Below are positions 1 to 64,000 of a stretch of DNA of 64,000 nucleotides, piece by piece. The notes beneath the pieces are model-generated. The model saw only the letters and a program-made list of their open reading frames with translations. It did no database searches and was not told the DNA's origin. The DNA is from Kordiimonas marina (GTDB taxonomy: Bacteria; Pseudomonadota; Alphaproteobacteria; Sphingomonadales; Kordiimonadaceae): the NCBI RefSeq assembly GCF_023006325.1, contig NZ_JAINDF010000003.1:62001-126000 (forward strand), written 5' to 3'. Each line of letters starts with the position of its first letter. The stretch's first letter is position 1. The position numbers were made by a program, and so were the translations under genes.

Positions 1-1
1 G

Positions 2-700
2 TCCGGCGGGGTTTCGCGCGGCAAGGGGGGCTCCATGCACATGTTCGACCCCGCACGCGGCTTCTATGGCGGTCACGGGATCGTCGGCGCGCAGGTTTCG
101 CTGGGCACGGGTCTTGGCTTCGCCGCCAAATACCGCAAGAGCGATAATGTCTCCATCGCCTATTTCGGCGACGGTGCCGCAAACCAGGGCCAGGTGTACG
201 AAAGCTTCAACATGGCGCGCATCTGGAACCTGCCGGTGATCTACATCATCGAGAACAACCAGTATGCCATGGGGACTTCGGTCGCCCGTGCGAGCTCTGA
301 AATCGAGCTGTACCGCCGTGGGGAAAGTTTCCGCATTCCGGGCAAGCAAGTTGACGGCATGAACGTCCTGGCTGTCCGCGCCGCGATGGATGAGGCTGTC
401 GCCCACTGCCGTGCTGGTGAAGGGCCGTTCATTCTTGAGATGAAGACCTACCGCTACCGCGGTCACTCCATGTCTGACCCGGCGAAATACCGTTCCAAGG
501 AAGAAGTCCAGAAAATGCGCGCCGAGCATGATTCGATCGATCAGCTCAAGCAGATGATCCTTGACCAGGGCATCATGGATGAGGCCGGGCTCAAGGATAT
601 CGACCGCGAAATCAAGGCTGCTGTCGCTGACGCGGCCACTTTCGCGACCGAGTGTCCGGAGCCGGATCTCAGCGAGCTTTATACCGACGTTCTGGCGTAA
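2..700 (+). CDS. pdhA: Pyruvate dehydrogenase E1 component subunit alpha, 5' end outside window
   Basis: This is the C-terminal 232 residues of the thiamine-diphosphate-dependent E1 alpha subunit, which decarboxylates pyruvate in the cytosolic pyruvate dehydrogenase complex. The reading frame is open from base 2, so the gene is cut by the window edge and is not truly truncated. The ThDP-binding motif runs from GDGAANQG to [11 protein letters not shown], and the conserved loop [11 protein letters not shown] is present near codon 155 of the visible part. It ends 14 bases before pdhB and heads an operon with pdhB, a small ORF, pdhC and lpd. The call is secure; only the N-terminus is unseen. Confidence 0.96.
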
Positions 701-714
701 GGGAAGTACACGTA

Positions 715-2088
<1,374 letters not shown>

Positions 2089-2106
2089 GCACCAAGGAGA
2101 AACCGA

Positions 2107-2331
2107 ATGAGAAGAAGGTTTATTCGGCGGTTCAACAGCCGTCACGGACTTAGTTCAGCGTTTCGTGGCCCCAAGGCACGCTCTGATTATCGGGAGCCGA
2201 GCACGGGCGGAAGTGAAGGGGCGACGAGCACCTTCGGCGACTGGGAAAGCCGACTATACCTTCTCGTGATCATCGCGGGCATCGTCATGGTGGTCCATTC
2301 GGTCTTGTGGCCTCATAACGCCCTCATGTGA
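2107..2331 (+). CDS. Small single-pass membrane protein of unknown function inside the pdh operon
   Basis: This encodes 74 residues with a strongly basic N-terminus (MRRRFIRRFNSR) and one hydrophobic segment at about residues 50-68 (LYLLVIIAGIVMVVHSVLW). That topology suggests an inner-membrane anchor with a short C-terminal tail. A good Shine-Dalgarno, aaggag, lies 7 bases before the ATG. It sits 18 bases after pdhB and 25 bases before pdhC, on the same strand, so it should be co-transcribed with the complex. I recognise no family. A role in placing the complex at the membrane would be speculation. Confidence 0.72.
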   Translation: MRRRFIRRFNSRHGLSSAFRGPKARSDYREPSTGGSEGATSTFGDWESRLYLLVIIAGIVMVVHSVLWPHNALM

Positions 2332-2356
2332 GGGTGGAGAGTGAAAGAGAATAAGT

Positions 2357-3697
2357 ATGGCTATTGAGATTTTCATGCCGGCCCTGTCACCCACGATGGA
2401 AAAGGGTACGTTGGCAAAATGGCTGGTAAAAGAAGGGGATACGATCTCCTCAGGTGACGTGATCGCCGAGATCGAGACCGATAAGGCGACCATGGAAGTC
2501 GAGAGCATCGACGATGGTACGGTCGCGAAAATCCTCGTTGCTGAAGGTACGGACGATGTGCCGGTCGGCAAGATTATCGCCATGCTGGCGGAAGAGGGCG
2601 AGGATGTCGCGAGCGTGGAAGCGCCTGCGGCGGCCGCAGCTCCCGCACCTGCACCGGCCGTAGAAGCCAAGGCAGAACAAGCAGTTAAGCCTGTCGTTGA
2701 TGCGATTCCGACGCCGGTCAATGGCCAGATCACCGATGCTCAGGTCGTCAATCCGCAAGTTACCGACGCGGTGACCGGCGACCGGGTGAAGGCCTCGCCG
2801 CTTGCCCGCCGTATCGCGTCCCAAGAAGGTGTTGATATCGCTGCTGTTTCCGGCACCGGCCCACACGGCCGCGTGATCAAGCGTGACGTCGAAGCCGCGC
2901 TCAAATCCGGCACGGCCCAAGCTGTTGCACCTGCAACACAAGCCGCCCAAACCGCTGTTGCACCTGCAACAGTTGGCGCTGCACCGACCTATGGCCCGCA
3001 TGACGACATTCCGTACCGCGAGGAACGGCTGTCGAACATGCGCAAAACCATCGCCAAGCGCCTGACGGAATCGAAGCAGCATGTGCCGCACTTCTACCTG
3101 ACCATCGATTGCGAGATGGACAAGCTGATGGAGCAGCGCAAGGTGCTGAACGCCAAACTGGCGGAGACGGGCACCAAGCTGTCGGTCAACGATTTCATCA
3201 TCCGCGCCTCAGCGCTCGCGCTCAAGAAAGTCCCGGCCGCCAACGTTCAGTTCGCGGGCGACAAGATGTACTGGTATGAGCGCGCCGACATTTCGGTCGC
3301 GGTCGCCATCGAAGGCGGCCTGGTCACCCCGGTTATCCGCGGCGCCGACCAGAAGGGCCTCGGTGAAATCTCCGCCGACATGAAGGACCTGGCCACCCGC
3401 GCGCGTGACGGCAAGCTGATGCCGGAAGATTACGCCGGCGGTACCTTCTCCATCTCCAACCTCGGCATGTATGGCATCAAGGAATTCGGCGCGGTCATCA
3501 ACCCGCCGCAGGGCGCGATCCTCGCGGTCGGTGCCGGTGAACAGCGTCCGGTGGTGAAAGACGGCGCGCTGGCCGTCGCCACGGTGATGAGCTGCACGCT
3601 TTCGTGTGACCACCGCGCGGTTGACGGTGCCGTGGGTGCCCAGTTCCTCGCCGCTTTCAAAGGGTATATCGAAGACCCGATCACCATGCTGCTTTAA
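2357..3697 (+). CDS. pdhC: Dihydrolipoyllysine-residue acetyltransferase, PDH E2
   Basis: This 446-residue E2 core transfers the acetyl group from lipoyl-lysine to CoA. It has one N-terminal lipoyl domain with K43, an Ala/Pro/Glu-rich linker with VNPQVTDAV-like segments, a peripheral E3/E1-binding domain at about 145-182 (ASPLARRIA through GRVIKRDVEAAL), a second linker and the catalytic domain. The active-site signature DHRAVDG is at 418-424, with H419 and D423. The first 50 residues are almost identical to those of PdhB, suggesting lipoyl-domain duplication. Downstream, lpd starts after 11 bases. Confidence 0.96.
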   Translation: MAIEIFMPALSPTMEKGTLAKWLVKEGDTISSGDVIAEIETDKATMEVESIDDGTVAKILVAEGTDDVPVGKIIAMLAEEGEDVASVEAPAAAAAPAPAPAVEAKAEQAVKPVVDAIPTPVNGQITDAQVVNPQVTDAVTGDRVKASPLARRIASQEGVDIAAVSGTGPHGRVIKRDVEAALKSGTAQAVAPATQAAQTAVAPATVGAAPTYGPHDDIPYREERLSNMRKTIAKRLTESKQHVPHFYLTIDCEMDKLMEQRKVLNAKLAETGTKLSVNDFIIRASALALKKVPAANVQFAGDKMYWYERADISVAVAIEGGLVTPVIRGADQKGLGEISADMKDLATRARDGKLMPEDYAGGTFSISNLGMYGIKEFGAVINPPQGAILAVGAGEQRPVVKDGALAVATVMSCTLSCDHRAVDGAVGAQFLAAFKGYIEDPITMLL

Positions 3698-3708
3698 GGG
3701 GACGATAG

Positions 3709-5106
<1,398 letters not shown>

Positions 5107-5421
5107 GGACAGAGTTCCTGGACCCGCCGGTCAAGCCGGCGGGTGACGACTTAATTAATTTCGTCATTCGCCGACTTGATCGGCGAATCCAGTGGTGCCG
5201 GGCAATGGTCCTGCGGGTAAGAACCCGTCCTTCTGGACACGGGCCCCGCGCTCAGGTACAAGCTGCCCCGCGTGTCACGGGGGGTGAAAGCCGCCCATCC
5301 GGTCGTTATACTGGCCGGAAACTGGCAGGAACGCCGCGCCCATGCAGGCGCACCAAGGTCTCAAACAGCGGGCCGCTCCCTGAAGGTCAGGGAAGAGTTG
5401 GCCCCGAAGTGGATGAGTAGC
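5107..5421. other. Noncoding spacer between lpd and lipA
   Basis: This 315-base gap holds the compound palindrome at 5118-5192, a short GC hairpin around 5214-5227, and GC-rich sequence (about 5230-5400) without a clear open frame. An in-frame upstream extension of lipA is possible here but has no family support. Confidence 0.6.
5118..5192. repeat. Compound REP/BIME-like palindrome after the pdh operon
   Basis: Two hairpins are arranged as mirror images. Hairpin 1 has arms at 5122-5130 and 5136-5144 (ACCCGCCGG and CCGGCGGGT). Hairpin 2 has arms at 5166-5174 and 5180-5188 (ATTCGCCGA and TCGGCGAAT). Flanks read CTGGA-hairpin-TGACGA and then TCGTCA-hairpin-TCCAG, separated by TTAATTAATT. The same layout recurs at 6411-6496. 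It may also act as a transcript end for the pdh operon. Confidence 0.75.
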
Positions 5422-6375
5422 ATGGCAGACGATATCAAGCAGCCGAACATGGACCAGCCCAAAGAGGCGGAGGCGCCGCGGTTCGCGCGCAAGCCGGACT
5501 GGATCCGCGTCAAGGCGCCGGTAAGCCGCGAATATAACGAAACCCGCAAGATGATGCGGGAGCTGAAGCTGCACACCGTCTGCGAGGAAGCCGCGTGCCC
5601 GAACATCGGCGAATGCTGGAAGCAGAAGCACGCCACCATCATGATCCTCGGCGATACCTGCACCCGCGCCTGCGCCTTCTGTAACGTCAAGACTGGCCGC
5701 CCGATGGCCGTTGACCCCTTGGAGCCCTTGCATACCGCAGAAGCCTGTGCCGCCATGGGCCTCAGCCACATCGTTATCACCTCCGTCGACCGCGATGACC
5801 TGGAGGACGGCGGTGCCGACCAGTTCGTGCGTGTGATCGAGGCGCTCAGAGCCAAAAGCCCGCAGACGACCATTGAAATCCTGACGCCGGACTTCCGCAA
5901 CAAGCCGGGCGCGATCGAGAAGGTCGCCGCGGCCAAGCCGGATGTGTTCAACCACAACCTGGAAACCGTGCCGCGGAACTATCCGAAAATTCGCCCGGGC
6001 GCGCGCTATTACCATTCGCTGCGCCTCCTCGATAAAGTGAAGCAGATCGACCCGTCGATCTTCACCAAATCCGGCATCATGGTCGGCCTCGGGGAAGAGC
6101 GCATGGAAGTCAGCCAGGTTATGGATGACATGCGCATGGCCGATATCGACTTCATCACCATCGGCCAGTATCTGCAGCCGACCCCGCGCCATACCAAGCT
6201 GGACCGGTTCGTGACCCCGGATGAGTTCAAGGCGTATGAGCGCATGGCGAAGGGCAAGGGCTTCCTGATGGTCTCGGCCACGCCGCTCACGCGTTCCAGC
6301 TATCTGGCAGGGGACGATTTCGCCAAGCTCCGCGCCGCGCGCGAAGCGCAGCTCAACGCGAAGGCCGCCAAGTAG
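5422..6375 (+). CDS. lipA: Lipoyl synthase (radical SAM)
   Basis: LipA inserts two sulfur atoms into protein-bound octanoyl groups, making the lipoyl cofactor used by PdhB and PdhC next door. With the start at ATG 5422 it has 317 residues. The auxiliary iron-sulfur cysteines are C54, C59 and C65 ([12 protein letters not shown]), and the radical-SAM cluster cysteines are C80, C84 and C87 (CTRACAFC). The C-terminal RSSYLAGD holds the conserved serine ligand. An in-frame ATG at 5413 is an equally possible start. The frame is open back to 5272, but that part is not LipA-like. The gene lies between two palindromic repeats. Confidence 0.95.
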
Positions 6376-6410
6376 GGCTTAGCCTCACTAGGCGATAATC
6401 TGTGTGACGT

Positions 6411-6496
6411 CTGGATGCTGAAACAAGTTCAGCATGACAGGGGGCTTTCGTTTTCAGCCTGTTCATGCGTCCCCCTGAACTTGTTTCAGGGTCCAG
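6411..6496. repeat. Second compound REP/BIME-like palindrome, after lipA
   Basis: Hairpin 1 has arms at 6416-6422 and 6428-6434 (TGCTGAA and TTCAGCA) around ACAAG. Hairpin 2 has arms at 6473-6479 and 6485-6491 (CCCTGAA and TTCAGGG) around CTTGT. The flanks are CTGGA on the left and TCCAG on the right, as in the 5118-5192 element. The core resembles the widespread alphaproteobacterial repeat around GAAACAAGTTC. The rest of the 6376-6574 gap shows nothing else. Confidence 0.75.
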
Positions 6497-6574
6497 TTTC
6501 TGTAACCGGCGCTCATCCGCTTGACAGTTCCGCCGCAATTGTGACACTGGCCCGACACCAAAGGGGAGGGGCTG

Positions 6575-7324
6575 GTGGAAACCTGTTTGAATTGCAGTGC
6601 TCAGCTTTCTGGGCCTTATTGCAGCCAGTGTGGGCAGAAACATGCCAGCGGGCGCTTGACGCTGCCTGATATAGCCTCCCACACCTTCGAAGCGCTGACA
6701 GAGTTCGATTCAAGGCTTTGGCGCACGGTGCGCGAATGCACCCTCAATCCCGGCCTTGTGGCGCTTAACTATATTTCTGGCCAGCGCGCGCGCTATGTGA
6801 ATCCGGTTAAATTTTTTCTCACCGTGTTTGCGGTCTATGTCGCGGCGCTGACATTTTCCGGCACGCTGGACCGCATTGCAGATGACGCCGTTCATTTCAG
6901 CGCGGACACGGACATGCAAAGCTCCGTCGCGCGTACGGCTGTGGCCATTCAGGCCGTCCTCCGAACCCATTTCAACCTGATCTTTTTTATCGCCCTGCCG
7001 GTCGCTGCTTTTGCGCTCAGGTGGCAATATTGGCGGGCCGGTCGCACCTATGCTGAAACGCTGGCGTTTGTGAGCTATCTGGCCGGGATCACTTCGCTCT
7101 ATAGCTTGCTGTTCGTGCCGGTTTTCTACGCGTTCCATACCTACAGCGGCACACCGCGCGGCATGATCCTGACATTCCTGTTCCTCATTGGTTCGCGTAC
7201 GTTTTTCGACATGACATGGCCGCGCGCCATCGGTGGGCTTATGGTTGCGGTCATCATCTATTTCGTTTGTATGATTGCCGAGGGTATCGTTTTGGCGTGG
7301 CTGCATATGGCGGGGTTGCTTTGA
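6575..7324 (+). CDS. DUF3667-like zinc-ribbon membrane protein
   Basis: This 249-residue protein starts with a zinc-ribbon-like CLNC-x9-CSQC pair (residues 4-20), followed by a conserved LTxxDSRLWRTVRECTLNPG-type block and the QRARYVNPVKFFL motif. The second half has four or five hydrophobic segments, at about 83-97, 129-146, 165-188, 196-208 and 219-245. This arrangement fits DUF3667, a family of unknown function. The GTG start at 6575 is supported by aaggggaggg 5 bases upstream. It stands alone, between lipA and the COQ10-like gene on the same strand. The family call is by pattern memory and should be checked. Confidence 0.7.
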   Translation: METCLNCSAQLSGPYCSQCGQKHASGRLTLPDIASHTFEALTEFDSRLWRTVRECTLNPGLVALNYISGQRARYVNPVKFFLTVFAVYVAALTFSGTLDRIADDAVHFSADTDMQSSVARTAVAIQAVLRTHFNLIFFIALPVAAFALRWQYWRAGRTYAETLAFVSYLAGITSLYSLLFVPVFYAFHTYSGTPRGMILTFLFLIGSRTFFDMTWPRAIGGLMVAVIIYFVCMIAEGIVLAWLHMAGLL

Positions 7325-7388
7325 TGCTTGAAGCCTCCCGGTTTCACCGTTAGAAAAGCCCGCAAGCAGACACTCGTTTCAGGACACC

Positions 7389-7847
7389 ATGCCCCATTAC
7401 GCCGAAAAGAAAATCCTGCCCTACAGCGCGCACGAGCTTTACGACCTCGTCGCCGATGTCGCCAAGTACCCGGAATTCCTGCCCTGGTGCGTGGGCGCAC
7501 GGGTTTATAACCGCAAGGCCGGGCAGTTCGATGCCGACGTGATGATCGGCTTCAAGATGTTCCGCGAACGCTTCACCTCCCGCGTGACGCTCCAGGAAGA
7601 TGCGCGGGTTGATGTCGACTATATCAAGGGGCCGATGAAGCGGCTTTACAATCACTGGCGTTTCATCCCGCAAGGCGACGGCAGCTGCATGATCGATTTC
7701 GAGGTCGATTTCGATTTCAAGAACGCGCTCCTCAACCAGATGATCGGCGGCCTGTTCGGTGAGGCCAGCAAGCGCATGGTTCATGCGTTTGAGCTGCGCG
7801 CACAGGCACTTTACGGTGACCGCAGCCTGCCGGAAAGCCACGTCTGA
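7389..7847 (+). CDS. COQ10-like START/SRPBCC-domain protein (coenzyme Q binding)
   Basis: This 152-residue single-domain protein matches the COQ10/RatA branch of the SRPBCC fold, with the typical start ILPYSAHELYDLVADVAKYPEFLPWC and the PMKRLYNHWRF block before the C-terminal helix. In alphaproteobacteria such proteins are thought to bind or chaperone ubiquinone for respiration. The E. coli homologue was named RatA for an effect on ribosome assembly, so the molecular role is not settled. It is the usual length. The ATG at 7389 follows 64 bases after the previous gene. Confidence 0.88.
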   Translation: MPHYAEKKILPYSAHELYDLVADVAKYPEFLPWCVGARVYNRKAGQFDADVMIGFKMFRERFTSRVTLQEDARVDVDYIKGPMKRLYNHWRFIPQGDGSCMIDFEVDFDFKNALLNQMIGGLFGEASKRMVHAFELRAQALYGDRSLPESHV

Positions 7848-7946
7848 CGGCGATTTTTGTGCTTTTTCAGGTGTTTGACCGGGGTCAAGGTCCACAGCGC
7901 GTGAAAATGGTGCTATGGTCCCAAGCTCAAGAAGGAGACACAGCCT

Positions 7947-8222
7947 ATGTCAGAATTTCTGCACCGTTTGGCGGAAGAACTTCGGGTCCGTGAGAAGTTC
8001 ATGGAAGATCATTCGACCACGCCGGCCTTCCAGCAAGGCGGCCAGGAAAGTCGGCTCGAATTCGACCGGCTTCTGAATGACCTGAAGGCCTTTGTGGAGC
8101 AGGTGACCAAAGCGCGCGACAGCGGCAAGGATTTCGATGTGCATTTCGAGCGCGAGATCAAGGAGCGTGCCGAAAAGATGCAGATGCGTATCGAGGCCTG
8201 GTCAAAGACTCTGCAGCGCTAA
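7947..8222 (+). CDS. Conserved small hypothetical protein, helical
   Basis: This 91-residue protein is rich in Glu, Arg, Lys and Phe and looks almost fully alpha-helical. It has no signal peptide, membrane segment or cysteine. A strong Shine-Dalgarno (aagaaggaga) lies 7-8 bases before the ATG, so translation is likely. It follows the COQ10-like gene by 99 bases and faces pncC, whose stop is 14 bases away. I do not recognise the family. Amphipathic heptads at about 50-88 could form a short coiled coil. Confidence 0.75.
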   Translation: MSEFLHRLAEELRVREKFMEDHSTTPAFQQGGQESRLEFDRLLNDLKAFVEQVTKARDSGKDFDVHFEREIKERAEKMQMRIEAWSKTLQR

Positions 8223-8236
8223 GGGCAATATGCGTG

Positions 8237-8731
8237 TCAGCTGAGAAGCGCTGACCGCAGCATCTTGAGCGCGTGACGCACGCTTTGGGTCCGCACATGT
8301 GCGCGGCCCAGATCCCCGAACTGGACAGTCTCGGATATCGGCATCTCGCCCTGGCGCGCGAGGCCGAAACACACCATGCCGACCGGCTTTTCGGCACTGC
8401 CGCCGCCGGGCCCGGCAACCCCTGTCACCGAAATCGCAAGGTCAGCCTTGCTGTTGACCAGCGCGCCGTAAGCCATCTCCTTGGCGACCGCCTCGGACAC
8501 CGCGCCGAAACGGTCCAGGCTCTCCGCACTCACATCCAGCATCTGGTTCTTGGCTTCGTTCGAATAGGTGACGAAGCCACGGTCGACCACGTCGGAGGAG
8601 CCCGGAATGTCGGTGAGTGCCGCGGCGATCATGCCGCCGGTGCAGGATTCGGCCGTGACGATCATCTGGCCGTGCGCGCGGGCCATGTCGAGGATCGAGC
8701 TTGCCAGCATTTCGATTTCGGGGTCGGTCAT
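8237..8731 (-). CDS. pncC: CinA-family C-terminal domain protein (nicotinamide-nucleotide amidohydrolase)
   Basis: This 164-residue protein matches the stand-alone CinA C-terminal domain, which deamidates NMN to nicotinate mononucleotide in pyridine nucleotide recycling. The visible signatures are TAESCTGGMIAAALTDIPGSS at the N-terminus, VTYSNEAKNQML in the middle, and VTGVAGPGGGSAEKPVG. There is no N-terminal CinA domain, so this is the short form. It is the last gene of a minus-strand run ispDF-pgpA-pncC, 81 bases after pgpA. Confidence 0.9.
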   Translation of the reverse strand: MTDPEIEMLASSILDMARAHGQMIVTAESCTGGMIAAALTDIPGSSDVVDRGFVTYSNEAKNQMLDVSAESLDRFGAVSEAVAKEMAYGALVNSKADLAISVTGVAGPGGGSAEKPVGMVCFGLARQGEMPISETVQFGDLGRAHVRTQSVRHALKMLRSALLS

Positions 8732-8812
8732 AAAGCCTCGCTTGGTCAGAAGGGGTAACCGGCCCGCTCATTGAGCCACGCGGAAGACGCTTCCGTCAAG
8801 CAGGCTTAGTGT

Positions 8813-9322
8813 TTAGGCAATCAGCCCGGCGCCCATCAGGAACCACAGGATGCCAGCCGCGAAGAGGCCCGCGACAAGATCATCGACAATAACGCCGAGC
8901 CCACCCTTCACGTGGGTATCGAGCCAGCAGATCGGCCAGGGTTTGAGGATATCGAACACCCGGAACAGCAGGAAGGCGGCGATGAGCGGCAGGATATGCG
9001 GCGGCTGGTGTGTGAGCGGCAGAAGCGCGAGCCACAGCCCGGCGACTTCGTCGATCACGATCTCGGGCGCGTCATGAATGCGGGTTTTGGCCTCGATGCC
9101 GTCGATCAGCTTGGCGGAGACGAGGGTGAGGGCAGCCACCAGCACGGTCATCAGCACGGGGCCGGTGCCTGCGACGAGCAGGCCGTAGCCCGCGATCAGC
9201 GCGGCGAGGCTGCCCCAGGTGCCGGGCGCGGGCTTCAAAAGGCCGGAGCCGAAGAAGGTCACGACCCAGAAGGCCGGGCTTTTATGGCGTTCAGGCCAGG
9301 TGCGGAGGGAGATTTTCGCCAT
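8813..9322 (-). CDS. pgpA: Phosphatidylglycerophosphatase A
   Basis: This 169-residue integral membrane enzyme removes the terminal phosphate of phosphatidylglycerophosphate to give phosphatidylglycerol. It shows the family opening FGSGLLKPAPGTWGSLAAL, the DDxE-like middle stretch HDAPEIVIDEVAGLW, the FDILKPWPI segment and the GLGVIVDDLVAGL end, with three or four hydrophobic segments. The start lies 2 bases after the ispDF stop, so the two genes are translationally close. Substrate assignment follows the family. Confidence 0.92.
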   Translation of the reverse strand: MAKISLRTWPERHKSPAFWVVTFFGSGLLKPAPGTWGSLAALIAGYGLLVAGTGPVLMTVLVAALTLVSAKLIDGIEAKTRIHDAPEIVIDEVAGLWLALLPLTHQPPHILPLIAAFLLFRVFDILKPWPICWLDTHVKGGLGVIVDDLVAGLFAAGILWFLMGAGLIA

Positions 9323-9324
9323 CG

Positions 9325-10539
9325 TTACATGTCCTCCAGTGGAAGGCGCACGGTGGCGGTCGCTTGGGCTGCGATGCCTTCCTCGCGCCCAGTGAAGCCG
9401 AGCTTTTCGGTCGTAGTCGCCTGAACGCTCACCCGGTTCATCGGGATGTCCAGAAGCTCGGCGATGCGGGCGCGCATGGCATCCATATGTGGGCCGATCT
9501 TGGGCTTTTCGCAGATGAGCAACACGCCGACATGGGCGATCTGTCCGCCGCGGGCCAACACACGGTCACGGGCGAAACTCAGGAACACATGGCTTTCGCA
9601 TCCGCGCCATTTTTCGTCGCTTGGCGGGAAATGGGTGCCGATATCGCCGTCGCACAGGGCGGCGAGCAGGGCGTCAGTCAGCGCATGGAGGCCGACATCG
9701 GCGTCCGAATGGCCCTTGAGCGTGCGCCCGTGCGGGATTTTGATACCGCAGAGCCAGACATGGTCGCCGTCCTCGAAACGGTGGACGTCATAGCCCATGC
9801 CGGTGCGGACATCCGCGTTTGCCATCATGATTTTCTGCTCCGCCTTGATGAAATCGCCCGGCGTGGTGATTTTGAAATTGTCCTCGCGGCCTTCGACGAC
9901 CTGGACGTGGGCGCCCGCGGCTTCCATCACGGCGCCGTCGTCGGTGTAGCCGTCACCTTCTGCGGCTGCGTGCGCGGCCATCAGGTCTGCGAAGGGGAAC
10001 GCCTGTGGGGTCTGCACGGCATAAAGCCCATCCCGGTCCACCGTGCGCTTGATCACGCCGTCTTCTACCGCTTTCAGCGTATCGGTGACCTTGGTGGCTG
10101 GCAACACGGCTTTGGCGCCGTCTTCAAGCGCGGTGATCAGGCGCGAAACGGTGCCTGCGTCGATAAACGGCCGGGCGGCATCATGGACGAGGATATAATT
10201 TGGTGCGGCAGCCGAAAGCGCCTCAAGCCCGGCGCGCACGCTCGCCTGCCGGGTCTCACCGCCATTCACCGGGGGCAGAAGCTCGAGCCCGGCGGTGGCG
10301 GTATCAAAAAATGCACGGTCATCAGCATTGATCACCACCTGGATCGGCGTACCGGGCAGGGCACGGGCCAGCGCCTCAAGCGTTAAGCGAATCAAAGGTT
10401 TACCGGCAATGGTGCGATATTGCTTCGGCAGGCCTTCACCCGCACGGGTGCCGCGTCCGGCGGCAACCACAAGGAAGGCCGCGGGGATCAGCGATTTTTC
10501 CGCACGCTGAGGCTGGCTTTTTGTTAAGACTTCTGGCAT
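9325..10539 (-). CDS. ispDF: Bifunctional IspD/IspF (MEP pathway)
   Basis: This 404-residue fusion carries two MEP-pathway enzymes of isoprenoid synthesis. Residues 20-240 are IspD (CDP-ME synthase), with [28 protein letters not shown] and TDDGAVMEA. Residues 247-404 are IspF (MECDP synthase), starting [12 protein letters not shown], with the metal-site [12 protein letters not shown], and ending in the [19 protein letters not shown] block. The fusion is a known alphaproteobacterial trait. The ATG at 10539 faces dusB, whose start is only 43 bases away, so divergent promoters must lie in or near that gap. Confidence 0.95.
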
Positions 10540-10582
10540 AAGCTGTGCCCAATATTTAGGCAGTGTTTATTTAGGTACGAAG

Positions 10583-11569
10583 ATGGCTCTTAACATTGGT
10601 CCGGTCGAAATCAAAGACCCAGTAATCTTGGCCCCCATGTCCGGCGTTACCGATATGCCGTTCCGCAGGCTCGTGAAGCGCTACGGGGCAGGCCTTGTCG
10701 TGTCTGAAATGATCGCGTCCGAGGCCATGATCCGCGCCAGCCGCAGAAGCCAGAAAATGGCGACGAGCTGCGCCGAGGAATTCCCGATGTCAGTCCAACT
10801 GGCCGGCTGCGAAGGCGCCAAGATGGCCGAGGCCGCCAAGCTCAATGAGGACCGCGGCGCCGCCATCATCGATATCAACATGGGCTGCCCGGTGAAAAAG
10901 GTCGTGAACGGTCACGCGGGCTCCTCGCTGATGCGCGATCTGGACCATGCCGGTTCCTTGATCGAAGCCACCGTGAACGCGGTTTCGCTGCCGGTGACGC
11001 TCAAGATGCGCCTCGGCTGGGACGACAGCAGCTTCAATGCGCCGGAACTGGCCAAGATCGCCGAACAGCTCGGCATCAAAATGGTTGTCGTGCACGGCCG
11101 GACCCGCTGCCAGATGTACCGGGGCAGCGCCGACTGGACCAAGGTTGGCAAGGTCAAGGAAGCCGTGAGCATTCCGGTGATCGTGAACGGTGACATCAAC
11201 ACGTTCGACGATGTGACCCGCGCGCTTGAGGAATCGAAAGCCGACGGCGTGATGATCGGCCGTGGCACCTATGGCCGTCCCTGGTTCGTCAGCCAGGCGA
11301 TGCATTACCTGCGCACCGGTGAAAAGATCGAGGACCCGAGCCTCGAGGAACAGTATGAGACGGTGATGGAGCATTATGACGACATGCTCACCCACTATGG
11401 CGTCGAGGCCGGTGTCCGTATCGCGCGCAAGCATCTTGGCTGGTACACCAAGGGCCTGCACAGCTCGGCCGAGTTCCGTAACCGGATCAATGCGCTCGAA
11501 AATCCTGAAGAGGTCAAGGAAGCGCTTAAGGGCTTCTACCTGCCACTCTGCGACCAGTTGGCGGCCTGA
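10583..11569 (+). CDS. dusB: tRNA-dihydrouridine synthase, DusB/NifR3 family
   Basis: This 328-residue flavoprotein reduces uridines in the tRNA D-loop. It has [15 protein letters not shown] at 17-31, the catalytic cysteine in [11 protein letters not shown] (about residue 102), [16 protein letters not shown], and the FMN-phosphate region [14 protein letters not shown]. In alphaproteobacteria this gene (historically nifR3) typically leads the ntrBC operon. That holds here: the stop TGA overlaps the ntrB ATG by one base. Confidence 0.95.
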
Positions 11570-12648
11570 TGGACAGCGCAGCCGGGTTACAGAATGTTCC
11601 GGAAGATATACTGCATGGCCTGACGCAGGCCATTGTGCTCGTCGACGCAAATGACCAGATTTCGGGCGTTTATGCCCAGACCGAAGCCATTTTTGAGCGC
11701 AGCCGTGAGGGCCTGATCGGCAGTCCGGTCAGTCAGCTGCGCGGTATCGGCTATGCCGCGGCAGAGCTTGTAAGCCGGTCTCGCGCTGAAGACACGCCAC
11801 TCAACAGCTATGACGTTTCCTGCATGCCGCCCATTGGCGACATAGAGCTTATGGACCTTCACGCTCATCCATATGGGGACGAGGGTGCTGTGCTGCTGTC
11901 AGTCCAGCCACGGCGTATTACTGCGTTCCTTGAGAAACGCGACCATATGGAAGCGGCGGCGCGCTCGGTCGCGGGGCTTGCTTCGATGCTGGCGCATGAG
12001 ATCAAGAACCCACTTTCCGGCATCAGGGGGGCTGCGCAGCTGATGGGCCGCGCACTTGAGGACAAGAAGCTTACCGAGCTTATCTGCAAGGAAGTGGACA
12101 GGATCAAGAATTTGGTCGATGAGCTGGAGACCTTCTCCTCACCGACCGAGCAACAGCTTGAGGCCGTCAATATCCACGAAGTGCTCGATCATGTGCTCAA
12201 TGTTGCCGTGGCCGGGTTTGGCGAGAAATGTAGCTTCCGCCCGCGCTTTGATCCGTCCCTGCCGTCGGTTGAGGGTAATTTCGACCGTCTTATCCAGGTG
12301 TTCCTGAACCTGATCAAGAACGCGGTCGAAGCCGCAGGCCCGGACGCGGACATTTCGGTGACTACGGCTTACCGGCACGGCATCTGGCTTCGGGGCGCGA
12401 ATGGCGAACGCATCCGCCTGCCGATCGAGATCGCGATCCATGACAATGGCCCCGGCATCCCCGATGACCTGAAGGGCCACCTGTTCGACCCGTTTGTCAG
12501 CGGCAAGGAAGGCGGCACCGGGCTTGGCCTCGCGCTTGTCGCCCGCTTTGTCAGCCAGATGGGCGGGACAGTCACCTGTGACAATCATCCGAAGGGCGGG
12601 GCCGTGTTCAAGGTCCAGCTCGCCATGCATGAGGATACGAGACTATGA
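11569..12648 (+). CDS. ntrB: Nitrogen regulation sensor kinase NtrB
   Basis: This 359-residue cytosolic kinase/phosphatase controls NtrC in response to nitrogen status via PII. A PAS-like domain covers about 12-115. The phospho-accepting H143 lies in [12 protein letters not shown], and the ATP-binding domain has N-box [23 protein letters not shown] and [10 protein letters not shown]. There is no membrane segment, as expected for NtrB. It overlaps dusB by one base and ntrC by four, so expression should be coupled. Confidence 0.95.
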
Positions 12649-14102
12649 CACGCGGTAAGGCCAACATCATTGTCGCAGACGACGATATGGCAATCCGGCT
12701 GGTGGTCGGTGAAGCCCTCCGGCAGGAAGGCTGGATGGTCCTGGAAGCGGATGACATCCCGGAGCTGGAGCGGCTTGTCCGCGGTGGGCAGGGCGATGTC
12801 GTGGTTTCGGACGTTCTGATGCCGTCGGGCAGCGGGCTTGATGTCATGCCGCAGCTGATTGCCGAACGACCGGACCTGCCTTTCATCATCATGAGCGCGC
12901 AGAATACCCTGTCGACAGCAATGGCCGCGACCAATAAGGGCGCATTCGATTACCTGCCAAAACCTTTTGATATTGATGAGTTAGTATCAATAGTTAAGAA
13001 GGCACTTAAGGAAAAGGGTGCCTCTGTAGCCAAGGCAGGTATCAAGGATGAAAATATCCTGATCGGCCGGTCGGCGGCGATGCAGGAAATTTACCGCACC
13101 ATGGCGCGGGTGGTTCAAACCGACCTCACCGTGCTGGTGACCGGCGAAAGCGGCACCGGTAAGGAACTGGTTGCCCGCGCGCTTCATGCCCATGGGCCGC
13201 GTGCCGACAATCCGTTCGTGCCGGTCAATATGGCGGCGATCCCGAAGGAACTCATTGAAAGCGAGCTGTTCGGTCACGAACGCGGCGCGTTTACGGGCGC
13301 TGAAACCCGCACGCTCGGCCGGTTTGGCCAGGCAAAGGGCGGTACGCTGTTCCTGGATGAGATCGGCGATATGCCGCTTGAGGCGCAGACCCGGCTTCTG
13401 CGGGTGTTGCAGGAAGGGGAATACCGCACAGTGGGCGGGCAGTCCTCGATCAAGGCCAACGTCCGCATCATCGCGGCCACCAACCGCAACCTCAAGAATA
13501 TGGTCAAGTCCGGCGATTTCCGGGAAGACCTGTATTTCCGCCTGAATGTGGTGCCGCTGTCGCTGCCGCCGCTTCGGGAGCGCCTCGATGACGTGCCGGA
13601 CCTGGCGGAGCATTTCCTCCAGAAGGCGACGGAATCGGGCTTACCCTACAAGACGCTGACCGAAGGCGCCAAGAAGGTGCTCAAATCCTTCGATTGGCCG
13701 GGTAACGTGCGTGAGCTTGAGAACCTGCTGCAGCGGATTTGCGCGCTTTATGCGGGCAAGGAAATCTCCGGTACCATGGTGAAGGCCGAATTCGACCGCT
13801 CGACGTCCGAGCTGGCGGGCGGGCCGATGAGCATCATGGCGAACGTCACCGGCGGCAACCTCTCGCAGACCGTGCGCCAGCACCTGGACCAGTATTTCGA
13901 CTTCCATGACGACGGCCTGCCGCCGCCCGGTCTTTACCAGCGAATTCTTCGGGAGATCGAACGGCCGCTCATCCAGAAAGTACTGTCGGCAACGGCGGGG
14001 AACCAGGTGAAAGCCGCGGAACTCCTGGGCCTTAACCGCAATACGCTCCGCAAGAAAATCCGCGAACTCGACATCTCCGTTCCGCCGCGCCGCGACAGTT
14101 AA
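12645..14102 (+). CDS. ntrC: Nitrogen regulation response regulator NtrC (sigma-54 activator)
   Basis: This 485-residue activator has a receiver domain with the phosphorylation site D56, an AAA+ domain with Walker A GESGTGKE at 167-174 and the sigma-54-contacting GAFTGA at 214-219, and a C-terminal Fis-type helix-turn-helix ([19 protein letters not shown]). All parts needed for sigma-54 activation are intact. The ATG sits in an ATGA overlap with ntrB. A stretch near 12965-13010 is locally AT-richer but in frame. Confidence 0.96.
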
Positions 14103-14170
14103 GCGCAGGCGACAGAAATATCGCATTTTTGAGTGTGATATATCTGGAACAAATGTGACAAATATGCATC

Positions 14171-16516
14171 ATGGTATGCATGTCGGATCAAGACTTGCCT
14201 CAAACGACCCAAATCCCAGGTGGCGCCGGAAACTGGCCCAGCCGCCGTTGGGCCCGTTTTATGCTATGGGCACGGCGCTTCAAGCTTGCCGGACGCCTTG
14301 AAGTCGTCCTCTCGATCCTCGCTGTTATCTCAGCTATTGCGACCTATATCGCCATGTCCCGGAAGGCGGCGCCTTTCGAGGTGACGTCAGGCCGCACCAT
14401 GCGGGCGCTTCTGGCCATCAACCTCGTTCTCCTGCTTGCGCTCGGTGTTGCCATCGGCCGCTGGTTTGTAAAGCTTTGGATGGCGCGGAAGGGCAAGGCG
14501 GCGGGGTCGCGGCTTCAGTCCAAGGTGACGGGCTTCTTCATCGCCATTGCCATCGTGCCGCCGATTATCATGACCGTCTTTTCGGCGCTGTTTCTGGAGT
14601 TCGGGGTGCAAAGCTGGTTCAGCGAAAATGTGCGCTCGACCGTCAATAACTCGCTCGAGGTGGCTGAGGCTTACATGCTGGAGCACCGACGATCGATCGA
14701 GAAGGACATGCAGGCGATTGCCTTCGCCTTCAACCAGCTGACGCCGTTCCAGCAACAGGACAATATGACGCTTCAACAGGTGGCCTATTCGGCGCTCAAT
14801 ACCCGGCTTCTGTCCGAGGTGCTGGTGATCGAGGTGCCGGACCAGGGCGGCGAAGGCACAGTGATCGCGCGGGCGAGCCAGGGCCTGGGGCTGACCACCA
14901 GCCGGATCGAAAACGGCATGATCGAGCGGGTCAAGCGCGACGGCACGCTCGTGGCCTCCAACACGGCGGATAACACCATTGTCGGCATGATCCGCCTGAC
15001 ATCTTTCCTGAGGCCCACGTATCTCTATGTGGCGCGGGACCTGAACCCGCAGGTGCTGAATTATCTGCAGGCCGCGCGTTCCGCCGTGGCGGACTATGCC
15101 AACCTTGAAGGGCAGCGCAGTAACCTGCAGCTCCAGTTCAATGTGGTCTTTATCATCGTCGCCCTTCTGATTCTGCTCGCGGCGATCTGGGTGGGGCTCA
15201 GATTCTCGTCCAAACTGGTCACGCCTTTGTCCGCGCTTGTGGATGCGGCGGACCGTGTGGGGCAGGGTGACCTTGCGGCCCGCGTTCCCAATATGGCCAC
15301 CAGTGACGAGGTCGGTACGCTGAGCCGCGCCTTCAACCGCATGACCGACCAGCTTGCCGGGCACCGGTCGGCGCTGATTGACGCCAACCGCGAACTGGAT
15401 GACCGCCGCCGCTTCCTTGAAGAAGTGCTTGAAGGTGTGTCGGCCGGTGTGATCGGCTTGCACAGTGATGGCCACATCTTCCTGCCCAACCATTCGGCGG
15501 CGACCCTTCTGGGGCTAAACCATGACGATATGATCGACAAGCGGCTGGATGAGGTGGTTCCGGGCTTCAAGCCGATCCTGACCAAGGCGGAAGAATCCGA
15601 CCGCGGTGAAGCCAAGGGTCAGGTACAGGTTGATGTGAACGGTGCCATGCGGACGCTGCTTGTACGGGTGATTGTCGACCGCGCGGGCGGGGAAGGCGGC
15701 TATGTGGTCACCTTCGATGACCTGACCGAACAGCTTGCCGACCAGCGGACCGCCGCCTGGGCTGACGTCGCGCGCCGCATCGCCCACGAAATCAAGAACC
15801 CGCTGACGCCGATCCAGCTATCGGCCGAGCGCCTCAAGCGTAAATATCTCAAGGAAATCACCTCCGACGCGACCGTGTTCAGCCAGTGTACGGACACCAT
15901 CATCCGTCAGGTGGGCGACCTGCGCCGCATGGTGGATGAATTCTCCTCCTTCGCCCGGATGCCGGCGCCGGTGTTCCGCGATACCGATATCGCCGATGTG
16001 CTCAAGCAGGCGGTGTTCCTGCAGGATGTTGCAGCCCCACGCATCAGCTTTACCCCTGAAATGCCTGAGGGGCCCGTGCATCTTCTGTGTGATGGCCGCC
16101 TGATCGGGCAGGCGCTGACCAATATCCTCAAGAATGCCGTGGAATCGGTGGAGGCGCGGGTCGACAAGGACCGCGACCATGAAGCCGACACCATCGAACC
16201 CGGCGCGATCCGGGTCGAGCTCAAGCATGACAAGGATGAAACCGTCATCACCGTTGAGGACAATGGCCTCGGCCTGCCGCCCGACCAGAAGGGCCGTCTG
16301 ATGGAACCCTATGTCACCACCCGCGCCAAGGGCACCGGCCTCGGCCTCGCCATCGTGCGCCGGGTGATGGAAGAACATGGCGGTACCGCCAAGATTTTCG
16401 ACCGGACACCGCTGGGCGCCCGGGCGGTACTGACCTTCAATCATAAAGCGCTCAAAAAACGCGCTGAAAAAGCAACACGACAACAGGACAAGGCCGACGC
16501 ACAAGCGGCCGAATGA
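14171..16516 (+). CDS. ntrY: Membrane sensor histidine kinase NtrY
   Basis: This is a 781-residue membrane kinase, partner of NtrX, linked to nitrogen and redox control in alphaproteobacteria. N-terminal membrane segments lie at about 43-62, 79-98 and 119-142. A long periplasmic region follows, then a further membrane segment near 323-341 and a HAMP domain. A PAS domain, the phosphoacceptor His in [18 protein letters not shown] (about residue 539) and the ATPase core with EDNGLGLPPDQKG come next. An ATG at 14180 (MSDQDLP) is an alternative start; neither has a clear ribosome-binding site. It follows ntrC by 68 bases. Confidence 0.93.
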   Translation: MVCMSDQDLPQTTQIPGGAGNWPSRRWARFMLWARRFKLAGRLEVVLSILAVISAIATYIAMSRKAAPFEVTSGRTMRALLAINLVLLLALGVAIGRWFVKLWMARKGKAAGSRLQSKVTGFFIAIAIVPPIIMTVFSALFLEFGVQSWFSENVRSTVNNSLEVAEAYMLEHRRSIEKDMQAIAFAFNQLTPFQQQDNMTLQQVAYSALNTRLLSEVLVIEVPDQGGEGTVIARASQGLGLTTSRIENGMIERVKRDGTLVASNTADNTIVGMIRLTSFLRPTYLYVARDLNPQVLNYLQAARSAVADYANLEGQRSNLQLQFNVVFIIVALLILLAAIWVGLRFSSKLVTPLSALVDAADRVGQGDLAARVPNMATSDEVGTLSRAFNRMTDQLAGHRSALIDANRELDDRRRFLEEVLEGVSAGVIGLHSDGHIFLPNHSAATLLGLNHDDMIDKRLDEVVPGFKPILTKAEESDRGEAKGQVQVDVNGAMRTLLVRVIVDRAGGEGGYVVTFDDLTEQLADQRTAAWADVARRIAHEIKNPLTPIQLSAERLKRKYLKEITSDATVFSQCTDTIIRQVGDLRRMVDEFSSFARMPAPVFRDTDIADVLKQAVFLQDVAAPRISFTPEMPEGPVHLLCDGRLIGQALTNILKNAVESVEARVDKDRDHEADTIEPGAIRVELKHDKDETVITVEDNGLGLPPDQKGRLMEPYVTTRAKGTGLGLAIVRRVMEEHGGTAKIFDRTPLGARAVLTFNHKALKKRAEKATRQQDKADAQAAE

Positions 16517-16537
16517 TGCTCAAGGAGACTGCCGAAA

Positions 16538-17935
16538 ATGGCACTTGATATTCTGATTATCGACGACGAAGCGGATATCCGCGACCTGATGGCCGGGATT
16601 CTCGACGACGAGGGCTATGCCACGCGCACCGCGCATGACAGCGATAGTGGCCTCGCCGAGATCGAGGCACGCCTGCCGTCCTTGATGGTACTGGATATCT
16701 GGCTTCAGGGCAGCAAGCTCGATGGGCTTGAGATTCTGGAACTGGTGAAGTCGCGTCACCGTGACCTGCCGGTTATCGTGATCAGCGGGCACGGCAATAT
16801 CGAAACCGCTGTCGCCGCGATCAAGAAGGGCGCCTACGACTTTATCGAAAAGCCGTTTGAGGCCGACCATCTGCTCCTGACCGTGCGCCGCGCGACCGAG
16901 GCCGAGCGCCTGCGCCGCGAGAATGAGGAGCTGAAGCGCCGCTCCGCCTATTCGGTGGACATCACTGGCCGCTCGCCCGCCATCAACAGTCTCAGGCAGA
17001 ATATCGAGAAGGTCGCGGCCACCAACAGCCGTGTGCTGATCCATGGTCCTTCGGGCGCGGGCAAGGAAGTCGTCGCCCGGCAGATTCATGCGCGGTCACA
17101 CCGGGTTAGCAACAATTTCATTGTCGTCAGCGCCGCGTCGATGGAGCCGCACCGCATGGAGCAGGAACTGTTCGGCGTTGAGCAGAATGGCGGTGTGGTC
17201 AAGACCGGGCTGTTCGAGCGCGCCCACGGCGGCACACTGTTCATTGATGAAGTGGCGGATATGCCGTTGCCGACCCAGGCGAAAATCCTGCGGGTGCTGA
17301 CCGACCAGGCGTTCGAGCGCGTGGGCGGGAATACCGGCGTGAAGGTGGATGTGCGGGTGATCTCCGCCACCAGCAAGGATTTGCTGAACGAAATTGCTGA
17401 TGGCCGCTTCCGGGAAGACCTCTATCACCGGCTGAATGTGGTGCCGCTCACGATGGCGGCGCTCGCGGACCGGCGTGAGGATATCCCGATCCTGGCGCAA
17501 TATTTCCTCGATGCCCTCGCGGAAGCGACCGGGCGGGCGCGGCTCAGGCTTGCGGAAGATGCGACCGCGGCGCTGCAGGCGTACGACTGGCCCGGCAACG
17601 TGCGCCAGCTCAAGAATATCATCGAGCGCGTCGTGATCATGAGCTCAGACGATATGAACGGCGAGATCAAGGTCGACCACCTGCCGCAGGAGATCAGGAG
17701 CGGTTCTACCGATCTTCTGGGCTCCGGCGGCGACAGTGCGATCATGACCACGCCGCTTCGGGAAGCGCGCGAAGCCTTTGAACGCGAATATCTGAAGGTT
17801 CAGATCAACCGTTTCAGTGGCAATATCTCGCGGACGGCAGCCTTTATCGGTATGGAGCGTTCAGCCCTGCACCGGAAGCTCAAGTCGCTCGGTCTCGCTG
17901 GGGCCGGTACCAGAACGGACGAAGCCGCAGAATAA
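16538..17935 (+). CDS. ntrX: Response regulator NtrX, without a GAFTGA loop
   Basis: This 465-residue NtrC-family regulator has receiver D53 (in LMVLDIWLQG), an AAA+ domain with Walker A GPSGAGKE, Walker B GGTLFIDEVADM, and a C-terminal Fis-type helix (RTAAFIGMERSALHRKLKSLG). At the place where NtrC carries GAFTGA this protein reads FGVEQNGGVVKTGLFERA, so the sigma-54 contact loop is missing. This is known for NtrX and suggests it does not act through sigma-54. The start is preceded by aaggaga. It lies 21 bases after ntrY and 36 bases before trkA. Confidence 0.94.
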   Translation: MALDILIIDDEADIRDLMAGILDDEGYATRTAHDSDSGLAEIEARLPSLMVLDIWLQGSKLDGLEILELVKSRHRDLPVIVISGHGNIETAVAAIKKGAYDFIEKPFEADHLLLTVRRATEAERLRRENEELKRRSAYSVDITGRSPAINSLRQNIEKVAATNSRVLIHGPSGAGKEVVARQIHARSHRVSNNFIVVSAASMEPHRMEQELFGVEQNGGVVKTGLFERAHGGTLFIDEVADMPLPTQAKILRVLTDQAFERVGGNTGVKVDVRVISATSKDLLNEIADGRFREDLYHRLNVVPLTMAALADRREDIPILAQYFLDALAEATGRARLRLAEDATAALQAYDWPGNVRQLKNIIERVVIMSSDDMNGEIKVDHLPQEIRSGSTDLLGSGGDSAIMTTPLREAREAFEREYLKVQINRFSGNISRTAAFIGMERSALHRKLKSLGLAGAGTRTDEAAE

Positions 17936-17971
17936 GCCTCGGCCAGGGGCCGCACGGAAGGGACGACCATC

Positions 17972-19348
17972 ATGAAAGTCATCGTGTGCGGTGCAGGCCA
18001 GGTTGGCTACAATATCGCCAAGCATTTGGCGGATCAGCAGAATGACGTGACGGTGATCGACCGGTCACAGGACCTGATCAACCATCTCAGTGACGCGCTG
18101 GAGGTGCAGGGGATCGTGGGCTATGCCTCCGACCCCGCGGTACTGGAACGTGCGGGAACCGGGGCGGCAGACCTCGTGGTCGCGGTGACCATGTCGGATG
18201 AGGTCAATATGGTCGCGTGCCAGCTTGCGCACTCACTGTTTTCCGTGCCGACCAAGATCGCCCGTATCCGGAACCAGGACTATCTGCGCCCGGCCTGGGC
18301 CGACCTGTTTGCCCGTGACAACCTGCCGATCGATGTCATTATCTCGCCTGAGCTTGAAGCTGCGGCGGCCCTTTATCGCCGCCTGCAGATCCCGGGCGCC
18401 TTCAATATGGTGCCGTTTGTCGACGGCCGGGTGCGCATGATAGGCTTGACGCTTGATGAAACCTGTCCGGTGCTCGACACGCCGCTCAGACAGCTGAGTG
18501 AGCTGTTCCCGACGCTGAACACCACCGTGGCCGCTGTGGTGCGCGGCAAGCGCATCTTTGTGCCTAAGGCAAAAGACGACCTAAGGGCCGGCGATTCGAT
18601 CTATGTCGCGGTGGATACCAGCATGACCGACCGTGCGCTCGCAGTGTTCGGCCATGAAGAAAAGACCGCGCAGCGGATCGTGATTGTGGGCGGTGGCAAT
18701 ATCGGCTTTTTCCTGGCTGATCACCTGGAGCAGGGCGAAGGCGCCAAGGATGTCCGTATCATTGAGTATAATGCGGATCGGGCAAAGCATATCGCTGAAA
18801 AACTCAATAAAACCATGGTGATACAGGGTGATGCTCTCAATCAGGATGTTCTTCTGAGGGCGGAGGTTTCAAAAGCCGATACGGTGGTTTCGGTCGTGGA
18901 CGACGATGAGGTCAATATCCTGGCGTCTCTCCTTGCCAAACAGATGGGCTGCGGCAAGGTGATCACGCTCAGCACAAGCACGGTCTATAATGCGCTCATT
19001 GGCTCGCTCGGCATTGATGTGGCGCTGGACCCGCGTGAGACGACGGTGTCGTCCATCGTGCGCCACATCCGCCGTGGCCGTATCCGCGACCTGTACAGCA
19101 TCTTTGACGGCAAGGCCGAAATCATCGAGGCGGAGGTATTGGCGGGGTCTGAGGTTGCGGGCCGCAAGGTCGGCGCGCTTCGGCTGCATGGGGATGTCAA
19201 ATTCACCATGCTGGTCCGCGATGAGGAAACCATTCTGCCGCAGGCTGACACGGTCCTGGAGGCCGGCGACCGGGTGGTGATCCTGTCGCTTTCAGGCGCT
19301 GTCAAACGTATCGAGCAGCTGTTTTCGGCCAAAGCCGACCTGTTCTGA
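17972..19348 (+). CDS. trkA: Trk potassium uptake regulatory subunit TrkA, copy 1
   Basis: This 458-residue cytosolic subunit gates the TrkH channel. It has two RCK repeats, each with a nucleotide-binding GxGxxG (CGAGQVGYNIAKHL near 7-20; VGGGNIGFFLADHL near 234-247) and a C-terminal RCK_C part. The gene closes the ntrYX operon, a common alphaproteobacterial order. It faces a same-length paralogue across a shared terminator; the two share long near-identical blocks such as SSIVRHIRRGRIRDLYSIFDG. Confidence 0.95.
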   Translation: MKVIVCGAGQVGYNIAKHLADQQNDVTVIDRSQDLINHLSDALEVQGIVGYASDPAVLERAGTGAADLVVAVTMSDEVNMVACQLAHSLFSVPTKIARIRNQDYLRPAWADLFARDNLPIDVIISPELEAAAALYRRLQIPGAFNMVPFVDGRVRMIGLTLDETCPVLDTPLRQLSELFPTLNTTVAAVVRGKRIFVPKAKDDLRAGDSIYVAVDTSMTDRALAVFGHEEKTAQRIVIVGGGNIGFFLADHLEQGEGAKDVRIIEYNADRAKHIAEKLNKTMVIQGDALNQDVLLRAEVSKADTVVSVVDDDEVNILASLLAKQMGCGKVITLSTSTVYNALIGSLGIDVALDPRETTVSSIVRHIRRGRIRDLYSIFDGKAEIIEAEVLAGSEVAGRKVGALRLHGDVKFTMLVRDEETILPQADTVLEAGDRVVILSLSGAVKRIEQLFSAKADLF

Positions 19349-19373
19349 CAGGCTGCTGATTGGGCGGATACGA

Positions 19374-19401
19374 AAAAGGCCGGGTCATCACCCGGCCTTT
19401 T
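19374..19401. terminator. Bidirectional terminator between the two trkA genes
   Basis: A stem GGCCGGGT/ACCCGGCC (19378-19385 and 19390-19397) has a four-base loop. AAAA lies on the left and TTTT on the right, so it works for both converging transcripts. Confidence 0.85.
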
Positions 19402-19421
19402 ATTTATTCGTTATCAATGGC

Positions 19422-20798
19422 TTAGAAGATGTCCGCGCGGGCGGAGAAGAGCTGTTCGATCTTCTTCACGGAATCGGTCAGCGCCAGCACGACAACACGG
19501 TCGCCGTCTTTGAGGATGGTGCTGGATTGCGGCACCAAGGTTTCTTCCTCACGCAGGATCATGCAGAATTTTGCCTCGCCGCCCAGATGGAGCGCGCCCA
19601 GTTCCTTGCCGGCGACTTCCGAGCCCGAAAGCACTTCGGCTTCGATGATTTCGGCTTTGCCGTCAAAGATGCTGTAGAGATCCCGAATGCGGCCGCGGCG
19701 GATGTGGCGGACGATCGAGGATACCGAGGTTTCCTTCGGGTCGAGCGCGACATCGATACCAAGCGAACTGATCAGGCATTTATAGATCGAGTTGTTCACC
19801 AGCGTGATAACCCGGCCGCAGCCCTGGCGCTTGGCCAACAGCGACGACAGGATGTTCACCTCGTCATCGTCGGCGACGGCGACGACGGTATCGGCAAGCC
19901 CGGCCGAGGCCTCGGTCAGGATATCCTGGTCAAGTGCGTCGCCGTTGATGACAACCGATTTGCTGAGCTTTTCAGCCACAAGGGCGGCCCGGTCACGGTT
20001 GATCTCGATAATCTTGATGTTGCTCATGCCGCTGTCGCGCTCGAGATACTGGCCGAGGAACAGGCCGACGTTGCCGCCGCCGATGATCAGGATGCGCTGG
20101 GCTTCCTTCTCCTCATAGCCGAAGGCGGACATGGTGCGGGATGTGGTCTCCGAGTCACTGGCGACATAGACGGTGTCACCGGCCTGAAGCTGGTCATCCC
20201 GGCCCGGCACGAACAGTTTTTCGCCCCGAAGCACGGCAGCCACCACGGCGCGCAGGTTCGGGAACAGTTCGGTCAATTGGTGAAGCGGTGTATCCACCAC
20301 GGGGCAGGTTTCGGTGATGTTGAGGCCAAGCATATTGATACGGCTGTCGGCGAACGGCACCATGTTGAAGGCGCCGGGCACGCGCAGACGGCGGTAAAGT
20401 GCCTTGGCGACTTCGCGTTCGGGCGAGATCACCACGTCGATCGGCAGGTGATCGCGCGAGAAAAGGTCGGCCCATTTGGGCTTCTGGTAGGTCTGGTTCC
20501 GGATACGGGCGATCTTGATCGGCACGGAAAACAGCGAATGCGCCACCTGGCAGGCGACCATATTGACTTCGTCCGAGTTGGTGACGGCGACCAATAGGTC
20601 CGCGTCTGCCGCTCCGGCGCGGTCGAGCACATCGGGGCTGGCACCGTGTCCGACGATCGCCTGAAGCTCCAGTTTATCGCTGATCTGGGCGACGAGGCTG
20701 GGTGATTGGTCAATCACCGTGACGTCATGTTGTTGATCGGCCAAATGCTGGGCAATGTTAAAGCCAACCTGGCCAGCACCGCAGACGATGATCTTCAT
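19422..20798 (-). CDS. trkA: Trk potassium uptake regulatory subunit TrkA, copy 2
   Basis: This second complete TrkA is also 458 residues from the ATG at 20798, with both GxGxxG motifs (CGAGQVGFNIAQHL and IGGGNVGLFLGQYL). The start is chosen for alignment with copy 1 and the aaggaag upstream; an in-frame start at 20831 only adds 11 residues. It is divergent from trkH (gap about 296 bases), so the natural pairing is trkA2-trkH, with trkA1 belonging to the ntr operon. Copies differ throughout, so this is an old duplication or an independent acquisition. Confidence 0.93.
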   Translation of the reverse strand: MKIIVCGAGQVGFNIAQHLADQQHDVTVIDQSPSLVAQISDKLELQAIVGHGASPDVLDRAGAADADLLVAVTNSDEVNMVACQVAHSLFSVPIKIARIRNQTYQKPKWADLFSRDHLPIDVVISPEREVAKALYRRLRVPGAFNMVPFADSRINMLGLNITETCPVVDTPLHQLTELFPNLRAVVAAVLRGEKLFVPGRDDQLQAGDTVYVASDSETTSRTMSAFGYEEKEAQRILIIGGGNVGLFLGQYLERDSGMSNIKIIEINRDRAALVAEKLSKSVVINGDALDQDILTEASAGLADTVVAVADDDEVNILSSLLAKRQGCGRVITLVNNSIYKCLISSLGIDVALDPKETSVSSIVRHIRRGRIRDLYSIFDGKAEIIEAEVLSGSEVAGKELGALHLGGEAKFCMILREEETLVPQSSTILKDGDRVVVLALTDSVKKIEQLFSARADIF

Positions 20799-21094
20799 GG
20801 TACGCACTTCCTTGGTCGTTGATCGGTACACAACCCCTGGGGGTTCGTGTGCCTTTCCACCGGTTCTATTCCCGGCACCGCCCTGACCGAATAAGCTTTT
20901 TTCATCAAGCCATTCGAGACAAGAGGCGATAAGCCCTTAGCGCAACTTGAGGCTTTTGAAAAGCTATTAGCGGCAGGGGAAGCTTCATAGGCTGGTCCAT
21001 ACAGCCTTGACGAAAGGCCAAAAACCGCCTTAGCGTGCGCCACCTTTAATTGCGAAGAAGGCGGATGGCCTGAGGCCGTCAGCCCGGATTGACG

Positions 21095-22567
21095 ATGAAT
21101 TCTCAAATCAACCTGCGCCCTGTCATCCATATCATCGGGATTCTGCTGGTGGCCCTTGCGCTCGTCATGGCCATCCCTGCAGTGGTTGAAGCCATGATGA
21201 ATGGCTCCGCGCCGCTTGAGTTCCTCTATTCCGCCATCTTCACCGGCTTTTTGGGTCTTATGGCTGCCATCTCGACCCGGGACCAGACCAATGAGGAACG
21301 CCTGAACGTTAAAACGGCGTTTCTCCTGACGTCGCTCAGCTGGATTATCGTGCCGGCCTTCGCGGCCTTGCCGCTTTTGGGGCTCGGGCTCGATGAAAGC
21401 ACCGGCATTTCCTATACCGACGCGGTGTTTGAGACCGTTTCAGGCATGACGACGACAGGCTCAACGGTGTTGACCGGGCTTGACCATATGCTGCCAGGGC
21501 TTCTGCTGTGGCGTTCGCTGGTCAACTGGATCGGCGGGGCAGGGATCATCATGATGGCGATCATCATGCTGCCGTTCCTGCGCATCGGCGGGATGCAGCT
21601 TTTCCGGACCGAAAGCTCGGACCAGTCCGAGAAGATCGTACCCAAGTCAGGCGAAATCGTGAAAAAGATCGCCGTGGTCTTTGTCGGCCTGACGGTCATC
21701 TGTGCTTTCTGCTATTGGCTGGCGGGCATGAGCAGCTTTGATGCCATCAACCACGCCCTGGCGACCATCGCGACGGGCGGGTTCAGCACGCACGATGCCT
21801 CCTTCGGTTATTACGGCCCGGCGGCACAGTGGGTGGGGATCATCTTCATGATTGTCGGGGCGTCGCCCTTCATCGCTTTCGTCAAGTTTGCCGATGGCGA
21901 CTTCAAAGCCATCTTCACCGACCCGCAGATTCGCGTATTCCTGCGTTTCCTGACGATCGTGATTCTGGTTGCGGCTGTCATGCTGATGTTCGACCAGCAC
22001 CTGGGCTTCTTTGACGCACTGACAAAAGTGGCCTTCAACATCGTGTCGATCGTCAGCACCACCGGGTTTGCCTCGGCTGACTATACCACTTGGGGAACGG
22101 CCGCCGTGATGGGCTTTTTCCTCCTGATGTTCGTGGGGGGCTGTGCGGGCTCGACCTCCGGCGCGATCAAGATATACCGCTTCCAGGTGCTTTGGATCAC
22201 GCTCAGGGAACAGATCATGAAGCTTGCGAGCCCTAACCGGGTTGTCGTGCTTCGATATCAGGGGCGCCGGATGCCGGAAGACCTGCCGATGTCGGTCACG
22301 GCTTTCACGGCGGCTTTCTTCGCGTCCATCGTCGTGGTGGCGATTCTGCTGTCTCTGATGAACCTGGATGTGGTCACGGCTTTGAGCGCGGCGGTGTCGG
22401 CGGTTGCCAACATTGGCCCCGGCATCGGCCATATTATCGGCCCCGCTGGCAATTTCTCCAGCCTGCCGGACCCGGCCAAATGGCTGCTGAGCTTTGCCAT
22501 GATTCTGGGTCGATTGGAAATCTTCACGCTCATTATGCTGTTCGATCCGCATTTCTGGCGGAGCTAA
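21095..22567 (+). CDS. trkH: Trk potassium channel subunit TrkH
   Basis: This 490-residue membrane protein is the K+-translocating subunit partnered with TrkA. It has about ten membrane segments and four pore-loop-like filter regions, including VSGMTTTGSTVL, ALATIATGGFST, IVSIVSTTGFASADY and AVANIGPGIGHIIGP. I prefer ATG 21095 (MNSQINLRP) over the TTG at 21089. Divergently placed trkA copy 2 probably shares the promoter region. The 20799-21094 spacer shows no other gene. Confidence 0.95.
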   Translation: MNSQINLRPVIHIIGILLVALALVMAIPAVVEAMMNGSAPLEFLYSAIFTGFLGLMAAISTRDQTNEERLNVKTAFLLTSLSWIIVPAFAALPLLGLGLDESTGISYTDAVFETVSGMTTTGSTVLTGLDHMLPGLLLWRSLVNWIGGAGIIMMAIIMLPFLRIGGMQLFRTESSDQSEKIVPKSGEIVKKIAVVFVGLTVICAFCYWLAGMSSFDAINHALATIATGGFSTHDASFGYYGPAAQWVGIIFMIVGASPFIAFVKFADGDFKAIFTDPQIRVFLRFLTIVILVAAVMLMFDQHLGFFDALTKVAFNIVSIVSTTGFASADYTTWGTAAVMGFFLLMFVGGCAGSTSGAIKIYRFQVLWITLREQIMKLASPNRVVVLRYQGRRMPEDLPMSVTAFTAAFFASIVVVAILLSLMNLDVVTALSAAVSAVANIGPGIGHIIGPAGNFSSLPDPAKWLLSFAMILGRLEIFTLIMLFDPHFWRS

Positions 22568-22636
22568 GCTGCAACCGACTCGCAATAAAATTGCCGGATG
22601 TTATTGGTTTTATAGCGATTTTTTGCTGGAAGCATA

Positions 22637-22666
22637 TTGACCGAGGGTCAGTCTGTCTGACATATA
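22637..22666 (+). promoter_or_regulatory. Possible sigma-70 promoter upstream of hfq
   Basis: TTGACC at 22637-22642 is followed after 18 bases by CATATA at 22661-22666, about 120 bases upstream of the hfq start. Boxes are imperfect, so this is only a candidate. Confidence 0.35.
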
Positions 22667-22784
22667 TGGTGTGCGTGCCGGGACGGTGACGGGGGAGGTT
22701 TGTGTTTACTCCATGACCATTGGCCGCATTAATGCCTGAAAAGGGCGCAAAATCAAAAACTTAGAAAAGATAAACGGACTGTCC

Positions 22785-23030
22785 ATGTCAGACAAAAATC
22801 AAAACCTTCAGGACGTCTTTCTCAATGCCGTTCGCAAAACCAAAACGCCGGTTACGGTGTTTCTAGTCAATGGTGTTAAACTGCAGGGTGTTATCACCTG
22901 GTTCGATAACTTCTGCGTACTGTTGCGCCGCGACGGGCATTCCCAGCTTGTTTACAAGCACGCCATTTCCACTGTAATGCCGTCAGGCCCGGTCCAGCTG
23001 TTCGAACCGGAAAAAGACCTAGAAGGTTAA
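22785..23030 (+). CDS. hfq: RNA chaperone Hfq
   Basis: This 81-residue hexameric Sm-like protein pairs small RNAs with mRNAs. Sm1 is seen in [29 protein letters not shown] (first part), with conserved Q8-like and F residues, and Sm2 in [11 protein letters not shown]. The acidic tail is very short, as usual in alphaproteobacteria. hflX starts one base after the stop. Its presence fits possible trans-acting RNAs such as the candidate at 38708-38937. Confidence 0.97.
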
Positions 23031-23031
23031 T

Positions 23032-24405
23032 TTGTCAGATCGGACCGACGAGGATCGTGCGGCCGACCGGCCGGATGGTGCCGGTTGGTCGACTGACGGA
23101 CTGGGGTATCTTCAGGAGAAGGTAGTCCGGCAACGTGTTTTTGTTGTGCACCCGTATGTTCGGGGGCGCGACGAAGGCCCACATAAACGCACGCCCGAGG
23201 CCCGGCTCGATGAAGCCATGGGCCTTGCCGAGGCAATCGATGTCGACCTGTTGGGCGGTGAGGTCATCCCGCTGCGGTCGCTGACCCCCAGAACCTTTAT
23301 CGGTGAAGGCCGGCTTGAGGACCTTAGGGAGCGCGTTGAGGCCGAGGAAATTGACCTCGTCATCTTCGATTGTGAGCTGAGCCCCGGCCAGCAGCGCAAC
23401 CTGGAACGCGCGATCAAGGCCAAGGTGATCGACCGCACCGCGCTGATTCTCGAGATTTTCGGCGCCCGCGCCAGCACCAAGGAAGGCGAGCTTCAGGTCG
23501 AGCTTGCCCACCTCGAATATCAGAAAAGCCGTCTTGTCCGGTCCTGGACCCACCTTGAGCGCCAGCGCGGCGGCTCAGGCTTCATGGGCGGGCCGGGTGA
23601 AACCCAGATCGAGGCCGACCGCCGGATCATCGCCGACCGCATCACCCGTATCAAACGCCAGCTTGAACAGGTAACACGTACTCGCGGGCTGCACCGTGCG
23701 CGCCGCCAGAAGGCGCCGTACCCGATCATCGCGCTTGTCGGCTACACCAACGCCGGGAAATCGACGCTTTTCAACTATCTCACCCGCGCCGAGGTGCTGG
23801 CCGAAGACATGCTGTTCGCCACGCTCGATCCGACCATGCGCGCCGTGATCCTGCCGAGCGGGAAGAAAATCATCCTGTCCGATACTGTCGGCTTCATCTC
23901 CGAGCTGCCGACAACGCTGGTTGCGGCGTTCCGTGCCACGCTTGAGGAAGTGCTGGAAGCCAACATCATCGTTCACGTACGCGATGCCTCCCACCCTGAT
24001 ACAGACATCCAGAAAACGGATGTGGAGCTGGTCCTCAAGGATCTGGGCGTGGAACTGGCCGAGGACGGGGAAGGCACGCCTGTCATTGAGGCCATGAACA
24101 AGACCGACCTTCTGGATGAGGAAGCGAAGACAGGGCTTCTCAATCTCGACAAGCGCCAGGAGCGAATGGTGGCGATCTCGGGCCTGACCGGGGAAGGCTG
24201 TGACAGGCTTCTGGATGCCATCGATATCGTGCTTAGCCGTCAGGATGAGACAATCGAGCTTCTGGTGCCTTATGCCGATGGCGGCACCCAGTCATGGATT
24301 CACGCCAACACGAAAGTCCTCTCCAGCGAAGCCGGGGAGGAGGGGATGACCTTCAAATTCACGGTGGACCCCGTCGCCTGGAGCAAATTCCAGAGCCGCC
24401 GTTAA
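23032..24405 (+). CDS. hflX: Ribosome-associated GTPase HflX
   Basis: This 457-residue GTPase splits stalled ribosomes. The N-terminal HflX domain includes GGSGFMGGPGETQIEADRR-type sequence, and the G domain has G1 GYTNAGKST, G2/G3 DTVGFISELP and G4 NKTDLL. The likely start is TTG 23032, with agaagg 5-8 bases upstream inside the end of hfq. The first residues are acidic and variable. hfq-hflX pairing is conserved in many proteobacteria. It converges with mazG, whose stop is 4 bases away. Confidence 0.94.
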   Translation: MSDRTDEDRAADRPDGAGWSTDGLGYLQEKVVRQRVFVVHPYVRGRDEGPHKRTPEARLDEAMGLAEAIDVDLLGGEVIPLRSLTPRTFIGEGRLEDLRERVEAEEIDLVIFDCELSPGQQRNLERAIKAKVIDRTALILEIFGARASTKEGELQVELAHLEYQKSRLVRSWTHLERQRGGSGFMGGPGETQIEADRRIIADRITRIKRQLEQVTRTRGLHRARRQKAPYPIIALVGYTNAGKSTLFNYLTRAEVLAEDMLFATLDPTMRAVILPSGKKIILSDTVGFISELPTTLVAAFRATLEEVLEANIIVHVRDASHPDTDIQKTDVELVLKDLGVELAEDGEGTPVIEAMNKTDLLDEEAKTGLLNLDKRQERMVAISGLTGEGCDRLLDAIDIVLSRQDETIELLVPYADGGTQSWIHANTKVLSSEAGEEGMTFKFTVDPVAWSKFQSRR

Positions 24406-24409
24406 GGCT

Positions 24410-25243
24410 TCAGGCCTTGCCTGTTTCCTTTGCTGCGGCTTTTTCTTCCGCTTTGGCCTGGTCCCATAGGCTGTCCATTTCCTCAAGGTTGGACTGGGAA
24501 GGCGTGCGGCCATCTGCGGCCAGAAGCGCTTCAATGCGGTGGAAACGCCGGGTGAATTTGGCGTTGGCGTCACGGAGCGCTTCTTCGGGATCGACCTTCA
24601 GGTGACGGCCGAGGTTGGCGACGACGAACAGAAGGTCGCCATATTCTTCCCGTATCCGGGCCGGATCGGCGCCCGCCTTATATTCCTCAACCAGTTCGGC
24701 CGATTCTTCCTGCATTTTATCAAGAACCTGCAGGGTTTCAGGCCAGTCGAAGCCGACGCGGGCCGCGCGCTTTTGCAGTTTCACCGCGCGGAGGAGTGCG
24801 GGCAGGCTTAAGGAAACGCCATCAAGTACGGACGGCGCGCGGCCTTCACGTTCGGCCTTCTCCGCGCGTTCGCGGGCTTTTTGGGCTTCCCATGCGCTTG
24901 TCTGGGCGTCGGCATCCTCAATGCTGGCATCCCCAAACACGTGCGGGTGACGCCGCACCATCTTCTCCGACACATTCTGAACGACGCTCGCGAAATCGAA
25001 ATGTCCGGCCTCCTTCGCCATCTGGGCATGGAAGACGGTCTGGAACAAAAGGTCACCCAGTTCGTCTTTCAGGGATGCCATGTCATCCGCCCGGATGGCT
25101 TCATCGACCTCATAGGCTTCTTCGATGGTATAGGGCGCGATGGTCTCGAAATTCTGCTCAATGTCCCACGGACAGCCGCCTTCAGGGTCCCGCAGCTTGG
25201 CCATGATGGCGAGAAGGTCGTCGATGGTGTAGGTCTCGGACAT
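24410..25243 (-). CDS. mazG: Nucleoside triphosphate pyrophosphohydrolase MazG
   Basis: This 277-residue housecleaning enzyme hydrolyses NTPs and dNTPs to monophosphates. It has two MazG domains: the first begins LRDPEGGCPWDIEQN and carries the metal-binding EExYE-like YTIEEAYEVDEAI and LGDLLFQTVFHA; the second has EESAELVEEYKAG and EEYGDLLFVVANL. ATG 25243 gives the standard MSETYTIDDLL start; the longer frame to 25294 has a non-conserved leader. Length is normal. Confidence 0.94.
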   Translation of the reverse strand: MSETYTIDDLLAIMAKLRDPEGGCPWDIEQNFETIAPYTIEEAYEVDEAIRADDMASLKDELGDLLFQTVFHAQMAKEAGHFDFASVVQNVSEKMVRRHPHVFGDASIEDADAQTSAWEAQKARERAEKAEREGRAPSVLDGVSLSLPALLRAVKLQKRAARVGFDWPETLQVLDKMQEESAELVEEYKAGADPARIREEYGDLLFVVANLGRHLKVDPEEALRDANAKFTRRFHRIEALLAADGRTPSQSNLEEMDSLWDQAKAEEKAAAKETGKA

Positions 25244-25327
25244 GAGCACTCTCTTGAAATCGGTTGCAAAAACGGTTGCGCAGGCGGCAAGCATCGTGGC
25301 TTAAAGGGGGCGGGTCAAGGCATAGAT

Positions 25328-26035
25328 ATGGAAGATTTTATGGCGGATAAGTCTGACGCTGCTGTTCATTCTACTGATGGTTCCAGTCCGGCTGGAAAGT
25401 CACTTTATACCCGGAAGGAAAAGCTGCGCATCATTGTGTTCGCAGGAATTGGCACTGCCTGGGCGGGGCTTGCCAACTCGGGCGCGCTGTCTGGCTTTGA
25501 CCGAGGGGGGCTGCTGTTTTTCCGGCAAGCGGCCGATACGTCTGTGCTCATCGGGCCGTCCTGGACGGGCTCGTTTGCGCTTGGCCTCAGCCATATCGGC
25601 GGCACGGTCGCGCTCATCGCTCTGTGCCTTGGCCTTGTCGGCCTCGTGTGGCGGCGTGAAGGCGGGGCTCGGGCAGGGCTTTACGCCTTGGCGATCACGG
25701 GCGGGATGCTGATCGTGACCGTGCTCAAACATCTGTTTAACCGGGCGCGGCCGGAGGTTGTCAGCCACCTGATGCATGAGACCAGCGCCAGTTTCCCAAG
25801 CGGTCATGCCACGCGCTCGACCGTCGTTTATCTGATTGTCACGATGTTTCTGGCCCAGGTTTACCCGGCTTACCGCCGCGCAATCCTGACCCTCGCGCTC
25901 CTGATGGCGCTGGCCGTTGGTGTCAGCCGGGTCATGGTCGGGGTTCATTGGCCGAGCGACGTGATCGGCGGCTGGTTTACTGCGCTTTTTTGGCTCAGTT
26001 TATGGTATCCGGTTCTGGGCAGGGCTAAGCCTTAG
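25328..26035 (+). CDS. PAP2-family membrane phosphatase
   Basis: This 235-residue protein has the three-part lipid phosphatase signature: KHLFNRARPE, SFPSGHATRST (with the catalytic His) and SRVMVGVHWPSDVIGGW. About six hydrophobic segments surround it. It probably dephosphorylates undecaprenyl pyrophosphate or phosphatidic acid type lipids; the substrate cannot be read from sequence. The open frame extends upstream across mazG, but the ATG at 25328 (or 25340) gives the family length. mazG is divergent. Confidence 0.88.
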   Translation: MEDFMADKSDAAVHSTDGSSPAGKSLYTRKEKLRIIVFAGIGTAWAGLANSGALSGFDRGGLLFFRQAADTSVLIGPSWTGSFALGLSHIGGTVALIALCLGLVGLVWRREGGARAGLYALAITGGMLIVTVLKHLFNRARPEVVSHLMHETSASFPSGHATRSTVVYLIVTMFLAQVYPAYRRAILTLALLMALAVGVSRVMVGVHWPSDVIGGWFTALFWLSLWYPVLGRAKP

Positions 26036-26203
26036 CGCTAAAAAAGTGTGCCAAAAGTTGCCTTTGGTGCCACTCTCAGCTACAGAAGACATTAAAAGAT
26101 GCAGAACCGTGCCTATCGCCGGCCGCTCTTTGGTCGCCGCGGTTTCTGCGAATAAGCTGTGCCGCACTTGCCGGTCAGCCGTAATCTAGGAGGACCGTAG
26201 GGC

Positions 26204-27151
26204 ATGAACGACGTTGCCGTTTATGATTTTGACGTACAACAGCCAATGCAGCATGAGCTAGCACAGCCGGTACGTCAGAATTATGACAATGTCCGGATTT
26301 TTACCGCCGTCGTGCTCGCCGGCAGCCGCCACGCCGATGATGCCGTGGCCTCCATGTTCGACCAACCCTACAAAGCCCTGGTGCCGATCGAAGGCGCGCC
26401 GATGATTTCCCGCGTTGTGGCCGCGCTTCGCGCCTCGCGCTCTATCCGCCGTATCCTGGTGGTGTTTGATGACGCTGATGTGCTGAAGGCCACATGTCCG
26501 GACCTGATGGACCCCAAACAGCTGGTGCCGGTTGAAGTGCTTCCGTGTGCCGACACTATCTGTGGCAGCGTCGCAGCTGCCTTGGAAGAAACGGAAGGGG
26601 CCTGGCCTTACCTTGTCACCACCGCAGACCATGCGCTGTTGACGCCCACAATGGTTGACCGTTTCTGTACCGAAGCACGCTATAGCGCCGGTGTTTCCAT
26701 CGGGCTTGTCGAGCGCCGCCATATCGAAGCACAGCATGAGGGGTCCAAGCGGACCTATCTGCCGTTCCGCGGCGAAGGCTTCTCGGGCGCGAACCTGTTT
26801 GCCTTCATGGGCCCTGAAGCCGCTGCCGCCATCGCTTTCTGGAAGCGGATCGAAAATGAGCGCAAGAAGCCTTGGAAGCTGTTCGCGGCCTTCGGGTTCC
26901 GCAATCTTGCCGGGCTTCTGTTCCGCCGCTTCACGGTCGAGCAGGCGTTTGAGCGCGCCTCACGCACGCTCGGGGTTCAGGCAACGGCCGTCAAGCTGCC
27001 GTTTGCCGAGGCTGCGATCGATGTGGATTCGCCGGCGGATTACCATCAGGTCAGCAATATCCTGAGCAAACGCCGCTCGACGATCGATACCTTCAGGCAC
27101 AATCTCGAGCTTGAGCTTTCCGGCAGCAAAGCCATGGCCGCCGCCGAATAA
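26204..27151 (+). CDS. NTP transferase-like (MobA/GlmU-type fold) protein
   Basis: This 315-residue protein has a nucleotidyltransferase start, [10 protein letters not shown], at 32-41, then [23 protein letters not shown], a [11 protein letters not shown] block holding the predicted metal-binding aspartate, and SGANLFAF. That is the layout of MobA-like or sugar-phosphate nucleotidyltransferases, but the usual GxGTR loop is replaced by GSRHADDAV. The C-terminal third (about 215-315) is helical and basic. A strong aggagg lies 9-10 bases before the ATG. Neighbours give no substrate, so I leave it unnamed. Confidence 0.75.
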
Positions 27152-27357
27152 ATCGCGCTGGCCGTTTCTTGGCGGCTTTTTCCCGAAATCGCAAGTGTGC
27201 GGCTGTGCCTTATACGGGTTGGCGTCTTTCCGTCATTGTTGAGGTAAGTCTTTGTCGCAGGGGTTTAAATACGACCCGGGCTGGTCCATATTGCCTTATA
27301 CAACCACAAGACTGTATGGCGTACGGGCGGTACTCTCCGCACGTGGAAAGGGACGTT

Positions 27358-29694
27358 ATGAGCGATCACTGTTGTCACCACACCCATGAAGAAACAGGCG
27401 GACATGAGGTCAAGGACCCTGTCTGCGGCATGACAGTGAACCCCGAGACCGCCAAGCATACGGCGGCTTATAAGGGCACGGATTATTATTTCTGCGCGGC
27501 ACGCTGCCGGGAAAAATTCGTGGCGGACCCGGAAAGCTATCTGGGTGAAAAGAAGCCCGAAAAGCCGATGCCGAAGGGTACGCTTTATACCTGCCCGATG
27601 GACCCGGAAATCGTGCAGGAAGGGCCGGGGACATGCCCGATCTGCGGTATGGCGCTTGAGCCCATGGGCATCCCCGCCGCCGACGCGGGTCCGAACCCCG
27701 AGCTTGTCGATTTCACCCGCCGTTTCTGGATCGGCCTTATCTTCACGCTGCCTGTCTTCATCCTCGCCATGGCGCCCCATTTTGGACTGCGCCTCGACGG
27801 GATCATCAGTGAGCGGGTGAATATCTGGGTGCAGTTGATCCTGTCCACCCCGGTGGTGCTGTGGTGTGGGAAACCGTTTTTCGAACGCGGCTGGGCGTCG
27901 CTTGCCAACCGCGCGCTCAATATGTTCACGCTGATCGCGATCGGCACCGGGGCGGCCTATGTGTATAGCCTTGTCGCCGCACTTGCCCCAGGTGCCTTTC
28001 CGCCCGCTTTTCGGGATGCGACAGGCCATGTCGGCGTCTATTTCGAAGCTTCGGCGGTGATCATCATCCTGGTGCTTCTGGGCCAGATGCTGGAACTGCG
28101 CGCGCGGGAGAAAACCGGCGGCGCCATCCGGGCCTTGATGGACCTGGCGCCAAAGACCGCCCTCAGGGTCAAAGGCTGCGGCGGTACGGAAGAAGTGCCG
28201 CTCGATTCCGTTGTTGTGGGGGATCATCTGCGTGTGCGCCCCGGGGAAAAGGTTCCGGTCGATGGTACCGTTCTGGAAGGCCGCTCAAGTATCGATGAAT
28301 CGATGCTGACGGGCGAGGCCATTCCGGTCGAGAAGACAGAGGGCGACACCGTGACCGGCGGCACCCTCAACGGCACCGGCAGTTTCGACATGAAAGCCGA
28401 GCGTGTCGGCGCCGAGACCATGCTGTCGCAGATTGTCGAGATGGTGGCGAACGCACAAAGGAGCCGCGCGCCGATCCAGAAGCTTGCGGATACCGTCGCC
28501 GGTTGGTTCGTGCCGACGGTGATCGGCTCAGCCGTGCTGGCCTTCATCGTATGGGCGCTTGTCGGCCCATCCCCGAGCTACAGTTATGCGATTATCGCGT
28601 TTGTCTCCGTCCTTATCATCGCGTGCCCGTGCGCGCTGGGGCTTGCGACGCCGATGTCGATCATGGTGGCGACAGGGCGCGGTGCCCATGCCGGTGTGCT
28701 GATCAAGAATGCCGAGGCGCTGGAACGCTTCGCCAAGGTCGATACGCTCATCCTGGACAAAACCGGGACACTGACGGTCGGGAAACCGGTCGTCACCGAC
28801 CTTTTGCCGGTTGAAGGCGAAACGGAGGAGGGGCTCCTCCAGCTTGCGGTCACCTTGGAAGCCGGCAGCGAACACCCGCTTGCTGCCGCGGTTCATGATG
28901 CCGCCGATAAGCGGGGCTTGTCCGCCGCCAAGGTCACGGACTTTGACGCCGTGACCGGCAAGGGCGTAACCGGGTCGGTTGACGGCAATCCGGTGGCCTT
29001 CGGCAACGGTGCCCTGATGGAGGACCTTGGGGTCGATATCACGGCCTGGGAGGAGAAGGCTGATACTCTCCGCCATGACGGCAAAACGGTGATGTTCCTG
29101 GCTTCGGGCGAAGCACTGAAGGGGCTTGTTGCCGTGGCGGACCCTGTCAAGGATACGGCCCTCGAAGCCCTCAATGCCCTCAGGGACGAAGGCTTGCGCG
29201 TGGTGATGGTCACGGGCGACAACGCGGTGACGGCCGCAGCGGTGGCCAAGCGGCTTGGGATTGATGAGGTCCATGCCGGGGTGTTGCCCGCGGGCAAAGC
29301 GGCGGTGGTCGAGGAACTGACAGACAAGGGCGCGCGCGTCGCCATGGCGGGGGACGGCGTGAATGACGCCCCGGCGCTCGCTGAGGCTGAGGTCGGCATT
29401 GCCATGGGCACCGGCGCGGATGTTGCCGTTGAAAGCGCGGGGTTCACCCTGCTGCATGGCGACCTGAACGGTATCGTGCGGGCGCGCAGGTTGGCGGATG
29501 CGACCATGGCCAATATCCGGCAGAACCTGTTCTTCGCCTTTATTTACAACATGCTCGGCGTGCCGATTGCAGCCGGTGTGCTGTATCCGGTTTGGGGCAT
29601 TACCCTGTCGCCGATTTTTGCGGCAGCCGCGATGAGCATGAGCTCGGTTTCGGTCGTCACCAATGCGCTCCGCCTTGGCCGGACCAAGCTTTAG
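27358..29694 (+). CDS. Copper/heavy-metal P1B-type ATPase with YHS and metal-binding N-terminus
   Basis: This 778-residue transporter exports soft metal ions, most likely Cu+. The N-terminus has a His/Cys-rich start (CCHHTHEE), a YHS domain ([12 protein letters not shown] to [12 protein letters not shown]) and a heavy-metal-binding domain ([24 protein letters not shown]), with no classic HMA domain. The core has C423-P424-C425, phosphorylated D467 in [21 protein letters not shown] and [11 protein letters not shown]. Eight membrane segments fit P1B. ATG 27358 has gaaaggg upstream; the frame back to 27169 is unlikely coding. It overlaps the convergent dehydrogenase by 4 bases. Confidence 0.92.
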
Positions 29695-30692
29695 CGGATT
29701 TGGAGGACGGCTGCGCCTTCAAACCGGCCAGCGCGCAGATCATCGAGCGCCTGATTGGCGGCGGAAAGCGGATAGACGTGGGTTTCCGTCGTCACCGGGA
29801 CTTCAGGCGCGATCTTCAGAAACGCATCGCCGTCAGCGCGGGTGAGGTTGGCGACTGAGGTCACTGTCCGTTCCTGCCATAGGATAGAATAGGGGAAGCT
29901 CGGTATATCGCTCATATGAATGCCGGCGCAAACCACGATGCCGCCTTTGTCGACCGCCTTGAGGGCTGTAGGCACCAAGGCCCCAACGGGGGCAAAAATG
30001 ATGGCGGCATCCAGAAGGTCAGGTGCCTTATCGTCGCTGCTGCCAGCCCATTTGGCGCCAAGGGACCGGGCGAAGGCTTGCGCCTTGTCATCCCCCGGTT
30101 TGGTGAAGGCATAGACCTCACGCCCCTGATGGCGGGCCACTTGGGCGATGATATGGGCGGCAGCGCCGAAACCATAGAGGCCTAACCGCTTGGCGTCCCC
30201 TGCTGCGGCGAGGCCACGGTAGCCAATGAGACCCGCGCACATAAGCGGTGCCGCTTCGACATCCGAATAGCGCTCTGGCACGGGGAAGCAGTAACGGGCG
30301 TCAGCAACCATATAGTCGGCAAACCCGCCATCAAGCGTATAGCCGGTAAAGCGGGCGCTTTCGCACAGGTTTTCACGGCCGGAGAGGCAGAAACGGCATT
30401 TCCCACAGGTGTAGCCAAGCCAGGGCACGCCAACGCGGTCGCCAAGCTGGAAGCCTTCAGCCCCGGCACCAAGCGCGGCAACCGAACCGATGACTTCATG
30501 GCCGGGAATAAGCGGCAGTTTCGGCTCCTTCAGGTCGCCGTCGACCACATGAAGGTCGGTCCGGCAAACCGCGCAGGCATGAACCCGGATGAGGATTTGC
30601 CCCTGAGACGGGTGCGGGACCGGCAGCTCGCTTTCCTGCAGCGGTTTACCGGTGGCTGAGAAGACCATCGCTTTCATGGTTTTGGGCAGCAT
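29691..30692 (-). CDS. Zinc-dependent alcohol dehydrogenase family protein
   Basis: This 333-residue MDR enzyme has the catalytic zinc site C38 (CAVCRTDLH) and GHEVIGSV, the structural zinc cysteines in [15 protein letters not shown], and a nucleotide-binding [15 protein letters not shown], where the glycine motif is GFGAAA. Such proteins oxidise alcohols or reduce aldehydes with NAD(P). The substrate cannot be read. It sits alone on the minus strand with its 3' end inside the end of the P-ATPase gene, so antisense overlap is possible. Confidence 0.88.
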
Positions 30693-30849
30693 CCGTCCAT
30701 TCTCCTTGTCACCCAGTAGGTGACTATAGAGCTTATTCCCGGCCTGCGGCAGGGGGTAGCATTGAGATTAAGCCATTTTACCGCTATAGTTACACCTATG
30801 AGTTTATCGCGTACCCAAGGTTAATGCCTCATCCTGCTCGGAGGTTAGC

Positions 30850-32190
30850 ATGAAACTTTTGGCGGCGGTTTTGACCAGGCTGATCAAGATCGGCACCCTG
30901 ACTGTGATCGACGCACGCGGACGGCAATATCATTTCCAAGGTGATATGCCGGGGCCGGCTTTGACCATGCGGCTTTCAGGCCGCTGGACCGCACTGAAGA
31001 TCGCCTTGAACCCGGGCCTCTATTTCGGCGAGGCCTATATGAACGGCCAGCTGACCGTTGATGGGGGTGGCACCATTTATGAACTGATGGATCTCCTGAC
31101 CCGGAACACCGGCTGGGGGGCGGGCAGGCGGCTAGTCGGTGGCGGCAAGGTCGGGCGCTGGATCAGAAGTTTCAATCCGCAAGGGCGGGCGCGGGCCAAT
31201 GTCGCCCACCATTATGACCTTTCGGATGAGCTTTATGAATTGTTCCTTGATGAGGACCGGCAGTATTCCTGTGGCTATTTCCGCTCCCCCGATGATGACC
31301 TGGAGACGGCTCAGCGCCAGAAGATGGAGCTGATTGCCGCCAAACTCAGGCTCAAGCCCGGGCAGCGTGTGCTCGATATCGGCTGTGGCTGGGGCGGTTT
31401 GGCCCGGCATTTGGTTCGGGCGCACAATGTGATGGTGACAGGCGTCACGCTTTCCGAAAACCAGTATGAATATGCCCGCACCCACCCAGGCAGCAAGGCG
31501 GTGGGGAGCCATCTTTCTTTTGCGCAGGAAGACTACCGGGAAGTCAGCGCCCGTTTTGACCGGGTTGTGTCCGTCGGCATGTTCGAGCATGTCGGCGTCC
31601 CGCACTATGACGAATATTTCCAGATGATCAGGCGGACGCTGACGGATGATGGTGTGGCCCTGGTCCATACCATTGGGGCCGCGAGCGGATCGTCCGCCAC
31701 CAACGCCTGGATCAGCAAATATATCTTCCCGGGCGGCCATGTGCCGTCCCTGTCGGAGGCATCATCGGCGATTGAACGGGCAGGGCTCTATGTTACGGAC
31801 CTGGAAATTCTGAGGCTTCATTATGCCGAGACGCTAAAGGCCTGGCGCCGACGGTTCCTGGCCAACCGGGCCAAGGCTGCAGCGCTCTATGATGAACGCT
31901 TCTGCCGGATGTGGGAATTCTATCTGGTCGCCAGTGAAACCGCCTTCAGGAATGGCGACCTTGTGGTGTTCCAGTTTCAATTGGCGAAGAAGCAGGATGC
32001 TGTACCGCTGACGCGGGATTATCTCCTGAATATCTGGCCTACAAAAACGCTTGATACCTATGCCGCACGACAGGCGACGGAATGGCATAAGGAAGTTCTT
32101 ATCCATGCCGAGGATGAGGCAAGTCCCCTTCCGCATCACAGGCACTCCCATCACCTCAGCGAGCCAAACCCGGATCAGCAAAAGCACTAA
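30850..32190 (+). CDS. cfa: Cyclopropane-fatty-acyl-phospholipid synthase family methyltransferase
   Basis: This 446-residue SAM-dependent enzyme converts cis double bonds in membrane phospholipids to cyclopropane rings. The SAM motif VLDIGCGWGGLARHL is at about 173-187, followed by GVTLSENQYEYA, the DRVVSVGMFEHVG block, and the HTIGAASG and WISKYIFPGGHVPSL motifs of the family. The N-terminal part carries an SCP2-like lipid-binding stretch. The C-terminal tail is His-rich. It is monocistronic, with a 500-base AT-rich spacer downstream. Confidence 0.92.
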   Translation: MKLLAAVLTRLIKIGTLTVIDARGRQYHFQGDMPGPALTMRLSGRWTALKIALNPGLYFGEAYMNGQLTVDGGGTIYELMDLLTRNTGWGAGRRLVGGGKVGRWIRSFNPQGRARANVAHHYDLSDELYELFLDEDRQYSCGYFRSPDDDLETAQRQKMELIAAKLRLKPGQRVLDIGCGWGGLARHLVRAHNVMVTGVTLSENQYEYARTHPGSKAVGSHLSFAQEDYREVSARFDRVVSVGMFEHVGVPHYDEYFQMIRRTLTDDGVALVHTIGAASGSSATNAWISKYIFPGGHVPSLSEASSAIERAGLYVTDLEILRLHYAETLKAWRRRFLANRAKAAALYDERFCRMWEFYLVASETAFRNGDLVVFQFQLAKKQDAVPLTRDYLLNIWPTKTLDTYAARQATEWHKEVLIHAEDEASPLPHHRHSHHLSEPNPDQQKH

Positions 32191-32695
32191 AGGCGCCTAT
32201 ACCGGATGCCCTATGCCTCTTTGCAGCGTATGGTCATGGCTGACGACTCAAATAAACGAAAGGCATTGGTAACGTCCAGTTTGCGCCTGCAAAAGAGAGT
32301 CGGCTGCCTTCTGTTTTGGTATTCATTGCATGAATTTATGCGAAAATGCAAAAACAATGCAAAAAACGGCATTTCCCATACATGTGATCTGATTCTATCA
32401 AGAGGCCCATGTAAATGGCTTGAATCTGCGCCGTATGCCGCATAGTCCCTGGGGCCTATACAATAGGACTGTTGCAGAAATGCTGCATAATTTTGCAAAT
32501 TATATTGAAAAAATGATAATCAAGCTTGCGATTTGCAGAATATGGGGTAACTTTTGCAAACGACCAATAAAAAGGGCGTCGGGGCGGTCTCAGGGAAAGG
32601 TAGCCGTTCCGGTACAGGTCTGATAGGCCCGTTGTCTTTTTGCAAAGAAAAGGCACGCCTTGGTTCTTCGGGAACGCCAATCTTGGGAGAGGGTA
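32191..32695. promoter_or_regulatory. AT-rich control region upstream of the TonB receptor
   Basis: This 505-base spacer has no supported gene. From about 32320 to 32650 it is much more AT-rich than the coding DNA. It carries many TGCAAA/TTTGCA words, at about 32347, 32358, 32484-32497, 32532, 32552-32560 and 32639-32646. The same words recur at the other promoters of this locus, so this is probably the receptor's regulatory region. Confidence 0.6.
32484..32497. promoter_or_regulatory. Candidate LacI-type operator upstream of the TonB receptor
   Basis: TGCATAATTTTGCA differs at one base from the perfect palindrome TGCAAAATTTTGCA found at 45530-45543 in front of the lacI-family gene. The sequence match is observed; regulator binding is an inference. 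Confidence 0.5.
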
Positions 32696-35473
32696 ATGGA
32701 ATCTAAACGAAAGCTTTACCGTTCGCGGCTGATGAGCAGTGCGGCGACGGGTATGGCGCTTGTGCTATTGGCTGCGGGCTCGGTACATGCCCAGGACGCC
32801 GCCGCTAAGGCAAGCGACAAGGCTGCGGCTACGGCCAAGGCTAGCAAAAAGAAAACGCAAGACGTCAATACGCTGGAGGAGATCACCGTAACGGGTCTTC
32901 GCGCCAGTATTGAAAGTTCGCTTCAAAAGAAAAAAGACAATACCTCGATGGTCGAGGCCATCACCGCGGAAGATATCGGCAAGCTGCCGGATACCAGTAT
33001 TGCTGAATCGATCGCGCGCCTGCCGGGCCTTGCCGCCCAGCGCCTTGATGGTCGCGCCAACGTTGTCAGCATCCGTGGCCTCGGCCCGGATTTCACCACC
33101 ACTTTGCTTAATGGCCGCGAGCAGGTGAGCGCCAGCGATAACCGCAGCGTCGAGCTTGACCAATATCCGGCTGAACTGATGAGCGGTGTTGTCGTCTATA
33201 AAACCCCGGATGCCGGCCTTGTCGGTCAGGGTCTTGGCGGCACCATCGATATGCAGACGGTTCGCCCGCTCTCCTATGGCCGCCGCCGGGTGGTCGTTGG
33301 CTTGCGTGGTGAGCTCAATACCTTGGGCAAGCTGAACCCTGACGTATCGAACAAGGGCTATCGCGCCAACTTCACCTACATCGACCAGTTCGCAGATGAC
33401 ACGATCGGTGTTGCGATCGGCTATTCGAAGATGAAAGAGCCGACCCAGGAAAACCGTTGGCAGGCATGGGGTTACCCGACAGCAGCCGACGGCAACCTGG
33501 TTCTGGGTGGTGCCAAGCCTTATGTGAAATCCAACACGCTTGATCGTGACGGCCTGATCGGCGTTCTGGAATATAAGCCCGATGCATCCCTGCATACCCG
33601 GCTTGACCTCTACTATTCCAAATTCAAGGATCACCAGCGCCTGCGCGGCATCGAGCTGCCGCTTGCCTGGTCGGCCGCCCAGCTTCAGCCGGGCTATACT
33701 GTCGACAATGGCCTGATTACGAATGGTACGTTCGATGGCGTCGAAGCCGTGATGCGGAACGATGTTGTCCATCGTGACTCCAGCATCTTCGCTGCTGGCT
33801 GGAACGTCGACTATCAGGTTAATGATAAGTGGTCCGTGAATGCTGACCTCAGCTATTCGCGCCTGAAGAAGTTTGAATCCAATATCGAGATCTACGCCGG
33901 TACTGGCCGTGGTGGTGGTGTTGGCGCGACCGATAACCTCGGCTTCACGCTCAACAGCAACGGTGTCGCTCAATTCGACCCGACCATCGACTATGCCGAC
34001 CCGACCCTGTTCAAGTTGACGGACAGCCAGGGCTGGAACAACTGCGGTGGCCGCCTTGCCAACTGTCAGGATGGCTTCATCAACCACCCGAAAATCCATG
34101 ACGAACTGTATGCTATCCGCCTTGCGGCGAACCGCCAGTTCGAAAAAGGCTTGTTCTCCAGCGTCGATTTCGGTGTCTATTTCTCGCACCGTGAAAAATC
34201 GCTTCTGGACCAGGGTGACGTGCTGACGCTGAAGGATTACCCGACCGACGTTCAGGTTCCGTCGCAGTATATGTATGATCCGGTATCGCTGGGCTTCATC
34301 GGTATTCCGGGCATGGTTAGCTTCGACAGCTACAGCTTCTTCCAGGACGGCAACTACACCCGTACCCGTGAAAGCCTGTGGAACACCGGCCGTCTGACCA
34401 ATACCTGGACCGTGACCGAGAAGGTTATCACGCCGTTCGTGAAAGCCAATATTGACGGCACCTGGGGCAATACCCCGGTTAAAGGCAATATCGGCGTGCA
34501 GGCGGTGCATACTGACCAAAGTTCGCTCGGTAACCGGGTTACCACGAATGACAACGGCCAGACGGTGGTAACGCCGGGCACCTTCGGTGACAAATATTGG
34601 GAAATCCTGCCCAGCTTGAACATGTCGTTCGAAGTGTCGGAAAACCACTTCATCCGCGTCGGTCTGTCCCGGACTCTGGCTCGGGCGCGCCTGGATCAGG
34701 AAAACTCCGGTCTTGGTTATTCCGTGCACAAGTCGGTTAACGGTGAATCACCGTGGAGCGGTTCGGGCGGTAACCCCAACCTGCGGCCGTACCTGGCGGA
34801 CTCGGCTGACCTGGCCTACGAAGCCTATTTCGGCAATGGTGGCGCTGTCTCGGTGGCCGCTTACTATAAGCACCTGGAGACGTGGGTAACGGATCTGCCG
34901 ATCCTGACCGATTTCAGCGGCCTGCCGACCAATGGCATCGACGTCAACAACGTCTATCAGGGCTTTATCACTGTTCCGGTCAACACCGGCGGTGGCAACC
35001 TCTGGGGTGCGGAACTGGCCACGACCTTGCCGGGCACGCTCCTGAGCGAGAAACTGGATGGCTTCGGCAACCAGTTCAGCCTGTCCTACACCAACAGTAA
35101 GGTGAAGATCGACCCGGTTAACACGGCTACCATGCCGGGTCTGTCGCACTGGGTGCTGAACGACACGCTCTACTATGAAAAGAACGGCTTCCAAGCCCGT
35201 GTCAGCGGCCGCTACCGGACTGCATTCCTGGCCGAAGTCGCGGCGCTCAGCCTGAGCCGTACGCTGGTTGAAGCCCGGTCGGAATTCCTGGTCGATGCTC
35301 AAATTGGCTATGAGTTCCAGAGCGGTCCGTTCGATGGTCTGTCGATCCTGCTGCAGGGTAAGAACCTGACCAACCGTCCGTTCATCACCTACCTGAACAA
35401 TGATATCCGTCAGGTTCGTGACTATCAGGAATACGGTCGGAACATCATGTTGGGTGTGACTTACGACTTCTAA
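32696..35473 (+). CDS. TonB-dependent receptor, Xanthomonas/Caulobacter type
   Basis: This 925-residue outer-membrane transporter probably imports maltodextrin-like glycans using TonB energy. It has a signal peptide ending VHA-QD (about 1-33), a Lys/Ala-rich linker, a TonB-box-like ITVTGLR, a plug domain (KLPDTSIAESIARLPGL, VSIRGLGPDFTTTLLNGRE) and a long beta-barrel ending in a C-terminal aromatic (GVTYDF). The substrate is inferred from the adjacent amylase genes. ATG 32696 follows gggagaggg. An intrinsic terminator follows the stop, separating it from the halogenase. Confidence 0.93.
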   Translation: MESKRKLYRSRLMSSAATGMALVLLAAGSVHAQDAAAKASDKAAATAKASKKKTQDVNTLEEITVTGLRASIESSLQKKKDNTSMVEAITAEDIGKLPDTSIAESIARLPGLAAQRLDGRANVVSIRGLGPDFTTTLLNGREQVSASDNRSVELDQYPAELMSGVVVYKTPDAGLVGQGLGGTIDMQTVRPLSYGRRRVVVGLRGELNTLGKLNPDVSNKGYRANFTYIDQFADDTIGVAIGYSKMKEPTQENRWQAWGYPTAADGNLVLGGAKPYVKSNTLDRDGLIGVLEYKPDASLHTRLDLYYSKFKDHQRLRGIELPLAWSAAQLQPGYTVDNGLITNGTFDGVEAVMRNDVVHRDSSIFAAGWNVDYQVNDKWSVNADLSYSRLKKFESNIEIYAGTGRGGGVGATDNLGFTLNSNGVAQFDPTIDYADPTLFKLTDSQGWNNCGGRLANCQDGFINHPKIHDELYAIRLAANRQFEKGLFSSVDFGVYFSHREKSLLDQGDVLTLKDYPTDVQVPSQYMYDPVSLGFIGIPGMVSFDSYSFFQDGNYTRTRESLWNTGRLTNTWTVTEKVITPFVKANIDGTWGNTPVKGNIGVQAVHTDQSSLGNRVTTNDNGQTVVTPGTFGDKYWEILPSLNMSFEVSENHFIRVGLSRTLARARLDQENSGLGYSVHKSVNGESPWSGSGGNPNLRPYLADSADLAYEAYFGNGGAVSVAAYYKHLETWVTDLPILTDFSGLPTNGIDVNNVYQGFITVPVNTGGGNLWGAELATTLPGTLLSEKLDGFGNQFSLSYTNSKVKIDPVNTATMPGLSHWVLNDTLYYEKNGFQARVSGRYRTAFLAEVAALSLSRTLVEARSEFLVDAQIGYEFQSGPFDGLSILLQGKNLTNRPFITYLNNDIRQVRDYQEYGRNIMLGVTYDF

Positions 35474-35499
35474 GCCTGACCTAACAGGTACTCAATCAT

Positions 35500-35537
35500 G
35501 CCCCTGCCGACTTCGCGGTCGACAGGGGCAATTTTTT
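35500..35537 (+). terminator. Intrinsic terminator after the TonB receptor
   Basis: Stem arms GCCCCTG (35500-35506) and CAGGGGC (35523-35529) enclose an inner CGAC/GTCG pairing, followed by six T bases at 35532-35537. It would limit read-through into the halogenase gene. Confidence 0.85.
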
Positions 35538-35604
35538 AGGAACGGCTTTGACGGCGCCGGTGAGGGCTGGCACTGTTTGGCGGTAAGTAAAAAGGGAAGG
35601 GCGG

Positions 35605-37113
35605 ATGACCGATAACAGGATCAAGGATGTCGTGATTGTAGGTGGTGGCACGGCGGGGTGGATGGCAGCTTCGGCGCTTTCCTATGCCATGCCGGGGCTC
35701 CTGAACATCCGCCTGATTGAATCGGATGCCATCGGCACCGTCGGTGTCGGTGAAGCGACCATCCCGCAGATCCGGCTTTTTAACCGCCTGGTTGAGCTGG
35801 ATGAAGACGAATTCCTGAAAGCCACGCACGGCACCTTCAAGCTGGGCATCCAGTTTCAGAACTGGAACAAGCTTGGGGATTGTTACATGCATGCCTTTGG
35901 CTCCATCGGGCGCGGGCTTGGCATGCTGGAGTTTGAGAATTACTGGCTGAAGGCGCGGGCCGAAGGTGTGGCGGGCAGCCTGTGGGACTATTCCCTCAAC
36001 GATACGGCGGCGCTGGCCGGAAAAATGGCGCGGTTCGACACCATTCCGGGCACCAATATGCAGGGGATATCCTATGCTTTCCATTTTGACGCCACCTTGT
36101 ATGCCCGGTTTCTCAGGAAAAGGGCTGAGGCCAAGGGGGTAACGCGCACCGAAGGCAAAATCGTCGACGTCACCTTACGGGGCAGCGACGGTTTCATTGA
36201 AAGCGTGACGCTGGAAAATGGTACGGAGATCGGCGGCGACCTGTTTATCGACTGCTCGGGCTTCCGCGGGCTTCTGATCGAAGACGCCCTGAAGACGGGC
36301 TATGACGATTGGACCCATTGGCTGCCGTGTGACCGGGCGATCGCCGTCCCCAGTGAAAATGTTTCGGCGCCAAGGCCTTATACCCAGTCTATCGCGCATA
36401 CGGCAGGGTGGCAGTGGCGTATCCCGCTCCAGCACCGGACGGGGAATGGCCATGTCTTCTGCAGTGATTATATGAGCGAGGACGAAGCGACCGCGATCCT
36501 GCTTTCGAACCTGGAAGGCAAGCCGCTTGCGGACCCGCGGGTGTTGAAGTTTACCACCGGGAAACGGCGGAAATTCTGGAACAAGAACTGTATCGCGCTC
36601 GGGCTTTCCAGCGGTTTCATGGAGCCCTTGGAATCCACCAGTATTCACCTGATCCAGTCTGGCCTCAGCCGTCTGCTGTCGCTGTTCCCGGACAAGAGTT
36701 TCGCCCAGGCGGAAATTGATGAATATAACCGGCAGGCGGATTTCGAGTTCGAGCGTATCCGCGACTTCCTGATTTTGCATTATCATGCAAATGAGCGTAC
36801 GGATTCCGACTTCTGGACCCGCTGCCGCGAAATGGACATCCCGGAAACCCTTCAGCACAAGATCGACCTGTTTAGGTCAACAGGCCGTATTTTCCGGGAG
36901 CACGAAGAGCTGTTCACCGAACTTGGCTGGTTCCAGGTGATGATCGGGCAGGGGATTACCCCTGAAGCTTACCACCCGATGGCGGATATGCTGACGCGCG
37001 ATCAGCTCAAGGGTTTCATGGGGGACCTCAAGACCATCGTCGACCGCACGGTTGCCCAGCTGCCGTCACAGGAAGATTTTATCCGGGCTCACTGCGCCAT
37101 AGCACGGCAATAG
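35605..37113 (+). CDS. Flavin-dependent tryptophan-type halogenase, copy 1
   Basis: This 502-residue protein resembles PrnA/RebH-type FADH2-dependent halogenases. It has the FAD motif GGGTAGWM at 13-20, the catalytic lysine K79 in GTFKLGIQF, the signature GWQWRIP at 268-274, and the active-site glutamate E343 in MEPLESTS. All catalytic residues appear intact. Enzymes next to TonB receptors in Brevundimonas and Xanthomonas halogenate free indole or other arenes in vitro, so free tryptophan is not assured as substrate. SD gggaaggg precedes the ATG. Its 3' end overlaps copy 2 by 25 bases. Confidence 0.92.
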
Positions 37114-38618
37114 TGCGCGATATATTGCTCATGGGTCGGCATGACCTCGGCGGCTTCCTGCATGATGCGGCGCAGGCTCTTTAGGTTGTCTGCGGCCGGG
37201 ACTTGCGGGCGCATGTCCACAAGCGGGTCATAATGCTCTGGCCATATATCCTGCCCAATGAAGACAGCAAGCCAGCTCGGGTTCTGGAACAGTTCCAGAT
37301 CTTTCGCGACGATGCGGCCGTAGGCGCGGAAATGATCGATCTTGTATTGAAGCGTCTCCGGGATTTCCATCGCGCCGGTATATTGCCACAAGGGGCTGTC
37401 GCGCCTTTCCGTTGCTTTATAGTGCAGGATCAGGAAATCGCGCGTGCGTTCGTATTCCGCTTTGGTGATACGGTTATATTCCGTGGCGAGAAGCGGGTTC
37501 ATGTCCCGATCCGGGAACAGCGCCAATAGGCGTCGGATGCCTGACTGGATAAGGTGCAGGCTGGTCGATTCAAGTGGTTCCATGAACCCCGCTGAAAGCC
37601 CGATCGCAACACAGTTCTTGTTCCAAAACTGCTTGCGGCGGCCTGTGGTGAAGCGGAGGAGGCGCGGGTCGGCGAGCGGCTTGCCGTCAAGGTTCGAGAG
37701 CAGGGTCCCGGTCGCGTCCTCATCGGAGATATACTGGCTGCAATAAACATGGCCATTGCCGATGCGGTGCTGGAGCGGAATGCGCCACTGCCAGCCGGCC
37801 TTATGGGCGATCGACTTGGTGTAAGGCGTGAAGTCGCCGCCGCTTGCGCATGGGACAGCGACGGCGCGGTCGCACGGCAGCCAGCGGGTCCAGTCCTCAT
37901 AGCCTGTCTGCAGCGTCTTTTCGATCAACAGGCCATAAAAGCCGGTGCAATCGACAAAAAAGTCAGCCTCTACCGTGCGGCCATCCGCGAGCGTGACACT
38001 TTCAATGAAGCCGGTCTCGCCTGCAAGCGAGACATCGGTCACCTTGCCTTCGATCCGCTCAACGCCGCGTTCAGTGGCATAGGAGCGCAGAAGCTTGGCG
38101 TAGAGAATGGCGTCAAAATGGTAGGCGTAATCGTAGGTGGACTGCACAAGCCGTGGGTCATCGGTCGGGCGGTTGAAGCGCCCCCGGGCCGCGGCGGCCC
38201 ACGCCATGGAATAGTCGTCCAGGCTGGATGTGTCGCCATGCGCCCGTTCGCGCAGCCAATAGTGATAGAGCGGAATAGCGTCGAAATCGGCACCATATTG
38301 GCCGAACGGATGGAAATAGGCGTGGCCCTTGCGCGTCCAGTCGATGAATTGGATGCCCAGTTTGAAGCTGCCGTTCGTGGCTGCGACGAAGACATTCTCA
38401 TCGATGCCCAGGCTTTGGTTGAACAGCTTGATCGGGGGGATGGTCGCTTCGCCAACGCCAATCACGCCGATTTCTTCGGATTCGATCAGGGTAATGTCGC
38501 AGCTGGTGCCGATGGCATTGGCAAGGGCCGCTGCGGTCATCCAGCCTGCGGATCCGCCACCGATGATGGCAATGCGGCGCAGTGCCTGCGGATTAGTTTC
38601 TGCTGCCTTGTTGGACAC
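37089..38618 (-). CDS. Flavin-dependent tryptophan-type halogenase, copy 2
   Basis: This 509-residue paralogue of copy 1 faces it on the other strand. It shows the FAD motif GGGSAGWM at 20-27, catalytic K86 in [16 protein letters not shown] at 275-281, and E350 in MEPLESTS. The start is GTG 38618 with gggggag upstream. Overlap of the two 3' ends means full-length transcripts would be antisense to each other for at least 25 bases. The reductase that supplies FADH2 is not in the window. About 90 bases upstream on the same strand is the terminator of a structured RNA candidate. Confidence 0.92.
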
Positions 38619-38707
38619 TGAACTTTCTCCCCCACTCGTTCCCTAGTGCGTAGCGTCGGCCATGCTTCGCCTGACCTTAAGGTATGGTGCCATGGTTAGG
38701 GGTATTT

Positions 38708-38742
38708 AAAAAGCACCCTGGCAGACGGAATCTGCCAGGGTG
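38708..38742 (-). terminator. Intrinsic terminator facing left, upstream of halogenase copy 2
   Basis: A perfect 12-bp stem (38714-38725 with 38731-38742) and a 5-base loop are followed on the minus strand by C and five U (plus A-run 38708-38712). It lies about 90 bases before the GTG of halogenase copy 2, on the same strand. Confidence 0.85.
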
Positions 38743-38937
38743 AAGATAGCTCTTTCAGGTTCATGCCTTGCGGGAGGGAAGCCTGCTGCAGGCATGAAGT
38801 CTTCCTAAAAGAGGCCCCTAAACTTTGGTCGTCGAAGAGGAAAGCTGCGTCGACCCCACTTAACTCATACTGCGCCCATTGGGCGTAAATCCCCCAATAC
38901 AGGCCTGTGTCTCCAACAGGACATGCTGGACCTGTAT
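38708..38937 (-). ncRNA. Candidate structured RNA or riboregulated leader upstream of halogenase copy 2
   Basis: Read on the minus strand, this stretch folds into four successive hairpins and ends in an intrinsic terminator. Arms (plus coordinates) are 897-908 with 916-937 (two-part stem with a 10-base bulge), 873-877 with 881-885, 827-831 with 851-855, and a long stem 750-767 with 791-813 (all plus 38,000). In the long stem one of 18 pairs is G-U on the minus strand but would be C-A on the plus strand, which fixes the strand. It could be a 230-base small RNA or an attenuator leader. It matches no riboswitch that I recognise. Confidence 0.55.
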
Positions 38938-39151
38938 CGTTTCCGTATTTTGCAAAAATAACGTAAAAAATGCAAAAATCAATAAATTATGTAATTTGTT
39001 GCATTATAATTTGGTGGTTGCAGCAGGAGAGGCCCTGCGCGGCTTTACGTAGCGTTCGGCGCCGAGTCAGCGTTACTATAGACAAACCATCCAGTTTTCC
39101 CGTCAATCAGAGGCCTGTTGCCCTGTTGCAAAAATAAAGTAATTTCACTTT

Positions 39152-39175
39152 GAATTTGCAAAAAGTTTGCAATTC
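39152..39175. promoter_or_regulatory. Candidate LacI-type operator at the symporter promoter
   Basis: TTGCAAA-AAG-TTTGCAA forms a 7-bp inverted repeat with matching outer bases (GAAT on the left, TTC on the right). It overlaps the -35 box of the promoter at 39167-39196, the expected place for a repressor site. Confidence 0.55.
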
Positions 39176-39196
39176 AGGCCTTTTCTCACTTATAAG
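39167..39196 (+). promoter_or_regulatory. Likely sigma-70 promoter for the symporter-amylase-glucosidase operon
   Basis: TTGCAA at 39167-39172 and TATAAG at 39191-39196 are spaced 18 bases apart, 55 bases upstream of the start codon. The -35 box lies inside the inverted repeat described at 39152-39175. Confidence 0.55.
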
Positions 39197-39250
39197 AAAT
39201 AAGAATCATTTCGATGCTTGGGAACAGCATCTGGGAAAAGGGGAATTGGG

Positions 39251-40831
39251 GTGAGCGAGTTTCATCTGGGTCAGCTCGATCTGGTCGTAATCGGCCTGTA
39301 TTTTGTATTGGTTGTTGGCATGGCCTGGGCATTGTCCGGCCGCCAGGATACCGCGGAAGATTACTTTCTGGCCGGACGGCGTTTCACCTGGCCGTTCATC
39401 GGTCTGTCGCTTTATGCATCCAACATCTCCGGGACGACACTTGTTGGCCTTGCGGGGGATGCGTACGCAACCGGGATCTCGGTCTATAACTATGAATGGC
39501 TGGCGGCGCTGGTGTTGGCGCTCTTCGCCATTTTCGTGATGCCCTTCATCCTCCGGGCCAAGGTCTATACGGTTCCGGAATATCTGGAACGCCGCTATGA
39601 CCGCCGTGCCCGGGTATATTTCTCCGGCCTTACACTGTTCCTGACCGTTGTCATCGACACGTCGGCCACGCTTTATGCCGGTGGCCTTATCCTCAAGATG
39701 ATCTTCCCGGACATCCCGATCTCGCTCATGATCGCGGTTCTGGCAATTTTCGCAGGCGCCTATACCATCGTCGGCGGTTTGGCTGCGGTTATCATCACCG
39801 ACGCCGTGCAGGCCGTTATCCTGCTTATCGGTGCCGTCGTGGTAGCTTGGTCCGCCTTCGACCATATCGGCAGCTGGTCCCAGCTTATGCATGCTGTTCC
39901 GCATGAAAAGCTGAGCCTGATCAGGCCGATGGGCGACCCCGGCGTTCCGTGGCTGGGCCTCATTCTTGGCGCGCCGCTTCTCGGCTTCTATTTCTGGTGT
40001 ACCAACCAGTTCATGGTGCAGCGGGTGCTTTCCGCCAAGTCGCTTGAACATGGCCGCTGGGGCGCGCTGTTCGCCGGTTTCATCAAGCTGCCGGGGCTGT
40101 TCCTGATGGTGCTGCCGGGCACGGCCGCCATCATCCTGCTGCCGAACCTGTCGAACCCGGACCTTGTGTATCCGACGCTGATCTTCAAGTTCCTGCCGGC
40201 GGGCCTTCTGGGCCTCGTGCTTGCGGGCTTCCTGGCGGCGATGATGTCGCAGATCGATAGCGCCATGAACTCGGCCTCGACCCTCGTCACCATGGACTTT
40301 GTGCGCATCTGGAAGCCGGAGATCACCGAAAGCGACATGGTCAAGGTTGGCCGCTGGTCCACCTTCACCGTGCTTGTACTCGCCATCCTGTGGGCACCTC
40401 AAATTGAACGTTTCGGTTCGCTGTTCAAATATCTGCAGACGATCCTGTCGTATGCGGTTACGCCGACCCTGGCGCTGTTCCTGGTCGGCAGCTTCTGGCG
40501 CCGCGCCAACGGGACCGGCGGTTTCATCGCGCTGATGAGCGGTACCGCGCTCGGTGTCCTGATGTTCCTGATGATCGAGGTCTGGCACCTCTTCAGCCTG
40601 CACTTCCTGCTTGTAACGCCGATTGTGTTCGGTTTCTCCTGCCTGATGCTGGTTGTCGGCAGCCTGATGACCGCGCCGTCCGAAAAGGATCCGACGCCTT
40701 ATATCTGGACTGTCGCAAGCTATCATGAAGAGACGGCCGAACTGAAACAGCGTCCGATGTGGCAGAACTACCGTGTTCAGGCGCTTGTCCTGATGGCCAT
40801 GGCCGCGGCCATTGTGATTTCCTTCTGGTAA
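39251..40831 (+). CDS. Sodium/solute symporter family (SSS) transporter, probable sugar
   Basis: This 526-residue inner-membrane protein has about 13-14 membrane segments. SSS hallmarks are SLYASNISGTTLVGLAGDAYATG near the N-terminus, YTVPEYLERRYDRRARVY, the GGLAAVIITDAVQAVILL segment and the AAMMSQIDSAMNSASTLVTMDF block. Family members such as SGLT take up sugars with Na+. Here maltose or glucose is inferred from the co-transcribed amylase and glucosidase. The GTG start at 39251 begins VSEFHLGQLD; the track's longer frame from 39218 is less likely. It is 16 bases before the amylase. Confidence 0.88.
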   Translation: MSEFHLGQLDLVVIGLYFVLVVGMAWALSGRQDTAEDYFLAGRRFTWPFIGLSLYASNISGTTLVGLAGDAYATGISVYNYEWLAALVLALFAIFVMPFILRAKVYTVPEYLERRYDRRARVYFSGLTLFLTVVIDTSATLYAGGLILKMIFPDIPISLMIAVLAIFAGAYTIVGGLAAVIITDAVQAVILLIGAVVVAWSAFDHIGSWSQLMHAVPHEKLSLIRPMGDPGVPWLGLILGAPLLGFYFWCTNQFMVQRVLSAKSLEHGRWGALFAGFIKLPGLFLMVLPGTAAIILLPNLSNPDLVYPTLIFKFLPAGLLGLVLAGFLAAMMSQIDSAMNSASTLVTMDFVRIWKPEITESDMVKVGRWSTFTVLVLAILWAPQIERFGSLFKYLQTILSYAVTPTLALFLVGSFWRRANGTGGFIALMSGTALGVLMFLMIEVWHLFSLHFLLVTPIVFGFSCLMLVVGSLMTAPSEKDPTPYIWTVASYHEETAELKQRPMWQNYRVQALVLMAMAAAIVISFW

Positions 40832-40847
40832 GCGGGGGAGAGACGCC

Positions 40848-42713
40848 ATGACCTTCTGGACCAAAGCACGCAAAGCCTTCTTCCTGGGGACCGCGCTCAC
40901 CTGCGCGCCGCTCATCCCGACCGCCTCCCTTCAGGCGGCCGACGGTGGCGCGGTCCATTCCCTCAAGCCTTACGCCGACAGGCCAGCCACCGATGACGTG
41001 ATCTATTTCGTCATGCCGGACCGGTTCGCGAATGGCGATCCATCCAATGATACCGGCGGTATCGCAGGTGGCGCGAAGGTGAATGGCTTCGACCCGACCA
41101 ACAAGGGCTTCTACCACGGCGGGGATATCAAGGGGCTGATCAGCAAGCTGGATTATCTGCAGGATATGGGCGTGACCGCCATCTGGTTCACGCCGATCTT
41201 CAAGAACAAAGCCGTGCAGGGCGATGCCAAGCACCTTTCAGCGGGCTATCATGGCTACTGGATTACCGATTTCACCAGTGTTGACCCGCACCTCGGTACC
41301 AATGACGACCTGAAGGCGTTGGTTACGGAAGCGCACAAGCGCAACATGAAGGTGATCTTCGATATCATCGTCAACCACACGGCGGATGTGATCCAGTACC
41401 GGGAGTGCACGGGCGAGGGTAACCCTGGTGGTGTGACGGCGCCTGGCTGCAAATACCGGTCGCTTGCGGACTATCCCTACACCCATAAGGGCGGCAAGAC
41501 CGGTCCTGCCATCAACAAGGGCTTTGCGGGCGACGGTCCTGCGCACCAGACAGAGGCGAACTTCGCCAAGCTCACCAACCCGGATTATGCCTACACGCCC
41601 TATGTACCGAAGGGTGAGGAACATATCAAGAAGCCGGACTGGCTGAACAATGTCCTCTATTACCACAACCGCGGCAACACGACCTTCCAGGGCGAGAACT
41701 CGCTCTATGGTGATTTCGGTGGCCTCGATGATGTGTTCACGGAAAATCCGGCGGTCGTGAAGGGCTTCACCAAGCTTTACGAAAGCTGGATCAAAAACTT
41801 TAAGATAGACGGCTACCGCATTGATACTGCACGTCATGTGAATGATAGCTTCTGGCAGAAATTCTCCCCGGCCATCATCAAATATGCCGCCAAGGAAGGC
41901 ATCCCGCATTTCTATATGTTCGGGGAGGTCTATGACGGAGATCCGAAGCGTCTGTCCCACTTTACGACGGTGGCCAAGCTGCCGGCGGTTCTGGACTTCG
42001 GCTTCCAGGGGGCTGTCACGCAGGTGCTGGCGCACGACAAGGGCACGGATGTCCTTGCCAAGCTCTTCTCGGAAGACAGCCTTTATGGCCCCGGTGTCGC
42101 GGATACGCTGCCGACCTTCCTCGGCAACCATGACATGGGCCGGTTTGGTCATTTCCTGCGGGAAGCACACCCGCATATGAGCGACGCCGAGATGATGAAA
42201 CGCACCATTCTCGGCAACGCGCTGATGTTCTTCGCGCGCGGTGTGCCGGTTATCTATTATGGTGATGAGCAGGGCTTTGTGGGCGATGGCGGCGATCAGG
42301 ACGCGCGGGAAGATATGTTCCCCAGCAAGGTCGCCAGCTATAACGACAACAAGCTGATCGGCACGGACGCCACCACGGCGGTAGACAATTTCAACGAAAA
42401 TCACCCGCTTTACCGGTCGCTGAAGGCGATGGCGGCGCTTTATCACGCCAACCCGGCGCTCCGCCAGGGCAAGCAGAAAGTGCTGATGAGCAGCCCGAAA
42501 CCTGGGCTTTTCGTCTTCAGCCGGACCGACAAGGCCTCCGGTGAAACGGTCCTGGTGGTGGTTAACACTGCCAAAGAAGCAATGACATATAAAACCGGCG
42601 CGGCGCTGACGCCGATGACGGATGGCTGCACGCTGGCAAGCGACAAGGGGGAAACCGACCTCCACCTTGCGCCGCTTAGCTATGCTGTGTGCCGGATGGG
42701 GAAAAATAACTGA
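40848..42713 (+). CDS. Secreted alpha-amylase family protein (GH13)
   Basis: This 621-residue glycoside hydrolase probably cleaves starch-derived oligosaccharides in the periplasm. A signal peptide covers about 1-30 (basic start, hydrophobic core, LQA-A cleavage). The GH13 regions are FDIIVNHT (171-178), the nucleophile D326 in GYRIDTARH, acid/base E360 in FGEVYD, and D429 in LGNHDMGRFGH. A C-terminal beta-sandwich follows. The mature enzyme has few cysteines. The stop overlaps the next start as TGATG, so translation is coupled. Confidence 0.93.
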   Translation: MTFWTKARKAFFLGTALTCAPLIPTASLQAADGGAVHSLKPYADRPATDDVIYFVMPDRFANGDPSNDTGGIAGGAKVNGFDPTNKGFYHGGDIKGLISKLDYLQDMGVTAIWFTPIFKNKAVQGDAKHLSAGYHGYWITDFTSVDPHLGTNDDLKALVTEAHKRNMKVIFDIIVNHTADVIQYRECTGEGNPGGVTAPGCKYRSLADYPYTHKGGKTGPAINKGFAGDGPAHQTEANFAKLTNPDYAYTPYVPKGEEHIKKPDWLNNVLYYHNRGNTTFQGENSLYGDFGGLDDVFTENPAVVKGFTKLYESWIKNFKIDGYRIDTARHVNDSFWQKFSPAIIKYAAKEGIPHFYMFGEVYDGDPKRLSHFTTVAKLPAVLDFGFQGAVTQVLAHDKGTDVLAKLFSEDSLYGPGVADTLPTFLGNHDMGRFGHFLREAHPHMSDAEMMKRTILGNALMFFARGVPVIYYGDEQGFVGDGGDQDAREDMFPSKVASYNDNKLIGTDATTAVDNFNENHPLYRSLKAMAALYHANPALRQGKQKVLMSSPKPGLFVFSRTDKASGETVLVVVNTAKEAMTYKTGAALTPMTDGCTLASDKGETDLHLAPLSYAVCRMGKNN

Positions 42714-44335
42714 TGCAGCAACAGGATAATAAACACCGAACCCGGGTTATCGCTGGCGACGACTGGTGGCGCGGTGCGGTCATCTACCAGATTTATCCGC
42801 GCAGCTTTGCGGACAGCAACGGTGACGGTGTCGGAGACCTCAAGGGCATCACCGCCCGGCTCAAGCACGTTGCCTCGCTCGGTGTTGACGGTATCTGGCT
42901 GTCGCCTTTCTTCACCTCGCCAATGAAGGATTTCGGCTATGACGTCGCCGATTTTTGCGGTGTCGACCCGATTTTCGGCTCCCTCGAAGATTTTGATGAG
43001 CTTCTGGAGACGGCACACCGGCTTGGCCTCAAGGTCATCATCGATCAGGTTTATAGCCATACTTCGGATCAGCACGCCTGGTTCCAGGCCAGCCGCGAAG
43101 GCCGGGATAGCGACAAGGCTGACTGGTATATCTGGGCTGATGCCCGGCCGGACGGCACGCCGCCGTCGAACTGGCAGTCGGTCTTCATGGGCCCGGCCTG
43201 GACCTTCGATTCCCGCCGTGGTCAATATTACCTGCACAATTTCCTCTCAAGCCAGCCGGACCTGAATGTCCATAACCCGGCGGTTCAGAAGGCGCTTCTG
43301 GATACGGCACGCTTCTGGTTGGATCGTGGTGTCGATGGCTTCAGGCTTGATGCGGTCAATTTCTATATGCATGACCCGGAATTCCGGGACAATCCGGCGC
43401 TTGCAGGGGCAAAGGGACACAAACCTTTCGACCTGCAGGACCATCTTTATAACCAGTCGCACCCGGATATTCCCAAGTTCCTGGAACGTATCCGCGGGCT
43501 GCTGGACGAGTATCCTGAAAGCTTTGCCGTCGCTGAAGTCGGCGGTGAGCGTGCGCTTGAGGAAATGCAGCTTTATACCGAGGGTGGCAAGCGCCTGCAG
43601 ACCGCCTACAGCTTTGAGTTCCTTGAGGCTGATACGCTTTCCGCGGCGGTGATCCGGGACGCTGTTGCCGCGTGGCCGCAGGCCGCGGGGACCGGCTGGC
43701 CGTCCTTCACCTTCTCGAACCATGACCGGCCGCGGGCTGTCACGCGCTGGGCACGGTCTGAATCCGAGGAGCTGGACCCACGCTTCGCGATTTTCCTCAA
43801 TACGCTTCTGTGTTCGCTGCGGGGCAGCATTTGCCTGTACCAGGGTGAAGAGGTCGGCTTGCCGCAGGGCAGGGTGCCGTTCGAACGCCTGGTGGACCCC
43901 GAAGCCATCGCCAACTGGCCGGATACGCTGGGGCGGGATGGTACACGGACACCGATCCCGTGGCTCAAGGGTGTGCCGCACGCCGGGTTCTCCGAAGCCG
44001 AACCCTGGCTGCCGGTTGATGAACGCCATCATGATTTCGCGATCGACGCCCAGGAGAAAGACCCCAAGTCGCCACTTCATGCGCTTCGGGACTTCCTGGC
44101 TTTCCGGCACAAGGAGTTGGCGCTCGTCAAAGGCAGCATCAGCTTCCTTGATACCGCTGAACCGGTTCTGGCTTTCGTGCGGGAGCATGAGGGCCGCAAG
44201 CTGTTGTGCGTCTTCAACCTGGGCACCGAAGCGGCCGAGTGGGCTGAGGGCAATGGGATGCTGCTCTACAGTGTCAACGAAGCCGAACCCGGCAAGGCAT
44301 TGCCGCCGATCAGCGGCTATATCGCAGCGCTCTAA
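42713..44335 (+). CDS. Cytosolic alpha-glucosidase (GH13, oligo-1,6-/alpha-1,4-glucosidase type)
   Basis: This 540-residue enzyme has no signal peptide and should release glucose from imported maltodextrins. It opens with WWRGAVIYQIYPRSFADSNGDGVGDL. Catalytic residues are nucleophile D213 in GFRLDAVNF, acid/base E275 in FAVAEVGG and D338 in FSNHDRPR. The middle region GDLKGITARLKHVASLGVDGIWLSPFF is typical of the GH13 glucosidase group. The exact linkage preference is not readable by eye. It is the last gene of the operon and meets a terminator 9 bases after the stop. Confidence 0.93.
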   Translation: MQQQDNKHRTRVIAGDDWWRGAVIYQIYPRSFADSNGDGVGDLKGITARLKHVASLGVDGIWLSPFFTSPMKDFGYDVADFCGVDPIFGSLEDFDELLETAHRLGLKVIIDQVYSHTSDQHAWFQASREGRDSDKADWYIWADARPDGTPPSNWQSVFMGPAWTFDSRRGQYYLHNFLSSQPDLNVHNPAVQKALLDTARFWLDRGVDGFRLDAVNFYMHDPEFRDNPALAGAKGHKPFDLQDHLYNQSHPDIPKFLERIRGLLDEYPESFAVAEVGGERALEEMQLYTEGGKRLQTAYSFEFLEADTLSAAVIRDAVAAWPQAAGTGWPSFTFSNHDRPRAVTRWARSESEELDPRFAIFLNTLLCSLRGSICLYQGEEVGLPQGRVPFERLVDPEAIANWPDTLGRDGTRTPIPWLKGVPHAGFSEAEPWLPVDERHHDFAIDAQEKDPKSPLHALRDFLAFRHKELALVKGSISFLDTAEPVLAFVREHEGRKLLCVFNLGTEAAEWAEGNGMLLYSVNEAEPGKALPPISGYIAAL

Positions 44336-44344
44336 ACCAACAAA

Positions 44345-44368
44345 AAGGCCGCCTCAATGGGCGGCCTT
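44345..44368. terminator. Bidirectional terminator between the glucosidase and lacI-type genes
   Basis: Stem AAGGCCGCC (44345-44353) pairs with GGCGGCCTT (44360-44368) around a 6-base loop. The minus strand has a run of five T after the stem; the plus-strand tail is weaker. Confidence 0.8.
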
Positions 44369-44389
44369 CTTCGTATCAGTCCTCATCGG

Positions 44390-45427
44390 TTAAGCGCCGC
44401 AGCTTTCGCGCACGATCAGTTCGGTCGGCAGCAGCTCTGAGCGGACTTTTTCACCCTCGGCGAGCCGGAGCGCCTTGCTGACAAGCCTGCGGCCTGCACG
44501 GGCGACATCCTGGCGGATCGTGGTGAGCGCGGGTGTGCTGTAGGCGGAGATGCGGACATCGTCATAGCCGATGACCGAAACATCGCCCGGCACGGACAGG
44601 CCGTTGCGCATCAACGCGCGGATAGCGCCCATGGCGATGACGTCGGCGGCGGCGACAACACCATCGAATTTCACGCCGGTTTCCATCAATACCTCAATGG
44701 TCTCCATGGCGGATTCAAACGAGAAAGCGGCGTTGCGAACGAGGTTCTCATCCAGGGGCACGCCAGCTTCCTTGAGGGCGTCGCAATATCCTTCATAGCG
44801 CAAGGTGACCTCAGGGGCTTCGATATCGCCAATGAAGGCGACCTTCTTGCGGCCAAGGCGCAAAAGGTGGCTCGCAGCCATATAGCCGCCGCGCTTGTTG
44901 TCGGACCCGATTGAGCAATAGGCCTGGTTTTCAAGCTGAGCGCCCCAAACCACGAACGGCGCGCCGGTGCGGGCAAGTTGGTTCAATGGCTCATGCAGCA
45001 AGCTCTGGCCGATGATGATGAAGGCTTCAGCGCGGCGGTCATGGACGGCCTTTTCCAGGTCCTTGAAATCCCGCGGGCTGTGGTGGGAGATCAGGAAGTC
45101 GCAGTCATTTTCCTTCATGGCATCGCCGATGCCGCCAATGAGGTCCAGGTAGAAAGCGTCGGAAATCCGGGCTTCCTTGCCTTGAGGCAGCGGAATGATC
45201 AGCTCCAGCGTACGGTAGTTGGCCTGGGGGCCGGGCTCCTCCTTACGGCGGAGCACCATGTTGTTTTCTTCGACAATTGCCAGAATGCGCTGCTTGGTAG
45301 CATCCGAGACCAGGGGGCTGTCACTGAGCGCGCGGGAGACTGTTGAAATCGACACACCGGCGATCTCTGCAACATCTTCAAGACGCACAGGTTTACGTGC
45401 GGTCGTATCTTTCTTGGCCGATTTCAT
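44390..45427 (-). CDS. LacI-family transcriptional regulator
   Basis: This 345-residue regulator has an N-terminal helix-turn-helix (VRLEDVAEIAGVSISTVSRALSDSPLVSD) and hinge, then a periplasmic-binding-protein-like sensor domain that ends in RTELIVRESCGA-type sequence (TELIVRESCGA). It probably represses the alpha-glucan genes until a sugar binds. The operator candidates at 45516-45547, 39152-39175 and 32484-32497 fit autoregulation plus local control. ATG 45427 gives MKSAKKD; an in-frame ATG at 45448 is a possible alternative. It converges with the glucosidase gene. Confidence 0.92.
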   Translation of the reverse strand: MKSAKKDTTARKPVRLEDVAEIAGVSISTVSRALSDSPLVSDATKQRILAIVEENNMVLRRKEEPGPQANYRTLELIIPLPQGKEARISDAFYLDLIGGIGDAMKENDCDFLISHHSPRDFKDLEKAVHDRRAEAFIIIGQSLLHEPLNQLARTGAPFVVWGAQLENQAYCSIGSDNKRGGYMAASHLLRLGRKKVAFIGDIEAPEVTLRYEGYCDALKEAGVPLDENLVRNAAFSFESAMETIEVLMETGVKFDGVVAAADVIAMGAIRALMRNGLSVPGDVSVIGYDDVRISAYSTPALTTIRQDVARAGRRLVSKALRLAEGEKVRSELLPTELIVRESCGA

Positions 45428-45515
45428 TTGGCTACCCACTCCCACCATCGCTAATCACTGAAAAAATTAAAGATTTTCCATGATTGTGGCGCGCCGCGAG
45501 GGCTATTTCAAGGAT

Positions 45516-45547
45516 GGATTGCAAAAATATGCAAAATTTTGCAATCC
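45516..45547. promoter_or_regulatory. Palindromic operator candidate upstream of the lacI-type gene
   Basis: Perfect 11-base arms GGATTGCAAAA (45516-45526) and TTTTGCAATCC (45537-45547) are separated by 10 bases. The nested perfect palindrome TGCAAAATTTTGCA lies at 45530-45543. It is 89 bases upstream of the regulator start. Confidence 0.65.
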
Positions 45548-45570
45548 GATCGTTCTCAAGTCAATTTCCC

Positions 45571-45612
45571 AAGAAAATGCCGGCGCTTTGAGGGGAGGAA
45601 TAAGCGCCGGCA
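45571..45612 (-). terminator. Intrinsic terminator of the hsp20 transcript
   Basis: An 11-bp perfect stem (45578-45588 with 45602-45612, TGCCGGCGCTT/AAGCGCCGGCA) is followed on the minus strand by TTTTCTT. It lies 22 bases past the hsp20 stop. Confidence 0.85.
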
Positions 45613-45633
45613 AGTGTGGGGTACTCAGGGAGG

Positions 45634-46125
45634 TTAAGAAGCGTTTATTGCAATCTTGCGTTCTTTGGATTTCGCCTTTGCCGATTTCGGCAAGTGCAGG
45701 GCCAGAACGCCTTTTTTCACCGACGCCTCGATCTTGTCGGTGTCGACCTCAGCGGGGAGTTCGACCCGGCGCTGGAAGCTGCCGAAAGAGCGCTCAATGC
45801 GGTGGAAATTATCTTTCTTTTCCTCCGAGCTGCTTTCGCGCTTGCCGCTGATCAGCAGGAGGTTGCCGCTCAGGCTGACGTCGATGTCTTTCTCATCGAG
45901 GCCGGGCACATCGACAGTGATATCGAAGGCTTTGTCGTTTTCGGACACATCCATCTTCGCGAAGTTCGCGAATTCGCGATCGTCCGAGAACCACTGTGCC
46001 GGTGCGGCGTTGAAATAACGGTCGATCAACCGGTCCATGTCGGCATGGAGCGTTTCAAACGGATGCTGCCACGTTGCCATGCTATGACCGCCGTTTTTAC
46101 TGGGGAGTGTTTCTTTGCGTGCCAT
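45634..46125 (-). CDS. Small heat shock protein, Hsp20/alpha-crystallin family
   Basis: This 163-residue holdase chaperone has an N-terminal arm (WQHPFETLHADMDRLIDRYF), an alpha-crystallin domain at about 55-150 with VDVPGLDEKDIDVSLSGNLLLISGKRE and a C-terminal GVLALHLPKS followed by a basic tail. It binds unfolding proteins under heat or other stress. ATG 46125 is preceded by gaggtg; the frame is open to 46134. It lies in the same direction as cbpM and cbpA, about 95 bases downstream, so this is a small chaperone cluster. Confidence 0.93.
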   Translation of the reverse strand: MARKETLPSKNGGHSMATWQHPFETLHADMDRLIDRYFNAAPAQWFSDDREFANFAKMDVSENDKAFDITVDVPGLDEKDIDVSLSGNLLLISGKRESSSEEKKDNFHRIERSFGSFQRRVELPAEVDTDKIEASVKKGVLALHLPKSAKAKSKERKIAINAS

Positions 46126-46220
46126 GATCATCACCTCATCAGAGCGTTAAATGATGATCCCACTTTAGCGAGGCGCCGGTAAAATTCTTTGATCATGGTC
46201 AAGCCAAAGTGGCAGACCTG

Positions 46221-46565
46221 CTACTTTTCGTTATCGAAGGCTTCCAGAAGTGCCGAGCGTACAGCGTTGCGAACATCCTCGTCCTGCGCCTCGACCGCGA
46301 CGGTTATGGTCTTGAGCGCATGGCGGAGGCCATGGACCTGATCAATGAGCGAGAGGACAAACGGCACAGCTTCCTCATTGGCGGCGAGATCGGCCTGCAG
46401 ATGACGGATGAAATCAAGCCGGGCGATGTCTATCTCGTTGAAACACTGGCCTTCCGGGCTTAGAGCAGGTTTGACCCAGCCACGCTCGATACAGAGGTGA
46501 AGCTCAGATCGGGTCAAACCGCGGACACGGGCGATAACGTCTTGTTCGGTCATGATCATGGTCAT
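46221..46565 (-). CDS. cbpM: Chaperone modulator CbpM-like protein
   Basis: This 114-residue protein has a MerR-like helical start (TRSELHLCIERGWVKPAL) and a C-terminal helix pair, as in CbpM, which binds and inhibits the J-protein CbpA. Its ATG overlaps the cbpA stop as ATGA, which is strong contextual support. An in-frame ATG a few codons downstream (MIMTEQDV) could be the true start. The partner is directly upstream on the same strand. Confidence 0.85.
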   Translation of the reverse strand: MTMIMTEQDVIARVRGLTRSELHLCIERGWVKPALSPEGQCFNEIDIARLDFIRHLQADLAANEEAVPFVLSLIDQVHGLRHALKTITVAVEAQDEDVRNAVRSALLEAFDNEK

Positions 46566-47494
46566 TCTCCGTCAAAAGCCTGGCGGACGCTGTAGCTGTG
46601 CTTGTCCTTCCAGCCTTCCATAAAGGTTTTGAGTTCCTCATCCGGTTTCGCAGGCATGACGATCTTGAGGCTGACCAACTGGTCGCCCGCCGCCCCCTTC
46701 GCGGGCTTGATGCCCTTGCCCTTGAGGCGCAGGGTCTGGCCTGAGGAGGCGCCAGCAGGGACAGGCACGGCGACCTTGCCGTGAATGGTCGGGACCGTCA
46801 CTTTGCCGCCGAGGACGGCTTCATCAAGCGTGATCGGCACATCAAGAAGGATATCCCGCCCGCGCCGCTTGAAATAGGGGTGGGGTGTTACCGTCACCTT
46901 CACGTAGGCATCCCCGTTCGGGCCGCCGCCGTGCCCCGCGATCCCCTTGCCTTTGAGGCGCAGGGTCTGGCCATCGCTGACGCCTGCGGGCACCGTAATA
47001 TCGAGGGAGGCGCCGTCCGGCATGGTTACACGGCGTTTGGCACCGAGGGCCGCGTCCATGAAGTTGACCTCGAAGGCATACTGGACGTCGGCGCCCCTGA
47101 AGGCCTGCGTGTGATGGTGCCGGCCATGACCGCCGCGGGCAGCCCGGCCGAACAGCTCGGAAAAGATATCGCTTTCATCGCCGAAGTCGGCAAAGCCGCC
47201 GCTTGAATAATATTGCTGGCGTGGTCCTTCGCCCGCGTAGGTCTTGTAATAGGCATTGTCTGGCCGCTCGGCACCCGTGGCATCGATCTCACCCCGGTCG
47301 AACCGGGCCCGCCGCTCCTTATCCCCCAGGAGATTATAGGCCGCGGAAATATTCTTGAATTTCTCCTCGGCCTTTTTGTCCCCGGGGTTCAGGTCCGGGT
47401 GCAGGTCCTTGGCGAGCTTGCGGTAAGCGGATTTAATTTCCTTGTCGGAGGCATCGGGTTTGACGCCCAATATGTCATACGGATTGTCGCTCAC
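46562..47494 (-). CDS. cbpA: DnaJ-class J-domain co-chaperone, CbpA type
   Basis: This 310-residue protein has an N-terminal J domain (YDILGVKPDASDKEIKSAYRKLAKDLHPDLN, with the HPD triad near 34-36), a Gly/Arg-rich and Tyr-rich linker (60-125), and two C-terminal DnaJ-type substrate-binding sheets with RLKGKGIAG and RLKGKGIKPA. It lacks the zinc-finger cysteines, so it is a CbpA-type (DnaJ-like class II) protein that stimulates DnaK. The divergent spacer holds a possible heat-shock promoter. Confidence 0.93.
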   Translation of the reverse strand: MSDNPYDILGVKPDASDKEIKSAYRKLAKDLHPDLNPGDKKAEEKFKNISAAYNLLGDKERRARFDRGEIDATGAERPDNAYYKTYAGEGPRQQYYSSGGFADFGDESDIFSELFGRAARGGHGRHHHTQAFRGADVQYAFEVNFMDAALGAKRRVTMPDGASLDITVPAGVSDGQTLRLKGKGIAGHGGGPNGDAYVKVTVTPHPYFKRRGRDILLDVPITLDEAVLGGKVTVPTIHGKVAVPVPAGASSGQTLRLKGKGIKPAKGAAGDQLVSLKIVMPAKPDEELKTFMEGWKDKHSYSVRQAFDGE

Positions 47495-47567
47495 AGTGCG
47501 GCCTCTCTTGCATTGATCTCATCGGGACCAAAGAAATTCGTGATTGAAGGTGTATCTTAGCGCGCCT

Positions 47568-47595
47568 TCATGAGGTTGCCTTGACATTTCTCAAG
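47568..47595 (-). promoter_or_regulatory. Possible heat-shock (RpoH-like) promoter for cbpA-cbpM
   Basis: On the minus strand CTTGAG (plus 47590-47595) and CCTCATGA (plus 47568-47575) are spaced 14 bases apart, similar to CTTGAA-N13-15-CCCCATNT. It lies about 75 bases upstream of the cbpA start. The match is imperfect. Confidence 0.4.
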
Positions 47596-47656
47596 TGAAA
47601 CAGGGGCATGTGGTGTATTATGCCGCAATGATGACAAAGACTTACGGGCAGACTGT

Positions 47657-49402
47657 ATGGCGGAATTGACCGAGTTTGGCGAACTTGCGGGCGGACTGGG
47701 GCTGCTTCTTTTGGCGCTCTCGATGATGACGTCGGGCCTGAGGGTTGCGGCGGGGGACCGCCTGACCCAGATCCTCAAGAAAAGCACGACTCCAGCCTGG
47801 CGCGGGCTGCTCTCCGGCATTTCGGTGACGGCTGTCGCCCAGTCTTCAAGCGCTGTCACGGTCGCGACCATCGGGTTTGTCAACGCCGGGCTGATGACGC
47901 TGCAACAGGCTGTGACTGTCGTGTTCGGCACCAATATCGGCACCACGGCGACAGGCTGGATGGTGTCCTTCCTTGGGTTTGAGATCAAAATCGCGGTTTT
48001 GGCCCTGCCGATGGTCGGTGTCGGGATGCTGGTCAAACTGCTTTATGGCGAACGGTCATACGGCGGTTTCGGCATCGCGCTTGCCGGGTTTGGCCTGTTT
48101 TTCCTGGGGCTCGACTTTCTGCGCGACGGGTTCGAACTCATCAGCCCCTCCATCAATTTCAAGATTGTCAGCCAGTTCGGCGTGTTTGGCGTTCTCCTGG
48201 GCGTGCTGATCGGCTTTGTGGTAACCGCGATTGCCCAGTCCTCAAGCGTGGCGGTCGCCCTTGTCCTGACCGCAGCGGCGGGCGGGGCGATCACGCTGCC
48301 GAGTGCTGCTGCCATGGTCGTCGGCGCCAATATCGGCACATCCTCGACCGCTGTCCTCGCAGCCATTGGCGCCACGGCCAATGCGCGGCGTGTGGCCATG
48401 GCCCATGTGATCTTCAACCTGATCACCGGTGTCGTTGCGGTTTTGATCCTGATCGCGACGGTGCCGTTCGATGACAAGATCGCAACCCTCGCGGCCCCTG
48501 CGACCCTGCTGGCGCTGTTTCATACCTGCTTCAACGTCATGGGCGTCATTCTCATTTGGGCGTTCCGGGGCCGTCTTGTGGCCTTTCTGGAAACCCAGTT
48601 CCGCACCCGCGAGGAAGACATGCTGAAGCCGCGCTATCTGGACAAGACGCTGATCGGCACACCGCCGCTTGCCGTTCAGGCCGCCATGCAGGAAGTGGCG
48701 CGGATCGATGGCTATATCACTACGCTGGTTGCCCAGGCGCTGGATGAAAATGAGGCCGACCACCCGGAACTGGTGCCGACATCCTACGCCATTCATGTGC
48801 TGGTGGAGCAGGTGTATGACTTTGTCGGCCGTGTCCAGCAAACGAACCTGGCACCCGAGGTTTCGACACAGCTGACGACGGTCCTGAAAACCAGCCAATA
48901 TTATCTGGAGGCGGCGCACCTGGCGCTTCAGGCCAAGGGCGTTCGCGGCGCGATCCGCCGGCTTGGGAACCCACAGGTGCGGCGGAACTGTTCGCGCTAT
49001 GTGAACCTGATCGCACCGGCGATCGAGCGGCAAGGACTGGAAGCCGCCCCCATGGTGCCCGCGATCCCGGAAGACAACGCGAAGAAACTGGATCTGGGCT
49101 ATCACAGCCTGCGGTCGGACCTTCTGAGCGGGGTTATGGCGCATGAGGTTGAGCCGGGGGCCGTGAATGATTTCCTCGAAATCCTCAGCACGCTCAACCG
49201 GCTTGTCTCCCGCTTTGCCAAGGCCGCCAACGTCCTCAATGAGGTTGCCAGTGAAAGCCAGAATGGCGGGAATGAAACCAAAGAGGAAATTGAGGTCACG
49301 GCACAGACCAGCGAGGATGAGCTGACGGCCGAGGCGAAGGAAGCCAACCCATCCCCGGAGAGGGATGAGCCAGACAGCTCCGAAGCGAAAAAGGAAGCTT
49401 GA
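47657..49402 (+). CDS. Na/Pi cotransporter family protein with PhoU-like tail
   Basis: This 581-residue protein has about nine membrane segments and two QSSS repeats at 62-65 and 194-197, the hallmark of NptA/SLC34-like Na/phosphate cotransporters. TNIGTT and NIGTSST segments follow the repeats. The C-terminal 250 residues resemble a PhoU-like helical domain, then an acidic tail rich in Glu/Lys. Direction of phosphate flow is not predictable from sequence. It is divergent from cbpA. The tail is low-complexity and may be disordered. Confidence 0.9.
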   Translation: MAELTEFGELAGGLGLLLLALSMMTSGLRVAAGDRLTQILKKSTTPAWRGLLSGISVTAVAQSSSAVTVATIGFVNAGLMTLQQAVTVVFGTNIGTTATGWMVSFLGFEIKIAVLALPMVGVGMLVKLLYGERSYGGFGIALAGFGLFFLGLDFLRDGFELISPSINFKIVSQFGVFGVLLGVLIGFVVTAIAQSSSVAVALVLTAAAGGAITLPSAAAMVVGANIGTSSTAVLAAIGATANARRVAMAHVIFNLITGVVAVLILIATVPFDDKIATLAAPATLLALFHTCFNVMGVILIWAFRGRLVAFLETQFRTREEDMLKPRYLDKTLIGTPPLAVQAAMQEVARIDGYITTLVAQALDENEADHPELVPTSYAIHVLVEQVYDFVGRVQQTNLAPEVSTQLTTVLKTSQYYLEAAHLALQAKGVRGAIRRLGNPQVRRNCSRYVNLIAPAIERQGLEAAPMVPAIPEDNAKKLDLGYHSLRSDLLSGVMAHEVEPGAVNDFLEILSTLNRLVSRFAKAANVLNEVASESQNGGNETKEEIEVTAQTSEDELTAEAKEANPSPERDEPDSSEAKKEA

Positions 49403-49488
49403 CGTCCGTCAAGGCAAGCGCATGGTGACTGGGGGAGAAGACATCATAAGCTGTTTGATAATAAGCCGATACGGCAGAAGGGGAGCAT

Positions 49489-50982
49489 ATGCTGAAACTC
49501 AAGCGCGTCGCGATTGACACCTATAGGGAGAATGTCGCTTATCTCGCGCGGGACTGTTCGGTCTACCGGCCGGAGGAATATCAGGCCTTCAAGAAAATCG
49601 AGGTCATCCATGACGGCAGGCAACTTCTGGCCTCGCTGATGATCGTTGATGATGACGGTATCGTCAGCGGCGAAGAACTCGGCCTCTCGGAACAGGCGTT
49701 CAATCGGCTCGGTGTGTCGGAAGGCGATGAAATCACAATCGCCCCCGCCGAACCGCCCAAAAGCCTGGATTATCTGCGCCGCAAAATTCACGGTCACACG
49801 CTTGAAGCCGACCAGATCAAGGCAATCATCTCCGATATCGCTTCCCACCGCTATTCAGAGATGGAGATCGCGGCCTTTCTCGTTTCCTGTGCCGGTTTTC
49901 TAACGACGAGCGAAATGCTGGCGCTGACCCGCAGCATGGCGGATGTCGGCAACAAGCTGACCTGGCGCTCGCCCATCATCGTCGACAAGCACTGTATCGG
50001 CGGTGTGCCCGGCAACAGGACCTCAATGATCGTGGTACCGATTGTCGCGGCCCATGGCCTCACCATCCCGAAAACATCCTCCCGGGCGATCACGTCGCCG
50101 GCCGGTACGGCTGACACCATGGAAGTGCTGGCGCGCGTAGACCTGACCATGCATGAAATGCAGGAAGTGGTCGGCGCCTGTAACGGCTGCCTTGTCTGGG
50201 GTGGACATGTGAACCTGTCGCCTGCGGATGACGTGCTCATTTCGGTCGAACGGCCTCTCTCGATCGACACGCGGGAACAGATGGTCGCGTCGATCATGTC
50301 CAAGAAAATGTCGGCGGGGTCGACCCACTTGCTGATCGATATCCCCATCGGACCGTCCTCCAAGGTGCATGGCCATGAGGAGGCAATGCGGCTCAGGAAG
50401 CTGTTCGAATATGTCGGCCGGGAAGTCGGCCTCCATGTCGAGGTGGTGACGACCGACGGCAGCCAGCCAATCGGCCGCGGGATCGGCCCTGTGCTTGAGG
50501 CGCGGGACGTCATGGCGGTGCTGAATAATGAACCAGATGCGCCTGCGGACCTCAGGGAGAAAGCCCTGCAGCTCGCGGGCGCAATTCTGGAAGCAGACCC
50601 TGCGCTTGAAGGTGGCTCAGGATATGAACGCGCGCAACAGCTGCTCGAATCCGGCGAGGCGCTTAAGTCCATGAACAAGATCATCGATGCCCAGGGGCGG
50701 CAAAGCGCGCAGCCTTGTGCGGGCGCGCTGACCCATGATGTGCTCGCCTCCAAAACCGGGACGGTAATCGCCATCGACTGTTTCCGCATCAACCGTATCG
50801 CCCGTTTGGCTGGTGCGCCGATGGATAAAGGCGCCGGGATCGACATGTTCAAAAAGGTCGGGGACACGGTGGAAGCCGGTGAACCGCTGTACCGAATTCA
50901 TGCCTGCTTTGAATCCGACTTCAAATTCACCAAGGCCTATGCGGAGGAAGATAGCGGCTATGCCCTTGGGGGCCATTCATGA
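49489..50982 (+). CDS. deoA: Thymidine/AMP phosphorylase, archaeal-type long form
   Basis: This 497-residue protein has an extra N-terminal domain of about 80 residues before the thymidine-phosphorylase core, which matches the archaeal AMP phosphorylase form more than the approximately 440-residue bacterial thymidine phosphorylase. Visible blocks are [33 protein letters not shown] and [16 protein letters not shown]. It would split a nucleoside (or AMP) with phosphate. The stop overlaps the prs start as ATGA, so it heads a tight operon with prs and the beta-CASP gene. The substrate is uncertain, so the symbol is provisional. Confidence 0.85.
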
Positions 50983-51869
50983 CGGCCACCACACTCCACA
51001 TCATGCCGGGCAATGAAAAAACCGGACAGGCGCTGGCGGATGCACTTGGCTGTGCTCATGCCTTTGTCGACGTTCACCGGTTTCCGGACGGTGAGAGCCT
51101 CATCCGCGTAAAACCGGGGCAGGGCACGGCGTTGTTGTTCGCGACGCTCGACCACCCGAATGCCAAGCTGGTTGAGCTGGTTCTGGCGGCTGAGGCCTTG
51201 AAGGCGAACGGTGCATCTCGTGTGGTGCTGGTAGCACCCTATCTTTGCTATATGCGGCAGGATATGGCCTTTCATGAGGGCGAGGCAGTCAGCCAACGCA
51301 TCATCGGGGCCATGCTCGCGCGCCATATCGACCGGATCATTACCGTCGACCCGCATTTGCACAGGGTATCTTCTCTGAGTGAGGTATTTCCTGGGATTGA
51401 GGCAGATAGCCTGTCCGCCACGGGCCTCATCGCTGACGCCATTGGCGCGGTGCCGGACTTCTCTGGCGCGCTTCTGGTCGGCCCTGACGGTGAATCCATG
51501 CAGTGGGTGCGTTCTGTCGCGGAAAAAGCTGGGCTCGATTTCATCGTCGCCACCAAGGAACGCTCGGGCGACCGGAAAGTTGACGTCACTTTACCGGAAG
51601 CCGGCAAGGCAGAAGGGCGGACGGCGATCATTGTCGATGACATCATCTCTAGCGGTATGACCATGCGGCGGTGTGCGGCGCTTCTCGAAGCCGCGGGGGC
51701 GTCATCGGTTGCCGCCTACACGGTTCATGCCCTTTGCAGCCCTGAGGACCTGGAAGGGCTCAAGGCATCGGGCATCCAGACTGTCGCGTCCAGCGACAGC
51801 ATCCACCATCTTACCAATGCTTACACGCTTACGCCCTTGCTGGCCGATGCGCTGAGAAAGGAAGTCTGA
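50979..51869 (+). CDS. prs: Ribose-phosphate pyrophosphokinase-like protein
   Basis: This 296-residue protein is a PRPP synthetase-type enzyme, making PRPP from ribose-5-phosphate and ATP. It shows the N-terminal [13 protein letters not shown], the [11 protein letters not shown] segment, [10 protein letters not shown] and the PRPP loop [11 protein letters not shown]. The form is shorter than typical bacterial Prs (about 310-320) and closer to archaeal sequences. It overlaps deoA by 4 bases and the next gene by 1 base. It probably acts with the phosphorylase in recycling nucleotide ribose, which is an inference. Confidence 0.88.
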
Positions 51870-53572
51870 TGTCTTTCATGGTTAAATTCTGCGGCGCGGC
51901 AGGCACGGTAACCGGGTCCTGCTATTGGGTTCGGACCGATAGCTGCCAGTTTCTGGTCGATTGCGGCATGTTCCAGGGCTCCAAGACGATCAAGGAGCTG
52001 AACTATGGTGAGTTTCCGTTTGATCCGACGAAAATTGACTTCGTTCTTTTGACCCACGCGCATACCGACCATGCCGGGCTGCTACCGAAGCTGGTCAAGC
52101 ATGGCTACACGGGGCCGATCTATATGACGGACGGTTCCCGTGACCTTCTGACCTACATGCTGCCGGACAGCGCCTTCATTCAGGAGATGGAGGTCGACCG
52201 CCTCAACCGCCGCAACCGCCAGCGCGGCAGGCCTGAGGTGGAGACGATTTACGATCATGACGATGTCTCCAACTGCCTCAATGCCGTTCGGATCGTCGAA
52301 TATGATACATGGAATGACCTGGGCACCGTGCGGGCGCGCTATTGGAATGCGGGCCATATCCTCGGCGCTGCCTCAATCGAACTGGAGGTGGACCTGGGCG
52401 GCAAGAAGCCGGAAACGGTGAAAATGCTGTTTTCCGGCGATATCGGGCCGGATGATAAGCTTTTCCATCCAGACCCAGAGGCGCCCACAAGCATGGATTA
52501 CCTGTTCTGTGAATCCACCTATGGCGGCCGCAGGCGGCAGGACCCGACGCCGGAAGTGCGGCGCGAAGTACTGGCCAAGGAAATCAATGACGCGCTCAGC
52601 GCAGGCGGGGCGCTGGTGATCCCGTCCTTCGCGGTCGAGCGCACGCAGGAACTGCTGCTCGATCTGTCCGTCCTGCTCAAAAATGGCGAAATCCCGTGCG
52701 TGCCGGTCTTCATCGACTCTCCGCTCGCCATCAAGGTCACGTCCGTATTCGCGGAACATGCGGGCGAACTGGAAGATATCAACGCCGGACGGTCGCCTTT
52801 TTCCCATCCCAGCTTCCATTTCACCGAAACCGTGGACCAGAGCAAGGCAATCGCCCGCTTCAGCGAAGGCGTGATCATCATGGCGGCATCCGGCATGTGC
52901 GATGCCGGCCGTATTCGCCATCACCTCAAGAACCATCTGTGGCGACCTCAGTCGACCGTACTGCTTGTTGGCTATCAAGCTGAAGGTACCCTTGGCTGGA
53001 TGCTGGAGCAGGGCAAGAAGATGGTTAAAATTCAAGGTGAAGAAATTCGTGTAAGAGCCCGTATTAGAACGATTGATACCTATTCTGGCCACGCGGATGG
53101 GGATGGCTTACTTGAATGGATCAAGGGCCGGTTGCCGGTCAACCGTGTGCTATTCCTGACCCATGGCAACGAACATGCGCTCGCGGCCATGCGTGAAGGT
53201 GCGCTGGCGCTGGGCTTACCGGAAGACAAGGTTATCGTGCCCAACCTGGATGACGATTACGACCTTCTGGCGCTTGAGAAAGGCCCGCGTGAAGCCAAGG
53301 CGATCCGGCGGATCAAGCCTGAAGTGGTTGGCAAGCCTGACTGGCACAATGACCTGGCTGAACTTACGCTCGATATCCGGTCCCAGCTTGACCATGTCAC
53401 GGACGACCAGGCGCGTGATGAACTGTTGCATAACCTGCATGACGCGCTTGCGGCCTACAAGACGCATCAGGCGAAAAGCCGCGGCGATAGCGGAGGCAGG
53501 CGCCAGGGCCATAAGCAGGATCAAGGCCACCGGCAGGACCATTCCCACAAGCGTCATCATAGGCGTCGCTAG
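51869..53572 (+). CDS. MBL-fold beta-CASP ribonuclease-like protein
   Basis: This 567-residue protein has the metallo-beta-lactamase motif HAHTDH at 63-68 (H63, H65, D67, H68), the GHILGAASIEL motif and the beta-CASP part (SFAVERTQELLLDL, SGMCDAGRIRHHLKNHL, YSGHADGDGLLEWI). This fits the RNA-specific metallo-nuclease family of KH-less CPSF/YSH1-like proteins. The last 40 residues are very rich in His, Arg, Lys and Gly (HQDHSHKRHHRRR-type), possibly RNA-binding. It follows prs by TGATG overlap. Confidence 0.88.
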   Translation: MSFMVKFCGAAGTVTGSCYWVRTDSCQFLVDCGMFQGSKTIKELNYGEFPFDPTKIDFVLLTHAHTDHAGLLPKLVKHGYTGPIYMTDGSRDLLTYMLPDSAFIQEMEVDRLNRRNRQRGRPEVETIYDHDDVSNCLNAVRIVEYDTWNDLGTVRARYWNAGHILGAASIELEVDLGGKKPETVKMLFSGDIGPDDKLFHPDPEAPTSMDYLFCESTYGGRRRQDPTPEVRREVLAKEINDALSAGGALVIPSFAVERTQELLLDLSVLLKNGEIPCVPVFIDSPLAIKVTSVFAEHAGELEDINAGRSPFSHPSFHFTETVDQSKAIARFSEGVIIMAASGMCDAGRIRHHLKNHLWRPQSTVLLVGYQAEGTLGWMLEQGKKMVKIQGEEIRVRARIRTIDTYSGHADGDGLLEWIKGRLPVNRVLFLTHGNEHALAAMREGALALGLPEDKVIVPNLDDDYDLLALEKGPREAKAIRRIKPEVVGKPDWHNDLAELTLDIRSQLDHVTDDQARDELLHNLHDALAAYKTHQAKSRGDSGGRRQGHKQDQGHRQDHSHKRHHRRR

Positions 53573-53620
53573 AAACAGGGATCGGGGCTTCGAAAACGGC
53601 ATCGTGTGATGATACGCTGA

Positions 53621-55611
<1,991 letters not shown>

Positions 55612-55622
55612 GGCATAGGGCG

Positions 55623-55913
55623 ATGACCGGTAAAAACGGCGAAAAGGACGCCAAGGATATGCACAAGGCGGTCGAGCTTAGAGAGCAGCGCCGTACGCTG
55701 TGGGAGCGTGAGGGCGAACGCTCCTTGTGGCAGAATATGTCGATGATCGGGGCACTTGGCTGGCTGATCATCGTGCCGACGCTTCTGGGCGTCTTTGTCG
55801 GCCGTTGGCTTGATGGCCTGTTTGGCACCAACATCCAGCTTACGGGTGCCTGCCTGTTCCTTGGTGTGGCCTTCGGCTGTTACCTCGCATGGCAAAGGGT
55901 GGGGAAAGAATGA
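55623..55913 (+). CDS. atpQ: N-ATPase accessory membrane subunit AtpQ (AtpI-like)
   Basis: This 96-residue protein has a charged start (KDAKDMHKAVELREQRRTLWERE) and two hydrophobic segments (about 42-62 and 71-90). It corresponds to the AtpI-like AtpQ of N-ATPase operons, thought to help assemble the c-ring or admit ions. ATG 55623 is preceded by aggcatagggcg; a GTG at 55608 is an in-frame alternative. It overlaps atpR by 4 bases. Confidence 0.8.
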   Translation: MTGKNGEKDAKDMHKAVELREQRRTLWEREGERSLWQNMSMIGALGWLIIVPTLLGVFVGRWLDGLFGTNIQLTGACLFLGVAFGCYLAWQRVGKE

Positions 55914-56182
55914 ACGCACACATTGGACCTGAGCTTATCCTTTATGCCGTGGGCGGGCTTGCGCTGGGCATCTGTTTCTTTGGCCTGCTTCTGTGGTCGG
56001 TGCGGCTGCAGGCATCGGGGGCGGCGCTCACACGTATTTTGCCGCTTTACCTCAGCCGGTATGTGATAGCAGGCGGGAGTTTCTGGCTGATCGCGCAGGC
56101 AGGGGCGCTGCCGCTCCTGACCGCGCTCGCCGGGTTCCTGATCGGCCGCTACGTCGTCCAGCGTAAGGGGATGCCGTCATGA
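55910..56182 (+). CDS. atpR: N-ATPase accessory membrane subunit AtpR
   Basis: This 90-residue protein has three hydrophobic segments (about 8-30, 38-60, 64-82) and corresponds to AtpR, a subunit known only from N-ATPase operons. Conserved basic residues lie in the loops (RLQASG, LSRYVIAGG, GRYVVQRK). Overlap with atpQ and with atpB by 4 bases each supports translational coupling. Confidence 0.82.
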   Translation: MNAHIGPELILYAVGGLALGICFFGLLLWSVRLQASGAALTRILPLYLSRYVIAGGSFWLIAQAGALPLLTALAGFLIGRYVVQRKGMPS

Positions 56183-56856
56183 GCCTGAGCACCAGCCCAC
56201 TTGCCGAAGATATCCTGTTCCATATCGGGCCGATCCCGATCAGCCAGCCTGTGGTGACGACATGGGGCATCATGGCCGCACTCAGCTTCATCTGCTGGCT
56301 GGGCTTCAGGCGCCCGCGTGTGGAAGCCGGGACGCTTCAGACCGTGCTCGAGATCATCGTCGAAGCCCTTGAGAAGCAGGTGAAGGATATCGTCCGGCGT
56401 GACCCGTGGCCCTTTGTGCCGCTTCTGGCGACGCTGTTCATCTTCCTTGCGGTTGCCAACCTGTCCGCCATCGTGCCGGGCTTGAAACCGCCGACCGGGC
56501 ATATCGAAACCCCGGCAGCCCTTGCGGCGCTGGTGTTCCTGTCGGTGCATTATTTCGGCATTAGGACCAAAGGGTTCGCGGGCTATGTGCGCCATTATGT
56601 GAAACCGAGCCCCTTGCTTTTGCCCCTGAATATTCTGTCGGAATTCACCCGCGTCTTCTCACTGATGATCCGGCTGTTCGGCAATATGATGAGCCATGAG
56701 TTCGTCATCGCCATCGTCGTGTTCCTGGCCGGGCTTTTCATGCCGATCCCCTTCATGCTTCTGGGTGTGCTGATCGGGATCGTCCAGGCCTATATTTTCA
56801 CTGTTCTCGCCGCCGTGTTTATCGGCGCCGCCATCGGCAGCGTTGAAGCCGGATAA
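56179..56856 (+). CDS. atpB: N-type ATPase subunit a
   Basis: This 225-residue membrane subunit forms the ion half-channels. The essential arginine is R165 in FSLMIRLFGNMMSHEF. The sequence ends with the conserved LIGIVQAYIFTVLAAVFIGAAIG. Five membrane segments are visible. Length is typical of the N-type a subunit. It overlaps atpR by ATGA. Confidence 0.93.
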   Translation: MSLSTSPLAEDILFHIGPIPISQPVVTTWGIMAALSFICWLGFRRPRVEAGTLQTVLEIIVEALEKQVKDIVRRDPWPFVPLLATLFIFLAVANLSAIVPGLKPPTGHIETPAALAALVFLSVHYFGIRTKGFAGYVRHYVKPSPLLLPLNILSEFTRVFSLMIRLFGNMMSHEFVIAIVVFLAGLFMPIPFMLLGVLIGIVQAYIFTVLAAVFIGAAIGSVEAG

Positions 56857-56872
56857 AGGAGGAAATGTCAGC

Positions 56873-57115
56873 ATGACAATACAAATGATCAGTATTCTCG
56901 GGGCGGCGATTGCCGTGTCGTTCGGGGCCATTGGGCCAGCCCTCGGTGAAGGCCGGGCGGTTGCCTCAGCCATGGATGCCATCGCGCGGCAGCCTGAAGC
57001 GGCGGGGACGATCTCCCGCACGCTGTTTGTCGGCCTCGCCATGATCGAAACCATGGCGATCTACTGTCTCGTGATCGCGCTCCTGCTACTTTATGCCAAC
57101 CCGTTCGTGAGCTAA
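56873..57115 (+). CDS. atpE: N-type ATPase subunit c with two carboxylates
   Basis: This 80-residue rotor protein has two helices joined by the ARQPEA loop (38-43). The ion site contains E26 (first helix, in GEGRAV) and E59 (second helix, in IETMAIY), plus T60 and Y64. E26 is in the position of Q32 of Ilyobacter tartaricus c, so the site is a double-carboxylate. N-ATPases were first proposed as Na+ pumps, but a Burkholderia N-type c-ring with this motif was reported as H+-selective, so the coupling ion is open. SD aaaggagg lies 10 bases upstream. Confidence 0.92.
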   Translation: MTIQMISILGAAIAVSFGAIGPALGEGRAVASAMDAIARQPEAAGTISRTLFVGLAMIETMAIYCLVIALLLLYANPFVS

Positions 57116-57118
57116 CGC

Positions 57119-57860
57119 ATGACCATAGACTGGTGGACATTCGCGCTGCAGGCGCTCAATTTCCTGATCCTGGTATGGCTGCTCAAGCGGCTTCTCTATA
57201 AGCCTGTGAAGGAGATTATCGCCAAGCGGAAGGCGCTTGCCGATGAGGCCTTCGCCGAGGCTGAAAAGCGGGAGGCCGAGGCCGATGTTGCCAAAAAGCA
57301 GTATGAGGACGGCAAGGCCGCGCTCGCAGGCGAACGCCAGGCGCTGCTCAAGAAGCTGCATGAGGAAGCGGACGCCGAACGCCAGGCGACGATCAAGGAA
57401 GCCAAGGCAGAAGCTGCCAAGATCATCGATGACGCCAAGGCGGCCATCACCAAGGAACGGGGGGCCGCCCTCAAGGACCTGCAGGGCGAGATGAGCGGCC
57501 TAGCGCTTGATATGGCGGCAGGGCTGATCAAACGGGCGGACCTCGATATTCCGCAAAGTGCCTTTCTGGAGCGGATTGACGCGCATCTGAAGACTTTACC
57601 GAAAGCTGAGATGGAAAGCCTGCGTGCTGATCTGACGGAAGAGGGTGCTGAACTCACCGTGGTGACAGCCCAGGCGCTGAAAGCTGCCGAAAAGAAACAG
57701 TGGCTCTCCCGCCTGCAGGCGCACATGCCAGGTGTTGAAACAGTAGCCTTCAAAACCCGGGCGGATATCCTGGGTGGCGCTGAGCTTCATGCCCCCCATG
57801 CCGTGATCCGCTTCACCTGGGCTGATCAGTTGGCCAAAGCCAGGGAGGCCATGAGCGGTG

Positions 57861-57874
<14 letters not shown>
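57119..57874 (+). CDS. atpF: N-type ATPase subunit b with delta-like extension
   Basis: This 251-residue protein has one N-terminal membrane segment (WTFALQALNFLILVWLLKRLL), a long charged coiled coil (about 30-140, Ala/Glu/Lys/Arg-rich), and a C-terminal part of about 100 residues resembling delta. N-ATPase operons lack atpH, and the extended b subunit is known to cover that role. It overlaps the following gene by 14 bases. Confidence 0.9.
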
Positions 57875-59393
<1,519 letters not shown>

Positions 59394-59394
59394 C

Positions 59395-60240
59395 ATGGAA
59401 CAGCTGCCCCGCCTGCAAAAGCGTATCGAAAGCCTGAAGGAGCTGCAGGACCTTATCCATGCCCTGCGGGCGTTGGCGGCGTCACACGTGCAACAGGCAC
59501 AGGGCGCGCTCGAAGGCATCCGGCAATATGTCAGCGTGGTGGAGGATGCGATCCTTGAAGGGGCCGCCTTGCTGCCGGAGACGGGTCGTGGTGACGGCAA
59601 CCACGCCACGGGCAACCAGGACCTTCTGCTCGTCGTCTGCTCCGAACACGGGTTTGTCGGCGGCTTCAACGAAAAGCTGCTGAACCATGCCTTGGCTGAG
59701 CGCCTGCCGGATGAGAAACTGGTTATTGTTGGTCAACGCGGGGCGGGGCTTGCCGAAGAACGCAGCCTTGAAAGCGTGAAGCAATTCCCGATGGCGACCC
59801 ATGTTGGCGGTGTCCTTGCCGTTGCGCGCCGCGTGGCGGATTATATGGCGACCGCCGTCAGGGCTCGTGTGGTTTACGGCCGGTATGAGAAAGGCGGTCG
59901 TTATGATGTGGCGCTCAGAAGCATCCTCCCGCTTGACCCTGTGCTCCTCAAAGGCAAGGCCGGTCCAAAACCGCCCCTGCATCACCTTGACCCGGAAACC
60001 CTCATCACCCGCCTTGCCAATGAATATCTGCTGGCTGAGATCACCGGTGCGATCATGGAATCGCTCGCCAGTGAAAACGGCGCCCGGCTTGGGGTGATGG
60101 AATCCGCCGATCATAACATCAGCGACAAGCTCGATGGCTTCGAGCGGCAGGAACATAGCCTGAGGCAGGAAAGCATCACCTCCGAGATGCTGGATGTGGT
60201 GACGGGCTCGGAAGCCATCATGTCCTCAGGCGCTATATGA
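59395..60240 (+). CDS. atpG: N-type ATPase subunit gamma
   Basis: This 281-residue central-stalk protein has the N-terminal coiled coil (RLQKRIESLKELQDLIHALRALAASHVQQAQ) and the C-terminal coiled coil with EITGAIMESLASENGARLGVMESADHN. The middle has a Rossmann-like part with CSEHGFVGGFNEKLLNHAL. N-type gamma is known to be divergent. ATG 59395 starts one base after atpA. It is the last gene of the nine-gene operon. Confidence 0.92.
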   Translation: MEQLPRLQKRIESLKELQDLIHALRALAASHVQQAQGALEGIRQYVSVVEDAILEGAALLPETGRGDGNHATGNQDLLLVVCSEHGFVGGFNEKLLNHALAERLPDEKLVIVGQRGAGLAEERSLESVKQFPMATHVGGVLAVARRVADYMATAVRARVVYGRYEKGGRYDVALRSILPLDPVLLKGKAGPKPPLHHLDPETLITRLANEYLLAEITGAIMESLASENGARLGVMESADHNISDKLDGFERQEHSLRQESITSEMLDVVTGSEAIMSSGAI

Positions 60241-60373
60241 CGCGGGCGTGCGCTGTTTCTGGACTAATGCGTCCACACTTGCTATGCGGGTAGCGCGAAC
60301 GGGATGACACCGCCCGCAAGGAAGGCCTCGCGGCTGGTTTTGTGGGGCATGAGGACAGGTAGGAGACCGGCGA

Positions 60374-61042
60374 GTGGCCAACCCCACTTTTGATGTCGCA
60401 ATGCTTGCGACCCCCAATATCGATTATTATGCCGATACCACAAAAGCCAACTGGCAGGCTTACTGTGACCGGCACGGCTATGAGTTCACGGTGTGGCGGG
60501 AGCCGGTCCTCGAGGACATGCACCTGATCTGGTCCAAGATCGAGCTGATGCGCCGGCACTTGGAGAAATCGAAAGCCGATTGGCTGGTTGTCGTCGATGC
60601 CGACACCATGGTCAACCGGCCCGAACTGCCGATGACGTACCTGACCGAAAAACATCCGGGCAAGGATTTCATCATCTCGGAAGACGTGTCCCGCCGGTTC
60701 GGTATTCCGATCCCGCTTGATACGCTCAGCGTGCGGCTGTGCCGCAACCGGCGCGGGCCCAACTGCGGCTTCATGATGATCCGCAACAATGCGTACGGTC
60801 TTGATTTCGTGACCCGCTGGCTGGCGCACGGCCGCGGTGACTGTGCCCATGTGGCCGACATTTTCCCGCGCGAGCAACGCATCCTGTGGATGACGCTTTT
60901 CCATACTGACCGCGACCATATCGCCATGCTGGGGGATGAGGTCATGCGTATCGGCAACAACGCGTTTCTGGACAAATTCACCACAGACTGGAGCCAGGCT
61001 TTCGTCCTCCATGACAAAAGATTGCCGCAAATGCCTGCTTAA
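60374..61042 (+). CDS. Glycosyltransferase GT34-like (GMA12/MNN10-type) protein
   Basis: This 222-residue protein has the DxD-type metal motif VVVDADTMVN near 75-84, with SKIELMRRHLEKSKADW before it and NCGFMMIRNNAYGLDFV later. The fold suggests a nucleotide-sugar glycosyltransferase resembling the galactosyltransferase GMA12/MNN10 family. No acceptor can be read. The GTG start has aggaga 10 bases upstream. It stands alone on the plus strand, 133 bases after the N-ATPase operon. The spacer in between shows nothing notable. Confidence 0.65.
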   Translation: MANPTFDVAMLATPNIDYYADTTKANWQAYCDRHGYEFTVWREPVLEDMHLIWSKIELMRRHLEKSKADWLVVVDADTMVNRPELPMTYLTEKHPGKDFIISEDVSRRFGIPIPLDTLSVRLCRNRRGPNCGFMMIRNNAYGLDFVTRWLAHGRGDCAHVADIFPREQRILWMTLFHTDRDHIAMLGDEVMRIGNNAFLDKFTTDWSQAFVLHDKRLPQMPA

Positions 61043-61132
61043 ATGCTGGATAAGCGGTGGAATAATCCCCATATGGGGAATGAGGAAACGCCACCGAGGA
61101 TGATGACAACACCCAAATGTATGAGGTGACTG

Positions 61133-61669
61133 GTGGATTTTTTGAAAAAGACAGTATTAGCCAAACTCGCGGCGGCAGGTGCTCTGGCCGCCTTTGTCTC
61201 GGCCCCGTCCTACGCGGCCCTGAAGGACTGTAAAAGCAAGCCGGAAAGCTGGCTTGAGGTCAATGTAACCGGCTTCAAGGACCGCACAGGCGATGTTTCG
61301 GTTGAGCTGCACCCGGATATCGAAGGCGACTATCTCGACAAGCTGGTCGGCCGTGTCCGGATCGAGACCCCATCCTCAGACCCCACCGTTTGCGTGCCGC
61401 TTCCGGAAGCTGGCAAGAAATATATCCTCGTCGTCCTGCATGACCGCGACAAGAACAACAAGCTGAATGTTCTGAGCGATGGCTTCGGTTTCTCCAATAA
61501 CCCGAAAATCGGTATGGGCACGCCCGCGCGGGAAAAGACCGCCTTTACCGCCAAGAAGGGCGAAAACAAGATGACGGTTATTCTGAACTATGTTCAGGGG
61601 CTGACCGCTCGGCCGCTTTCTGAGGATGAGGTTGCGCGGGATCAGAAACGCCGCCGGGTTCGTCGCTAA
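61133..61669 (+). CDS. DUF2141-family exported protein
   Basis: This 178-residue protein has a signal peptide of about 27 residues ending SYA-A, then a compact beta-rich domain with LEVNVTGFKDRTGDVSVEL, YILVVLHDRDKNNKL and GFGFSNNPKIGMGTPARE. That is the signature of DUF2141, function unknown. The basic tail RDQKRRRVRR is unusual. GTG 61133 has aggtgac 5-9 bases upstream. It converges with the membrane-protein gene, overlapping by 4 bases. Confidence 0.85.
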   Translation: MDFLKKTVLAKLAAAGALAAFVSAPSYAALKDCKSKPESWLEVNVTGFKDRTGDVSVELHPDIEGDYLDKLVGRVRIETPSSDPTVCVPLPEAGKKYILVVLHDRDKNNKLNVLSDGFGFSNNPKIGMGTPAREKTAFTAKKGENKMTVILNYVQGLTARPLSEDEVARDQKRRRVRR

Positions 61670-62613
61670 GCGGGCTCGTCGTCGGGCAGGGCGGTCTTCG
61701 GACCGGTCACACCCGGCAGGCTGGTGCCCAGGAACACACTGACATTCAGGATTTGGCTGATCGCGGTTCCGGCCAGGAACAGCCCGGCCAGCGCCGCTTC
61801 ACCCGCCTGAACATGCTTGGATATGGTGACGGCAAGCCCGAGGAGCATCAGCTCCTTGTTGGGCATCAGCGGGATGCGCGTCAGCACCATCTTGGCGGCG
61901 ATGAAGCCGACCCAGGTTGAAACCGGCACATCGGGCAGCACCACACTCCACTGTGTGATCAGCAGGCTTTCAAACAGGATGATGCGGCCGAAATGCAGGC
62001 CCGCAACGCGCCAGGCCTGCTTGCGCGGGATCTTGATGATATGGCGGCCAAACAGCATCAAAAGCGGCACCACCAGAATGCCGATCCCCAAAGCCCCGGC
62101 GATATAGGGCAGGGCTTCCGGTGCGCCGCCCGTAATCATTTTGAGCTGGCCGATGGCCGCGAACAGGAGGACGATCAACAAGGCTGCCGACGACGATGTC
62201 GCCGCCGAGATGATGTTATTGTCCTTGATGAGCGAAAAGACCTTGCCGGCCGTCAGGCCCAGGTGCCTGCGCCCCCACAGGAAGAAGAATGCTTCGCCGC
62301 CATAGCCGATCACGGCATCGTTGAAGGCCTGCTTACGCATCAGCGCCGCAAGCGTCATGCCTGCGGGCGGTGTCGGTGTCGGCCACAGGGGGCGGTAGAT
62401 CAGCAGCTCACTTGCGGGCAGAAGCAGGAAATTCAGGATCAGAACGATATAGAACACAGGCGTGGTCGGCAGATTCGCCAGCACCTCATGCCAGCCGATA
62501 TCAGACAGGCGGTCGAAAAGATAGACCACCAGCGCGACCATCAGCCCGATTTGAAGGAACCGGACAAGGCGCTGGAGGACGGGATGGCCAAAAAATGCCG
62601 AGATCTTTTCCAT
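61666..62613 (-). CDS. Multi-pass inner-membrane protein of unknown function
   Basis: This 315-residue protein has about eight hydrophobic segments and little else. It resembles the flippase-like/lysylphosphatidylglycerol synthetase membrane domain group only in general form, so I do not name it. Noticeable features are SELLIYRPLWP near 75-85, GYGGEAFFFLWGRRHLG near 105-121 and KMVLTRIPLMPNKELML near 238-254. I chose ATG 62613 (MEKISAFFGH) over the upstream TTG at 62634. It overlaps the DUF2141 gene end by 4 bases. Confidence 0.72.
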   Translation of the reverse strand: MEKISAFFGHPVLQRLVRFLQIGLMVALVVYLFDRLSDIGWHEVLANLPTTPVFYIVLILNFLLLPASELLIYRPLWPTPTPPAGMTLAALMRKQAFNDAVIGYGGEAFFFLWGRRHLGLTAGKVFSLIKDNNIISAATSSSAALLIVLLFAAIGQLKMITGGAPEALPYIAGALGIGILVVPLLMLFGRHIIKIPRKQAWRVAGLHFGRIILFESLLITQWSVVLPDVPVSTWVGFIAAKMVLTRIPLMPNKELMLLGLAVTISKHVQAGEAALAGLFLAGTAISQILNVSVFLGTSLPGVTGPKTALPDDEPA

Positions 62614-62783
62614 AGGCGGACAAAATTCTTTCAATGAATTTTACATTGGCCTACGGTCGGCCAAATGGCGCCCGGTCATCCTGTCCGGGCCTGTTTTATG
62701 TGTAGTGCCCGCAAACTGTGGTAACTACATGCTGTTTGGCGGGTTTTATAGGGCCCGCGGCTTATGGGTGTCCAGCGAATTCG

Positions 62784-63953
62784 ATGATTCTAGAGCGCTA
62801 TATCAGCAAGCAGATTTTGGTCCGGATCAGCGCCGTCATGGCACTGACGGTGGGGCTTCTGCTCATTGAAAACATGCTGAACCTGTTCCGTTTCGTCGTC
62901 CAGACAAGCGGCCCCGTGAGCGCGGTTTTCTCCATGCTCGCCTATCTTGTTCCTGAGTATATGACCATTGGGGTGCCGATCAGCCTGCTTCTCGGCATCA
63001 TGCTGGTGTATCAGAAGCTGGCGAATGATCAGGAACTGGCGGCAATGAATGCCTGCCGGGTCTCACCCTGGCGGCTTCTCCGGGTGCCCTTGATGTATGG
63101 TGCGCTGTTCGCCGTCCTGAATGCCGTGCTGGTCAGCTATATCGAGCCGTATGCCGAGTTCAAGTTCGCCGAATTCAGCTTCAAGACCCGCAGTGGCGCC
63201 TTTGGCCGGTCCATCTCGACCGGCGAATTCACCAAACTGGGGCCGGGTATCACGCTGATGGTGCAATCGGTCGACCGCAAAACCGGCGCGCTGGATGATG
63301 TCTTCCTCGAGGTCCTGGATAAAAAGGGCTCCATCACTTACGCGACTGCGGCCAAGGGCAACTTCTACCAGTCCAGCGACGCGGACAAACTGGTGTTCCG
63401 CCTGCGGGACGGGCTTATCCTGACAACCGCGATCGACCCTGCAGCCCCGGAAACCATCGGCTTTGACCAGTATGACATCCTGGTACCCTTGCCGGATATT
63501 CCCGGTTTCCGCCATCGCGGGGGGCAAGAGAACGAACTGACCCTTCGTGAATTGATCCACTTCTCGGATTCCACCAAGACCGTGCCAGAGAAACGCCAGG
63601 CCTATAGTGGCGAAGCGCAGCGGCGGATCATCTGGTTCCTGGTGCCCTTGTTCATCCCGTTCCTTGCGATCGCGCTGGCGGTACCGCCGCCCCGGAAACG
63701 CTCCCCGATGGGCATCGTTGTCGGCATCGCGCTCATCATCCTTCTGATCAAGCTGTTGGATTTTGGCGCCAATATCGAAGGTACAGCCCCGGGGCTGATC
63801 CTGTGGCCGGTCTTCTTCGGATTTGCGGGGCTGAGCCTCAGGCTCTTCTATGTCTTCGGCTTTACCTCGGGGCGTCATCCGCTTTCGATCATGTTCCGCC
63901 TGTCGGACTGGACGGCGAAAAAAGTCCGGTGGTTGCGCGGCAAAGCCCGTTGA
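62784..63953 (+). CDS. lptF: Lipopolysaccharide export permease LptF
   Basis: This 389-residue inner-membrane protein belongs to the YjgP/YjgQ family, which with LptG and LptB2 extracts LPS from the membrane. It has six membrane segments, three before and three after a periplasmic jellyroll (about 120-270). The family start is MILERYISKQILVRI, and an ANDQELAAMNACRVSPWRLLR coupling-helix block is visible. ATG 62784 is chosen for that start. An lptG gene would be expected just past the window end; the last 47 bases are noncoding. Confidence 0.92.
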   Translation: MILERYISKQILVRISAVMALTVGLLLIENMLNLFRFVVQTSGPVSAVFSMLAYLVPEYMTIGVPISLLLGIMLVYQKLANDQELAAMNACRVSPWRLLRVPLMYGALFAVLNAVLVSYIEPYAEFKFAEFSFKTRSGAFGRSISTGEFTKLGPGITLMVQSVDRKTGALDDVFLEVLDKKGSITYATAAKGNFYQSSDADKLVFRLRDGLILTTAIDPAAPETIGFDQYDILVPLPDIPGFRHRGGQENELTLRELIHFSDSTKTVPEKRQAYSGEAQRRIIWFLVPLFIPFLAIALAVPPPRKRSPMGIVVGIALIILLIKLLDFGANIEGTAPGLILWPVFFGFAGLSLRLFYVFGFTSGRHPLSIMFRLSDWTAKKVRWLRGKAR

Positions 63954-64000
63954 CGGGGCCCCGCGCCTGTGCCACAGGACGGACGCAATTTCGTGCGCTA

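Follow-up and report, generated by a model that had tools for sequence, protein, structure and literature searches.

Genomic context of the locus

We analyzed a stretch of 64,000 nucleotides of the Kordiimonas marina genome (contig NZ_JAINDF010000003.1, positions 62,001 to 126,000; hereafter the window), in which a putative RNA is read leftward between a halogenase gene and a divergent sugar operon. The features that matter for the following are listed below, with positions counted from the first letter of the window.

22785..23030, plus strand: Hfq (PF17209)
32288..32646, strand not given: TTTGCA/TGCAAA boxes, TonB-receptor promoter
32696..35473, plus strand: TonB-dependent receptor (TIGR01782)
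37089..38618, minus strand: halogenase copy 2 (PF04820); only in the window and in genome G014 does the RNA precede it
38708..38940, minus strand: proposed full-length sRNA, its 5' end put near 38940 from position
38708..38825, minus strand: conserved RNA core (38825-38708), 118 bases, the 3' portion, present in five genomes of the genus
38708..38742, minus strand: intrinsic terminator, 13 pairs and U-tract (T5 tail)
38750..38813, minus strand: core hairpin (outer stem 38813-38804 with 38759-38750, inner stem and apical part)
38772..38781, minus strand: CUUCCCUCCC segment, candidate seed against Shine-Dalgarno sequences, with CCUCCC in five of five copies
38811..38821, minus strand: TTAGGGGCCTC box, invariant in five of five copies
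38949..38976, minus strand: TTTGCA boxes just upstream of the RNA
39127..39171, strand not given: TTTGCA/TGCAAA boxes, divergent symporter promoter
39251..40831, plus strand: sodium:solute symporter (PF00474), divergent from the RNA
40848..42713, plus strand: enzyme of the alpha-amylase family (PF00128), whose ribosome-binding site is a candidate target
42713..44335, plus strand: alpha-glucosidase-like enzyme (PF00128)
44390..45427, minus strand: LacI-family regulator that presumably reads the TTTGCA boxes
45520..45543, strand not given: TTTGCA/TGCAAA boxes ahead of the LacI gene, a weak cluster (their number is equalled or exceeded in 17 of 500 shuffles)

The two halogenase genes of the window, at 35605-37113 (plus) and 37089-38618 (minus), run toward each other and share 25 bases at their 3' ends, an arrangement that is also found in G014 (locus L133). 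Further away, at 53648-60240, a set of ATP synthase-like frames (beta, a, b, alpha and gamma by eye) resembles, by sight only, an extra N-type ATPase operon.

Fold, terminator and strand

A sequence-only reading of this DNA had described a series of minus-strand hairpins ending in a terminator, some 90 bases before halogenase copy 2. The terminator stands and is separated by 89 bases from the GTG of the halogenase at 38618; the hairpins of the 5' half (38940-38826) do not, as they are within chance (z -0.75, 41 of 200 shuffles) and their sequence is not conserved between the window and G014. The minus strand from 38937 to 38708 has a predicted folding energy of -90 kcal/mol (z -2.86; one of 200 shuffles equals it), and the 3' part alone (38830-38700) reaches z -5.45, with none of 200 shuffles as stable; the same part of the G014 copy is at z only -1.45 (15 of 200 shuffles as good). 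The core is made up of a 10-bp stem, an inner stem, the CUUCCCUCCC segment and the terminator. The long stem with a 5-base bulge that had been described was recovered as 10 + 8 pairs (18) flanking the bulge, and includes the U-G pair that had been taken to support a leftward transcript.

Neither the terminator nor the stability of the fold settles the matter by itself: a lax terminator scan found one site against a shuffle mean of 0.8, so that the terminator alone is no proof, and the core folds about as well on the plus strand (-58.9) as on the minus strand (-56.2). The direction suggested by the single U-G pair agrees with the paired cells of the five homologues described below, which comprise 16 G-U cells against one A-C cell. 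Since G-U pairs would break on the opposite strand, the RNA sense is the minus strand. Judged from the sequences, the case for the RNA rests on its conservation, its covariation and this count over five homologues; on these grounds, and with the strand given by the G-U/A-C cells and the U-tract, the RNA is real and read leftward on the minus strand.

Homologues and covariation

Searching the DNA of 29 genomes of the family, the own genome among them, yielded one further match, in G014 (82% identity over the 3' part), where the RNA is likewise placed between symporter and halogenase. A covariance model of these two sequences (R1), run over the same 29 genomes, added three: G016 (62.1 bits), G017 (58 bits) and G010 (44.7 bits), the last of which is identical over 4,479 bp to the Kordiimonas gwangyangensis DSM 19435 record. 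With the five-sequence model (R2), a scan of the order (396 genomes) recovered the five known copies, none with an E-value above 3.1e-20, and then a match at 3.2e-4 (G246); a scan of the class (385 genomes) gave the own genome, followed by a match at E 1.8e-5 (G654). A gapped pattern occurred in five of the 396 genomes and its reversed control in none. The RNA is thus present in 5 of 19 genomes of the genus and in none of the 10 other family genomes examined, some genomes being incomplete.

Several weaker matches were discarded as relatives. Of the 40 order and class loci L090-L129, 39 were readable (L100 was not) and none of these 39 carried GGGGCCTC; by their sequence they look like generic terminators. 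The matches of the two-sequence model in Marinicaulis (L029 at E 9.8e-5, L030 and L032) coincide with the terminator and 3' end of a TonB-receptor frame and were treated as chance; L010 (E 0.045) and L027 (E 4.9) are further weak matches of that model, in which the exact motif GGGGCCTCTTT is absent. Plasmid records gave no match to the RNA.

The earlier reading had named compensatory changes in homologues as the evidence to look for, and these were found. As the inner stem of the five copies came out misaligned with MAFFT alone, a structure-guided alignment was used. In it 97.8% of 134 cells are paired (reached by none of 500 shuffles), double-sided changes occur in 10 of 28 pairs (reached by 2 of 500) and the covariation score is matched by none of 500, figures that lean toward structure because the alignment was fitted to a model built from two of the five copies, and that are to be read with the caveat that kindred sequences may beat such shuffles without structure and that the five copies all belong to one genus. 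Sliding the partners, as a control, lowered the pairing to 39-51%. The double changes are unevenly spread: five of six pairs in the inner stem, two of ten in the outer stem and three of twelve in the terminator.

What all five copies have in common is UUAGGGGCCUCUUU, a middle segment bearing CCUCCC, AUCUUCACCC and the terminator, and as in trans-acting Hfq-type sRNAs each copy ends in a terminator hairpin with at least five T. The segment itself reads CUUCCCUCCC in the window and G014, GACCUCCCAC in G016, GCCCUCCCGC in G017 and UACCUCCCAA in G010. It is predicted to be only partly unpaired (mean probability 0.63 in the window, 0.47-0.85 across the five copies). The 5' domain is variable, with extra CU-rich runs in four of the five copies, and in the full-length minimum-energy folds the core stem is present in four copies and absent in G010.

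The UUAGGGGCC box that precedes the core stem is invariant in all five (38811-38821 in the window; L003, L085, L086 and L087), and its Gs are predicted to be only partly unpaired. The box might pair with the CCCU of the apical segment as a pseudoknot. A small protein encoded inside the RNA was considered and set aside: short frames are present, and these are by eye mutually dissimilar.

The RNA is not a conserved halogenase leader

Two functions had been put forward for the RNA, a small RNA using Hfq or a leader that attenuates the halogenase. For the leader, in which the RNA would be the 5' end of the mRNA of halogenase copy 2 and its terminator would attenuate that gene, speaks the position in the window and in G014, where 89 and about 60 bases, respectively, separate the terminator from the start of the halogenase on the same strand, which leaves scant room for another promoter; some same-strand frame is moreover found within about 150 nt downstream in four of the five copies. 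The genes behind the RNA nevertheless differ between the genomic contexts. In G016 the gene after the terminator is a convergent AraC-type regulator, whose frame ends about 20 nt beyond the terminator, and in G010 (a 327-aa frame, about 94 nt past the terminator) and G017 (about 150 nt) the same-strand frames have no Pfam match and no similarity to window proteins at 1e-8. A conserved position before the gene, as expected of a cis-acting attenuator or riboswitch of the halogenase, is seen in two of the five copies, the other three not being beside a halogenase. G016 and G010 do possess halogenase-2 orthologs (69% and 68%), on contigs other than that of the RNA; the two-sequence model found no second good copy of the RNA in either genome, and the G010 ortholog sits directly behind another open reading frame, without the RNA. 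The exact motif GGGGCCTCTTT was found at none of 80 named halogenase loci; the model search of these loci took 79 of the 80, L005 being omitted with only 10 bases before the gene. On the contexts, the separate orthologs and the motif count, we rejected the leader as a conserved function, and consider it unlikely that the RNA acts as a cis-acting attenuator of halogenase copy 2. Of the two functions put forward, the small RNA is supported by the compensatory changes, the terminator and the strand, by an Hfq gene in the window and by the lack of any Rfam match at gathering.

A milder variant adds to the small RNA instead of excluding it: the sRNA terminator would be leaky, and in the window and G014 the same promoter would also give halogenase mRNA. 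Such a dual RNA, which is inapplicable to the other three contexts, fits the shared strand and short distance in these two copies; in the window, moreover, the stretch from the terminator to the halogenase has no TTTGCA box, and 38600-39300 no promoter-like site. The halogenase of the window and G014 may be read through from the promoter of the RNA, a possibility that we regard as open to considerable doubt.

Sugar genes and TTTGCA boxes around the RNA

The sugar-gene neighbourhood is more constant across the copies than the downstream genes. The window and G014 have the symporter-amylase-glucosidase operon divergent from the RNA, G016 and G017 a divergent alpha-glucosidase beside it, and G010 and G017 a glucokinase within about 1.1 kb. 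G010 fits the sugar context least, because its divergent neighbour is a RimB-like peptidase (below the curated cut-off). The glucosidase was detected at E 1e-100 in 17 of the 29 family genomes, including all five RNA genomes, and is without the RNA in 12 of the 17, some genomes being incomplete; the four genomes with 72-100% glucosidase identity are the four with RNA-glucosidase linkage.

The control regions are marked by TTTGCA/TGCAAA boxes. In the window there are 10 at the TonB-receptor promoter and 7 in the RNA-symporter gap (in both cases reached by none of 500 shuffles), and 3 before the LacI gene; the window as a whole is not enriched, its 32 boxes comparing with 38.8 on average over 5 shuffles. 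The RNA control regions of the other genomes contain 8 (G010), 4 (G016), 5 (G017) and 6 (G014) boxes, and the dinucleotide shuffles that reach the RNA-region count are, out of 500, none for the window, G010 and G017, 7 for G016 and 1 for G014. The TonB promoter of G014 has 8 boxes (0 of 500 shuffles). Every scanned control region also includes the promoter of the divergent gene, and the boxes are therefore not the RNA's alone. The boxes are a candidate LacI-type operator, and the LacI-family protein encoded at 44390-45427 presumably reads them. Some of the boxes form inverted pairs at the promoters of alpha-glucan genes. A sigma-70-like promoter for the RNA was not found in a scan of 38600-39300.

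Candidate targets

Predicted pairing was explored by ranking 48 frames of the window, some of which are antisense shadows; the ranking is exploratory, and CCUCCC fits any strong Shine-Dalgarno sequence. The LacI mRNA came first (-23.0; fraction of shuffled regions as good 0.000) and the amylase third; the predicted pairing at its ribosome-binding site is worth -20.5 kcal/mol in the window, where a fraction of 0.004 among 500 shuffled regions does as well, and -18.8 in G014. The symporter is absent from the ranking, an antisense frame having been kept in its place, and reached -15.1 when scored apart. LacI was dropped as a target, as its strong pairing in the window is absent in G014 (-4.3, with a start codon chosen by eye). 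The TonB receptor, halogenase 1 and the glucosidase pair no better than shuffles (fractions 0.21, 0.47 and 0.38). The amylase mRNA of the adjoining operon is, in these predictions, the best candidate target seen.

Proposed role

We consider it probable that the RNA is a free-standing, trans-acting sRNA of the alpha-glucan regulon that pairs through CCUCCC with Shine-Dalgarno sequences, our confidence being slightly lowered by the three of five shuffle-tested gene regions that pair no better than shuffles. The scheme would be as follows: i) a promoter of its own, located in the control region that also serves the divergent symporter-amylase-glucosidase operon, would give a leftward sRNA of about 230 nt; ii) transcription of the sRNA would be tied to the supply of alpha-glucan or glucose through a LacI-type regulator; iii) the sRNA would end at its own intrinsic terminator, the U-tail of which would be bound by Hfq; and iv) CCUCCC, together with the CU-rich 5' stretches in four of the five copies, would pair with the Shine-Dalgarno sequences of targets and block their translation. 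The elements of this scheme that we count as observed are the co-varying minus-strand RNA, its conservation outside the halogenase context, the boxes that occur also at the TonB-receptor promoter and the apical CCUCCC. The convergent downstream gene in G016 and the varied contexts suggest, from position only, that the RNA is a transcription unit of its own.

What emerges is an RNA family that has structural support and matches nothing in Rfam 15. It lies next to a carbohydrate regulon in which a TonB receptor and flavin-dependent halogenases occur, comes with a defined segment, defined relatives and a candidate target, and corrects the reading as a halogenase leader. Literature searches on small RNAs in Kordiimonas returned only a paper on coral bacteria, and a search on small RNAs of sugar loci returned none.

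Comparison with known RNA families and systems

The earlier reading had assigned the layout to no riboswitch or small-RNA family, and Rfam 15 has no match at gathering scores in the whole window; weak matches, among them those to NsiR1, P15 and anti-hemB, lie far under gathering and were dismissed. The family that invites comparison is alphaR8 (MmgR of Sinorhizobium, SisA-D of Caulobacter; RF00519, suhB), which like the present RNA is alphaproteobacterial, with a CU-rich anti-Shine-Dalgarno motif, an intrinsic terminator and a tie to carbon metabolism. According to PMC12559287, its members SisA-D and MmgR share an anti-Shine-Dalgarno 10-mer core, UUUCCUCCCU, SisA has TonB-receptor mRNAs as targets and MmgR acts on carbon storage. 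The Caulobacter RNA CrfA sponges SisA-D through a G/A-rich loop.

A member or a diverged copy of this family would account for the common CU-rich stretch and terminator. Its RF00519 model, however, finds nothing at positions 38500-39300 of the window with a cut-off of E 10, nor at the loci of the five homologues with a cut-off of E 5, while the same kind of search, as a positive control, finds an mmgR/suhB elsewhere in the own genome (L166, C18:562195) with 58.3 bits against a gathering score of 41. In addition the present RNA is about 230 nt long versus 77 model positions, and its motif is situated in the apical part of the 18-pair hairpin, not in a single-stranded linker; the 10-nt single-stranded core of alphaR8 was not found in the five copies, the segments of which lie inside the core hairpin. 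Membership is thus very improbable, and the RNA would resemble alphaR8/MmgR in its proposed mode of action. In most species the alphaR8/MmgR gene adjoins that of an N-formylglutamate amidohydrolase, and a frame resembling the latter (by eye) lies in G010 about 8 kb from the RNA. The mmgR at L166 adjoins a frame resembling a TonB receptor, and a sub-threshold mmgR/suhB match (L165, C18:467537; 26.5 bits) is found beside an alpha-amylase-like frame, both by eye.

As in CrfA, which PMC12559287 describes as a carbon-status sRNA in a network with TonB-receptor mRNAs, the RNA might sequester alphaR8 siblings, given that the genome encodes at least one mmgR near a TonB-receptor-like frame (by eye) and that the RNA has an invariant G-rich box, UUAGGGG. 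The UUAGGGGCC box is complementary to no more than about 4 bases of the alphaR8 core (by eye), and the conserved apical segment, CU-rich unlike the G/A-rich loop of CrfA, has the wrong sign for a sponge, which makes such a role extremely improbable.

The pairing motif of the RNA is CU-rich, in distinction from Spot 42 (RF00021), to which there is no significant similarity: the cmscan match in G010 is weak and non-significant (24.1 bits, gathering 80, E 0.6). Spot 42 exerts discoordinate control of a sugar operon. The present RNA is likewise linked to sugar genes, and the control of its sugar operon would likewise be discoordinate if the amylase were the target. A more elaborate picture, to which we give little credence in its entirety, is that of an independently evolved Spot 42 analogue: an sRNA that shares its operator boxes with the alpha-glucan operon, from which it is transcribed divergently, and that pairs with the Shine-Dalgarno sequence of a middle gene (amylase) and so would form a feed-forward brake uncoupling uptake from hydrolysis, while leaky termination would drive the halogenase in two genomes.
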